From the IMG/VR virus record IMGVR_UViG_3300032893_000167, positions 1 to 38,226 of that record: a DNA stretch of 38,226 bases. One strand, given 5' to 3'. Numbering within the stretch: position 1 is the stretch's first letter; every line of letters begins with the position of its first letter. Below, in pieces: positions 1-38,226 of the stretch. Position numbers and translations under genes: made by a program. The notes below the pieces were generated by a model. That model was given only the letters and a program-made list of their open reading frames with translations, had not been told where the DNA came from and ran no database searches. The stretch comes from a virus.

Positions 1-2
1 GT

Positions 3-209
3 AACAAGGGGGACACCATTACTGCATTCACCTATGACGTAAGTGCTGTTGACCGGCAAACAGCACTCAGCGCACTCGCAGAACGCCTCGAGCACATTGA
101 CCATAGGGCCCGCTACTATGGCGAATACTCTTTCACGAAGCTCAATTTCCTTGAGCTGATTGAGGAGCTGAGGAAGCGTGTCACCACCATTCAAAGGCTG
201 TCACCGTGA
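3..209 (+). CDS. Hypothetical protein, possibly 5'-truncated
   Basis: An open frame runs from the window edge to a TGA at 207-209, giving about 68 residues. The predicted protein is charged and mostly helical, and I recognise no family. The stop overlaps the next start as GTGA, as in the rest of this gene run. No ATG lies in the frame. Either the gene begins left of the window, or it uses an unusual ATT at 18 that follows an AAGGGGGA ribosome-site-like stretch at 6-13. The first option is simpler. Confidence 0.55.
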   Translation, partial: NKGDTITAFTYDVSAVDRQTALSALAERLEHIDHRARYYGEYSFTKLNFLELIEELRKRVTTIQRLSP

Positions 210-592
210 GCGACGACGGACGTAGTTGGGACGATAAGAAAGTAGATCAGGCCTTCCTCCTTGACGCGCAAGTGACAGAGAAGATCATCAAAAGTGGCCT
301 CGTGAGTAAGTGTTCTGATGGCCTCCTAGACATCGCAGACTTTGTGCGCACCCAAGTGCAGGCCGATGAACTCAAAGGCATGGAGCACTTCGTTTCTGCC
401 TGCGTTCACGTGTTCTGTCACCCCCTAGACCTCAGAGGCGCCATGTTCATGAGTCACACGGCCAAATCAGCACGTGCAAAGACAGATGACCGCCTCTGCG
501 AATGGTTACTCGACAAAGGCACTCAGCGCATGCGTGGCGACATCATGACTCAGTTCGGGCGGAAACGTCCACAGAAGAGGAGTGGATTTTGA
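206..592 (+). CDS. Hypothetical protein, 128 aa
   Basis: This gene starts at a GTG that overlaps the previous stop (GTGA) and ends in a TGA at 590-592, inside the next start region. The protein is acidic in its first half and ends in a basic tail rich in Arg and Lys. Two cysteine/histidine-containing stretches near the middle do not form a recognisable zinc motif. There is no signal peptide or membrane segment. I do not recognise the family. The tight coupling on both sides argues that it is a real gene in a single transcript. Confidence 0.6.
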   Translation: MSDDGRSWDDKKVDQAFLLDAQVTEKIIKSGLVSKCSDGLLDIADFVRTQVQADELKGMEHFVSACVHVFCHPLDLRGAMFMSHTAKSARAKTDDRLCEWLLDKGTQRMRGDIMTQFGRKRPQKRSGF

Positions 593-921
593 GCAGCGAA
601 AAGAAGAAGCGTAAGAAGAGCAAAGCAACAGCAGGCGGCTCACAAGTAGTGCGCCTCAGTGAGTCAGTCCTTGCCTACCTGGGCAAAAGGCAGCGAGACG
701 AAGAGCCACTCGACGCAACCTTGAGGCGTCTCTTCGGCCTTCCGACCAAGAAGGGTGACCCACAACCACTGACAACCGTCTATGTCGTCATGGACGAAAG
801 TAACCCACAAGCCTTTTTCAACAAAGGCGAAGCGCGTGGAGCCGCCATTAGCGCAGGTGTCAAGAAAGGCACTGTCTGGAATAAGGTACCGCAAGTCATC
901 ACTTGTCAGGAAGTCCCATGA
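589..921 (+). CDS. Putative ribbon-helix-helix DNA-binding protein
   Basis: The open frame extends upstream to 502, but a TTG at 589 fits best: it follows AGAGGAG by six bases and overlaps the previous stop. The product is about 110 aa. After a very basic N-terminus (residues 1-16) comes a stretch of the form V-x-L-S-E-x-V, then a helix, then a second helix ending in L-R-R-L-F-G-L. That pattern resembles ribbon-helix-helix repressors and VapB-type antitoxins (family knowledge; function inferred). No partner toxin is evident next to it. A role as a phage transcription regulator is plausible but unproven. Confidence 0.55.
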   Translation: MSSEKKKRKKSKATAGGSQVVRLSESVLAYLGKRQRDEEPLDATLRRLFGLPTKKGDPQPLTTVYVVMDESNPQAFFNKGEARGAAISAGVKKGTVWNKVPQVITCQEVP

Positions 922-1115
922 CGGATGGCGAGGTGACGCAGGCACTCCGCGACTTATTCCACGCAAACAAAGTGACGCCACTCAGAGCAGCAATGGCCAT
1001 GGACCGGCTTTGCGACGAAATCATCGATGGCATGACTCCGGAGGAAATTGCCATCTACGAGGAGCATCTAACGGAAATCGCATGTCAGAAATTAGCACCT
1101 ACAACCAAACAATGA
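918..1115 (+). CDS. Hypothetical protein, 65 aa
   Basis: The chosen ATG at 918 overlaps the previous stop as ATGA and follows AGGAAG at about 908-913. An in-frame ATG at 903 would lengthen it by five residues but lacks this spacing. The protein is short, helical and acidic, with one central pair of cysteines far apart. I recognise no family. It sits inside the overlapping operon of small genes and ends in an ATGA overlap with the next gene. Confidence 0.55.
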   Translation: MTDGEVTQALRDLFHANKVTPLRAAMAMDRLCDEIIDGMTPEEIAIYEEHLTEIACQKLAPTTKQ

Positions 1116-1291
1116 GCAGCTACGACCAAGCGAAGTTTGACCAGTGGTATGAGCAGTTCGCCACCGACGAAGAACGCGAACTGCCTTACGACAAACAAAT
1201 CGAAGCACACCTACTCTGGCTCTGTGGCCTCAATGGCTGGGAACTCGAGTACATTGAATTTGCACCAGAAGAAAAGGAGCAGCCAAACTAA
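1112..1291 (+). CDS. Hypothetical acidic protein, 59 aa
   Basis: ATG 1112 overlaps the previous stop (ATGA), and the TAA stop at 1289-1291 overlaps the next ATG (TAATG). An in-frame ATG at 1083 exists and would add about ten residues. The product is strongly acidic and rich in aromatic residues (Tyr, Trp) and resembles no family I can name. Small acidic proteins in phage early regions sometimes bind host factors, but nothing in the sequence shows that here. Confidence 0.5.
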   Translation: MSSYDQAKFDQWYEQFATDEERELPYDKQIEAHLLWLCGLNGWELEYIEFAPEEKEQPN

Positions 1292-1980
1292 TGAAAGTAC
1301 TCATCTGCACACCCGCCTATGGCGGCATCCTCACAGCCAACTACTTCCTAAGCTTTCTCAATATGAGTCAGGCAGCCTCTGAGGAAGGCATCACCATGGG
1401 CAGCTACGTACTCAAGAATTACTCAGATGTCGCGGGCGCCCGGAACCTCTGCGCAAGCACAGTCCTTCGCGACGGCTGGGACTACGGCTTCTTCATCGAC
1501 GCCGATCAAGTTTGGCAATGGGAACACGCAAGTGCCCTCATCAGAAGCGAACGTCAACTTTGTGGCGGTACTTATCCACTCAAAAGACTGCCAATCGAGT
1601 TAAATTTCCTGCCACTAACCAAGGACGAAGAGCAATTCAGGAGGGGCCGGACCCCGGCCCAACTACAAAAGCTCGTGTCAGCTGAGGGTAACGAGGCTGG
1701 TGAGTTGCAGGTCCGCGCACTTCCGGGGGGGTTCCTGTTGGTCAGCCGGGGCGTCTTTGAGGAGTTGGCAAAAACCTCAGACACCTACACGGACCGCACG
1801 ACGGGCGAGCCACAGACCTGCTGGGAGTTCTTCTCCGCAGGCAAAACCGCAGAGGGTGATCGCCTCACAGAAGACTACAACTTCTGCGTAAAAGCGGCTG
1901 CCGCAGGCTACGATATATGGCTCAACACCAAGGCCATCGTTGGTCACGAAGGCTCTTATCTCTTCATGGCGAGGTACTAA
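1291..1980 (+). CDS. GT-A fold glycosyltransferase (family 2-like)
   Basis: The 229-aa product begins with a beta strand of the type K-V-L-I-C-T-P-A-Y-G, usual at the nucleotide-sugar site of GT-A enzymes. It carries a D-A-D motif at residues 70-72, the expected metal and UDP-sugar ligand. A later E-D-Y stretch near residue 196 could supply the catalytic base. It has no membrane segment, so it is likely cytosolic. Phage GT-A enzymes modify phage DNA, virion proteins or host surface sugars; the target here is unknown. A TylF-like methyltransferase lies just downstream and a GT9-like enzyme at 10838, suggesting a small glycan module. Confidence 0.8.
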   Translation: MKVLICTPAYGGILTANYFLSFLNMSQAASEEGITMGSYVLKNYSDVAGARNLCASTVLRDGWDYGFFIDADQVWQWEHASALIRSERQLCGGTYPLKRLPIELNFLPLTKDEEQFRRGRTPAQLQKLVSAEGNEAGELQVRALPGGFLLVSRGVFEELAKTSDTYTDRTTGEPQTCWEFFSAGKTAEGDRLTEDYNFCVKAAAAGYDIWLNTKAIVGHEGSYLFMARY

Positions 1981-2168
1981 TGGGCTATCCGCACAAAAAA
2001 GGAAGCGCACATCCAAAAGCAATATTTACCGAGGAGCAAGTGCGTGAAATCCGCGAAGCATACAAAGAGCCGGGCACGACCTACGCTCACCTTGCTGAAA
2101 AGTACAAAGCCAAGATCCCAACTATTGGCCACATCATTCGGAGGACTACATGGAAGCACGTGGAATAA
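1980..2168 (+). CDS. Small helix-turn-helix protein
   Basis: The ATG overlaps the glycosyltransferase stop (TAATG). The 62-aa basic product starts with a Lys/His-rich tail. It then reads as a helix (T-E-E-Q-V-R-E-I-R), a Tyr-containing helix with L-A-E-K-Y, and a recognition-like helix ending in a W near the C-terminus. This is the layout of the short HTH found in phage regulators and attached to HNH endonucleases (family knowledge). It has no nuclease domain. It probably binds DNA; its target is unknown. Confidence 0.6.
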   Translation: MGYPHKKGSAHPKAIFTEEQVREIREAYKEPGTTYAHLAEKYKAKIPTIGHIIRRTTWKHVE

Positions 2169-2740
2169 TCACACTCCTTGACCCGGACCGCCTCAATTCA
2201 CTCGTAAGTCAGCTCGGCGAAACACTAAGCATTCCGGGCGACGTCATTGAAGTGGGCGTCTACAAGGGCGGCAGCCTCAGAGTCCTCGCAGAAGTGGCAA
2301 ACCAACTAAAACCAGCGCGCGACATCTACGGCTTCGACACGTTCGGTGCCGGCATCCCCTCAGTCCTCCCTGGCGTCGATGGCCACGAAACAGGAGACTT
2401 CAGTGACAACCCCTTAGAACTTGTCCAGGCCAACATCAGCCCGCACAAAGCCATCCTGAAGAAGGGCACTTTCCCGCAAGACTTCGCAGACCTTCTTGAA
2501 GACATCCGTGCAGTCAGCTTCGCCCACTACGACGGCGACACCTACGAAGGCACAACTGACTTCCTCGAATACATGAAGAGGAAACTGAGCATCGGCGGAA
2601 TATGCGTCTTCGATGACTATGACTGGCGAAACTGCCGGGGCGTGCAGCTGGCCATCCACGAGTTCCTGGGCCTAAATCCCGACAGCTGGGTCATTCACAA
2701 AAGAGTTCCCATGCAAATCAGCCTTCGAAGGGTATCATGA
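2150..2740 (+). CDS. TylF-like class I SAM-dependent O-methyltransferase
   Basis: The 196-aa product contains an E-V-G-V-Y-K-G-G-S stretch near residues 34-42 (SAM-binding motif I) and Y-G-F-D-T-F-x-G near residue 63. A D-G-D-T-Y segment near 125 and a F-D-D-Y-D-W segment near 155 match the metal-binding acidic residues of macrocin O-methyltransferase (TylF) relatives. Such enzymes methylate sugar hydroxyls. The gene overlaps the end of the HTH gene by 19 bases and has a GGAGG ribosome site at about 2140. With the adjacent glycosyltransferase it may methylate a transferred sugar; this is inferred from context. Confidence 0.8.
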   Translation: MEARGIITLLDPDRLNSLVSQLGETLSIPGDVIEVGVYKGGSLRVLAEVANQLKPARDIYGFDTFGAGIPSVLPGVDGHETGDFSDNPLELVQANISPHKAILKKGTFPQDFADLLEDIRAVSFAHYDGDTYEGTTDFLEYMKRKLSIGGICVFDDYDWRNCRGVQLAIHEFLGLNPDSWVIHKRVPMQISLRRVS

Positions 2741-3039
2741 CAGAAGACATCCCGCTCCTCAGCCCGAAGCCATTCGCCGATTTCACGCCGGATGAGTATC
2801 GGGCCTACATCACGAGCCTCTATCAGGAGCCTCCGAAACCAGCGCCACCGCCGGAACTAGCCGTCCGCCTAAACGACAAAGGCACTCCAGTCATCACCAT
2901 CCGTCGCGAACCGAAGTGGCTCACCTATAAAGAGGCAGAGGCACTAGCAACTGAAATAGGCTGGAAACTCCAGCCATTCCTCGCCAACCTAAGAAAGAAA
3001 AAAGTAACAATCTTGCACAAACCGCAAGCAATCATTTGA
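2737..3039 (+). CDS. Hypothetical proline-rich protein, 100 aa
   Basis: It begins with an ATGA overlap on the methyltransferase stop and is the last gene of the first run. Residues 30-40 are a proline-rich linker. The C-terminal half, with a K-x-L-T-Y-K-E-A-E-A-L-A start, has the look of a small winged helix or MerR-like helical unit and ends in a basic tail. I cannot assign it to a family. No membrane segment or signal peptide is present. Confidence 0.55.
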   Translation: MTEDIPLLSPKPFADFTPDEYRAYITSLYQEPPKPAPPPELAVRLNDKGTPVITIRREPKWLTYKEAEALATEIGWKLQPFLANLRKKKVTILHKPQAII

Positions 3040-3064
3040 CACATGTAATTGAACCACGTACACG
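3036..3064 (+). promoter_or_regulatory. Candidate sigma-70 type promoter before the ParB gene
   Basis: A perfect TTGACA at 3036-3041 is followed after 17 bases by TACACG at 3059-3064, which matches only half of TATAAT. The -35 box overlaps the last codon and stop of the previous gene. Position and spacing are good but the -10 box is weak, so this remains a candidate. Confidence 0.3.
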
Positions 3065-3084
3065 GGGTGTAACAAACAACACCC
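3065..3084 (+). promoter_or_regulatory. Leader hairpin before the ParB-family gene
   Basis: GGGTGT at 3065-3070 pairs perfectly with ACACCC at 3079-3084 around an 8-base A-rich loop. It ends just before the AGAGGGGG ribosome site of the gene at 3097. There is no T tract, so it is more likely a leader or translation-control element than a terminator. Confidence 0.5.
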
Positions 3085-3096
3085 AGAGGGGGTAAA

Positions 3097-4062
3097 ATGG
3101 AGGAGCTAGTTATGGAAGGAATGCCTGTGAGCAAGCCTGGGAATAAGGTCAGTATCGCGAAGATACCGATTAAGAAAATCAGATTGAACAAAAACTCACG
3201 GCTAAACATTGACCCGGAGGAACTTGACAGACTCATGATGAGCATTAAGGAGGAAGGTCTTCTTCAGCCGATCGGTGTCGTCGAAAGTGAGAAGGGCGAC
3301 TACGAGATTTGCTACGGCAACCGCCGCTTCCTCGCGGTCAGCAAGCTGGGACTGCACACCATTCCGGCCATCGTCCATAAGAGCAACACGCAAGCCGACG
3401 TTGACATCAAAAACCTGACCGAAAATATCCAACGCCGAAACATTTCACTCCAGGAAATTGGCCGCTACGTAGGCCTCCTCGGCGAGCAAGGCATCACTCC
3501 GCGCGAAGCCGCTGTCCGCATCGGCGTCACACCTGACTACATCAACCGCTGCCTTGTCGCCTTCAATGAGATTCCTGAAGAATTCAAAAGCGACATCCAG
3601 ACACGTGTGACCGTAGGTGGCCGCCTCGGCCGACGTGGCGAACGAAACACGGACGGAAAGATTCCAGTGAGCACTGCACACGAAATTCTCATCGCCAAGA
3701 AGTCAGGCCACATCAATGCTGCGCAGGCAAAGACCCTCCTCAAGGAGGCACGTGACAACAAGAATTTCCGTACCCAGGATACGCGCCGCTACATCGCAGC
3801 CCTGAGCGCCGGCAAAAAGAATGTAGTCAATGCCATTCGCCCAATGAAGATGGTGCAACTGCACTTCCCCATGTACGTCGACGACTACGACCGCCTGCAC
3901 GATCAGGTAGTCGAAAATGGTCCGTACCGAAGCGTCGCTCAGTACATGAAAGACGTTCTCGCAGGCAGGAAATCCGGCAGCATCAAGATTGCACAGGAAA
4001 AGCTGCCAACCTACAAGCGCATGCCAAAGAAGAGGGGTAGCCGCACCCATGCCTCTGCGTAG
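3097..4062 (+). CDS. ParB/Spo0J-family protein
   Basis: The 321-aa product has a ParB N-terminal domain at about residues 20-115. It opens with I-P-I-K-K-I-R-L-N and contains a C-Y-G-N-R-R-F-L-A version of the ParB box II motif and an E-N-I-Q-R-R-N-I-S version of box III. An HTH-like segment (T-P-R-E-A-A-V-R-I-G-V-T) follows near residues 130-150. The basic C-terminus may bind DNA. ParB proteins bind centromere-like sites, use CTP, or act as regulators or nucleases. No ParA is in the window. ParB-family proteins also belong to PRTRC cassettes together with ThiF and JAB proteins, and both of those occur 4-6 kb downstream here. A second in-frame ATG at 3112 also has a ribosome site. Confidence 0.85.
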   Translation: MEELVMEGMPVSKPGNKVSIAKIPIKKIRLNKNSRLNIDPEELDRLMMSIKEEGLLQPIGVVESEKGDYEICYGNRRFLAVSKLGLHTIPAIVHKSNTQADVDIKNLTENIQRRNISLQEIGRYVGLLGEQGITPREAAVRIGVTPDYINRCLVAFNEIPEEFKSDIQTRVTVGGRLGRRGERNTDGKIPVSTAHEILIAKKSGHINAAQAKTLLKEARDNKNFRTQDTRRYIAALSAGKKNVVNAIRPMKMVQLHFPMYVDDYDRLHDQVVENGPYRSVAQYMKDVLAGRKSGSIKIAQEKLPTYKRMPKKRGSRTHASA

Positions 4063-4321
4063 CCTCGAAGAAAACCGGATCTATCAGAGGGAGTGGATAA
4101 AACGACGGCTCGCCAATGAGACTCCGGAAGAAAAGCAGGCCCGCCTCGCAAAAAGGCGGGAGTGGCGGAAGAGGACCTACGCCGCGCAGGAAAAGAAAGT
4201 GCGTGACCTCAGACACCGGGTCTTCTTGTGGTATCGGCCTGAGGACAACACACTAGAGCTAGGTCACATGGACGCGGCGTTGGTTTGGGACTGCGACTTG
4301 GTTTTGGTTGGTGAGTTATGA
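4049..4321 (+). CDS. Hypothetical highly basic helical protein, 90 aa
   Basis: The ATG at 4049 lies in the end of the ParB gene, after an AGAGGGG ribosome site at about 4031. The first two thirds are dense in Arg, Lys and Glu and should form one long charged helix; the last 25 residues are acidic and hydrophobic. I recognise no family. The overlap suggests translation coupled to the ParB-family gene, and the charge would allow nucleic-acid binding, but no motif proves it. Confidence 0.55.
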   Translation: MPLRSLEENRIYQREWIKRRLANETPEEKQARLAKRREWRKRTYAAQEKKVRDLRHRVFLWYRPEDNTLELGHMDAALVWDCDLVLVGEL

Positions 4322-4363
4322 AACGTTACCGCTGGGAAAGATGAAAACGAAGGAGAAAATGAG

Positions 4364-4744
4364 ATGAATCTATCAATGTGGCTATATCTGGTTAATGTGG
4401 TCCATAATTTGGGTTTTTATTTCACAATGATCACGGTCTTTTGTTTTGTTGGTCTGGTCATCGCGATAATTACTGCTGCCCTGATGGTCGATGCTGGTAC
4501 CAATGAAGAACAATGGAAACTTTGGAGGCAGTTTTTTGTCCCAACCATGTGTGTCTTCATTGTCTCTTCGTTTTGTTCCATCGCCACCCCGACGGAAAAG
4601 ACAATGTATCTCATGCTTGGAACCAAGGCAGCATCAGACATTGTCAATAACCCTACCGTGAAAGATGTTGGTGGCAAAGTTCTGAAGATCATCAACAAGA
4701 AACTTGACGACTTCGGGGCAGAAGATGCTCCTGAGAAAAAGTAA
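4364..4744 (+). CDS. Phage inner-membrane protein, 126 aa
   Basis: An AAGGAGA ribosome site precedes the ATG. Residues about 15-42 and 55-72 are hydrophobic enough for two membrane helices, separated by a short charged loop with two Trp. The C-terminal part (T-P-T-E-K-T-M-Y-L-M onward) is soluble and amphipathic and ends in an acidic/basic tail. I recall similar two-helix proteins with this T-P-x-E-K-x-x-Y-L signature from other phages, where they are annotated as hypothetical. It is not an evident holin. Confidence 0.65.
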   Translation: MNLSMWLYLVNVVHNLGFYFTMITVFCFVGLVIAIITAALMVDAGTNEEQWKLWRQFFVPTMCVFIVSSFCSIATPTEKTMYLMLGTKAASDIVNNPTVKDVGGKVLKIINKKLDDFGAEDAPEKK

Positions 4745-4771
4745 CGACCCGCTCGGGGAAGTGACGGAGGA

Positions 4772-5077
4772 ATGATGAGAAAATTCAGGACAAAGCCGGT
4801 GATTAAAGAGGCCTATCAATTTTTTCCCCCAGAAAACAAAATGCCTGGAAGCTGGCCTCCACTGCCTCCGGGCCTATGCGATGGGGCATGCGGCAGTTGG
4901 AGTTGTAACCGATCGCGTCCCGGAATTCACACGCTCGAAGGCACTATGTACGTTTCGCCTGGAGACTGGGTGATCAAGGGCCTTCGAGGAGAATTCTATC
5001 CTTGCAAGCCAGACATCTTTAAGGAGACCTACGAACCAGTAGAAGAAACGACCCTGCAAGGGACGTTGCCGAAATGA
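4772..5077 (+). CDS. Conserved phage protein, 101 aa
   Basis: Two consecutive ATG codons (4772 and 4775) follow a GGAGG site. The C-terminal half carries H-T-L-E-G-T-M, P-G-D-W-V-I-K-G and G-E-F-Y-P-C-K-P-D-I-F. These form the hallmark of a small protein that is widespread in phages and prophages and has no assigned function. The middle has a Cys/Trp-rich stretch (C-D-G-A-C-G-S-W-S-C) that could bind metal. The stop overlaps the next ATG (ATGA). Confidence 0.7.
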   Translation: MMRKFRTKPVIKEAYQFFPPENKMPGSWPPLPPGLCDGACGSWSCNRSRPGIHTLEGTMYVSPGDWVIKGLRGEFYPCKPDIFKETYEPVEETTLQGTLPK

Positions 5078-5430
5078 ACTGTTCTAAACACGCATGGAGG
5101 GATCACTGGACCCAATGCGAGGATTGCGTTTTTGAGGCAAGTTTAAAATTGAGAGACGAAATTTTCCCAAAGGAGGGACAAATGCATTACAGAAACGGAC
5201 GCGAAGTAAAGAATGGCGACAAATTGGTTCAACTCAGTATGGACGACAAAGGCGAAATCAAAGGCGCAGGAATTCTGTATGATGCCGTTCCGGGCAATGA
5301 CTATTGCAACGGAATGATTGCGCCCACAGCGTTCGGCCCCGGCGCGTGTTTGGTTGATTGCCTACACGTCGATGACCTGGCCGCAATTCTGAAAGAAAAA
5401 GGGTTGCACAAACGACCGGACGGGAAATGA
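5074..5430 (+). CDS. Conserved phage protein with a possible zinc-binding N-terminal extension; two candidate starts
   Basis: From the ATG overlapping the previous stop, the product is 118 aa. Its first 36 residues hold C3, H6, C15 and C18 in a CxxH...CxxC arrangement like a small zinc finger. A second in-frame ATG at 5182 follows a much stronger AAGGAGGG site (5170-5177). It would give an 82-aa protein starting M-H-Y-R-N-G-R-E, the usual beginning of a conserved phage family (with N-G-D-K and D-C-L-H-V-D-D motifs). Both forms may be made from one gene. Confidence 0.65.
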   Translation: MNCSKHAWRDHWTQCEDCVFEASLKLRDEIFPKEGQMHYRNGREVKNGDKLVQLSMDDKGEIKGAGILYDAVPGNDYCNGMIAPTAFGPGACLVDCLHVDDLAAILKEKGLHKRPDGK

Positions 5431-5445
5431 TTCCTGTTCTAATTC

Positions 5446-5465
5446 GGGGGACGGCAACGTCCCTC
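5446..5465 (+). promoter_or_regulatory. GNRA-loop hairpin in a gene-poor stretch
   Basis: GGGACG at 5448-5453 and CGTCCC at 5458-5463 form a perfect stem closed by a GCAA tetraloop; two outer pairs extend it to eight. The stretch 5431-5561 around it has no convincing gene, only 18- and 20-codon frames. It lacks a T tract, so it is not a standard terminator. It may stabilise or process the transcript. Confidence 0.4.
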
Positions 5466-5561
5466 GTAGGGAAGTGTTGGTGAGCTTTTGAGACGTCTGA
5501 ACGCCGCTCGGGCTGCGAAAAAACGGCGCAATCCTAAACTGAACTTGTAGTGGCTATTCTA

Positions 5562-5735
5562 ATGAACTGGCTCAAAGTAAACTGGCACTGCCTGATTAAA
5601 CTTTGCACCGCCATTCACGACGATCACAGGCATGTGACTCATTTTTATTTATATCCAAATCGAAGAGTTGATTTCTGTACCTGCGGATATCTCAGACCAA
5701 AGGACGAAACAAATCAGGACAGGAGCATGCTATGA
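5562..5735 (+). CDS. Hypothetical protein, 57 aa
   Basis: The ATG at 5562 was chosen; a GTG at 5550 is the alternative. Neither has a good ribosome site, so the start is uncertain. The protein is rich in His, Trp and Cys, with H-D-D-H-R-H and a later F-C-T-C-G-Y that may bind metal. The stop overlaps the next start (ATGA), which supports the frame. Family unknown. Confidence 0.45.
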   Translation: MNWLKVNWHCLIKLCTAIHDDHRHVTHFYLYPNRRVDFCTCGYLRPKDETNQDRSML

Positions 5736-5947
5736 CCAAACCAACCTACGCAGAGCGGATTGCGGCTTTGGCAAAACCGAGAGCCCAACGTGAAAGCTAT
5801 AGACTTGAACCCCTCATCTCACGGCTTGCTGAGTGTGCTGCGGTTTTGAATGAAAGTACGATTCGTGACAACTCATGGGAGACTAAGAAATTTGAAGCAC
5901 TCCGCAAACTCGACGAACTTTTGAGCGAAATGGAGCAGGGGAAATGA
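5732..5947 (+). CDS. Hypothetical helical protein, 71 aa
   Basis: It starts in an ATGA overlap and ends in another. The product is hydrophilic, with two predicted amphipathic helices (about residues 20-40 and 50-68). No motif or membrane segment is visible and I do not recognise a family. The chain of overlaps from 5732 to 7131 suggests that this and the following small genes are one operon. Confidence 0.55.
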   Translation: MTKPTYAERIAALAKPRAQRESYRLEPLISRLAECAAVLNESTIRDNSWETKKFEALRKLDELLSEMEQGK

Positions 5948-6147
5948 GTAAACAAAAAGATCCCTTTGGAAATGTAGCGGCCTCCCTCGGCATTATGGGT
6001 TTCGGATTTATTTTCTTGGCAATCTGGACGCGCTTTCATATTGAATTTTTGCTTTCGTCTTTTGTGATTTTGTTTATTGCCAATGCTTCTAATGATCTGT
6101 CGAAGAAACAAAAAGAGCGAGCCGACAAACCACAGGAGATGCCGTGA
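5944..6147 (+). CDS. Small membrane protein, 67 aa
   Basis: After a short polar N-terminus, residues about 10-28 and 32-48 are strongly hydrophobic and would make two membrane helices with a tight turn; the C-terminus is charged (K-K-Q-K-E-R). The size and topology would fit a class II holin-like protein, but the endolysin is 8 kb away and a better holin candidate lies next to it. The starting ATGA and ending GTGA overlaps support the reading frame. Confidence 0.55.
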   Translation: MSKQKDPFGNVAASLGIMGFGFIFLAIWTRFHIEFLLSSFVILFIANASNDLSKKQKERADKPQEMP

Positions 6148-6311
6148 GATTCTTTTTCTGCCGATTGGGCATTCACTTCTGGACAAAGTGGGAACGCGTA
6201 CCAGATGCGCCAGCACAAAGACGGCATTGTGGCTGGTGTAATATATGCGACCTTCGCGGATGTTATTACTGGAGCAGTGATGCTGTCGCTCCAAGAGCGG
6301 ACAAACCATGA
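6144..6311 (+). CDS. Small Cys/Trp-rich protein, 55 aa, GTG start
   Basis: This gene starts at a GTG that overlaps the previous stop (GTGA), preceded by AGGAG at about 6134, and ends in an ATGA overlap with the next gene. The product contains a C-G-W-C-N-I-C stretch near residues 29-35 and another Cys at 40, which may bind zinc or iron. Without it there would be a 160-base gap in an otherwise gapless operon. Function unknown. Confidence 0.55.
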   Translation: MRFFFCRLGIHFWTKWERVPDAPAQRRHCGWCNICDLRGCYYWSSDAVAPRADKP

Positions 6312-6964
6312 GCGCAGATGAGAAGCCTCGGGAGTGGTTTGTTGAAATCAACGAGGTGTTTGACGAACGTGAGCAATGCCAAAGCGGAATGGCATACAGT
6401 CAGACATGGTTAGATGAAATGGAAATGACAGGACATGGAATGGTTCGCGTCATCGAGTATTCCGCATTCGAGAAGGCGCAGGCTGAGCTGGTAGCCCTTA
6501 AAAAGCAGATAGCCTATATTTCATCGGCGCATGATTTAGAACGAGATGATTTAATACGACAACGATTCGCCATGAACGCCTCCTACGAAAACATCAAAAA
6601 ACAGCTTGAGGCTAATAATGAGGAGTATGCACTTTTAGTAGCTGAAAACAGAGATCTTCGTAGTGCGTTGGGGCATGAGCGCGCGAGACCAAAACACGCC
6701 ACGGCTCACAAATGGAAGACAGAGCGCGACGAGGCTCGGGCTGAGGTTGAGCAGCTTCAGTGTGGCATCTCAATACTGACTGATCAAATTGAAGACCACG
6801 AACATGGGTATAAGGCAATCATCGAGCGGTTGGTTGGGGCGTTGCGGATTATCGACAAGGAAGATGATCCAAAAGACCCGCGCAGATATTTAGATGCCGG
6901 TGGCATGTTATCTATCGTTCGAGAGGCCCTCGCCGAGTATAAGAAGTGGAAGGCGGGGAAGTGA
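6308..6964 (+). CDS. Hypothetical coiled-coil protein, 218 aa
   Basis: The ATG overlaps the previous stop. Residues about 55-165 are dominated by Glu, Lys, Arg, Gln and Leu in heptad-like order and should form a long coiled coil. The N-terminal 50 residues look globular, and the C-terminus has an L-D-A-G-G-M stretch followed by a helix. Similar proteins are common in phage accessory regions and have no known role. No membrane segment or enzymatic motif is visible. Confidence 0.6.
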   Translation: MSADEKPREWFVEINEVFDEREQCQSGMAYSQTWLDEMEMTGHGMVRVIEYSAFEKAQAELVALKKQIAYISSAHDLERDDLIRQRFAMNASYENIKKQLEANNEEYALLVAENRDLRSALGHERARPKHATAHKWKTERDEARAEVEQLQCGISILTDQIEDHEHGYKAIIERLVGALRIIDKEDDPKDPRRYLDAGGMLSIVREALAEYKKWKAGK

Positions 6965-7131
6965 AACTGCTGATAATCATCATTGCCTTCTCGATCAGCG
7001 GCTGCGACGCGCCCACACCAAGCGAAGAGCAGCAACTGAAAACGCTTGCACAGGAATGCATCAACATCTGTCCTAGTGGTGTCAGTAGCTTCCGCATCAC
7101 CTACAAAGACAGCGAATGCCGTTGCAAATAA
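6961..7131 (+). CDS. Small lipoprotein, 56 aa, GTG start
   Basis: A GTG at 6961 overlaps the previous stop (GTGA) after a GGCGGGGAA ribosome-site-like stretch. The N-terminus is a typical short signal: one Lys, a run of Leu/Ile, then I-S-G-C, a clear lipobox with Cys15 as the lipidation site. The mature part has four further cysteines and could be disulphide-bonded in the periplasm. It is not proline-rich as Rz1 spanins are. It may be a superinfection-exclusion or envelope protein; function is not shown. Confidence 0.55.
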   Translation: MKLLIIIIAFSISGCDAPTPSEEQQLKTLAQECINICPSGVSSFRITYKDSECRCK

Positions 7132-7193
7132 CAATCGTCATCCTCACGACAGCCTTCATGGCATGGTCCCTCTGGACTACCCTGCGTCACTGA
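7116..7193 (+). CDS. Possible 25-aa membrane peptide
   Basis: An ATG inside the end of the lipoprotein gene, in another frame, opens a 25-codon frame ending at TGA 7191-7193. Almost the entire peptide is one hydrophobic helix with Trp residues near the end and a basic C-terminus. The ribosome site is weak, so this is only a candidate. Confidence 0.3.
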   Translation: MPLQITIVILTTAFMAWSLWTTLRH

Positions 7194-7334
7194 AATAATT
7201 TGTAACATTTTAACTTGACCAATCGCCCGGCGACGGGCGACAAAGCCTAACGCGAAGTTTGTAAAAAGCAAACAAAGCTTATTTAGTTTCCCCAGCATCG
7301 GGGATGAGCCAAACCACACTAAAGGAGGGGTAAA
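7194..7334 (+). promoter_or_regulatory. Structured leader of the ubiquitin-like gene
   Basis: This 141-base non-coding stretch holds a 7-bp stem with a GCGA tetraloop (7223-7229 with 7234-7240) and a second short stem (7289-7293 with 7300-7304). It ends in AAAGGAGGGG, one of the strongest ribosome sites in the window. A TTGACC at 7215 could be a -35 box, but the base run 17 bases on (CGACAA) is not a convincing -10. A transcript start in this region is likely because the next gene has its own terminator; the exact promoter is not identified. Confidence 0.45.
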
Positions 7335-7532
7335 ATGGCTGAGGTACAAGTACAGGTCGCGGGCGGCGCGATCCAGAAAAAGGAAGCCGCAACGGTCGAA
7401 TGTCTGTCAAAGTTGGTCGGCTGCGACGGCGCCGGCTGGACTGCCACCGTCAATGGTGAGCCGCAAGAAAGCGACTACGAGTTGAGTGACTACGAATTCG
7501 TGACTTTCGCGAAAGCCGTGAAGGCCGGTTAA
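7335..7532 (+). CDS. Ubiquitin-like (beta-grasp) modifier candidate, 65 aa
   Basis: The product reads as a short beta-grasp protein. Strand 1 is V-Q-V-Q-V at residues 4-8, followed by a turn G10-G11 and a second strand. A helix around 20-28 follows, then strands at W35-V39 and at residues 54-59 after a Y-E-L-S-D-Y turn like that of ThiS and MoaD. It ends in Ala-Gly with Gly65 the last residue, so no processing is needed to expose a C-terminal glycine. Identity rests mainly on context: E2-like, JAMM and E1-like genes follow directly. It resembles in size the small protein C of PRTRC cassettes. It lies between a structured leader and a terminator, which predicts high expression. The fold assignment is inference. 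Confidence 0.65.
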   Translation: MAEVQVQVAGGAIQKKEAATVECLSKLVGCDGAGWTATVNGEPQESDYELSDYEFVTFAKAVKAG

Positions 7533-7538
7533 TTGCCT

Positions 7539-7565
7539 GGCCCCCTCCTTCTGGGGGCCTTTTTC
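7539..7565 (+). terminator. Intrinsic terminator after the ubiquitin-like gene
   Basis: GGCCCCC at 7539-7545 and GGGGGCC at 7553-7559 form a perfect 7-bp GC stem with a 7-base loop, followed by TTTTTC. This is a textbook rho-independent terminator. It lies between the modifier gene and the three enzyme genes, which have no obvious promoter in the 15 bases that follow. Readthrough at this site would therefore set the ratio of modifier to enzymes. Confidence 0.85.
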
Positions 7566-7579
7566 TTAGGGGTGCTAAA

Positions 7580-8683
7580 ATGTCCATGACAATGAAAGAA
7601 GTTCGCGAAGCTAATTATGACGTATTTTATGACTGCGAGTCGCCATCGCACGACAGTCAAATGCAGTCAGTCCTCCGTTACCTCGAAAACATTTCCCACA
7701 CGACCAACACCGACATCAGCGGTTGGAAGGTACTCGAGGTCTTTAAGAACCCGAATAGTGAGAAAGGTTTTATCCACACGGATAAGAATAAGATCAATGA
7801 GCTATTTTTTGCGGAGACTGCGCGGCTCAGGGGAACGCAAGTAGCTACAGTTGCGGAGCCGCGTCTTAAAGGCAATGCCCTATCAATTGTTACTGGTTAT
7901 CTGAAGCAACTATCTAAAGATTGGCATCGTCAAGCCCGGAGTAGTTTTGAAAGTGAGGAGGCTAAGATGCAGCACCTCTACGAGCAGTTAGATGAGTCAC
8001 GAAGTACCCTTTCAGACCTCAGAAAAATAATCAGGTTGCCACCTGAAGATCCTGCGAGGTTTGTTAATCAGCTCCAGGAACTTCTCGCAGATGATTTCTG
8101 GACACTCGATTTAGGCGACATTGGAGCTGCGCATTTTCAGTTTCAAACAAAACCAATCGTCCTTTACTACAAGAACTCTGAGCAAGCCGTAGATTTGGCA
8201 GTGCCTATGGGGCAGTTTACGGTCAGGTTGCTGTGGGGAAGAAACCACATCAGAGTACTGTGCCATTTTGACAACGTAATGACTGAAGAGCATTATCATC
8301 CGCATGTGGATTCAAATGGGATCGTCTGTTATGGCAACATGCTCGCGGATGTGGAGGAGGCGCTGCAGGAGCGGAACTACCTCAAGGCGCTTCAGCTTAC
8401 GAAGGCAGTCCTGACTAATTACTGCGATGACAATCCGTACATGCACTTGCATGATTTTGCCGAAACTTATGCGGACATGACCGGTTCGCGAACGCAGGTG
8501 CCTGAGTTGCCGCCGATGCGACTGTCATCTTCTCCGACCGATTCTGTTGGAATAGCAGCGAGAGCCCGTGCCTACTTCGGCGAAATGCCGGCAAACTTTT
8601 ATACCAGGAGCACCGCAACGGACATGACCCTAGGGCCGGGCGTAGCACTCCCTATCCCCCAAGAGGAGGAAGCCAATGATTAG
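7580..8683 (+). CDS. E2-like (UBC-fold) conjugating protein candidate
   Basis: The 367-aa product has a divergent helical N-terminal half (coiled-coil-like at about 110-170) and a UBC-like core at about 175-300. Beta strands at about 192-230 lead to H240-P241-H242-V-D-S-N-G247-I-V-C250. This matches the HPN...Cys block of eukaryotic E2 enzymes in spacing: His-Pro-x, then Gly at +7, then the active-site Cys at +10 from His. C250 is therefore the predicted thioester residue. A helix and a Pro-rich tail follow. PRTRC protein B is described as E2-like, and Bil operons also hold an E2 next to E1 and JAB genes. The long N-terminal extension could bind targets. Its end overlaps the next gene by 8 bases. 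Confidence 0.75.
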   Translation: MSMTMKEVREANYDVFYDCESPSHDSQMQSVLRYLENISHTTNTDISGWKVLEVFKNPNSEKGFIHTDKNKINELFFAETARLRGTQVATVAEPRLKGNALSIVTGYLKQLSKDWHRQARSSFESEEAKMQHLYEQLDESRSTLSDLRKIIRLPPEDPARFVNQLQELLADDFWTLDLGDIGAAHFQFQTKPIVLYYKNSEQAVDLAVPMGQFTVRLLWGRNHIRVLCHFDNVMTEEHYHPHVDSNGIVCYGNMLADVEEALQERNYLKALQLTKAVLTNYCDDNPYMHLHDFAETYADMTGSRTQVPELPPMRLSSSPTDSVGIAARARAYFGEMPANFYTRSTATDMTLGPGVALPIPQEEEAND

Positions 8684-9632
8684 TTTTAAACTAGTAATCC
8701 CAGACGCAGTCTACCAAAAGGTCATGTGGTGGGTGAATAAGAGCAGGCACGAGGTGAGCGGTTTCGGCTCCCTAGACTTCGACCCAAAGACGAGCACATT
8801 CACAGTGCGCGATGCAATCCTCCTCAAGCAGGAGGTAGGTCCAACGAGTACGGAAATCGATGCTGCTGCCCTTGGCAAGGCTATGTTTGAGCAGCGCGCA
8901 GAGCCAAATGCGCTGAAGTGGCACTGGCATTCCCATGTCGACATGAATGTTTTTTGGTCTCAGGACGACAGAACACTCATTAAGAACTTGGGCAGTCAGG
9001 GCTGGATTGTGGCGACTGTCTTCAATAAGCAGGAAGAAATGAAGTCAGCTTTTTATGGCAAGGTGAAGGCAGCTTTCGGCGAGTACGACTATGAGGAAGA
9101 AACTTTCCTCGAAGACATCGAATGTTCCGTTGAGCGCTTCATTGCTGCTGAAGTCTACAAGCCCTGGGACAAGGAGTATGATGAGAAGGTAGCCGTTGAG
9201 AGGATTAGTACCGCGATTACGGCAGATGATTGGTCAGGTTGGAGTCCGTCAAATTACGCCTCGGGGTACTACAGACGGCGCGGTTTCGTTGCGCATGCCT
9301 TCCGGCAGCCCGGCAGTCCCGATGTAGCAGGTCAGCACGACCACGAAGGTCTTCGTTATTCTTACATGTACCAGCGTTGGGTCTACCATCCCTGTTTTGA
9401 TGAGGCAGTCACTACGCAGGAGCAGCTCATGGAAGCTATTTTTACCATGGACGATGATGAGTGTTCTGCGGCCTGGAACTACTGCGCCAACCGGAAACAG
9501 GAAAAACGTTTTCAGGAGGCCTACATCAAGTGCCTCGACTTGGCAGAGGCCGCATATGAGGAAAGTGTCGTTGATGCAGAGGAAGTGAAGCGGCAGCGAG
9601 ATACTACCTACTTGCCTGGAGGTGTCGGATGA
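8676..9632 (+). CDS. JAB/MPN-domain metalloprotease (JAMM deubiquitinase-like)
   Basis: The 318-aa product has a complete JAMM motif: Glu26 in an H-E-V-S-G-F-G strand, then H85-S86-H87, seven residues, S95, two residues and D98. These are the zinc ligands and catalytic Glu of JAB isopeptidases, so activity is predicted. Such enzymes cut ubiquitin-like proteins from targets or trim their C-termini. Residues about 130-318 are an extra region of unknown fold with a Tyr/Arg-rich centre. The ATG lies inside the end of the E2-like gene behind a GAGGAGG site, and the stop overlaps the E1-like start (ATGA), so the three proteins should be made together. No NlpC/P60 domain is attached, unlike lambda-type tail proteins. 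Confidence 0.9.
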   Translation: MISFKLVIPDAVYQKVMWWVNKSRHEVSGFGSLDFDPKTSTFTVRDAILLKQEVGPTSTEIDAAALGKAMFEQRAEPNALKWHWHSHVDMNVFWSQDDRTLIKNLGSQGWIVATVFNKQEEMKSAFYGKVKAAFGEYDYEEETFLEDIECSVERFIAAEVYKPWDKEYDEKVAVERISTAITADDWSGWSPSNYASGYYRRRGFVAHAFRQPGSPDVAGQHDHEGLRYSYMYQRWVYHPCFDEAVTTQEQLMEAIFTMDDDECSAAWNYCANRKQEKRFQEAYIKCLDLAEAAYEESVVDAEEVKRQRDTTYLPGGVG

Positions 9633-10315
9633 GCAGGCATGAGCATTTGACGAGGCAGCTTGAAATCATTCCCCTCGAGTGCCTGACGCAAAAAATCACC
9701 ATCATCGGCGCCGGTGCCATCGGCTCCTTTGCAGCGCTGAGCCTTGCAAAGATGGGCTTCGCTGACTTGCAGGTGTGGGACTTCGATGAGGTGTCAGTCG
9801 AAAACATGAATTGCCAGTGGTATCGGTTTGCCGACATCGGAAAACCAAAGGTGTTGGCCCTCGAGGCACTCATCAAGGATTTTACGGGCGTGGAAATTGA
9901 GGCGCGAAATGAACGCTACGAGACGCAAGACCTCAAGGGCATCCTTATCACTGCTGTCGACTCTATGGCCGTCCGTAAGCAGATTTTTGAACGGCTGAAG
10001 GCAGGCAACTACGGAGTGAATTGGCTCATTGATCCGCGCATGGCAAGTGAGGCAGCTCTTCAGTATGTCATCAACCCGTGGGACAGAAGGGACCGCGAAA
10101 CCTACGAGAAGGTCCTCTACACGGACGCTCACGCAGTCGCAGAACGTTGCACAGCGAAGGCAACTATGTACACGGCAACGATGATCGCTGGCTACGTTGC
10201 GAAGGCAGTTAAAGACATCGTGACCAAGAAGCCATACGCCCGCGTCACTCATTGGAACATTGCTGACAACCACTTACAAAACTGGACCAAGGAAACCTTG
10301 CGAGCCGAAGCCTGA
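9629..10315 (+). CDS. ThiF/E1-like adenylating enzyme
   Basis: The 228-aa product has the Rossmann nucleotide loop G27-A-G-A-I-G32-S and D51-F-D53 at the end of strand 2. E58-N-M-N then Q63 fit the E1 metal/ATP block, except that the usual Arg of N-R-Q is Cys62. D-I-G-K-P-K at 69-74 and a D111 also match the family. A single C174 in E-R-C-T-A-K is a candidate catalytic Cys. No CxxC zinc pairs are present, so this is a minimal adenylation domain. E1-like enzymes activate the C-terminal glycine of a modifier with ATP. Thiamin or molybdopterin roles are unlikely because no sulphur-carrier pathway genes are nearby, whereas E2-like and JAMM genes are. Confidence 0.9.
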   Translation: MSRHEHLTRQLEIIPLECLTQKITIIGAGAIGSFAALSLAKMGFADLQVWDFDEVSVENMNCQWYRFADIGKPKVLALEALIKDFTGVEIEARNERYETQDLKGILITAVDSMAVRKQIFERLKAGNYGVNWLIDPRMASEAALQYVINPWDRRDRETYEKVLYTDAHAVAERCTAKATMYTATMIAGYVAKAVKDIVTKKPYARVTHWNIADNHLQNWTKETLRAEA

Positions 10316-10327
10316 CCACCCACAATT

Positions 10328-10354
10328 AGGGGACCACCCCTTAAGGAGGTCCCC
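10328..10354 (+). promoter_or_regulatory. Two alternative hairpins over the ribosome site of the next gene
   Basis: AGGGG 10328-10332 can pair with CCCCT 10337-10341, leaving the AAGGAGG site (10343-10349) free. Alternatively GGGGACC 10329-10335 can pair with GGTCCCC 10348-10354, which captures the end of that site. The two stems exclude each other. This is the geometry of a translation switch, but no ligand or factor is known. Confidence 0.45.
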
Positions 10355-10357
10355 CGA

Positions 10358-10786
10358 ATGGCACTTCAAGACGTCATCAACGCGCAGATTCCCGTTTACC
10401 AAAACGGCGTGGTCGGCGTTGTTACCCAGGTGATCACGAATTCTTACAATCAGGGTTTGCAAGATCAGGCTTCTGCTGACGGAAGTCAGACGAGTCCCGC
10501 TGATGCTGCGACAATCTCAGCCCTGCAAACTCAGGTCGCACAGCTTCAGGCACAAGATGCTTCTGATGTTGCTGCCGGTCAGGCTGCCTTGGCATCTGCC
10601 AACAGCCAGATCGCAGCTCTTCAGTCGCAACTCAGCGCATTGCAAGCTCAAGACGCTGCCGATCAGGCCGTCATTCAGGGTTTTCAAAACTCTGTTGCCG
10701 GTTTGCAAGCAGCCCTCAACCAGCTCCAAGCAATTATTTCTCCGGCGCCTGCCCCGGCTCCGGTGACATCCCAAGCCAAGAAGTAG
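10358..10786 (+). CDS. Coiled-coil protein with heptad repeats, 142 aa
   Basis: After about 35 ordinary residues and a short Ser/Asp-rich linker, residues about 50-125 are a regular Ala/Leu/Gln coiled coil. The block L-Q-A-Q-D-A occurs twice about 36 residues apart. The C-terminus is a Pro/Ala tail ending in two Lys. It resembles oligomerising stalk segments of phage fibres or accessory virion proteins, but no family is clear. It follows the E1-like gene by 42 bases and has its own leader, so it may be co-expressed with the ubiquitin-like cassette or be a separate virion-type gene. Confidence 0.6.
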   Translation: MALQDVINAQIPVYQNGVVGVVTQVITNSYNQGLQDQASADGSQTSPADAATISALQTQVAQLQAQDASDVAAGQAALASANSQIAALQSQLSALQAQDAADQAVIQGFQNSVAGLQAALNQLQAIISPAPAPAPVTSQAKK

Positions 10787-10802
10787 TTTGACATCCCCCT
10801 TG

Positions 10803-10829
10803 CCTCCGAAGGCTAATCACCTTCGGGGG
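10803..10829 (+). promoter_or_regulatory. Hairpin overlapping the ribosome site of the GT9-like gene
   Basis: CCTCCGAAGG (10803-10812) pairs with CCTTCGGGGG (10820-10829) over 10 bp with one G-U pair and a 7-base loop. The right arm supplies the GGGGG of the ribosome site for ATG 10838. No T tract follows. It may end some transcripts or limit translation of the next gene. Confidence 0.55.
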
Positions 10830-10837
10830 TGAGACAC

Positions 10838-11932
10838 ATGAAGTCTTTCAAAGTTACGACGCCACCTAAGCTTCGTGAAAATGCAGACAAGAAGGTTGTG
10901 TTAGGTCCTGAGCACGGTTTTCGGCCGGGCACTGAGGTTACGACTGCGCCGATGTACTTCTTTCTGAACGCCGGCGGAGTCGGCGATTACATCAACTACA
11001 TGGCGGCAATTCTTTGGAATGCGGCAAACCTCCCGTGGCTTCACGGTACCGTTTTTGTCTCCTCCTTCTTGGTCGAGTTCTGTTCATACCTCCTTAAGCC
11101 ATTTCCTAACTGGAAGTGCCTCTCCGGTGAGCGCGTGCAGATGGAAACGGATGTTTGTTTTGCAGGTCCCGAGCTGAAGTTGGGGACTGGTCAGGTGATT
11201 AATCACCAGCTCCTTAATGCGACGGGCGCTCATCTGACGACCCTCGGTTTCGCCTACTATTCAAACATGACGCCGGCCCCTGCTGATGCGACCCTTCCTT
11301 ACGTGAGCTTCCCGCTGAAGCGCGTCCGCTTTGAGCTGCGGGACAAGGTGGGGAAGTATGTTGTCTTCACTCCGGGTGCAGTTACTCCGGCCCGTGCAAC
11401 TTACGGCCGTCACCTTAACCCCCTCATTGAGTGGGTGGTATCGCAGGGATACTTACCGGTCTTCCTCGGCAAGTCTGAGGTGACGCCGGACCTTGATCCG
11501 GTCTTCGCAGATGACATTGCCTGGGGCCTCGGCCTGGACCTCCGAAACAAGACGACCATCATGGAGGCCGCAGCAATTCTTCAATACTCAGCCGCAGTGG
11601 TCGGTCTGGACAATGGCCTCCTTCACCTAGCCGCTTGCACGGATGCAAATGTGGTCTTCGCCTACAACATCGTGGGCCCGAAGAACCGGGCGCCACGCCG
11701 GCACCCCTCCGTAAAAGGCGGCACATGGCACATCAACCTGACTGACCGGGACCTTCACTGCAACAACTGCCAGGACAAGTGGAAGCTCCTCATCAACCAC
11801 AACTTTCATTCGTGTTACTATGTGGATAAGGGTGTGGATAAGCAGCCGAAGTGTGTGGACATGCTCTTTGCGGATGGAGCCGCCCGCTTTAAGGGCGCCT
11901 TGACTGAGGCCTTTGCCCGAGGGCAGACTTAG
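10838..11932 (+). CDS. GT9-like (heptosyltransferase-type, GT-B) glycosyltransferase
   Basis: The start ATG 10838 follows GGGGGTGAG; an in-frame GTG at 10829 is less likely because it lies in the ribosome site. The 364-aa product has a GT-B pattern. The N-terminal domain holds a glycine-rich G-G-V-G-D loop near residue 45. A C-terminal domain starts near residue 170 with V-V-F-T-P-G and then has P-V-F-L-G-K-S-E. Near residue 255 a V-G-L-D-N-G-L-L-H-L-A block corresponds to the donor-binding block of ADP-heptose transferases. A Cys-rich segment (C-N-N-C) follows. The probable role is sugar transfer to a surface glycan or phage molecule. Together with the genes at 1291 and 2150 it suggests glycan modification. 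Confidence 0.75.
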   Translation: MKSFKVTTPPKLRENADKKVVLGPEHGFRPGTEVTTAPMYFFLNAGGVGDYINYMAAILWNAANLPWLHGTVFVSSFLVEFCSYLLKPFPNWKCLSGERVQMETDVCFAGPELKLGTGQVINHQLLNATGAHLTTLGFAYYSNMTPAPADATLPYVSFPLKRVRFELRDKVGKYVVFTPGAVTPARATYGRHLNPLIEWVVSQGYLPVFLGKSEVTPDLDPVFADDIAWGLGLDLRNKTTIMEAAAILQYSAAVVGLDNGLLHLAACTDANVVFAYNIVGPKNRAPRRHPSVKGGTWHINLTDRDLHCNNCQDKWKLLINHNFHSCYYVDKGVDKQPKCVDMLFADGAARFKGALTEAFARGQT

Positions 11933-11963
11933 GCCAGCGTGCCCGGCAGAGGGAACTAACCTT

Positions 11964-12058
11964 AAGCCGGACCTAGATCAGCTCACCGGGGCCACGCTAA
12001 CACCTCCGCTTCGCCGCCCCCATGTTAGACGGCCCGGTAGCGATCTCAGGTCCGGCTT
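11964..12058 (+). ncRNA. Long structured leader RNA element
   Basis: The 202-base stretch between the GT9-like gene and the gene at 12135 has no convincing gene of its own. Its left arm 11964-11974 pairs perfectly with 12048-12058 (11 bp). Further inside, 11975-11979 pairs with 12042-12046, 11981-11983 with 12039-12041, 11985-11990 with 12033-12038, 11992-11993 with 12031-12032, and 11997-12002 with 12023-12028. That is about 33 bp with single-base bulges and a C-rich 20-base loop. It could be a regulatory RNA, an RNase III site or a DNA cruciform. Confidence 0.6.
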
Positions 12059-12062
12059 CGGC

Positions 12063-12074
12063 GAGCGTAGCGAG
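12063..12074. repeat. Copy 1 of the GAGCGTAGCGAG motif
   Basis: The 12-base motif lies just after the long hairpin and before the ribosome site of the gene at 12135. Its reverse complement is found at 35687-35698, also shortly upstream of a gene (on the minus strand). GC-rich motifs of this style are common in bacterial extragenic repeats, so a host origin is possible. Confidence 0.4.
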
Positions 12075-12134
12075 CCGTCCGAAAGCGAGACCGAAGGTCG
12101 AGCCACTACAACAGGCGAAGCCACAGGAGGACTA

Positions 12135-12365
12135 ATGCCAGCAAAATCACAAGCCCAGGCCGGTAAAATGGCCATCCTTTACGAGCAGGGGAAAATTACG
12201 AAGGGGCAGCGGGATGAGTTCCTTAAGGGGGTTAAGGTAAGCTCATTGCCGCAGAGGGTCACTCCCAAGAAGTCTAGTCCCGTGAAAACAGGCTTCGCAC
12301 GGCCGGGCAGTCGGACCCATCCGGCGACGAAAGCGCGCTTGCGCGCACGGCGCGGACGGCGCTAA
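12135..12365 (+). CDS. Small basic protein with an M-P-A-K-S-x-A-Q start, 76 aa
   Basis: The frame is open further upstream (to 11913), but that stretch is the structured leader. The ATG at 12135 follows a strong CAGGAGG site. The start M-P-A-K-S-Q-A-Q resembles the opening of small DUF3008-like phage proteins. The C-terminal third is extremely basic (several Arg runs) and probably binds nucleic acid. Function unknown. Confidence 0.6.
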   Translation: MPAKSQAQAGKMAILYEQGKITKGQRDEFLKGVKVSSLPQRVTPKKSSPVKTGFARPGSRTHPATKARLRARRGRR

Positions 12366-12406
12366 GCTTAAGGCAGCGCGCTAACATTACTCCATGGAGG
12401 GAGTTC

Positions 12407-12796
12407 ATGAAAAATTTTAAGCCTAAAGGCAATGGCATGAAGGTGTCCCCGGAAGCTCACTCTGAGTGGTCCGACAAAGAGGGGAAACATTCGTCGGTTG
12501 GCATCAAGGGATATGGTGTCAGCATGTCTGGCGAAAATGTCATCAAAAAGAACGCCCGCTCGTTTGATCCTGGCGCAGGCGTGAAAACACATGAGGCGGC
12601 ACAGGTGACGAAAAGTCATGGCGGTGGTCGTGGCAAGCCGGCATTCCCGTCTTACTCGGGCTCTTCCGGCCACAAAACTGGTCCGCAAAAACACGCAGGC
12701 AAGGGAGCCGAAGGCAGCACCAAAGGACCGGGCGGCGCAGGAAAACTCAATCACGGCAATGGCATTTCCGGCGGTAAGAAAACCGGACTCTGCTAA
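12407..12796 (+). CDS. Gly/Lys/Ser-rich low-complexity protein, 129 aa
   Basis: The ATG follows GGAGGGAG. The first 60 residues look weakly beta-structured; from about residue 70 onward the protein is disordered, built of Gly, Lys, Ser and His with repeated G-G-x-G and H-G steps. It ends in a single Cys. No family is recognised. Low-complexity basic proteins of this kind can be minor head proteins or RNA binders. It is followed after 12 bases by a virion-like gene. Confidence 0.55.
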   Translation: MKNFKPKGNGMKVSPEAHSEWSDKEGKHSSVGIKGYGVSMSGENVIKKNARSFDPGAGVKTHEAAQVTKSHGGGRGKPAFPSYSGSSGHKTGPQKHAGKGAEGSTKGPGGAGKLNHGNGISGGKKTGLC

Positions 12797-12808
12797 GGGA
12801 GGACACTC

Positions 12809-13183
12809 ATGAGTGGTCTATCGGGCGGACTCCCCGGAGTCGCCGTTACTACGTTGGCAACGATTACTGTCGGGACGACTGCAGTGCAGGCCACTTCGAC
12901 AGCCGGTCAGCTGGTTGCCTCGGTCTACATTGAAGCCGATTCCGGCAACACCGGCACCATTTATGTCGGCGATTCAAATGTCAGCACTACCCGCTACATG
13001 GGCGCTCTGACCGTTGTCGGTTCCGGCACAGCACAGGGCACCAACATCAAGGGCATGTGGATCACGGCACCGATGCCGGAACGCGCGGGCGCAAGCTCCT
13101 TGCAACTCGGCAGCATCTACTTTGTTGCAAGTGCCGCTTCGCAAAAGGTCCACGTGACTTACCTTGACCGCATGGGCGGCTAG
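12809..13183 (+). CDS. Putative virion structural protein (decoration-like), 124 aa
   Basis: A GGGAGGAC site precedes the ATG. The sequence is dominated by Thr, Ala, Ser, Val and Gly in alternating order, as in all-beta virion proteins. It has G-T-I-Y-V-G-D-S-N-V-S near residues 50-60 and a later I-Y-F-V-A-S segment. The pattern resembles small beta-sandwich proteins found among phage structural genes. It lies on the plus strand, away from the main structural block, next to lysis genes. Role inferred. Confidence 0.55.
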   Translation: MSGLSGGLPGVAVTTLATITVGTTAVQATSTAGQLVASVYIEADSGNTGTIYVGDSNVSTTRYMGALTVVGSGTAQGTNIKGMWITAPMPERAGASSLQLGSIYFVASAASQKVHVTYLDRMGG

Positions 13184-13227
13184 GTGCTGATCTTGTCTTA
13201 GTAACAAACCTTTCCTTAGGGGGAAAA

Positions 13228-13767
13228 ATGAAACTGTTTCTTGCAACACTCGCAGTGCTCGCTGTCGCATGTAAGAGCACGGCGACAAACTCTGGCGTCC
13301 TCGGTCCTTTGACCAGCGCTGGCTGCGATCTTGAGTCCGGTTTGACCTCGTCATTTGGTGCCGCCCTAGCTGGAGCTACTGGAGCTAGTGACCCAGTTGC
13401 TTGCGGTGCTGCTCTTCAGTCGGCCCTTGGAAATGCTAACCTCTGCGCAACCGCTGTCCCGAGTGCGTCAGTGGCGTCGCAAGGAGTGGCTAAGGCTGCC
13501 GTCGCAGCTCCAAAATACGCAACCCTCGGTGACATTCCGGCATCGGCTCTGCACTTGCCGGTCAAGGGAGCGCAAATCAAAGCACAAGTCGTTGCGAAGC
13601 TAGGAATCATCGGAAGTATTGCTTGCCCTATTGCCGACTCGGCAATTGTCGGACTCCTGACAGGTGCAATCCCGGCAGCTTGCTCTGGCAGTACTCCTTT
13701 GACTGCATCTGCAGCAAATGCTGCTTTGGTCACGGCTTGCACAGCCCTTCTTTCAGGACTGCCCTAA
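13228..13767 (+). CDS. Putative lipoprotein, alanine-rich, 179 aa
   Basis: The GTAACAAAC...TTAGGGGG leader and ATG give a product beginning with Lys2, a hydrophobic stretch and A-V-A-C15, a lipobox-like cleavage site. The mature protein is rich in Ala, Gly, Ser and Thr, has six further cysteines and several hydrophobic stretches (about 135-150), and could sit on the outer or inner membrane surface. It lies in the lysis neighbourhood and might take part in envelope disruption, but it does not resemble known Rz1 or u-spanins. The stop overlaps the next ATG (TAATG). Confidence 0.55.
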   Translation: MKLFLATLAVLAVACKSTATNSGVLGPLTSAGCDLESGLTSSFGAALAGATGASDPVACGAALQSALGNANLCATAVPSASVASQGVAKAAVAAPKYATLGDIPASALHLPVKGAQIKAQVVAKLGIIGSIACPIADSAIVGLLTGAIPAACSGSTPLTASAANAALVTACTALLSGLP

Positions 13768-13997
13768 TGCAAATCATTGACCTGACCTTTGACAACAATC
13801 AGGGCGACGTAAAGGCAGACCTTGTGAAAGGCATCATCACTATTGTGGTGTCGGAGACCAATCCGCAGTTCCCGGGCGGCCTGAATGTGAACATTCCGCT
13901 CGACCCATTCTTTGGAAAGTTGCAAGCACAGGCACCGAACTGGTTCGTCAAGGAAGCGGAAGTCCTGGCTCAAGATGCCATCGACGATGTGACCTGA
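13767..13997 (+). CDS. Hypothetical protein, 76 aa
   Basis: It starts in TAATG and ends in TGATG, so it is translationally coupled on both sides. The protein is acidic and probably beta-rich in the first half (I-I-T-I-V-V) with an amphipathic helix near the C-terminus. There is no signal peptide. I recognise no family. Its position between a lipoprotein and a holin candidate places it in the lysis cluster. Confidence 0.55.
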   Translation: MQIIDLTFDNNQGDVKADLVKGIITIVVSETNPQFPGGLNVNIPLDPFFGKLQAQAPNWFVKEAEVLAQDAIDDVT

Positions 13998-14197
13998 TGC
14001 CGATCGTTCTTCCTATCTTAGCAAGGGTGGCACAATTCGTTGTGCCGCCTCTAATTCAACTGGTCATCATGCATCTTCAGGCAAAGAAAAATCGCTCGGG
14101 TCTGAGTGAACAAGCCTCGGTCACGCTCACGCAGCACCAGCAGGCCTTGGCGGCCCTAAAGCCGCTCTCTGAAACACCTCAGGCACCGCATGGCTGA
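13997..14197 (+). CDS. Holin or other lysis membrane protein candidate, 66 aa
   Basis: Residues 2-28 form one long hydrophobic segment interrupted by a Pro-Pro pair and an Arg, followed by a basic A-K-K-N-R turn and a polar, Gln-rich C-terminal tail. One membrane helix, small size and immediate overlap (8 bases) with the endolysin gene fit a class III holin or an anchored lysis factor. Known holin families are too diverse to confirm this by eye. Confidence 0.5.
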   Translation: MPIVLPILARVAQFVVPPLIQLVIMHLQAKKNRSGLSEQASVTLTQHQQALAALKPLSETPQAPHG

Positions 14198-14702
14198 TCT
14201 TAACCTTAGCATGCCTTATGTGCTTCAAAATGAGGGCGGGTACACCGTTGATGACGGTGGCCCGACCAACTTCGGCATTGTCGAGCAGGACCTCGCAACT
14301 TACCGAGGAATCCCCGTCTCTACTATTACAGCAGAAGACATCAAGAACCTGACCGTCGCCGAGGCGACTGCAATCTACGCCAAGGAGTATTGGCAACCCA
14401 TGGGCCTTAGTGCTGTGAATGATCAGAGCATCGCAACGGCGATCTTTGATGCCGGCGTGAATATGGGCATAGGCACGGGCGCACGCCTCGCACAACGGGT
14501 CGTCGGTGCAACTGGGGATGGCATCATCGGACCAAACACACTCCTGGCCATCAACACCTGGACGAGGGCCAATTTCATTCCGCCATTTGCAAACGCAGTC
14601 CTGACGCATTATCAGGGAATCGTCGCAAGTGACCCAGGAAAGTACTCCCGATACTTCCCCGGCTGGTCCGCACGGGCAAAGCGTCTCCTGACTTTGGCCT
14701 AA
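14190..14702 (+). CDS. Endolysin, GH108-type N-acetylmuramidase
   Basis: The 170-aa product has the GH108 signature V-L-Q-N-E15-G-G-Y followed by D-D-G-G-P-T-N-F-G-I; Glu15 is the predicted catalytic acid. The second half has the D-G-I-I-G-P-N-T segment of the PG_binding_3 domain that is usual in this family. It cleaves the glycan backbone of peptidoglycan to release progeny. No signal peptide is present, so it needs a holin; the overlapping gene upstream is the candidate. The length matches the family. Confidence 0.9.
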   Translation: MADLNLSMPYVLQNEGGYTVDDGGPTNFGIVEQDLATYRGIPVSTITAEDIKNLTVAEATAIYAKEYWQPMGLSAVNDQSIATAIFDAGVNMGIGTGARLAQRVVGATGDGIIGPNTLLAINTWTRANFIPPFANAVLTHYQGIVASDPGKYSRYFPGWSARAKRLLTLA

Positions 14703-14719
14703 CGTCCAGTAGCTAATTG

Positions 14720-14746
14720 CCAAGTTACCCCGCACACTTGGGGTAA
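14720..14746 (+). promoter_or_regulatory. Alternative hairpins at the start of the exonuclease gene
   Basis: TTACCCC (14725-14731) pairs with GGGGTAA (14740-14746), which takes in the GGGG ribosome site and the A of the start codon. A competing stem pairs CCAAGT (14720-14725) with ACTTGG (14736-14741). Either would hinder ribosome access, suggesting translational control. Confidence 0.5.
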
Positions 14747-15525
14747 TGAGTGAGCCGCGCATAGTCCTATTTGATTTAGAGACTCTGCCCAACCTCCGCG
14801 AGGCAATGAAAATTTGGCCTGGCATGAGTAACTATCCGGGCCTCACCCTCAAGGCATCAATCAACACGCTCATATGTTTCGGTTGGCAGACACTCGGCGA
14901 AGGTCCCGCAAAGTGCCTCTCGGCCTGGGACTTGCCCGGATGGCAAACCAACATCAATGATGACCGGGAGCTTTGCGAACAAGCCTATGTTACCCTCAAA
15001 GATGCTGATGCAGTCGTCACCCACAACGGAAAACGATTCGACTGGCGCTTCCTGCAAACGCGGCTACTGCTGCACGGTCTGCCACGTCTTCCAGACATTC
15101 CGCACGTGGACACTAAAGCTATTGCCTCTTCTAAACTTTATCTGTTTAGTAATAAACTAGACAACATCGCCGGAAATCTGCGGCTGGAGCGGAAATTAGA
15201 CCACGAGGGGTGGGACCTTTGGGTCAAGGTGAGTGAGCGAAACCCCGAGGCCTGCGCACTCATGGCTAAGTACTGCACGCAAGATGTGAACGTCTTAGCA
15301 CAAATATTCGAGAAGCTCAGGCCATTCGCGCAGAACCTGCCTAACCAAAATCTGTTTAGTGTGGGCGGACAGGGACGCAACGTCTGCCCGTCCTGCGGCA
15401 GCACCCGACTGAAGTCCGGGGGAATCAGGGCGACAAAAACCATGACCTACCGCCGCTACTGTTGCCAAGACTGCGGCTCGTGGAGCAGAACCGACGTAAA
15501 GGACAAACTACCGAGGTCAGTGTGA
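14746..15525 (+). CDS. RNase H-like 3'-5' exonuclease with zinc ribbon
   Basis: The 259-aa product opens with L-F-D10-L-E12-T, the Exo I motif of DnaQ-like nucleases. T-H-N-G-K-R-F-D-W near residue 90 corresponds to Exo II, and Y-C-T-Q-D-V near 180 to Exo III. The core resembles the YprB-type RNase_H_2 family. After residue 215 a C-P-S-C ... C-C-Q-D-C zinc ribbon is appended, which probably binds DNA or a protein partner. It begins the replication block and may trim ends or assist the polymerase at 18674. The next small gene overlaps its stop (GTGA). Confidence 0.85.
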   Translation: MSEPRIVLFDLETLPNLREAMKIWPGMSNYPGLTLKASINTLICFGWQTLGEGPAKCLSAWDLPGWQTNINDDRELCEQAYVTLKDADAVVTHNGKRFDWRFLQTRLLLHGLPRLPDIPHVDTKAIASSKLYLFSNKLDNIAGNLRLERKLDHEGWDLWVKVSERNPEACALMAKYCTQDVNVLAQIFEKLRPFAQNLPNQNLFSVGGQGRNVCPSCGSTRLKSGGIRATKTMTYRRYCCQDCGSWSRTDVKDKLPRSV

Positions 15526-15626
15526 GGCGCCGTCAGGTGCAGTGGCTCCTCTTCCTCCTGCTACTCATCTGCTTCGTCCTAACACAACTCACCTTCCTGT
15601 GCGTATGGAGGTTTTACCGTGGCTAA
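15522..15626 (+). CDS. Small membrane peptide, 34 aa, GTG start
   Basis: A GTG overlaps the exonuclease stop (GTGA), with GAGG upstream. The peptide has a basic N-terminus (R-R-R), about 20 hydrophobic residues rich in Leu, and a basic C-terminus, so it is a single-helix membrane peptide. Its end overlaps the start of the next gene. Role unknown; a small holin-like or regulatory membrane peptide is possible. Confidence 0.45.
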   Translation: MRRRQVQWLLFLLLLICFVLTQLTFLCVWRFYRG

Positions 15627-15888
15627 CCCTCTTCGCTTCCTTGAACTTGTCTTTGTCACTTGGGTTGACTCGGAGACCGAGCAGGGCTGGGGACACTACG
15701 AGGACTCTGCCTTTAAGGAAAATACTTCCGTCGGCTACCTCATTTATCAGGACATGACGAAGTATGTGCTCGCAGGTGACTATGACCCGGAGACAGGCCA
15801 CTTCAACCGCATCCTCCGAGTGCCGAAGGACTCAGTCCGTAAGCTTCGCGTGGTGACGGTTTTGCCCTTGTCCCGGCTGCGCGAGTGA
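15619..15888 (+). CDS. Hypothetical protein, 89 aa, GTG start
   Basis: The GTG at 15619 follows GGAGG by six bases. The protein seems mostly beta-structured, with V-G-Y-L-I near residue 36, Y-V-L-A-G-D-Y and a final I-L-R-V-P-K-D-S-V stretch. This resembles small beta-barrel phage proteins of unknown role. Its last 57 bases overlap the end of the opposite-strand gene at 15832-16101. No membrane or signal segment is present. Confidence 0.55.
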   Translation: MANPLRFLELVFVTWVDSETEQGWGHYEDSAFKENTSVGYLIYQDMTKYVLAGDYDPETGHFNRILRVPKDSVRKLRVVTVLPLSRLRE

Positions 15889-16101
15889 GGAGCACTCGCA
15901 ATTATCCTGCCTATCCTCGACGCGGTCGATGCGCTTATCCTGTGCAGCAATGTGATCGATGACCACGGCAACTTTTTCATTCAGCTGTTGGATGCTGTTG
16001 GCAGCATAGGCCGCAATTCCGATCAGCACCCAATACGCGAGACGATCCCACAACTGGCCAAAAGTCAGACGTCCTTCTGCAGCAACACTTTTTTCTGACA
16101 C
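15832..16101 (-). CDS. Membrane-anchored coiled-coil protein, 89 aa, minus-strand island
   Basis: On the minus strand, a GTG at 16101 follows a GGGAGGG site. After about 20 soluble residues comes one membrane helix (Y-W-V-L-I-G-I-A-A-Y-A), then about 30 residues of coiled coil with D-K-R-I-D-R-V-E, then a short Cys/Gln-rich tail. This layout is seen in small phage proteins next to lysis genes, sometimes annotated as holin-like or spanin-like. It is the only minus-strand gene inside the plus-strand block. The opposite strand has no competing gene at 15889-16159. Confidence 0.6.
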   Translation of the reverse strand: MSEKSVAAEGRLTFGQLWDRLAYWVLIGIAAYAANSIQQLNEKVAVVIDHIAAQDKRIDRVEDRQDNCECSSLAQPGQGQNRHHAKLTD

Positions 16102-16172
16102 TCTGCCCTCCCTCGTAGTTGCTCATTCATCAGGCAGTCACGCAAATACCTGTCTTAAATTGTCTGAAAAAA
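16089..16172. promoter_or_regulatory. Inverted repeat across a divergent gene start
   Basis: TTTTTTCTGACA (16089-16100) and TGTCTGAAAAAA (16161-16172) are reverse complements in 11 of 12 positions and lie either side of the shared upstream region of the genes at 16101 (minus) and 16244 (plus). A smaller hairpin (AGGCG/CGCCT, 16187-16201) follows. It could be a paired operator; no promoter boxes are convincing. Confidence 0.35.
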
Positions 16173-16243
16173 ATTCTTGCAGCACAAGGCGTGTCTCGCC
16201 TACCGTTGATTTGTTACATCAGCCTCTTCGGAGTTACTTGAAA

Positions 16244-17293
16244 ATGGAAATAGCAATGCAAGCTGGTCAGGTGCCACAAGTGCCTGCGCAGCCAAAGGAA
16301 ATGCTTTCTGTCCGCCTTGATGAGTCGATAGGCACACTCAAGGTGCGCATAAACTTTTCATCACTTGCCGTTATGCAGGAGTGCTGGAGGAAGGTCGAGT
16401 ACTCGTTGCTACGCGGACTCCGCAGTCAGTTTGAGTCACCGGCAACGCTCTTCGGGACGGCCATTCACAAGGCCCTTGAGGTTTATTACTCAGCGCCACG
16501 CACAGCGCGCAATCTGCCAGAAGCCTTCGATGAGACCATGCGTGCGATTGGTGTGGGTCAATGGCAAGACTCTTGGGCAAATGAAGTTGTCTTCTTAGCT
16601 GCGCAGGCATTCGTTCTTAAAGCAGCGCCGCTGGCAGCACTGCCGGCCGAAAACAAGCACTCAGTCGTCACGGGCGTTTGGCTACTCACTCACTACTTTC
16701 AGCGTTATGTTACGGACCCCTTTGTGGTGTTGCATGACAAGGAAGGTCCCGTCGTCGAGCGGCGCTTCTCATTGCCCCTAGGGTCCTTCAAGCACAATCA
16801 CCAACACATAGACGTAGAGCTGTTTGGCCAAATCGACGCCGTTTTGATCAACGAGCAAACGGAGCAGGTACTCGTCGCTGACCACAAGACCACGGGCCAG
16901 CTCTATGGCTTCTATGACCGCGTGAAGCCGAATCATCAATACACGGCCTACTTGCTCGGAGCGCGTGACGTCCTCGGCATTGCAAGCAACGGCTTCCTCG
17001 TCAACGCCATCGAGAAGAAGGCCATTCCGAAAACTGCGCGCGGAACGCCGCCGCAGTTCGCCCGCCAAATCACCACACGCACGGAGGATGATTTCAATGA
17101 ACTTCGATCCGCTATCTTTCACGCAGTTGAAACATTTCTGCGCCTCCGTGACCAAGGCCATTGGCCACAGACTGCTCCTGGCCCTTGTGGCAATTACGGT
17201 GGCTGTCCGTACCTCGAAGTGTGCGCGGCGCCGAAGGAACTTCACGAAACGGTCATCAAGGCAAAATACCAAGAGACAGGAGCGCACACATGA
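16244..17293 (+). CDS. PD-(D/E)XK nuclease, RecB/Cas4-like
   Basis: The open frame extends to a TTG at 16160; ATG 16244 is preferred, with GGAG upstream, giving 349 aa. The nuclease core shows G-T-A-I-H75-K-A, G-Q-I-D198 and V-A-D213-H-K215-T-T, the expected His, Asp and D-x-K residues, then N-H-Q-Y-T-A-Y. Cys47 and three C-terminal cysteines (C-G-N-Y-G-G-C...C) could hold an iron-sulphur cluster as in Cas4 and AddB. It is coupled by ATGA to a Sak4-like ATPase and is probably a recombination exonuclease. No Cas genes or repeats are present. Confidence 0.85.
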   Translation: MEIAMQAGQVPQVPAQPKEMLSVRLDESIGTLKVRINFSSLAVMQECWRKVEYSLLRGLRSQFESPATLFGTAIHKALEVYYSAPRTARNLPEAFDETMRAIGVGQWQDSWANEVVFLAAQAFVLKAAPLAALPAENKHSVVTGVWLLTHYFQRYVTDPFVVLHDKEGPVVERRFSLPLGSFKHNHQHIDVELFGQIDAVLINEQTEQVLVADHKTTGQLYGFYDRVKPNHQYTAYLLGARDVLGIASNGFLVNAIEKKAIPKTARGTPPQFARQITTRTEDDFNELRSAIFHAVETFLRLRDQGHWPQTAPGPCGNYGGCPYLEVCAAPKELHETVIKAKYQETGAHT

Positions 17294-18030
17294 AGCTAAT
17301 TGATTTGCCGACGAAGGACCTCGTGAAGTTGTTGGTAGTTGGTCCGCCCGGTTCCGGGAAGACCATCCTTGCAGCTGGCTTTCCGTATCCCATTAAGTAC
17401 CTGGACTTCGATAACAAGGTGTCATCGGCGGCACGCTACTATCAGGATGACAAAGAACGACTTGCCAACATCGACGTCGTGAATCTGAGCGCGGCCCTGC
17501 AAGACAACCCGATGACGGAACTCATGAAGGTCATCAACGAGTTTGTGTCTTACCAGCGCGCATCTAAATATCCCTACAAGACTCTGGTCCTTGATAGCAT
17601 CACTACTTTTTCCTCCGTGGTCCTGCAGGGGATCATGAAATCCAATCCAGGCATCAACCGGGTAAAGACGTCACAGGGTGAGCACCCCGGCTTACAGGAC
17701 TACGGCATTCTTAAGAGGGAGTTTCAGAAGCTCATTCCTGGCCTACTCACTCTCGACATCAACGTCGTGATGACGGGCCACGTAGAAATCAGCAAGGACG
17801 ACACGACGGGTGAGCTGATTTACGGCGTGCAAATGGACGGAAGTTTTGCGCAGCAGCTGCCCATTTACTTCGAAGAAGTTTATGTGGCTCGCGTGGAAGA
17901 ACAGAAGGGTGAACGACGTTACCTACTTCAGACTCAGAGCGATGCGAAGTTCAAGTGTCGCAGCCAGATTCCGAAGCTGCCGGCAGTCATCCCCGCAAGC
18001 TACAACGAAATTATTAAACAACGCCCGTAA
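17290..18030 (+). CDS. Sak4-like RecA-fold ATPase
   Basis: ATG 17290 overlaps the nuclease stop. The 246-aa product has Walker A G18-P-P-G-S-G-K24-T25, a Y-L-D-F-D-N strand soon after, and a Walker B-like T-L-V-L-D-S near residue 97. A V-V-M-T-G-H-V motif near 160 is as in AAA_24/Sak4 proteins. Sak4 proteins promote single-strand annealing and need a partner SSB-like protein; the next gene is a suitable partner. The N-terminal 43 codons that an earlier start would add lie inside the nuclease gene and are not conserved in type. Confidence 0.85.
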   Translation: MKLIDLPTKDLVKLLVVGPPGSGKTILAAGFPYPIKYLDFDNKVSSAARYYQDDKERLANIDVVNLSAALQDNPMTELMKVINEFVSYQRASKYPYKTLVLDSITTFSSVVLQGIMKSNPGINRVKTSQGEHPGLQDYGILKREFQKLIPGLLTLDINVVMTGHVEISKDDTTGELIYGVQMDGSFAQQLPIYFEEVYVARVEEQKGERRYLLQTQSDAKFKCRSQIPKLPAVIPASYNEIIKQRP

Positions 18031-18054
18031 TGGGCACAAACAAAGGAGCAACCA

Positions 18055-18432
18055 ATGCCACTAATCACACCTGACCTCAGCGAGGTCGACAGCAACGAAA
18101 TCGCGCCCGGCACTTACGCTGCGCGAATCAAGGACGGTACACTCAAGACCAGCCAGGCGGGCAAAGAGTACATCGAATGGACGCTTGAGCTGTTCGGAAA
18201 TCCGACCGTCAATAACCGTCTGGTTTGGCATCGCACCCCCTTCACAGGTAAGGGAGCGTTCCGCTTTCAGCAAATGTACAAAGCGGCAATCGGTCAGGAC
18301 ATGGACGGAAATCAAGCAGTCGACACTGACAGCATGATCGGTAAGGAAATCACTGTTGGCCTCGTGAACTCACCGGACCAAAACGGACGACTCCGCACCG
18401 AGGTCAAGACCGTTACTGCGCACAAAAATTAA
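18055..18432 (+). CDS. DUF669-like / SSB-like recombination partner, 125 aa
   Basis: An AAAGGAG site precedes the ATG. The sequence follows the DUF669 pattern: P-G-T-Y near residue 19, then L-K-T-S-Q-A-G-K-E-Y-I with alternating beta strands, a W-H-R-T-P-F-T-G segment near 60, and a final beta hairpin. DUF669-type proteins pair with Sak4 ATPases in phages and are thought to bind single-stranded DNA. No membrane segment. The pairing with the upstream gene is the best evidence for the role. Confidence 0.7.
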   Translation: MPLITPDLSEVDSNEIAPGTYAARIKDGTLKTSQAGKEYIEWTLELFGNPTVNNRLVWHRTPFTGKGAFRFQQMYKAAIGQDMDGNQAVDTDSMIGKEITVGLVNSPDQNGRLRTEVKTVTAHKN

Positions 18433-18673
18433 TTCGGGTATCTGCGGAAGTCTCCTTGGTTCGCTCACCCAATCTCATACCGAAGAGGGCAGGGTAGGGC
18501 CGAAGGACAATTGGGCCAGGGGGACTCCGCAGGTCTTTTGTGTGCTGCCTTTCACACGAGCCGGGCACCCTTTGTCCGCCCGTCCAAGGCACCCAAACGC
18601 TATGACTCCTTTATAGTCCACAGCAAGGACACGAGGGCGGCGATGACTGGGGAAGGCAGCACAGAGGAGCTTC
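18433..18673 (+). ncRNA. Structured leader of the DNA polymerase gene
   Basis: This 241-base stretch has no supported gene. Bases 18442-18459 pair with 18516-18532: 17 pairs, one bulged A and two G-U pairs, the latter pointing to function as RNA. Immediately inside, CCCAAT (18468-18473) pairs with ATTGGG (18510-18515). The loop has GGG runs at 18487, 18492 and 18497 and GG at 18505, so a G-quadruplex is possible. Further short stems follow (GTGTG/CACAC, CGGGC/GCCCG). It probably controls polymerase expression; an origin-linked role is an alternative. Confidence 0.6.
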
Positions 18674-20950
18674 ATGGAAGAGCAACTAAACAAACTTGCC
18701 GTGGTCACGGAATGGCCACTTGGTCCGGGTTGGGAATCTGACTTTCTCGCCCGCACATTGCTCCGGGAGGGCATCAGTGAAAAACAAATTACCTACTTCA
18801 GCTTACTTGAGCGGCGGCCCTCGGGGGGACACATTCACGCTGTTGGTGAAGAAGCCCTCGCAGGGTTCGAAGAAAATTTGCGTCAAACTGTGCGATTGGG
18901 ACACTGGAAAGCTGTACTCACTTTGGGAGACAGTCCTACACGAGCACTCGGAGGGACAAGTGGCATTGACAAATGGCACTGTAGTCCCCTCTGGCGAGAC
19001 GGATCATGCATTGTGCCTGCCCTCCCCATGCAAAGAGTCTTCATTGACCTGAGTCAGCAGGTTTGGCTAATCATTGCGGCCCGAAAGGTGGCGCGTGCCC
19101 TGCGGGGCGAACTAAAGGAGCAGACGCATGTTCACTATCTCAATCCCCCTCTGGAAGAGGCTTTGGGTATCCTTGAGTCTCTTCGAGACCGACAACAGGT
19201 CGCTCTGGACATCGAAACTGGTCGCGGTCAGATTAACACGGTGGGTTTTGCTTGGTCGGCAACCGAAGGGGTGGCAATTAATACTCTCCCTGATCGACTT
19301 TCAGGAGCAAATTATTCCCGATTATGGTCAGTCATCCGTGATGTTGTTGAGTCCGATCAGCCTAAGCTTCTGCAGAATTTCATCTACGAAACCCTCTACT
19401 TCAGTCGCTACGGTATTCGCCTCCGGGGAGTCACGCACGACACGATGATTTGTCAGAAGTTCTTGTGGCCGGAGTTGGAAATGGGTCTCGACGCCATTGG
19501 CCGCATGTACACTGACATGCCTTATTGGAAAGACGACAACAAGGATTGGAGCAACATCCGTGATTGGCAAAAGCACTACGAGTACAACTGCAAGGATACG
19601 ACTGGAACGTTTGCGGGATACCTCGGACAAACTGCTGACCTCGATCAACGAGGATTGCGTGACGTCTACTTTGGATATATTGCTCGACTATTTCCTGCAG
19701 TTGCAGAAATGTGCTCCCGGGGACTTCCTGTCTCCGAGCGTGCTCTTCGTAGTTTGCAAAGCAAGGTTGATGGGGAATATACAGCTGTACTTGCTGACCT
19801 CCGGAAGTTACCCGGTGCTGAGCGCCTCAATCCCAGGTCACATGCGCAAGTTAAATCCTTTCTCAGCAGCCCCCCTCGAAAATACAAACTCCCGAAGAAA
19901 CGGGACTCGGCGACAAAGACCTGGAAAGATAGCTCAGACGAAAAGTCACTGAAGAAACTTCGCGTGAAGTACCCGGAGGACCCGGCTCTTCCAGCACTCC
20001 TCCGCCTCGCAAAATTAGGCAAGATCATCAGTAGCTACCTGTCATTCGGCTATGACCCGGACGGACGGATGCGCTATCAGATTATTGCCGGCGCCACGGA
20101 AACAATGCGAATGGCCGGCTACTGCGACCCCTGGGACAGGGGCGTAAATCCGCAGACTATTCCCGGAGGCACCAAGGGCATCAACGTGAAACAGATTTTT
20201 CATGCGGAGCCGGGTCACTCCTTCCTTCAGTGTGACCTTGCGCAGGCGGAGTCACGCTTTGTCGCTTACGATGCGCCGGACCTAGGTCTGATTCGCGTCT
20301 TGGAAGATCCGACAAAGGACATCCACTCAATGGTGGCTGTTGAGATTTGTCAGCAATGGGGAAAGGACCCTGTCGCTGAGCAGGCCCTGCCTACCTGGAA
20401 GAAAACTTGGAGGCAACTCGGTAAGAAGTCCGGCCACGGTGCCAATTATGGTGAGCAGGAAAACACCCTCATCGACACCTGTCTCAGTGAGCTGGATATT
20501 GTTCTGACGAAATCCGAAGCAAATAAAGTGCTAGAAGCCTATCACACGTTGTTTCCGGGCATTCGCCGATGGCATAAGAATATTCGAGAAGAAGTTGTGC
20601 TTCGGCGGAAGCTAACCACTCCGTGGGGCTGGGAGCGTCAGTTTTTTGGTCGCATGAATGACGACACATTTCGCGAGGCTTACGCATTCCGTCCTCAGGC
20701 TACCATACCTTATTTGATCAACCAGCTCATGCTGCACCTTCTGGCACAGAGGGGGCGGGGACTCCTCGACTTCCGTCTGCTTCTGCAGGGACATGACTCG
20801 CTGCTCCTGGAAGTGCCAGACAGAGCCCTTGCCGAGGTGACGGCAACTTGTAACGATTTATCTTCGTGGCAGCCCGGCTTCGACCTTGCCGGCGGCCACC
20901 TCGTCATTCCCGTGGAAGTAGCAACTGGAAAAATTTGGGGGGACCTATGA
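18674..20950 (+). CDS. Family A DNA polymerase with degenerate UDG-like N-terminal domain
   Basis: The 758-aa product has three parts. Residues about 1-145 resemble a family 4/5 uracil-DNA glycosylase fold (L-T-L-G-D-S, later I-V-P-A-L-P) but lack the Fe-S cysteines and the HPS active-site motif. A 3'-5' exonuclease follows: D179-I-E181-T, N-F-I-Y-E (Asp replaced by Glu) and Y-N-C-K-D. The polymerase core has motif A with D521, motif B R580-x3-K584-x3-H588-G-x2-Y592-G and motif C H707-D708-S709. Position 588, usually Phe or Tyr, is His, and the usual motif C Glu is Ser. It is the phage replicase, likely active. The ribosome site is a GAGGAG stretch. Confidence 0.95.
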   Translation: MEEQLNKLAVVTEWPLGPGWESDFLARTLLREGISEKQITYFSLLERRPSGGHIHAVGEEALAGFEENLRQTVRLGHWKAVLTLGDSPTRALGGTSGIDKWHCSPLWRDGSCIVPALPMQRVFIDLSQQVWLIIAARKVARALRGELKEQTHVHYLNPPLEEALGILESLRDRQQVALDIETGRGQINTVGFAWSATEGVAINTLPDRLSGANYSRLWSVIRDVVESDQPKLLQNFIYETLYFSRYGIRLRGVTHDTMICQKFLWPELEMGLDAIGRMYTDMPYWKDDNKDWSNIRDWQKHYEYNCKDTTGTFAGYLGQTADLDQRGLRDVYFGYIARLFPAVAEMCSRGLPVSERALRSLQSKVDGEYTAVLADLRKLPGAERLNPRSHAQVKSFLSSPPRKYKLPKKRDSATKTWKDSSDEKSLKKLRVKYPEDPALPALLRLAKLGKIISSYLSFGYDPDGRMRYQIIAGATETMRMAGYCDPWDRGVNPQTIPGGTKGINVKQIFHAEPGHSFLQCDLAQAESRFVAYDAPDLGLIRVLEDPTKDIHSMVAVEICQQWGKDPVAEQALPTWKKTWRQLGKKSGHGANYGEQENTLIDTCLSELDIVLTKSEANKVLEAYHTLFPGIRRWHKNIREEVVLRRKLTTPWGWERQFFGRMNDDTFREAYAFRPQATIPYLINQLMLHLLAQRGRGLLDFRLLLQGHDSLLLEVPDRALAEVTATCNDLSSWQPGFDLAGGHLVIPVEVATGKIWGDL

Positions 20951-21120
20951 AAGACGACAAGAAGATGGTTTTTGATTTGCAGCAAGTCGGTGCCGGAAGT
21001 CCTGGCGATGTTCCGCCAAAGGCCCGCGTAGCCCTGCTTCGTGCTATTCAGCAAGTGCTGCTCGAGCGGAAGGAAGAGATTTTTGCGCGTGCGCGAAAGA
21101 TTGCCAAGGACTTGCCTTAA
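20947..21120 (+). CDS. Hypothetical helical protein, 57 aa
   Basis: ATG 20947 overlaps the polymerase stop (ATGA) and the TAA stop overlaps the next ATG (TAATG). The product is mostly one amphipathic helix in its second half, with many Arg, Lys and Glu. No family is clear. Its placement between polymerase and ATPase suggests a small replication accessory protein. Confidence 0.55.
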   Translation: MKDDKKMVFDLQQVGAGSPGDVPPKARVALLRAIQQVLLERKEEIFARARKIAKDLP

Positions 21121-22313
21121 TGGCGCGGCATTTTTCGGACTGGCTCACCGACTACGCGGAATATGCGAAGGACGACTTTTGTCCTGACAAGTTTCACTTC
21201 TGGACCGGCATCAGTGTGATTGCAACGGCCCTTGAGCGGAAGGTCTGGTCAGTGATCGACAACGTGACCTTTTATCCTAACCTTTATGTGTTGCTGATTG
21301 GCCGGCCCGGCGTCGGGAAGTCGAAGGCGACGAGCCTCGGTGTGGGTCTCCTCCGGAAGCTCGACGACATTAACTTCGTAGCTGCACACAACTCCGAGGC
21401 ATCGCTTGTGAAGCAGGCAGCCCGTTGGAAGAAGTTTTACGTTGGTACTCGTGAGTACACGCAGGCAGCAGCCTTCCTCTATGCGAGTGAGGCCAGCAAC
21501 ACCATTAAAGAGCTTGCGGGAGGCGGCGAGATTAAAGCCTGCCTTACGGACTTCTATGACTGCCATGATATCTGGAAGAAGGAGCTGGTAAAAGAGGCCA
21601 TCGTCATCAACAACGGCTGCTTCAATGTGCTGGCCTGCTCGACCTTCGCCTTCCTCAAGCAACTCGTACCTAAGAAGGAAGCCGATGGCGGTTTTGCGTC
21701 TCGGTTCATCTATGTAGCACAGCGGGAGTATTTCGCGAGGAAGCCTAAATGGCATCGCGTGGAAAAGTCTTATGACTTCCTGGGAAAGCTACTTGATGAC
21801 CTGCGCGACATTCATGCGATGAGCGGTCAGTTTTCGCCGACCGATGACCTCATCAGTGCATTTGAAAATTGGTTTCCGCAGCAGGACCTGGAAAGGCAGC
21901 TCATGCCGTCCGAGCGGCTGCAGGGCTTTCTGACTAGGAGGCACACCAATATCGTGAAGCTTGCGATGATTGTGTCGGCAAGTGAGTCGTCGTCGGGGAA
22001 GCTGACCCTGGCCCATTGGCAAAGGGCTACGCAGCTTTTCAATGAGCTTGAGCTAGACATACCATTCATCGTCGACCAAAGCGTGGATAAGGACAGCGAG
22101 CAGAGTATCAGCTACCACATCATGAAAACCATCGAGGACTTGGGCGGTGAATGTGGGAAGTCGGAGCTGCTTGCGACATTGCTCCGGAAAGGCGTACCTA
22201 CAAGCAAGATAGAAATACAACTAAATGGTCTTCAGAGAGCGAAGCTAATCGAAGTCAACGTCGCGGACGGCGGACGGTGTAAACTGCTTGCGAACCCGAA
22301 GGACTATCTCTGA
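21120..22313 (+). CDS. P-loop ATPase, DUF3987-like, probable replication helicase or loader
   Basis: The 397-aa product starts with a short helical region (F-S-D-W-L-x-D-Y-A). It has a Walker A loop G61-R-P-G-V-G-K67-S68 and a later D-C-H-D-I-W / acidic region that may be Walker B. A block with L-A-C-S-T-F and G-F-A-S-R-F near 170-195 could hold sensor and arginine-finger residues. The C-terminus (about 320-397) looks like a winged helix. This layout resembles DUF3987 phage proteins found with family A polymerases. No separate DnaB-like helicase or primase is visible, so it may fill the helicase role. Confidence 0.7.
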   Translation: MARHFSDWLTDYAEYAKDDFCPDKFHFWTGISVIATALERKVWSVIDNVTFYPNLYVLLIGRPGVGKSKATSLGVGLLRKLDDINFVAAHNSEASLVKQAARWKKFYVGTREYTQAAAFLYASEASNTIKELAGGGEIKACLTDFYDCHDIWKKELVKEAIVINNGCFNVLACSTFAFLKQLVPKKEADGGFASRFIYVAQREYFARKPKWHRVEKSYDFLGKLLDDLRDIHAMSGQFSPTDDLISAFENWFPQQDLERQLMPSERLQGFLTRRHTNIVKLAMIVSASESSSGKLTLAHWQRATQLFNELELDIPFIVDQSVDKDSEQSISYHIMKTIEDLGGECGKSELLATLLRKGVPTSKIEIQLNGLQRAKLIEVNVADGGRCKLLANPKDYL

Positions 22314-22445
22314 GTCATTTGCCGAGTCGATGATGAGGAAGAGGCCCTGTTTGCTGATAGCAGTCCAGATGCCGTGGATACGGAGTTGGTCTGCCGTTGG
22401 CAATTGATGAAAGGCATGTCTGGCTTCTGGCGTGCTGAAGTTCAC
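22245..22445 (-). CDS. Hypothetical protein, 66 aa, GTG start
   Basis: On the minus strand, a GTG at 22445 overlaps the stop of the ejection-type gene (GTGA). Its last 69 bases overlap the convergent ATPase gene. The product has a short beta-rich centre (G-L-F-L-I-I-D) and charged ends. It is the last gene of the minus-strand structural run. No family recognised, and no terminator is seen between the two converging runs. Confidence 0.5.
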   Translation of the reverse strand: MNFSTPEARHAFHQLPTADQLRIHGIWTAISKQGLFLIIDSANDSEIVLRVRKQFTPSAVRDVDFD

Positions 22446-23770
22446 GGGCCACCCTGAGGCTGAATCATGTCTTGGATAGTTTGGCCAACTGTGGCCGCCC
22501 CTCGTCCGAATGTTTGGCCAAGACCCGGACTAAGAACGCTGCCGAGCTTTCCTGCCGGTGACGCTCCGATGTCTAGGGCTTTTCGCAAAGCGAAGGGCGC
22601 AACACCCTCACCGCTGAGTTTTGGTTTCGCATTTCCGAGGGTGTCCATGGCTGAAAGGTTTCTCGCCTGGCCGACAAAATCTTGACCAGTTATTTCACTG
22701 AGCTTCCTCAGAGCCTCATAGTTGGTGGCACTGCCACCCCTTGCTCCGGGTGTGTATTTGCCGGCAGCGAGAAGACTTGATTCAGGCTTTCCCGCTTCAA
22801 GGAGGCTCCTGTTGATTGTGTCATCAATGTTGTGAAGGGCTGCGAGATTGTTGTTTGCCTCCTGAAGGCCCTTCGGAAGGGCTTCGTTAGTCAGGACACG
22901 AAACTTGGCAGCTGCATTTTGAGCTGCTCTTGCGACCTTATCGCTTTTGCCCTCATAGGCTGCCTGCGCCTGCTTTTGTAGCCACTGCTTTAGGTCGTGT
23001 GCGTCTGAAGCAAATATCTGACCATTTTCGTCAAACTTCTTCCTGACGGTGTCGATAAGCTGCTGGATGCTGTCTTTTTGTGCCGCTGCTTCCGGAAGGT
23101 CACTATCAATTGCTGATTTCGCGGAGTTGAGAGCGGACAAGACACCTTCAGGATTCACACGCTCAGTGCTGCCCTTGAGGGCTTGGCTGATTTGCGCGTT
23201 CATTTTGCCCGAGAAGTCATCGAGCCAACCCTTCATGGTATTTCGGACCTGCGTGGCTGCGGCTGCAATATTTCCGTTAGTGTCGTTTGTCAGCTTCATG
23301 ATTGCAGCGCCGGCTTCACGGTAGCGTGCGATCACGGAGGGTGGGACTAAGTGTTCTGCTGCAGCGCCGACACCCTTGGCGACACCTTTAAGAAGAGCGC
23401 CACCGGCACCCTGCATGACGGCGTCTTTGGCACCTTCTTCAGCGGCATCGGTCGCGATGTCGGCAGATGACTTCTTTCCGCCATAAAGCCAGTTGTTGAG
23501 GTAGTCTTTTGCTGCTGAGCCTGCAGCACCACCTGCGCCTGCTCCGACAGATTCTCCGCCTAAACCGCCCGTAGCAACACCGCCAACTACGGCACCGACA
23601 ACTGATCCCGCTGCCGGCATGGCATTGACAACCTTCTGCCCGAGTGTCGGTTCTGCGGGTGGCTTGATCGAGCCCGGATCAATATCCGTGTGTGAAATGG
23701 CGGCCGTTCCGTCTGGCAGATGAATAGACGTCGGATCTACTTCGATGTGAGCTACTACTTTTTCACCCAT
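22442..23770 (-). CDS. Probable internal virion / DNA-ejection protein, 442 aa
   Basis: ATG 23770 follows a GGAAGGG site; a TTG at 23785 is an alternative. After a 50-residue polar head there is a glycine/alanine zipper (about 50-90, with repeated G-G-V and G-A-G), typical of proteins that enter membranes during podovirus DNA ejection. The remainder is long helical, with coiled-coil segments around 150-300 rich in Ala, Lys and Gln. The C-terminal 60 residues are again Gly/Ala-rich. Its place at the end of the structural run, next to two similar genes, fits the internal core proteins of P22 or T7. No lytic domain was seen. Confidence 0.65.
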   Translation of the reverse strand: MGEKVVAHIEVDPTSIHLPDGTAAISHTDIDPGSIKPPAEPTLGQKVVNAMPAAGSVVGAVVGGVATGGLGGESVGAGAGGAAGSAAKDYLNNWLYGGKKSSADIATDAAEEGAKDAVMQGAGGALLKGVAKGVGAAAEHLVPPSVIARYREAGAAIMKLTNDTNGNIAAAATQVRNTMKGWLDDFSGKMNAQISQALKGSTERVNPEGVLSALNSAKSAIDSDLPEAAAQKDSIQQLIDTVRKKFDENGQIFASDAHDLKQWLQKQAQAAYEGKSDKVARAAQNAAAKFRVLTNEALPKGLQEANNNLAALHNIDDTINRSLLEAGKPESSLLAAGKYTPGARGGSATNYEALRKLSEITGQDFVGQARNLSAMDTLGNAKPKLSGEGVAPFALRKALDIGASPAGKLGSVLSPGLGQTFGRGAATVGQTIQDMIQPQGGP

Positions 23771-24897
23771 GCGCCGCCCTTCCAAATGACGTCTTGCCCG
23801 TCCTTAGTCTTGGCTATGGTGCCCTCAGGATAGCTAGGTGATGCTCCAGCATCGATTGTCTCGGTACTGCCTGCACCACCAGATGCTGCTCCTTCAGAAG
23901 GCACATTGGCATATGTCTTCTGATAGGCAGCGCGCTTCGTCCTGATCGTGTCTTGCACGCGGGGATTTGTGTTTGATCGGTAGTCATCGGCAACATTTTC
24001 GAATTGATCCAAGATTTGTTTCCGCGAATCTTTCCGCACATTTGTGATGTTGGCAAGGAGCTGGTCAATGAGGGCCTTGCCCTGCTTGGTCTTACGAAGG
24101 TCTTGCGTTGCGCCTACGTTTTGGAGGAGCGTGTTGAGTTCCTGCGCATAGGTGTCCGGAAGTTCCCGATTAACCTTGCCTTCGGTAGAATTTCCGCCAG
24201 GCGCAGTCGCGTTCATGTAGTCGTTGTAGGCAAGGTTGAGGTCCTTTGCTGTGACTGGACCGTTTGCCTTAAACAAGATCGATGACGACTTCTCAAGCGA
24301 GTTGAGGTTCTTCTTCGTATTCTTGATGATGTCGTCTTTTTCAAAGGCGGATCCGGCGGCTGCCGCGTTTTGGTTTTTCATTTCGTCAACACGACCCTGC
24401 ATGCCGGATGCTTTGGCCTGACCTGATTTGATGAGGGCCTGTTGCTGGTCAACCTTGTCGAGGAAGTCAGTGTACTTGTCGATGTCACCGCCGAAAGCAT
24501 CAAGGACATGAGCTGCCTGATCAGGGTTCTGGGCACCTCCTGCGCGGCCAAATTGGTCCATGGCCCAGGCAATTTTTTGCATGTCCTCAGGACTCTTTTT
24601 CATGATGTCGACAAGCTTAGGGTCGAAGCCAGGAGAAATGCGCTGCATAGCCTTGCCAAAGTTATCGAGCATGATGTTTTGTGCAGGGCCTAGGGTGCGG
24701 CTGATTTTGCCGACGTTTTGAATGACCCAATTTGCTTTGCTCATCTCGTGCTGTTGCTTGTCCATTTCGAGCTTTTCGCGAGCCTGCTGCGCATCTGTGC
24801 TGACTTGATAGGCCTTGAGTGCGTCGCCGACAGTGGACGAAAGCTGGTCCGTTGCGTTCTGTGCTCCGCCAATTACTTCTGATGCTAGTCCTGCCAT
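23755..24897 (-). CDS. Probable internal virion / DNA-ejection protein, 380 aa
   Basis: The start is a TAATG overlap with the gene before. The product is helical, Gln/Ala/Asp/Lys-rich, with a coiled coil at about 35-60 and 140-190. A flexible Ala/Gly/Ser stretch leads to a compact tail (P-E-G-T-I-A-K-T-K-D-G then W-K-G-G-A-W-V-K-K), a short beta hairpin often found at the ends of phage virion proteins. It is placed between two other ejection-type genes. No enzymatic motif visible. Confidence 0.65.
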   Translation of the reverse strand: MAGLASEVIGGAQNATDQLSSTVGDALKAYQVSTDAQQAREKLEMDKQQHEMSKANWVIQNVGKISRTLGPAQNIMLDNFGKAMQRISPGFDPKLVDIMKKSPEDMQKIAWAMDQFGRAGGAQNPDQAAHVLDAFGGDIDKYTDFLDKVDQQQALIKSGQAKASGMQGRVDEMKNQNAAAAGSAFEKDDIIKNTKKNLNSLEKSSSILFKANGPVTAKDLNLAYNDYMNATAPGGNSTEGKVNRELPDTYAQELNTLLQNVGATQDLRKTKQGKALIDQLLANITNVRKDSRKQILDQFENVADDYRSNTNPRVQDTIRTKRAAYQKTYANVPSEGAASGGAGSTETIDAGASPSYPEGTIAKTKDGQDVIWKGGAWVKK

Positions 24898-25190
24898 TAC
24901 TTCCTCCTGCCTAGTCGTTTGCGAAGTAGGTGGTGCTCAAATGAAGTGCTCGCTTCCTTGTCAAACTTCTTAAGGACCTCTGCGACTCCGGGGACGCTGC
25001 GGTAGTTTTTGCCGAAGCGTCTGCTCAGTGCTGAAACCAGCCGATGTCGGCCTAGTGGCGTGTATTCAAGGCGTGGCATATTTTCACCAAGGACATGGGG
25101 CAGATCATGCAACTCGAAGCCGTGCTGCTTGATTCGCTCACCGTGCTCGCCCATGAGTTCACCTAGGGTTGTGCCTTTTTTGTTAGGCAT
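24897..25190 (-). CDS. Hypothetical basic protein, 97 aa
   Basis: It overlaps the preceding gene's stop by eight bases and the following start by a TAATG. The protein is rich in Arg, Lys, His and Leu, with no membrane segment. It may be a small virion protein linking DNA and the internal core, but this is only inferred from position. No family recognised. Confidence 0.55.
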   Translation of the reverse strand: MPNKKGTTLGELMGEHGERIKQHGFELHDLPHVLGENMPRLEYTPLGRHRLVSALSRRFGKNYRSVPGVAEVLKKFDKEASTSFEHHLLRKRLGRRK

Positions 25191-26079
25191 TCATTGTCGG
25201 GGTACCCCCGCCTCCTGCGCTCAGTGGGTTTAGGTAGTTAGGGTCAATGGCTGACTGCATGGTGTTGCTGTATTGCCCTGTGCCTGTCATTGGTGTTGTC
25301 TGGCCGGGTGACCTGCCATAACGAGCAGCTGCGAAGCCCAGGCCCAACTTGCCGAGGTTCTGGAGACCTTGGCCTGCGATTTGCTGACCGGCGTACTGAC
25401 CGCCAGCTGCAGATACGGCAGCAGCTTCTGGACCAGCCATCGCGCCTAGGGATTGCTCGACGGTTTGTGCCTGCTCAAGTTTGTTCTTGTTTGTAGGATC
25501 CGCAGCACTCAGCTCGTTGAGAGTGCTGTTGGCACCGCCAGAGGCGCTGGCGAGGCCATTCATGCCGCTGAGGCTAAGACCGCTGAGCTGCTGGATGTAA
25601 GACTGGTTGGCATTCGTAACTGTGTTTTCCGTGTCGAGATCGAAGCGCTGAAGTTGTTGAAGACCTGCGGAAGAATTCGCTCCGACGCCTGACGAGTTAA
25701 GTTGGTCAACCAGCTGTTGGCGCTGTTGAGCGCGCTGGTCTTGGATATTTTTGACGGTGGGTGCTTGCTGTCCGTTGAGGAGCTGCGCGAGCTGTCCACC
25801 TGCAGAGACAAGTGCGGGCTCAAGGGACTGCGCGAGACTTTCCTGCCTTTGCACAGTAGCTTCTTGCGCCTGCAGTGCGGTTCCGTAAGAGGAAAGCATA
25901 CCTGGAGTCAGGGCACTGCTGACTAGGTCTTTTGCTTGGCCCGTCTGCTCCTTAACAAAATCCATCCAGCGCTGCGCGGCTGATTGCTGAGCACTTGCGG
26001 CTGAGGAGGCTGCATTTGCGTTAAGTAGTGTTCCGCCGACAAGACTTGCGCCACCAACACCAACTGCTACCCAACTCAT
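25183..26079 (-). CDS. Probable internal virion / ejection protein, 298 aa
   Basis: The N-terminus carries a glycine-rich hydrophobic segment (V-G-V-G-G-A-S-L-V-G-G at about 6-16) followed by Ala/Ser/Gln-rich helices, and the rest is low in aromatic residues with long Gln/Ala stretches. This matches the general look of podoviral ejection proteins, which insert into the host envelope at infection. It is coupled to the cupin gene upstream by an ATGA overlap and precedes two further ejection-type genes. Confidence 0.65.
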   Translation of the reverse strand: MSWVAVGVGGASLVGGTLLNANAASSAASAQQSAAQRWMDFVKEQTGQAKDLVSSALTPGMLSSYGTALQAQEATVQRQESLAQSLEPALVSAGGQLAQLLNGQQAPTVKNIQDQRAQQRQQLVDQLNSSGVGANSSAGLQQLQRFDLDTENTVTNANQSYIQQLSGLSLSGMNGLASASGGANSTLNELSAADPTNKNKLEQAQTVEQSLGAMAGPEAAAVSAAGGQYAGQQIAGQGLQNLGKLGLGFAAARYGRSPGQTTPMTGTGQYSNTMQSAIDPNYLNPLSAGGGGTPTMNA

Positions 26080-26525
26080 TTCGGTGCCCCCTCTGAAAGA
26101 ATTTTAGCACCCTCTTTGAGCTGATGCTGTGTCCAGGCCTGACTTTTGTCGATAAGTTGCTCTTCGAGTTTTGCGACATCGGTCTCCTCTGTCGCATGAA
26201 TGTTCACGAAGATGACGTCCTCTAGGGTGAGGGCGAGCTTCCTGCCCGGAGGTGCAACAAAGATCATCGGGGCCTTGATTTCGCGGATACTGCCATCTTC
26301 GGCAAGGAGGCGCATGCTGCCCTTCATGAGGAGGCAGGTGTGCGCGGTCTTGTGAGTGTGACCTAAGATGACGTGACCTGCGGGTGCATGCATTTCGCGA
26401 AAATAGAGGCCCGGTCCGAAGCCGTTGTAGCAAGGGTAATTGCCCTTCTCGGGCACCTTGAGGAGTTCCTCTTCGATTTGGTCGAGGCGCTTTTGCCTTG
26501 TTGGAAATGCTATGACTTCGCCCAT
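26076..26525 (-). CDS. Cupin-fold protein, 149 aa
   Basis: ATG 26525 overlaps the fibre gene's stop (TAATG). The core shows cupin motif 1 as G50-x5-H56-x-H58-x3-H62-x6-G69, where the usual Glu is His62, and a second motif with a His near residue 110. Three or four His residues could bind a metal. Cupins with this arrangement occur in phage structural modules, and their role is not established. Enzymatic activity or a fibre-assembly role is possible. It lies between the tail fibre and ejection-type genes. Confidence 0.75.
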   Translation of the reverse strand: MGEVIAFPTRQKRLDQIEEELLKVPEKGNYPCYNGFGPGLYFREMHAPAGHVILGHTHKTAHTCLLMKGSMRLLAEDGSIREIKAPMIFVAPPGRKLALTLEDVIFVNIHATEETDVAKLEEQLIDKSQAWTQHQLKEGAKILSEGAPK

Positions 26526-28993
26526 TAGCCCCACCAGCCTAGGATTGGCACGCTGAGTTGCATTTCAATGGCGAATTGCGTTTGTCCGAGGTGAAGCGGT
26601 CCGGATCCGCCAGTAGTCCCCACACCGCCAGAAGTACCTGCTCCAATGCCTCCTGCCACAAAATAAACCTGAGTACTGCTATACAAAAATGCAGTACAGG
26701 GGCACTCGTATTGTGTTGCATAGGCTACCGCTTCCTGCACAAAGCCACTGCCTATGCATGTACCGCCCTTGCCAATATCCAAAGAATTATCAGGTGCCGT
26801 TGTCGGAAGGGTGGCCTTACTGACATCAGCCGTAAAGGAGTTTGGCAATGTCATAACAAGCAAACCCGTTCCAGCTGTGCCAGCAGCAGTTTGCGCATAA
26901 GTTAGGAGGATGAGGGCTTGGTCTCCGACGCGGCGAAATTTAACGGAATCAACAGCAACCGTACCCTTAGCTCCGGCAGTTCCCGTCATGGTAAGAATTG
27001 AGGTCCCTGCTAGTATCAAGTTACCTGGAATGTAGTGGCTTTGGATGAGCACCTGTTGCCCGTCACTGAAGAAGGTCCACATTTCGTTCTGCGTATTCAT
27101 AGTGACGGAGAAGTTATTCTGGATTCCCTGAGCTGTACTTCCCCCAGGTGAGAGCGCAAAGACAACGGAGGTCGTGTTATTCGTCCAGATGGGCGCCTGA
27201 CTGAGGGTGGCCGAAGATCCCGAGGTCCAGACAACGGTCGTGCCAGGCTGAATTCCCTGACCTGATATCATGTAGGTAACTCCGGCGCTCAGTCCAGTTG
27301 TCGCGGCAAGGGAACTGATTGTCGTGCTCCCTTGTGAAAGGTTCCCTGTGGTCGAGAGGACCGATGTCCCGAAGGCTTGAATTGTTACTGCGTTTGTCGT
27401 GCCGTCCGTCTTAACGAAGCTAATTGAATTTCCGCGCCACTGCTGCGGCGGAGGAAGGACCTGCGTAAAGGCAGATGAGGTCGCGTTGCATTCGATGAGC
27501 TTCTGCGTGAATTGGATGTTGTAGGGTAACGGATAGCTTGCAGCTGCACCTGTAATGAGCGAGATGGGTGAGCTATTGTCGTTGCGGAATAACGACTCAA
27601 CTTCGTAGGCCGGTGAGGTGACGTTGATTTGTGAGCTTGCGTTGTAAAATGCCCAGCCCAGGCAGCGCCACGGATTGGATGGGTGGTAAAAGCCCTGGAG
27701 GTCGCCACGTCTGTCGAACGGGGCAATGGGACTAACCCAGGTGTTTCCAGGTGAAGGTCCTGCGCTAACGTAAAAATAAATCATGGTACTTGCGCTCAGG
27801 GATTGGCCACTTTCAACGCTGCTGCTCGTGGACCAAACGGGCATCGACTCACCGAACTGTAGAGTTGTACCGTAAACACTGATCTGGCCGCCTGGGTATT
27901 TTGCACGGACAGTGCTTGTGCTTTCTGGGAAGAGTTCGATGGTGTTGAGGTTGCTGTAGGTTTCAAAGAAGTCGAAGCTTCGCGCACCGACAGTGACGCC
28001 TGCGGAAGTAGTGATGCAGAGGCCGATAAGGGTGGCATTCGCCGCAACCCAGGCGGTGCCGTTGTACATTTGCCAGAGCTGCAAATTGAAGTCGTACCAC
28101 ATGTCGCCTGATGCTGGAGAGTTCGGGGCTGTGCTCGAGTAGGTGGGATTTGTGTAGACAGCCTGAATGCCGCCGCCCGTGTTTGCGTAAATCCAAGCGA
28201 GCTTTTCAAGTGTCCAGGTACCGCCGTTACTGGTTGTCTGGCGTCCCATGAGTGAGGATGAGCTGTTGTAAAAGTAGCCCCGGAAGGCCTGTGTGAGTGA
28301 GGTGCTGCTTTCGACACGGCAGAGGACATACTCAGCAGTTCCGTTGTCGGTCTTGAAGGCGGCGAGCTGACTCGTAAGTGCAGATACGGAACTTCCCATC
28401 GTAGCTACTGTGATAGTGCTGCCATTTTCACCTACGAGGGCACTGTTGCCGGAAGCGAGTGTTGGGTCGTTCATGACCAAGGTGTTGTTGGTGTTTGGCG
28501 CTGAGCTTAGTCCTGTGAGTGTGACGTTTGTGCTGATGGTGTAGGTGTTGCCGCCGATTCGGTAAACGAAAGGAGTGCTTGCACCTTGCAGGGTCACTGA
28601 ATTTGTGCTGCCGGAGGGGACAAGGAAGACTGGCTGACCATTTGTGCTGACGAGGCCCGAGCTGATGCTGTTTGCCTGGATGTTTGCGCCGAGGGCGGAG
28701 TTAAGGGCCGCAAGGGAAACGGACGGCGGCACGTACCAGTAAGAGTTTCCTGTAATTTGCGCAATGACATAGCGAAGTCGCTCAATCTCGCCCGACAGGG
28801 AGGCTGCGAGTGACTCGCTTCCGATGGTTCCAGGATTGGTCTGGACTTGCATCTGCGCAACGTTAGCGGAGTAGCCTTGCATTTCCTGCGGGATGAAATT
28901 CGTGATGATGTTGTTGAATTCGTTGTTGAGGGCAGTCGCAGTAAGAACTTGCGTAGGACCCCAAACCGTTAGACGACTAAAAAGACCACCCAC
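26525..28993 (-). CDS. Tail fibre / receptor-binding protein, 822 aa
   Basis: The GTG at 28993 follows GGAAGGGG and avoids overlap with the upstream stop; an ORF start at 29038 would add 15 residues. The first 100 residues (W-G-P-T-x-V-L-T-A-T-A-L-N then I-I-T-N-F) match the particle-attachment end of podoviral fibres, followed by a short helix. The rest is Ser/Thr/Gly/Asn-rich beta structure in repeated short strands, as in trimeric fibre shafts. The C-terminal 100 residues, with two adjacent Cys and Gly-rich stretches, are the likely receptor-binding tip. No depolymerase motif was recognised. Confidence 0.8.
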   Translation of the reverse strand: MGGLFSRLTVWGPTQVLTATALNNEFNNIITNFIPQEMQGYSANVAQMQVQTNPGTIGSESLAASLSGEIERLRYVIAQITGNSYWYVPPSVSLAALNSALGANIQANSISSGLVSTNGQPVFLVPSGSTNSVTLQGASTPFVYRIGGNTYTISTNVTLTGLSSAPNTNNTLVMNDPTLASGNSALVGENGSTITVATMGSSVSALTSQLAAFKTDNGTAEYVLCRVESSTSLTQAFRGYFYNSSSSLMGRQTTSNGGTWTLEKLAWIYANTGGGIQAVYTNPTYSSTAPNSPASGDMWYDFNLQLWQMYNGTAWVAANATLIGLCITTSAGVTVGARSFDFFETYSNLNTIELFPESTSTVRAKYPGGQISVYGTTLQFGESMPVWSTSSSVESGQSLSASTMIYFYVSAGPSPGNTWVSPIAPFDRRGDLQGFYHPSNPWRCLGWAFYNASSQINVTSPAYEVESLFRNDNSSPISLITGAAASYPLPYNIQFTQKLIECNATSSAFTQVLPPPQQWRGNSISFVKTDGTTNAVTIQAFGTSVLSTTGNLSQGSTTISSLAATTGLSAGVTYMISGQGIQPGTTVVWTSGSSATLSQAPIWTNNTTSVVFALSPGGSTAQGIQNNFSVTMNTQNEMWTFFSDGQQVLIQSHYIPGNLILAGTSILTMTGTAGAKGTVAVDSVKFRRVGDQALILLTYAQTAAGTAGTGLLVMTLPNSFTADVSKATLPTTAPDNSLDIGKGGTCIGSGFVQEAVAYATQYECPCTAFLYSSTQVYFVAGGIGAGTSGGVGTTGGSGPLHLGQTQFAIEMQLSVPILGWWG

Positions 28994-29006
28994 AGTTTCC
29001 CCTTCC

Positions 29007-30659
29007 TTAGGGCGCTGCGATGCGCGTTTGGTCCTCACTGAGCGGGCGAAAGCCTATTCCTAGCTTACTGACCCTAAAACTCTCGTAGGCGTTGCTGTTG
29101 TAGCAGCGAAGGCTGATGCGACGACCCGTGCCGTGAATGGGCACAATGATTGTCTGCTCCTCCTCGACGCCAAGGATACTCGTCCCTAGTGTAAACGAGC
29201 CTAGGTAGTTTGTGTCAATTGTCATGGCCGCCGTGACGGTTTCGCTGAATTTACCGTCAATCCAGACGTCGACATTGAGGCTGTTGTTGCCGAAGGGTGT
29301 GAAGGTGACGGCGAGATGATCAAACTGCTTTTGCTTTTCGCTGAGTTCTTGATTGTACACTGCGTCAAGCCAACGAAAGTCCAGGTACGGCGTTTTGAAT
29401 TCAGCCGTGTAGCCGGTTGTGGTGCTTGAGGTCAGAATTGCGCAAGTGGGCCAGTCGGCGAAGTAGAGATAGCCGTTTGTGCCGCCGTACATGGGGCGGG
29501 GAATGCCGTTGATGTCGCGCCTGAGGCCGATGCAGTCTGCCTGATAGTGGGACCAAAGTCCGAATTTTGGCGCTTGGTCACGGCTTACGTCATAGACGAT
29601 CATGACGTCGTTGTTTGGTAGCATGCCTGAACGCGCCGTGAAGAAGGCCTGCCCCTTGTCGGGGTAAAAGACGGATTGCATGAAAGGGGCTGACTGAATG
29701 GGGCTCGTGTAGGTGCGGAAGAACTGGCTTACGAGCTGTTGTTTGAAGACGTCGCCCTGGGAGTAGTTTCCGTAATTGAGTGTGGCTTTGAGACTCGTAA
29801 CGTTGCCGGGTGCGGAGGCGAGGAGCATGTCGTCGATGACCTGGGCGTTGCAGCGGGCATTCGCCATGCTCATGCCGTCGCCTAATTTCTTAAAGTACCA
29901 ATTAGTCGTACTCGTATCGGTGTCGATGAGTTGGTAGAGGAAGTCGCCCTGCTTGAAGACGAGGAGTGAGCCTTTGTAGACAAAGGCCCCGATGATGTCG
30001 CCGCCCTCACCCGCACCGACGGTGATGTTGAGAGTGCTGCCGCCTGTTTGGAAGTCTTCGTGGTTGGTCGTATTGCTGCCGTAGGCGTTGCTGCGCATGA
30101 AGACCCAAAGCCGGCTTCGGTGGATGAGGCCAAATTTTGGGAAATAGCTGCTGTAATTGGTCGTCGGTGTGGGGTTTGGCCAGTCAGTGGCCGGGAGTTG
30201 AATTGCTGACGGGACGTTGTTGTCGCCCCTGACCACTTGGATTTGCTTCACACCATTTGTGAAAAAGAAGGCCTTCTTCGGGTTGTTGATGACACTTGCA
30301 GTTTCGGCACCGCCGATGACAAACATGCTGCGGTTGTCGATTGTGCCGAGACCAGTGAGGATGGGCGTGTTGTTGAGAAATGTGCGGTCGCCATAGTCCT
30401 TCCAAATTTTTCCGTCGGCAGTTGCAACGAGAGTGCGCTGAGTGATGCCATCGAGCCAGAAGTCGGTACAGGCGATGAGTCCGCCCGTGAATGCGTTGTT
30501 GTTGTAGGAGTAGGCACCGGGAGCCTTTTCGACGTAGCCATTTGTGAAGGTGACGGAGTTTGCCTTGATGAGAGCTTCGTGTGGGATTTCGCTGCTCGGA
30601 AGATCCGTCTGCACGCCCATTTGTCCGACGGGGATTTCGCCCCAAAAGCCCTTGTACAT
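29007..30659 (-). CDS. P22 gp10-like tail stabilisation (beta-propeller) protein, 550 aa
   Basis: The product is all-beta with many Gly, Asn, Tyr and aromatic residues. Repeating blade-like stretches include V-A-T-A-D-G-K-I-W, Y-K-G-S-L-L-V-F and G-T-N-G-Y-L-Y-F-A-D-W. This resembles the needle-proximal tail protein of P22-type podoviruses (gp10-like), which closes the connector channel. It lies directly after the tail adaptor gene and before the fibre, the usual order. No metal site was seen. Confidence 0.65.
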   Translation of the reverse strand: MYKGFWGEIPVGQMGVQTDLPSSEIPHEALIKANSVTFTNGYVEKAPGAYSYNNNAFTGGLIACTDFWLDGITQRTLVATADGKIWKDYGDRTFLNNTPILTGLGTIDNRSMFVIGGAETASVINNPKKAFFFTNGVKQIQVVRGDNNVPSAIQLPATDWPNPTPTTNYSSYFPKFGLIHRSRLWVFMRSNAYGSNTTNHEDFQTGGSTLNITVGAGEGGDIIGAFVYKGSLLVFKQGDFLYQLIDTDTSTTNWYFKKLGDGMSMANARCNAQVIDDMLLASAPGNVTSLKATLNYGNYSQGDVFKQQLVSQFFRTYTSPIQSAPFMQSVFYPDKGQAFFTARSGMLPNNDVMIVYDVSRDQAPKFGLWSHYQADCIGLRRDINGIPRPMYGGTNGYLYFADWPTCAILTSSTTTGYTAEFKTPYLDFRWLDAVYNQELSEKQKQFDHLAVTFTPFGNNSLNVDVWIDGKFSETVTAAMTIDTNYLGSFTLGTSILGVEEEQTIIVPIHGTGRRISLRCYNSNAYESFRVSKLGIGFRPLSEDQTRIAAP

Positions 30660-30662
30660 GAG

Positions 30663-32075
30663 CTACTCCGTAGTGTCGTACCCGTAGACATTCGGGCGAA
30701 AGTAGCGGTTGTCGGATGTGAGGTCTGGCCGCGCGATGACGTTTCCGAAGTTACGCCCAGCCTTTTCAAGCATCTTACGGTTGTCTTTCATCATCGCAAG
30801 GAGAGTCTTTTGAGCGGTGTCGAGATATTTGGCTGCCCGATCATCGTCGCCCTTGTCGCTTGAGAGGTAGTGGGCAGCGCCGTACTCTAGAACACGCATG
30901 TATTTGCGCGGGATTTGTGGGATTGAGTATTGGTTGTTGAAGAGGTCGCGCGGCTCACCGATGTAGTCAAACTCTGCCCGCATGGCTTGGATGTCGGTTG
31001 TAGCCCAAGGGTAGCGGTTGAGACGAATGGTGTGTGTGCCTTCCAGTTGCTCCTGGACGATGGTTGCGCATTCGGGTGTTCCTGCTTGTACGTTGACCAT
31101 CGGATAGTCGCGGTCAAAGCGTACGGGGTCAATAATGCTAATTTGGCCAACCTTGCTTGAGTACCAGAAGTTGGTGCCGTAGTAGATGCGCGCTGGCTTT
31201 GCGACTTTGGTCACGTAACTGAGGGAGTAGGTGCTCGTGTAGGAAGTTTGGCCAGAATAGTTTGTGAAGTCGAAGCCGAGGGCGTCGGTCCAGGCGCTCC
31301 GGTAGTAGTTTGCTGTTGCGCCCTGGGGCGAAAAGCAGGCGTTTGTGTTTGTTGCATTAAGGGTGACGCTGACTGTGAAGGTGCGGTTCGCTTGTGCGTT
31401 TTGTCCTTGGGCATTGTAGACACAACCGTAAGTGTTGCCAATGCTGCCCGCGTTGTTGAGGGCAGTTGCAACGGCGCCACAGTAGGCACTTGGCGTGTAA
31501 GTGCCCTGCGGAATGGTCCCCGTGAGGACTGCATTTGTGGCAGTGCTTTCGATGAAATCGAGAGTGCAGTTTCTGGCGTCGACGATGATGTATTGGGTGA
31601 TGAGGTCGTAGTCGAGCTGGTAGAGGTAGAAGTTGAGTGAAGAGCTTGTTGTCTGGTTGTAGGATGCGTCTAGGGAGAAGGCGGTTTGACCAGCCGTATG
31701 GTTAGCCACCTGATAAACTTCCGGGCCAGTCGTCGGTTTAAGAAACCAGCCTTGGACAGAAATCGCGTTACCAGCCGGATCAGTCGGTGCCTGACTGAAA
31801 GTACCGCCGGTCTGCTTGAAGGTAAGGGAGCAAGTGCCTGCTGTGATGCCTGTAGTGAGACTAAGTATAATTGGCCGCCGCGCCTTGGCCCACGCCCAGT
31901 TTTCGTCAACGTCGACCTCCAACTCGCAGCCACCACAGATGATATTGTGGTGGATTTGGTTTAGGTAGAGGAGTGCTGCAGAAGTACGGGGGGAAACGCC
32001 AACGTCGGAAGTGATTTCGCCACAGCGTCTAAGGACGCCGTCGAGCAAATCAGGTGTGTTTCGGAAGTTGGCCAA
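30663..32075 (-). CDS. Head-tail / tail adaptor protein with inserted beta domains, 470 aa
   Basis: A TTG at 32075 follows GGAGGGGG. The N-terminal 60 residues are helical (L-L-D-G-V-L-R-R-C-G and L-L-Y-L-N-Q-I-H) and the C-terminal 100 are also helical (A-A-H-Y-L-S-S-D-K-G), together resembling P22 gp4-type adaptors. Between them are two beta regions. Residues about 65-155 look Ig-like. Residues about 165-285 have a P-Q-G-T-Y-T-x-S-A-Y... start and an A-L-G-F end, matching a small domain inserted in many viral structural proteins. It is unusually long for this family because of these inserts. Confidence 0.65.
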   Translation of the reverse strand: MANFRNTPDLLDGVLRRCGEITSDVGVSPRTSAALLYLNQIHHNIICGGCELEVDVDENWAWAKARRPIILSLTTGITAGTCSLTFKQTGGTFSQAPTDPAGNAISVQGWFLKPTTGPEVYQVANHTAGQTAFSLDASYNQTTSSSLNFYLYQLDYDLITQYIIVDARNCTLDFIESTATNAVLTGTIPQGTYTPSAYCGAVATALNNAGSIGNTYGCVYNAQGQNAQANRTFTVSVTLNATNTNACFSPQGATANYYRSAWTDALGFDFTNYSGQTSYTSTYSLSYVTKVAKPARIYYGTNFWYSSKVGQISIIDPVRFDRDYPMVNVQAGTPECATIVQEQLEGTHTIRLNRYPWATTDIQAMRAEFDYIGEPRDLFNNQYSIPQIPRKYMRVLEYGAAHYLSSDKGDDDRAAKYLDTAQKTLLAMMKDNRKMLEKAGRNFGNVIARPDLTSDNRYFRPNVYGYDTTE

Positions 32076-32096
32076 TGTTTCCCCCTCCTAGCCATC

Positions 32097-32519
32097 TTAC
32101 TTCTTCTGCGGAGCTGCTGCTACTGCCTGGACAGGTGTCTTTTTGGCCAGCTCTGCATCACGCTCGGCGAGTTCGCGGCGGACCATGTCGAGTTGCTGCT
32201 CAAGGTATTCTTCGCGGTTTTGTGCCCGGACTTCAGCCTCGATGTGATCTTCGCTGACCTTTTTCCAAATGGTGTTGCGGCCGGAAAGTTCCGATTTCCA
32301 GCGGCCCATGGCGTTGCCGCCCGGGTCAAACATGTTGCCGGATCCAGGAGGCTGCTCATACATTTTCTGATCGCCGAAAATGTGCATGGTGTGGTGTTGG
32401 AGACGGATGAGTTTGCCTGTTTCGCGGTCGCGAATTTGAACGCGCGTGTCGAAGCCTTCTTCGGCGCGGACGGGATGCTCGGTCGGAGCAGCTTTGTGAC
32501 TGATCGGTTTTGCTTGCAA
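32097..32519 (-). CDS. Hypothetical virion-module protein, 140 aa, TTG start
   Basis: A TTG at 32519 follows GGGAGGG. The first half is polar with M-Y-E-Q-P-P-G-S-G-N-M-F; residues about 90-125 form a coiled coil (E-Q-Q-L-D-M-V-R-R-E-L-A). The end is an Ala/Pro/Lys tail. It lies among capsid and tail genes and could be a minor head or connector protein; no family is recognised. A 41-base gap follows upstream. Confidence 0.5.
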   Translation of the reverse strand: MQAKPISHKAAPTEHPVRAEEGFDTRVQIRDRETGKLIRLQHHTMHIFGDQKMYEQPPGSGNMFDPGGNAMGRWKSELSGRNTIWKKVSEDHIEAEVRAQNREEYLEQQLDMVRRELAERDAELAKKTPVQAVAAAPQKK

Positions 32520-32560
32520 TTTACCCTCCCTGGGTTTGGTGTTACCTCACCCTAGGAAGG

Positions 32561-32908
32561 CTACCAGCCAGTTACGTCACACACAATGGTTTGTGCTGCC
32601 GGAGTATCACCGTTTGCCTCGACCGCGACTGTGGCCGTGGCACCCGTGCGCAGCAGGACCATGGAGTTGGTTGCTTGGTTCCAGCGGGCAGTGTAGCCAC
32701 TTGCTGCGGTGCCTGCGTCAACAGAAAGAACGGTCACCGATTCAACGTTGTTGGGGCAGCCCATGCTGCCACCGGAAAGTGCGACACCGCCCGTGGTGTA
32801 GGTGAGGGTCGCGTTCCCGAAGGCAATGGTGACGTTGTTAAGCACCTTGGAGTCGCCAAGGCGCCGCTTGTAGTTGATGGTGTAGGTTGCGGATGTGATA
32901 TTTGCCAC
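32561..32908 (-). CDS. Small beta-rich virion protein, 115 aa, GTG start
   Basis: The GTG at 32908 follows GGAGG. The product is beta-rich (repeated T-x-T-x, V-T-I-A-F-G) and has T-T-G-G-V-A-L and an S-V-T-V-L-S-V strand. This pattern is met in small structural proteins encoded next to phage capsid genes. It may decorate the head. Assignment is by pattern and position. Confidence 0.55.
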   Translation of the reverse strand: MANITSATYTINYKRRLGDSKVLNNVTIAFGNATLTYTTGGVALSGGSMGCPNNVESVTVLSVDAGTAASGYTARWNQATNSMVLLRTGATATVAVEANGDTPAAQTIVCDVTGW

Positions 32909-32920
32909 AGACGCCTCCTA

Positions 32921-33403
32921 TTAGGTGTTCTGGAAGGACATGTTGGTTTGGTTTCCAACCTGATCCGTCGGAGCATCCATTTCGAAGGTGATGAAGCCGA
33001 CTCCGGCTGCTGTGCCAGAATCTGCGGCTTGTGTCGCAACTTCGAGTGAAAGCTCTTCGCCAGCGTTTAGGTACTTGTTGGAAGTACCGGAACCGTAGAC
33101 GACGTCCTGGACCAGTACCTGACCTGCCTTCGTTCCCGAGGGGATGGTCATGGTTGCAATTGTGACAGCACCGCTAGAAGAGCCGTAAGTGGGCCGACGC
33201 TTCACTGCGACTTGCGGAGCCGTCGTACTGGCGGTGACCGCAGTTGTGCAGAAGAAGTAGAGGCGGACCACTTGAACGCCGGCAGCTGCGACATAGTAGC
33301 CGGCCCATTGGCCGGCAGCTGCTGCCAAGTTTGCAGGCGTGACTGTCGCGTTGCTCTTCGGCTGTACAAGGTTGCCGTAATCATGTGTTTCCGGATATCC
33401 CAT
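32921..33403 (-). CDS. Putative head decoration / minor structural protein, 160 aa
   Basis: It begins 12 bases after the capsid gene ends. The protein is Ala, Thr, Val and Gly-rich with alternating beta strands (V-V-R-L-Y-F-F near residue 46, and L-S-L-E-V-A near 121). Decoration or fibre proteins of this kind lie beside major capsid genes in many podoviruses. No enzymatic motif. Confidence 0.6.
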   Translation of the reverse strand: MGYPETHDYGNLVQPKSNATVTPANLAAAAGQWAGYYVAAAGVQVVRLYFFCTTAVTASTTAPQVAVKRRPTYGSSSGAVTIATMTIPSGTKAGQVLVQDVVYGSGTSNKYLNAGEELSLEVATQAADSGTAAGVGFITFEMDAPTDQVGNQTNMSFQNT

Positions 33404-33415
33404 CTCAGTCCTCCC

Positions 33416-34360
33416 TTAGACCGATGTCATGTAGATGCCGCGCGCTTCGCCAGCGTTTGCGGAATCGGACCAAATTTGACCAAAGCCGTAAATGCCATAC
33501 CATGCGACGCCTTTGGAGCGACCATAGTCGGTCGGGATTTTCGCCCGAAGCTCGGGGTCAAGTGCGACTGCCATTGTGAGGAAGTCTGCGCCGAAGAAGA
33601 TGGCCTCGCCGACGCTGTTGGCGCCTTTGGAACCCGACAAAGAAGTCGTGTCGTTGACTTCGATGAAACGGATGTTTTCGAGACGACCGACTTCGGAGTT
33701 GTACTTGGCTTCCGGGTCCGTGTACTTCTTCCAGTCAATCCACGCCGGGTCCTGCATGAGAGTCCGCTTCGCGTTTGTGCTGATGAGACAGATGTAGTCC
33801 TCACCGTCGAAGGGCTCCATGTAGTAAGTCGTGAACATGTTGTCGCGAATTTGCTCGATGTGGTAGACGTTCGGGTTGACGGTGGCTGTGCCCGCCGTTC
33901 CGTTCGTCGTGATGCTGATCGAGCTGACGCCCGTGCAGGCTGCGCGAATCTGGCCGGCTTTTGAGGCAGTTGCAACGGCCCGGTCGAAAGCGATGCGCAT
34001 TTGGCGCATGAGCATCTTTTGGATTTTGCTGTTGACGTCGAAGTAGGCCAAATCCTCGCTGAGCGAGGTGAAGGGCACTGCGCGTCCGTTTTCTGCGACG
34101 ACGATTGCCTGAGTGCTGAGGACAAATGCGTCCTCGGACATCGGTTGACCTTCACTCAGTACTGAGGAGGTCGGCACTGCGATGTTGCTCACGCGGGTGA
34201 CGTTGAGGGTGTCACCGGAGTTGCGTCCGTAGCCCGGCTCTGCATCAACAAATTGATGAAAGAGCGATTGAACGACGGATGCTTCGCGGATTTGCGCACT
34301 GAGCTTGTGGTTTTTGTAGGTCCCACTCGGCGAATCGAGTGTCCAGGTAAACGTTGCCAT
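33416..34360 (-). CDS. Major capsid protein, HK97 fold, N4-gp56-like
   Basis: The 314-aa product begins with a polar arm and N-S-G-D-T-L-N-V-T near residue 47, followed by an E-G-Q-P-M loop. A long helix at about 108-135 (I-Q-K-M-L-M-R-Q-M-R-I-A-F-D) is the spine helix of HK97-type capsids. A central beta region and a Y-G-I-Y-G-F-G end fit N4-gp56-family capsids. Position between a scaffold-like gene and decoration-like genes supports it. The ribosome site is GGAGGGGG; two hairpins lie just upstream. Confidence 0.8.
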   Translation of the reverse strand: MATFTWTLDSPSGTYKNHKLSAQIREASVVQSLFHQFVDAEPGYGRNSGDTLNVTRVSNIAVPTSSVLSEGQPMSEDAFVLSTQAIVVAENGRAVPFTSLSEDLAYFDVNSKIQKMLMRQMRIAFDRAVATASKAGQIRAACTGVSSISITTNGTAGTATVNPNVYHIEQIRDNMFTTYYMEPFDGEDYICLISTNAKRTLMQDPAWIDWKKYTDPEAKYNSEVGRLENIRFIEVNDTTSLSGSKGANSVGEAIFFGADFLTMAVALDPELRAKIPTDYGRSKGVAWYGIYGFGQIWSDSANAGEARGIYMTSV

Positions 34361-34383
34361 TTATCCCCCTCCGTGAGGTTGTT

Positions 34384-34417
34384 GGGCTCGTCCATGAGCC
34401 CCCTGCCCTTCCTGGGC
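34384..34417 (-). promoter_or_regulatory. Two hairpins before the capsid gene
   Basis: GGGCTC (34384-34389) pairs with GAGCCC (34396-34401), and GCCC (34405-34408) with GGGC (34414-34417). On the minus strand they sit between the scaffold-like stop and the capsid ribosome site. There is no T tract, so they may set mRNA ends or stability to raise capsid expression. Confidence 0.45.
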
Positions 34418-35346
34418 TAGAGGCCGAGACGCTTCTTTGCGTCTGCGCGCCCTTTCGGTGTCTTTAGGTTCTTTTGCTGTTGGATAAAATTCAAGGGCTT
34501 TGCTTCGGGCTGCTTGGTTGTTACATTTTGACCATTTCCTCGGGATGTCGTTTGTCTGACCTTTGGCAGCTCTACGGTTGGCATGCGTTTCTTGGTCTTT
34601 TCTTCGAGCCAATTGCGGGCTTTGTCGGCTACTAGTTTGAGGCCGACTTTGGTCTCTAGACCTTTGATGGTATTCCACTCGGATTTGATGAGCATCTGGA
34701 CAACATCTTCGTCGCCGACTAAGTCCGGGTAGTCCTTGTAGAATTGGGTCATGGTGGCACGGGATTTTTCGGCCATCGTTGACTCGCTTCGGACCTGCTC
34801 GCGGATTTGGTTGCCCCAGTCGACTAAGTATTTGCCGGGATTGAGCCAGAAGTCTTCGGGCGGATTGTTTGGGTCAAAGCCGGTAACTTTTGGCTCTTCC
34901 GCGTTACTTTTTTCGCCTCCTTGAGCCACTTCGAGGCCGTGACGAAAGGCGTCATTTGCGATTTCTTTTTCGTGAAGTTCTTGTGCGTAGGCCCAGGCCT
35001 CCTTCTGGGTTTTGAAGGTGCGGGTGCCGATGCGGATTTCGCCCTCGTCTGCGGCTGCAGCTGCGGGAGGGGCTGGGGAGGGGTCTTCTGCTGCGGGTGC
35101 AGGTGACTCTCCTTCTGCGGGAGCGCCGGGAAGGCTCAGATCCATGGCTGCCGCTTTGTCGTTTGCAGCGTCAGCATCTGCGGCCATTTCTGCTTCGGCA
35201 AGCTCACCGTCAGTGACCTCGGCAGAAGGGGCTGGGGAAGGATGCGTGGTCACTTCGTCAGGTTTTTTGAAGCCGCCGCTACGAAAGCCTGCCTTCGCAA
35301 GCATTTCGCGTTTTTCATCTGCTGTCGGTTCGCGTTCGCCACTCAT
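34417..35346 (-). CDS. Scaffold-like / head assembly protein, 309 aa
   Basis: It lies directly before the capsid gene. The first 110 residues are disordered and acidic (Ala, Pro, Glu, Asp repeats). Then comes an I-R-I-G-T-R-T-F-K-T-Q-K-E-A-W strand and a helical region (about 165-250). The C-terminus is basic with P-K-G-R-A-D-A-K-K-R. Acidic disordered start, helical middle and basic C-terminal helix are the usual scaffold design. Overlaps the next gene's stop (ATGA). Confidence 0.7.
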   Translation of the reverse strand: MSGEREPTADEKREMLAKAGFRSGGFKKPDEVTTHPSPAPSAEVTDGELAEAEMAADADAANDKAAAMDLSLPGAPAEGESPAPAAEDPSPAPPAAAAADEGEIRIGTRTFKTQKEAWAYAQELHEKEIANDAFRHGLEVAQGGEKSNAEEPKVTGFDPNNPPEDFWLNPGKYLVDWGNQIREQVRSESTMAEKSRATMTQFYKDYPDLVGDEDVVQMLIKSEWNTIKGLETKVGLKLVADKARNWLEEKTKKRMPTVELPKVRQTTSRGNGQNVTTKQPEAKPLNFIQQQKNLKTPKGRADAKKRLGL

Positions 35347-35627
35347 AGTCCTTGTCCTCCGTGAATTTTCCGCTCGATGACTTCGGCGGCTTTGATTTTG
35401 GTAATGATGCTTGTGCGCATGTCTTCGAGAGTTGCGAGCTTTGCGGCTTCCGGGTAAATTTCATCGCGCTTACCCTCTTTGAATTTCCAAATGAGGGTGC
35501 TGATGGCCTGCTCGCGCATGTCCTGGATGAGTGGGAGCACGACGTCTGCGTTTGCGCGCATGAGTCGTCCGGTGTTGAGTTTTGCCTGCTCGATTTCGGT
35601 TGGGTCATAGGCTGGTTGATTTGTCAT
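35343..35627 (-). CDS. Hypothetical helical protein, 94 aa
   Basis: ATG overlaps at both ends (ATGA at each). The product is mostly helical, with Leu/Ile/Lys/Glu repeats, and could act with the scaffold or portal. No recognised family or membrane segment. Placement between portal and scaffold-like genes is its main clue. Confidence 0.5.
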   Translation of the reverse strand: MTNQPAYDPTEIEQAKLNTGRLMRANADVVLPLIQDMREQAISTLIWKFKEGKRDEIYPEAAKLATLEDMRTSIITKIKAAEVIERKIHGGQGL

Positions 35628-35968
35628 TTGTCCTCCTGCTTCACTAGGTCCTCACGGCCCGAGTACGGGCCTCCGGACGGGGCGACCTCGCTACGCTCGG
35701 TCGAGACCAGCCCGGACGACGAGCTACCCGCCACGTCCTTTAATGAGGGGGCGGCGCCGTAAGTCAGGCCGAGGCAGTGCGGGCAGGGGATGCCGACGCG
35801 TCTGCCGTGCTCACAACCGAATGTCGGGGGATTAAAGGCATGTGGGGGTGAGCTGTCGCCGGGCTGGTCTAGAGTCGGTAACCCTCTGCCCCCTGATGCC
35901 TGCCCTGATCGTCTGCCAAAGGGGAATCGCGCGTCAACCATTGGCTGGTCCCGGAAGCGTTTGGTCAT
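35624..35968 (-). CDS. Possible zinc-binding protein, 114 aa
   Basis: It ends in an ATGA overlap with the next gene. The middle holds C-E-H ... C-P-H-C, a plausible zinc site. The first part is basic and Gly/Pro-rich and the last part Ser/Gly-rich. The start lacks a good ribosome site. The 3' part overlaps a GC-rich repeat (the GAGCGTAGCGAG motif and a GGCCCG/CGGGCC stem). It may be a real gene or mainly a non-coding element; the overlap favours a gene. Confidence 0.45.
   Translation of the reverse strand: MTKRFRDQPMVDARFPFGRRSGQASGGRGLPTLDQPGDSSPPHAFNPPTFGCEHGRRVGIPCPHCLGLTYGAAPSLKDVAGSSSSGLVSTERSEVAPSGGPYSGREDLVKQEDK
35657..35698. repeat. GC-rich element with copy 2 of GAGCGTAGCGAG
   Basis: GGCCCG (35657-35662) and CGGGCC (35667-35672) form a perfect stem with a 4-base loop. 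The reverse complement of the 12-base motif at 12063 lies at 35687-35698, flanked by CGACC/GGTCG. Like copy 1 it sits just upstream of a ribosome site (AGGAGGAC on the minus strand). Confidence 0.45.
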
Positions 35969-36019
35969 TCATTTGGAAATACCGCGTTACGACTAGGAGC
36001 CAACGAGTGATTCGAAAAA

Positions 36020-37954
36020 TCAATGGCCACCTCCGCCCGTCGGAGTGTTGCCGAAGGGTGCTGCTGCGGAGCCGAGCTGCGCTGCCTGCCCGCCGCCTGA
36101 GGCAGAGGGGACACTCGCCATCGGAGTACCGCCCGCAGGAGCCTGTGGCTGTTGCTCAGAAGCCTCCTTCATGTGCTCCTGCTCCTCATGACTCAACTCA
36201 AGCTGCCTGATGGGAAGTCCCAAGGCACGCATCGCATATGCAAGTGTCTCATCAAATGAGAAGCGTTTGATGAACGCCTCCGTCATCGGCTCACTTGCCC
36301 CAATGGTCTGAAGCATCGTCATGATCTTTCGGTAATCCTCAGACTTCTGCATCTGCAGGCTAATCCCGAAGACGTCATAGTGAATGCCTCCGACAGTGGC
36401 TGCAAAGCGCTCCTCAGGGGTCAGGCGCCGAAAGTCATCATAGTCGGAACCCAGAAGTGCCTTAAGCTCCTGCTGGTCCATGTCGTCAGAAAATTGGCAA
36501 CAAAGCTCCCAAGAAAACTCAAGCATCTTCTGAATGTGGTGCTGCTCAATTTGCTTACTGATGCCCTGAAACACGGAGCTGATGGTCTGCTGCCCCTGCG
36601 CCACTTGCGTAGCACTGACATCCTTCTTGGGCACAACGCCCTGACGAATGTCAGAGGTCAGCATCGCCCTGTTAAACTCCTGCTGAATTAAATTGAGCAT
36701 GTTTAGGGAGTCGGGCGGGACCTGGCCACTGATCAGCTCCTCGAGGACATGTGCTCCTGGGGGACACTGCGCATTTACACCGAGGTTAGTCCCCGGCTTA
36801 ATGCCGTTGCTGATTTGTGATGGGTCCTCGAGCCAGTCCTGCCGAATCTGCGCGACGCCATTCACGGAGCGCATTGCTCCGTCAATCATCAGGTTCCAAA
36901 GCTCACTCGCAACCACATTGTAGTTGGTCGCAGCATCCGCAAGGGCTTTCGGCCAAACTGCATCCGGCGAATCAAGCAGGGGTGTCGCAATGTAAGGGGA
37001 TTTCTGATTCCAGTTAGGGTTTGGTGTAGGCTTCCTAATCAAAAAGCGGTCATCAGCTAGCGTAGCGACGCAGTTTTCGTAAAGCACCTCACCATTGACA
37101 TCCAAGATGGTGCCCCAGAACTCCGTGATCTTGACGCGTCCCCGGAACGCATGACTCGTCTCATTTTGGTTTGTCCGACGCATCTGATCGAACTTCTGCT
37201 CGGCATCGTCATCACCTCGATGCCCGACGCGCTCACACACTGCCTTATCATAGATGGCATCGGGCCCCTCAGCCTGTGCCATCATGTCCTTGTAGTCGAC
37301 CCACATGTCTTCGATCTCGTAGAGCTTCGTGAGTCCCGGCGTCGGGTCAGGGTAGTAGTTGAACTGCGAAACGTTTTCGAATTTGAGCTGCCAATACCGG
37401 CGCATGGCATGCTTAAGCTTCGCCGCGCGGCCCTTCGGAGCGCGCTCCGCCATGAATATTGGTGCAGGGACCTGACAACCTGTGACTTTGGTGATCCACA
37501 AGCCACCCAGGATTGCTGAGGTGATCCCGAGGCCTGCATGCCTCACAATCCCGGCCTTAGTCAGCTGCATCTGCGTAATCCGCTGCACCACATCCGGGTC
37601 AATCTTAAGGAGCGACTCCTCAAAGGCATTTTTCCCGGAGCAGCGCCACCACTCATCACCCATGTCGACAAGTGCCTGTTGAAAGAAGGCCGTCGTCTGC
37701 ATCACCGCCATCGGTTGCATCGCGAGGACTTCGCGGGACTGACCTGGCTGCTTGTGCGAGAAGTCTTGCCGGCCCCAGAAACAGTCATAGTTATTCCGGG
37801 TCATCTGAATGCGATTCCACTTCGCGAGTTTCGCCTCATTCCGACACTGAAGGATGTAACGCTCAATCTGCCCGTCATCCGAAGACTCCGGATCAGCCTT
37901 CCAGGAAGACCAATCAGTCAAATCCAGCTCGAGTTTGTCAGGTGCTGTGCTCAT
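36020..37954 (-). CDS. Portal protein, podoviral type, 644 aa
   Basis: The 644-aa product is large and helix-rich, as expected for P22/T7-type portals. It has a W-N-R-I-Q-M-T-R-N-N start region, a Y-Y-P-D-P-T-P-G segment near residue 200, and a region around 400-470 (Q-G-V-V-P-K-K-D-V-S-A-T-Q-V) that fits the stem. The C-terminal tail is Gly/Ala/Pro-rich. It lies right after the terminase gene, the normal place. The ribosome site is AAGGAGGG. It forms the dodecameric ring at the packaging vertex. Confidence 0.85.
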   Translation of the reverse strand: MSTAPDKLELDLTDWSSWKADPESSDDGQIERYILQCRNEAKLAKWNRIQMTRNNYDCFWGRQDFSHKQPGQSREVLAMQPMAVMQTTAFFQQALVDMGDEWWRCSGKNAFEESLLKIDPDVVQRITQMQLTKAGIVRHAGLGITSAILGGLWITKVTGCQVPAPIFMAERAPKGRAAKLKHAMRRYWQLKFENVSQFNYYPDPTPGLTKLYEIEDMWVDYKDMMAQAEGPDAIYDKAVCERVGHRGDDDAEQKFDQMRRTNQNETSHAFRGRVKITEFWGTILDVNGEVLYENCVATLADDRFLIRKPTPNPNWNQKSPYIATPLLDSPDAVWPKALADAATNYNVVASELWNLMIDGAMRSVNGVAQIRQDWLEDPSQISNGIKPGTNLGVNAQCPPGAHVLEELISGQVPPDSLNMLNLIQQEFNRAMLTSDIRQGVVPKKDVSATQVAQGQQTISSVFQGISKQIEQHHIQKMLEFSWELCCQFSDDMDQQELKALLGSDYDDFRRLTPEERFAATVGGIHYDVFGISLQMQKSEDYRKIMTMLQTIGASEPMTEAFIKRFSFDETLAYAMRALGLPIRQLELSHEEQEHMKEASEQQPQAPAGGTPMASVPSASGGGQAAQLGSAAAPFGNTPTGGGGH

Positions 37955-37979
37955 GTTGTGGCCCTCCTTGGCCCAGGCT

Positions 37980-38226
37980 CATCCGAGCCCCAATTCGCGT
38001 TTTCGCAAATCCGCGCCAGCCGTGGCGCCTCCAAAAGCATACTCAGGTGTCGGAATGATTATGTAACTGCGCTCCGATACCTTGCTCCGCGCACCGCCAC
38101 ACAAGTACTGAAGAGCGTCATGCGGATGCGAGTAGCGATTCTTCACTGGCCTCGGACTTCCGTCGGGCTCAACCTCAGTGTACCGCTCCGGGTAACGGTA
38201 ACCACCCGTGAACCCTTTTACAAGTA
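37980..38226 (-). CDS. Terminase large subunit, 3' end only
   Basis: The minus-strand frame from the right edge reads to TGA at 37982-37980, about 81 residues. It contains K-N-R-Y-S-H-P-H-D-A-L-Q-Y-L, which is typical of the very C-terminal part of TerL nuclease domains. The ATPase and most of the nuclease domain are outside the window. It packages DNA through the portal, whose gene follows 25 bases later. Confidence 0.7.

Follow-up and report, generated by a model that had tools for sequence, protein, structure and literature searches.

We found that a tailed phage carries, in four consecutive genes, a ubiquitin-like modifier, an E2-like protein, a JAMM protease and an E1-like enzyme. The presence of this set in the phage is confirmed, and we concluded, with a probability of roughly 0.78, that it forms a phage-encoded reversible ubiquitin-like conjugation system, probably expressed with the middle genes and acting on host or replication targets. 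This reading is built on the gene set itself, the predicted folds, the catalytic residues, the co-conservation of the genes and the purifying selection on them in the crAss clade. An earlier reading of the DNA made from its letters (the sequence-only reading) had proposed such a set in a phage; the analysis supported this proposal and extended it to many phages.

The window, which is the whole stretch of 38,226 nucleotides analyzed here, is the IMG/VR virus record IMGVR_UViG_3300032893_000167. It was assigned to a tailed phage because it possesses genes for a portal/head-tail adaptor, a major head protein, DNA polymerase and Sak4. The cassette occupies positions 7335-10315 with the following features.

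7335..7532, plus strand: ubiquitin-like modifier, 65 aa, beta-grasp, C-terminus ...AKAVKAG
7539..7567, plus strand: intrinsic terminator separating the modifier gene from the enzyme genes; 7 G-C pairs, -16 kcal/mol, followed by TTTTTCTT
7580..8683, plus strand: E2-like conjugating enzyme, 367 aa, assigned by AlphaFold and Foldseek
8297..8335, plus strand: predicted E2 catalytic motif H240-P241-H242...C250-Y-G252, containing the invariant columns of the E2 alignment
8676..9632, plus strand: JAB/JAMM isopeptidase, 318 aa, Prok-JAB 4e-4 (below cut-off), JAMM motif
8853..8969, plus strand: JAMM residues E60, H85-S-H87, S95 and D98, invariant in the JAB alignment
9629..10315, plus strand: ThiF/E1-like activating enzyme, 228 aa, single adenylation domain, PF00899
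10148..10150, plus strand: predicted E1 catalytic cysteine C174 (ERCTAK), present in 56/56 non-redundant loci

When the locus was re-checked, the four genes placed by the sequence-only reading were the same four plus-strand ORFs. The last three overlap, as it had stated, by 8 nt (E2/JAB) and 4 nt (JAB/ThiF). The modifier gene stands apart from the E2 gene, separated by a 47 nt gap with the strong terminator inside, and is preceded by a strong Shine-Dalgarno sequence, AAAGGAGGGG. Of 36 cassettes, 22 have a terminator-like hairpin in the modifier-E2 gap, compared with 23 of 214 control gaps (Fisher p=1.9e-10), where the controls were the other same-strand gaps of the same loci, called mechanically, and some loci are related to each other. 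This terminator and the strong ribosome-binding site in front of the modifier gene together suggest that the modifier is produced in excess of the enzymes, as would be needed for a tag that is consumed.

The modifier as a single sequence gave no significant match in Pfam or PADLOC. An AlphaFold model made with 22 sequences was a confident beta-grasp (pLDDT 90.9), and its Foldseek matches included MoaD, SAMP1, ubiquitin and ISG15. The family profile aligned with archaeal SAMP2 (5lda_B) over the whole modifier length with E=1.8e-7. The modifier thus has the beta-grasp fold and the terminal glycine that had been claimed for it. It ends in K-A-G in the window, and in K-G-G, K-G-N or S-G-G/A in relatives; the canonical C-terminal GG is absent from the window modifier (AG) and from many relatives (GN). 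Modifiers of crAss/Fpv type carry a C-terminal tail. Short and long modifiers were handled separately, because a joint MAFFT alignment of four misplaced the window modifier on the long crAss-type proteins.

For the second protein, the window E2 alone gave nothing significant against Pfam (VPS53_C at 0.043 and YqhG at 0.16, both far under the cut-off), and a search of PADLOC with the single sequence gave no significant match. Its AlphaFold model (pLDDT 77 overall, about 79-96 by block in the core) consisted of a helical/coiled-coil N-terminal part, a UBC core at about residues 158-300 and a disordered tail. When this model was compared with the PDB by Foldseek, nearly all of the top 50 matches were E2-fold proteins, with probability up to 0.98; the best E value was about 0.015 and none was below 0.001, for a query that has long extra parts. 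In a PDB profile search the E2 family profile aligned weakly (E about 0.02-0.4) with eukaryotic E2s over residues 199-264, and 2 of 26 family members gave weak UQ_con matches (best 0.014). Mean column identity among the 26 E2s was 13%, and the only fully invariant columns were H240, P241, C250 and G252, with the invariant His preceding the catalytic-site Cys. These results bear out the UBC-type assignment of the earlier reading, and the alignment identifies H240-P241...C250-G252 as the predicted counterpart of the E2 HPN-Cys site.

The third protein scored 20.6 bits against PF14464 (Prok-JAB), under the gathering threshold of 25, and a relative (L004) scored 23.5 bits. Despite the sub-cut-off score, the JAMM residues are complete in the window protein, in agreement with the full motif claimed before, and the motif was present in 55 of 56 non-redundant cassette loci. 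The fourth protein is a ThiF/E1-like enzyme, as proposed, matching PF00899 with E=2.1e-22 and 79.9 bits (gathering 28.1). Nine of its residues, G27, G29, D51, D53, N59, K74, D111, R137 and C174, were invariant in 56/56 loci. The cassette has both expected folds, UBC and beta-grasp, and even highly diverged relatives retain the catalytic residues.

Searches of 50,697 phages with the locus (blastn) and with the window E2 and JAB (tblastn) gave no match, and relatives were reached solely via ThiF and family alignments. One ThiF query matched about 80 of the 50,697 phage records; a viral-contig scan gave 80 ThiF loci, and the loci compared here were gathered from viral-contig scans and one genome scan. 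None of 72,556 plasmids was matched by one ThiF and one JAB query. A JAB-family ORF was found in the same locus for 90 of 93 ThiF-family ORFs, nearly always adjacent (a few loci are one contig present twice). Among the 56 non-redundant loci, the strict E2 motif (H[PSY]H...CxG) was present in 42, and in about 53 when looser forms of the motif, or another candidate ORF, were counted by eye. A beta-grasp gene was found in about 53, comprising 40 detected by the modifier HMM and about 13 with tailed modifiers of crAss/Fpv type. The set stays together in several gene orders: Ubl-E2-JAB-ThiF, E2-JAB-ThiF-Ubl, Ubl-ThiF-JAB-E2 and Ubl-E2-ThiF-JAB. Cassette contigs of the genome scan came from metagenome-assembled or uncultured genomes, except for a single short contig that belongs to a named Ruminococcaceae assembly (L122). 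In a tree that did not include PRTRC or Bil sequences, 88 cassette ThiFs were split from 34 other E1-like enzymes with a support of 0.93. The best reading of these results is that the cassette is a phage-borne lineage present across many unrelated phages.

The cassette was also found in cultured phages. Flavobacterium phages Fpv1-21 and Fipvunavirus carry it, and crAss001-type Crassvirales possess all four genes, annotated as 'thiamine biosynthesis protein' and 'metalloprotease domain'. Another 36 crAss-like contigs were compared, and 31 had the full set; three of the other five yielded ThiF only, matched no more than about 320 bases from where the contig or locus begins. The dN/dS of all four crAss genes was 0.14-0.37, with distant pairs near saturation, and the cassette is under purifying selection in the crAss clade. 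Xanthomonas jumbo phages, whose modifier ends in KASGG and whose E2 has 892 aa, also carry ThiF but have no JAB next to it; an Erwinia phage gave a ThiF match only.

The sequence-only reading had described the cassette as lying beside virion and lysis genes, which was wrong. Past position 22442 the minus strand holds the identified virion genes of the window, and the cassette sits with replication genes, sharing the plus strand with ParB (about 3 kb upstream), a nuclease, Sak4, SSB-like/DUF669, PolA and a DUF3987 primase-like gene. Most of the 119 neighbor proteins of other cassettes had no recognized function; those that could be assigned were chiefly primase, Sak4, exonuclease and UDG, plus a few terminase matches. 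In crAss001-type phages the cassette lies between primase and UDG, inside the replication module, and the middle genes of crAss001, which are turned on at 10-30 min, have replication functions (PMC8375218). The cassette is therefore probably expressed together with the replication (middle) genes, a timing that in the window phage is judged from gene position only. Such expression makes host proteins or the replication machinery, rather than the virion, the most likely targets during takeover.

Conjugation activity of the cassette is likely. Its chemistry, order of transfer, timing and target, which we infer, would be as follows. The modifier C-terminus would be adenylated by ThiF and then taken onto C174. 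C250 of the E2-like protein would accept the modifier, with H240 in the role of the HPN histidine, and the E2-like protein would hand it to lysines of target proteins, which may be recruited by the N-terminal helical region of E2 or, in roughly one relative in three, by a zinc-binding tail fused to it. Tag removal would fall to the JAMM protein, which in relatives would also mature tailed modifiers. The modifier is plausibly kept above the level of the enzymes by the terminator that follows its gene. A broader proposal, on which we are evenly divided, is that the cassette represents a full, phage-specific ubiquitin-like signaling system, widespread across unrelated phages with crAss-like phages among them, which tags host or phage replication proteins while the phage replicates and, in some lineages, has E2s with zinc-finger (E3-like) modules built in.

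The known system with the same parts in the identical gene order (modifier, E2, JAMM, E1) is BilABCD, which tags phage tails (PMC11354881, PMC12135933). On this likeness, the cassette could be a Bil-like weapon of the phage for superinfection or competitor exclusion, tagging virion proteins of competing phages. The domain make-up, however, is unlike Bil. BilA has two Ubl domains, BilB has a CEHH motif with the His after the Cys, and BilD has an inactive and an active adenylation domain (PMC11354881) and also a Cys domain. The window modifier, in contrast, has one Ubl domain in 65 aa, the E2 has His-Pro-His before the Cys, the E1 is one 228-aa domain, and the cassette is phage-borne. Membership in Bil was rejected on the modifier, E2 and E1 features alike. 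The cassette also lies with replication genes, and crAss001-type phages are described as incapable of lysogeny (PMC8375218), so the gain from exclusion would be smaller. We consider this explanation unlikely.

The tagging of phage tail proteins by host Bil also speaks for counter-defense by tag removal, in which the phage JAMM would strip Bil, Bub or CBASS tags and the other three proteins would block the host cascade as decoys. For Borg elements, a counter-defense role of JAMM deSAMPylases has been proposed (PMC12660748). The complete set, the invariant catalytic residues of E1 and E2 and the purifying selection point to activity and not to decoys, which makes this quite an unlikely explanation.

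PRTRC systems, taken together here with the class 6d operons of Iyer et al. 2006, likewise have separate Ubl, E2, JAB and E1 genes, and the ParB upstream of the cassette is a further likeness. ThiF showed some similarity to TIGR03736 (PRTRC_ThiF), at 53.9 and 52.4 bits (cut-off 144.75), and NCBIfam models of PRTRC proteins A, B and C gave no match for JAB, E2 or Ubl. The window ParB scored 48 bits against the PRTRC ParB model (cut-off 278.6) and fits generic ParB/Noc better. Class 6d E2s lack the classical His (PMC1779556), whereas cassette E2s keep it. Since every PRTRC model was below its cut-off or absent, and there was no homolog among the plasmids searched, membership in PRTRC was rejected as well. 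The parallel with Bil and PRTRC drawn by the earlier reading thus holds for the kinds of parts and fails for membership; the cassette would work like both systems and belongs to neither.

The archaeal SAMP system (SAMP2, UbaA, JAMM1) resembles the cassette in its single-domain E1, its JAMM deconjugase and the match of the modifier to SAMP2. SAMP systems are not known to include an E2, whereas nearly every phage cassette has one. A rival to conjugation is a sulfur-carrier explanation, in which ThiF would make a modifier thiocarboxylate that donates sulfur to a tRNA, nucleobase or cofactor, and JAMM would trim the C-terminus as in thioquinolobactin/PDTC-type pathways. Profile and structure searches likened the modifier family to SAMP2, ThiS, MoaD and TtuB, the nearest models to the window ThiF were ThiF- and PRTRC-type E1s, and operons of JAMM, sulfur carrier and ThiF are described (PMC1779556). 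A sulfur carrier would, however, have no need of the E2-like protein, with its conserved His and Cys, that nearly all cassettes encode. In addition, neither the scanned window proteins nor the most frequent neighbor families included a rhodanese, sulfurtransferase or thiolation partner. We regard this explanation as very unlikely. A degenerate or peptide-modifying remnant with no tagging function is highly improbable, for although three of the four proteins score poorly in Pfam, catalytic residues are conserved at very low identity, the set persists despite changes of gene order, and dN/dS is low.

The reversible conjugation system that we favor would share E1, E2 and JAB chemistry with CBASS type II Cap2, an E1-E2 fusion, and with Bub. 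In the cassette, E1 and E2 are separate, no cyclase was seen, and only the ThiF core was similar to the PADLOC E1-E2 models; Bub sequences lay outside this comparison. Lambda tail genes I and K (Ub-like TAPI and JAB-NlpC TAPK) are also a phage-encoded pair of Ubl and JAB, but they are part of a tail-assembly module, include an NlpC domain and have no E1 or E2 (PMC1779556). In the passages of Iyer et al. covered here, this lambda-type pair is the only phage case.

In a search of the open literature, we found no published account of phages with an E1-E2-JAB-Ubl set. Bacteria are known to use ubiquitin-like conjugation in defense (Bil, CBASS) or to carry it in uncharacterized operons, and here it is owned by the phage. 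If the proposed system is real, bacterial viruses would have a ubiquitin-like code of their own. If it is active, phages including the crAss-like phages of the human gut, some of the most abundant gut viruses, would tag proteins post-translationally during takeover, and the 'thiamine biosynthesis protein ThiF' genes of crAss001-type phages would be mis-annotated. Cultured phage-host pairs are available for direct study, namely crAss001 with Bacteroides intestinalis, for which RNA-seq of the phage exists, and Flavobacterium phages Fpv1-21.

Clusters of CxxC motifs were found at the C-terminus of 14 of the 43 cassette E2s, about one third; in the shuffled-tail control for this count, the mean was 7.7 and the highest value 11. 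E2s with CxxC C-termini were encoded at the related loci L010, L011, L013, L014, L015, L023, L029, L033, L036, L037, L042, L043, L045 and L081, with a further one at L155, and a single tail in a cluster-bearing E2 contained up to 45 cysteines. The clusters resemble RING or treble-clef zinc fingers, and the tails may be E3 modules built into the E2s. The window E2 has no C-terminal CxxC clusters.

In the tailed modifiers of the crAss/Fpv type, a second conserved region was located C-terminal to KSG (L157, L156, L159, L004 and L003), which in the crAss modifiers was SR.EAY..IK..GLQ...FGKNFT. This conserved region suggests that these modifiers are precursors that would be cleaved by the JAMM protein.

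The JAB gene of Flavobacterium phage Fpv1 (L003) was split immediately 5ʹ of the HSH codons of the JAMM motif:

3928-4958, group I intron (Rfam RF00028)

The match scored 43.4 bits (E 2.6e-9), slightly under the Rfam gathering score of 50. A LAGLIDADG-like ORF accompanied the intron on the minus strand. The JAB gene of Fpv3 (L049) was uninterrupted.

A reverse-transcriptase-like ORF with a YADD motif (L158:6888-8225) adjoined the 3ʹ end of the cassette on a human faecal phage contig.

Other genes of the window included the following:

2150-2740, TylF-like methyltransferase
3097-4062, phage-encoded ParB/Noc-like protein
10358-10786, coiled-coil protein, immediately downstream of ThiF
10829-11932, heptosyltransferase-like glycosyltransferase (GT9)

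No partition partner was identified for the ParB/Noc-like protein. The coiled-coil protein matched ATG16 weakly (4e-4, under the cut-off), which probably reflects coiled-coil similarity only.

Follow-up and report, generated by a model that had tools for sequence, protein, structure and literature searches.

A Hairpin Behind the ssb Gene, Probably a Terminator-Like Brake Ahead of polA, in Phage Replication Modules

Introduction

A long hairpin in the gap between two phage genes raises the question of which gene it serves. We studied such a case in a window of 38,226 nt, the whole of a virus record (IMGVR_UViG_3300032893_000167), in which an initial annotation had placed a wobble-containing stem at positions 18442–18532, ahead of a DNA polymerase gene, and had suggested an autoregulatory leader for that polymerase. 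Does the structure go with the polymerase or with the gene that ends before it, is it selected as RNA, and what may it do to the transcript?

Results

The Gap Between ssb and polA

The window contains a rightward replication-type module around the gap in question, with the following features:

16160–17293, rightward (+): PDDEXK nuclease gene
17290–18030, + strand: Sak4-like ATPase gene (PHROG 124, E 6e-33)
18055–18432, + strand: SSB-like gene, ssb (Pfam DUF669; PHROG single strand DNA binding protein)
18440–18534, + strand: H1, a 22-pair stem with one bulge and arms 18440–18462 / 18513–18534, holding the hairpin described earlier (from folding; position after ssb conserved in relatives)
18534–18542, + strand: U-rich tail of H1, UCUUUUGUG (from sequence; U-rich tails enriched across relatives)
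18535–18669, + strand: H2, a second long hairpin with its foot at 18535–18539 x 18665–18669 (prediction, z -2.5)
18665–18669, + strand: polA Shine–Dalgarno (SD) sequence AGGAG, predicted to pair with the H1 tail (pairing probability 0.5–0.85)
18674–20950, + strand: family-A DNA polymerase gene, polA (Pfam DNA_pol_A, E 6e-28)
21120–22313, rightward (+): DUF3987 gene

The downstream gene is thus a DNA polymerase, as the initial annotation had it. DUF669 has been demonstrated to be an SSB in phage HK620, whose SSB and annealase pair represents the families DUF669 and Sak4 (PMC5928155). The ssb–polA gap is 241 nt long and contains two consecutive long hairpins, H1 and then H2. No Rfam family reached its gathering threshold in the window (best sub-threshold match E 5), no tRNA gene was found there, and a scan for promoter-like sites between H1 and polA found none. 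Searches of GenBank phages returned no nucleotide relatives of the window and none for the SSB protein, and relatives of the polymerase or Sak4 were not found in prokaryote genomes.

The stem described earlier was recovered exactly, with 17 pairs (18442–18459 x 18516–18532), a bulge at A18449 and two G–U pairs, as the lower part of a longer outer helix that is mostly G–C and counts five G–U among its 22 pairs. The main stem encloses 50 nt (18463–18512) that are partly folded themselves. An inner stem of CCCAAT (18468–18473) and ATTGGG (18510–18515) had also been proposed; these bases do match, but some of the G's are also claimed by the outer stem, and the pairing lies outside the minimum free energy (MFE) structure. 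The MFE of 18430–18545 was -51.1 kcal/mol, where shuffles averaged -37.6 (z -3.7), and none of 200 shuffles was as stable, while the reverse strand of the H1 region folded far worse (-33.8, z -1.6). A strand-symmetric stem finder placed H1 among the strongest stems of the window (p about 0.01).

H2, absent from the initial annotation, fills the interval of ~140 nt between H1 and the polA start and is weaker than H1 by shuffling (z -2.5; 3/200 shuffles). In its predicted foot, CUUUU of the H1 tail pairs with AGGAG, the polA SD. With the whole gap folded, opening the polA start region in the window costs 12–16 kcal/mol. Over 17 close loci (described below), the polA start was the least accessible of five genes, with a median opening energy of 11.2 kcal/mol in comparison with 4.5 for ssb (MWU p 1e-4). 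An overlapping ORF at 18642–18740, with its ATG at 18642 inside H2 and GAGGG before it, enters polA in another frame and may be due to chance.

A Hairpin at the Same Place in Relatives

From polymerase and Sak4 searches of IMG/VR, we assembled 16 distinct loci with ssb adjoining polA, their polymerases 37–58% identical to that of the window; with the window included, this close set has 17 loci. A long hairpin follows soon after the ssb stop in nearly all 16, conserved by position, although the junction sequences are mostly unalignable. The stem begins a median of ~12 nt past the ssb stop in the close relatives, regardless of the distance to the polymerase, and in many loci the hairpin lies 3–17 nt from the stop.

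We ranked structure with a local folding scan, corrected for composition by regression rather than by shuffles and expressed as a percentile within each locus. In the 17 loci, no other gene end was as structured as the 150 nt past the ssb stop (median percentile 0.036), the other ends having medians of 0.60 (nuclease), 0.66 (sak4), 0.52 (polA) and 0.38 (DUF3987). Without the window, the combined Fisher value for structure after ssb was 7e-9; such p-values take the loci as independent, which by descent they are not, although few of their stems can be aligned. L034, L041 and L043 were weak in the folding scan, yet their hairpins are visible; L026, with a short and A/T-rich gap, has none.

The loops have little in common. 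The GGG runs noted earlier are indeed in the H1 loop, but they occur in only some relatives and are no shared feature. We found no conserved loop motif across the relatives, the longest word common to two loops being 10 nt (shuffle p 0.08). This word, TAGGGCCGAA, is common to the loops of the window (about 18495–18504) and L035 (about 3871), and shuffles gave a shared 10-mer in 8% of trials. The L002 loop (about 3910) has GGGCACGAAGGA, similar to GGGCCGAAGGA of the window, and the pattern GGGCA?CGAA occurs once on the + strand in each of the window, L035 and L002. We also considered a conserved pseudoknot between the loop and downstream bases and rejected it: among 15 loci, only L002 (p 0.05), L038 (p 0.02) and L040 (p 0.05) stood out, and the feature is not shared. 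The possible pseudoknot of L002 (3869–3960) joins the loop bases UCCCCGGG with UCCGGGGA just downstream (shuffle p 0.05).

Several loci had features of their own. In L039, an AUG within the hairpin (3865–3940) opens a 24-codon leader ORF (MNQLKLSS...) that resembles the N-terminus of the L030 polymerase and whose stop overlaps the presumed polymerase start; the polymerase ORF of the same locus (3914–7183) has ~1,090 codons against ~750 in relatives, probably owing to an intein or other insertion. The polymerase match is split over two ORFs in L015/L040 (L015 5257–6726 and 6905–7669) and in L003 (428–1723 and 2339–2929), as by an insertion, intron or frameshift. In L067, a sequence judged tRNA-like by eye (about 3445–3540) lies beside the hairpin, between the SSB-like gene and polA.

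The Hairpin Stays with ssb

Loci in which ssb and polA are separated provide a natural experiment telling which gene owns the hairpin. In more distant loci, we located the SSB-like gene with a profile HMM; the distant family matched DUF669 with an hhalign probability of 83.5 (E 8e-6), with the assignment weak in some loci (L088, E 0.09; L089, E 0.9). Structure was present in the nine distant loci with ssb adjoining polA (Fisher 2e-6). In the 15 with ssb apart from polA, the sequence after ssb was structured (median 0.038, Fisher 7e-7), and the polA start of the same 15 was not (median 0.466, Fisher 0.35). A third set of 48 further independent loci, found via Sak4 alone, gave the same picture, with a Fisher value of 5e-17 after ssb and no structure after sak4 (0.53) or at polA starts lying apart (0.69).

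The hairpin stays behind ssb and is missing before a separated polA, and a polymerase leader is therefore refuted as the general explanation. Its anchoring to the ssb stop, seen in about 90 loci overall, indicates that H1 is a part of the end of the ssb gene, not of the start of polA. In phage N4, ssb overlaps the next gene, and in HK620 the gap after ssb is just 24 nt; the trailer is therefore not universal among DUF669-type phages.

Two GenBank phages left unranked by the automated scan have stems after a putative SSB gene. That of L088 (MW202489, about 1088–1206) is long and encloses a very long loop, and that of L089 (Microcystis phage Mel-JY34, about 795–825) is capped by UUCG and followed by a U-rich tail.

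Selection Acts on the Coding-Strand RNA

We counted G–U pairs and A–C mismatches with a strict stem finder that scores the two equally and favors neither strand; a more lenient finder gave no excess over background, and the strict finder was used for the results. In the junction stems of the close relatives, the G–U:A–C ratio was 27:6 against a background of 1390:1444 (p 1e-4), and it was 61:11 in the distant set (p 2e-11) and 80:22 in the third, independent set (p 8e-12). Stems after sak4 showed no G–U excess (43:59). As G–U stands far above A–C in three sets, selection acts on the coding-strand RNA, and by this measure the selected structure is that of the sense strand; the RNA role that the initial annotation had read from the wobble pairs of a single stem is borne out against a background of about 1:1.

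The covariation in relatives that had been proposed as a check was found in one clade (L028, L030, L083 and L039). There, a stem of 14 bp is intact in all four sequences (56/56 pairs), and at eight of its positions both partners have changed. The alignment has hand-placed bulges, and every arm was verified to be present in its locus; none of 500 shuffles and no slid register came near this result. In the covarying stem, the partner of the polA start region is a run of codons just within the gene or, in L039, the short leader ORF.

Terminator-Like Tails and Masked Starts

U made up 50% of the 8 nt after strong stems in the close relatives, against an expected 23% (p 7e-10). The figure was 40% both in the distant set (against 25.5%, p 1e-4) and in the third set (against 27%, p 7e-6), and about half of the tails had at least four U's where roughly 1/10 would be expected. 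By sequence, the third set includes many textbook intrinsic terminators, for example L098, L106 and L110; that of L098 reads AAGCCTACTATC..GATAGTAGGCTT-TTTAGG. H1 itself has the GC-rich stem and, directly after it, the U-rich tract of an intrinsic terminator, but not the short loop of 3–8 nt closing the main stem, and a terminator consensus scan with that loop rule reports no site at H1. Because its main stem encloses ~50 nt, we call H1 terminator-like and not a canonical terminator.

In six close relatives (L028, L030, L083, L032, L034 and L036), there is no U tail, and the polA SD, the start codon or both lie buried in the stem. Since the stem lacks such a tail and runs into polA, these six cannot act as terminators. 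In many loci, on the other hand, the SD of the next gene lies outside the hairpin. Given that no promoter-like site was found between H1 and polA in the window, termination at H1 cannot be complete, barring other promoter types or antitermination.

Discussion

We think it probable that H1 is a 3'-trailing hairpin of ssb in the sense transcript of a sak4–ssb–polA operon, acting as a terminator-like intra-operon attenuator whose tail also masks the polA SD via H2, with SSB abundant and polymerase scarce as the net effect. RNA polymerase moving past ssb would meet the GC-rich stem and U-rich tail of H1, and some transcripts would stop at H1 or be trimmed back to it. The ssb mRNA left behind would be protected at its 3' end, and there would be less polA mRNA. 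On readthrough transcripts, the CUUUU tail would pair with the polA SD at the foot of H2 and slow polA initiation, so that SSB would be made in plenty and the polymerase sparingly. An intra-operon attenuator or 3' protector is the most likely role of H1, and we infer from it that termination is partial or the 3' end protected, and that the SSB:polymerase stoichiometry follows. As the H1 tail is the very strand predicted to mask the polA SD in H2, the window hairpins probably act in both ways, as terminator or 3' protector and as a mask on the polA start. Across the loci, the common denominator would be a brake that comes directly behind ssb while the transcript runs on into other genes, serving as a terminator or 3'-end protector in the majority and as a polA start mask in some close relatives.

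Purely translational control, in which the hairpins bury the polA start (H2 in the window), polA is translated slowly or by coupling to ribosomes that complete ssb, and H1 has no role in termination, is the strongest competitor, although we hold it to be unlikely. It would account for the poor accessibility of the polA start, for the covarying start-burying stem in L028, L030, L083 and L039, for the closeness of the hairpin to the ssb stop and for the several stems that extend into the polA coding region. It would not account for the hairpin remaining after ssb where polA is elsewhere, the enriched U tails or the many loci whose next SD lies outside the hairpin.

Less likely again is a site for RNase III or another endonuclease that cuts the ssb message apart from that of polA, so that a stable ssb mRNA remains. 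Long duplexes such as the singly bulged 22-pair stem of the window would suit it, as would an intergenic position, an origin in sense-strand RNA and the absence of sequence conservation. RNase III prefers about two helical turns, however, and many of the stems have just 10–13 pairs, which is short for the enzyme; nor would it need the U-rich tails and the canonical short terminator stems found in many relatives.

An autoregulatory operator bound by the DNA polymerase, of the T4 gp43 type and as originally suggested, now appears very improbable. Like the T4 gene 43 translational operator, H1 is a hairpin in RNA that precedes the gene of a phage DNA polymerase, and selection at the RNA level would agree with such a function. 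The gp43 operators of T4 and RB69, however, have loop bases in common and accompany the polymerase gene (PMC3014915), whereas H1-type hairpins share no loop and go with ssb. An element acting in the DNA, for instance an origin of replication or a cruciform, could explain an inverted repeat near replication genes, but the G–U:A–C asymmetry in three sets and the far worse folding of the reverse strand of the window leave it hardly credible.

A further reading, which we regard as speculative and improbable, is a dedicated stoichiometry device of two layers that senses SSB: free SSB, once the DNA is covered, would bind the U-rich tail or loop and shift termination, mRNA decay or polA masking, tying polymerase synthesis to SSB supply, with the stem evolving between a terminator and a start-codon mask in different phages.

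Partial terminators inside phage operons have a precedent in T-phi of T7, an intrinsic (Rho-independent) terminator after gene 10. The ssb trailer resembles intra-operon phage terminators in following shortly after the gene of a bulk product, in its U-rich tail and in having the next gene on the same strand with no promoter-like site between, and several distant relatives show the canonical form. It differs, in the window and most near relatives, by stems that enclose 20–60 nt and by a U tail that is imperfect or absent, and some stems reach the start of the next gene. The mRNA of T4 gene 32, which encodes the SSB, is the most stable T4 mRNA, and its control is through a pseudoknot operator in the 5' leader (PMC3014915, PMC535899). 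Both cases have a structured RNA adjoining a phage SSB gene, but the likeness is one of analogy only, the structure here being 3' of ssb and that of T4 lying in the 5' leader. Hairpins that sequester the SD are known from T4 genes e, soc, 49 and I-TevI and from mobE of phage Aeh1 (PMC3014915). As in these, a start region is buried in a helix in H2 and in the stems of L028, L030 and L083; theirs, however, time other genes or homing endonucleases, while here polA is masked and the stem stands at the end of ssb. A literature search, incomplete in its coverage, found no paper describing such an ssb trailer.

The recurrence of a hairpin at the same place after ssb in ~90 uncultivated phage loci, with stems that are mostly unalignable, shows strong selection for the hairpin as such. 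Among close relatives, some have a terminator-like hairpin in this slot and others a stem burying the polymerase start. The findings suggest a general way for sak4–ssb–polA phages to set a high SSB:polymerase ratio from one transcript.
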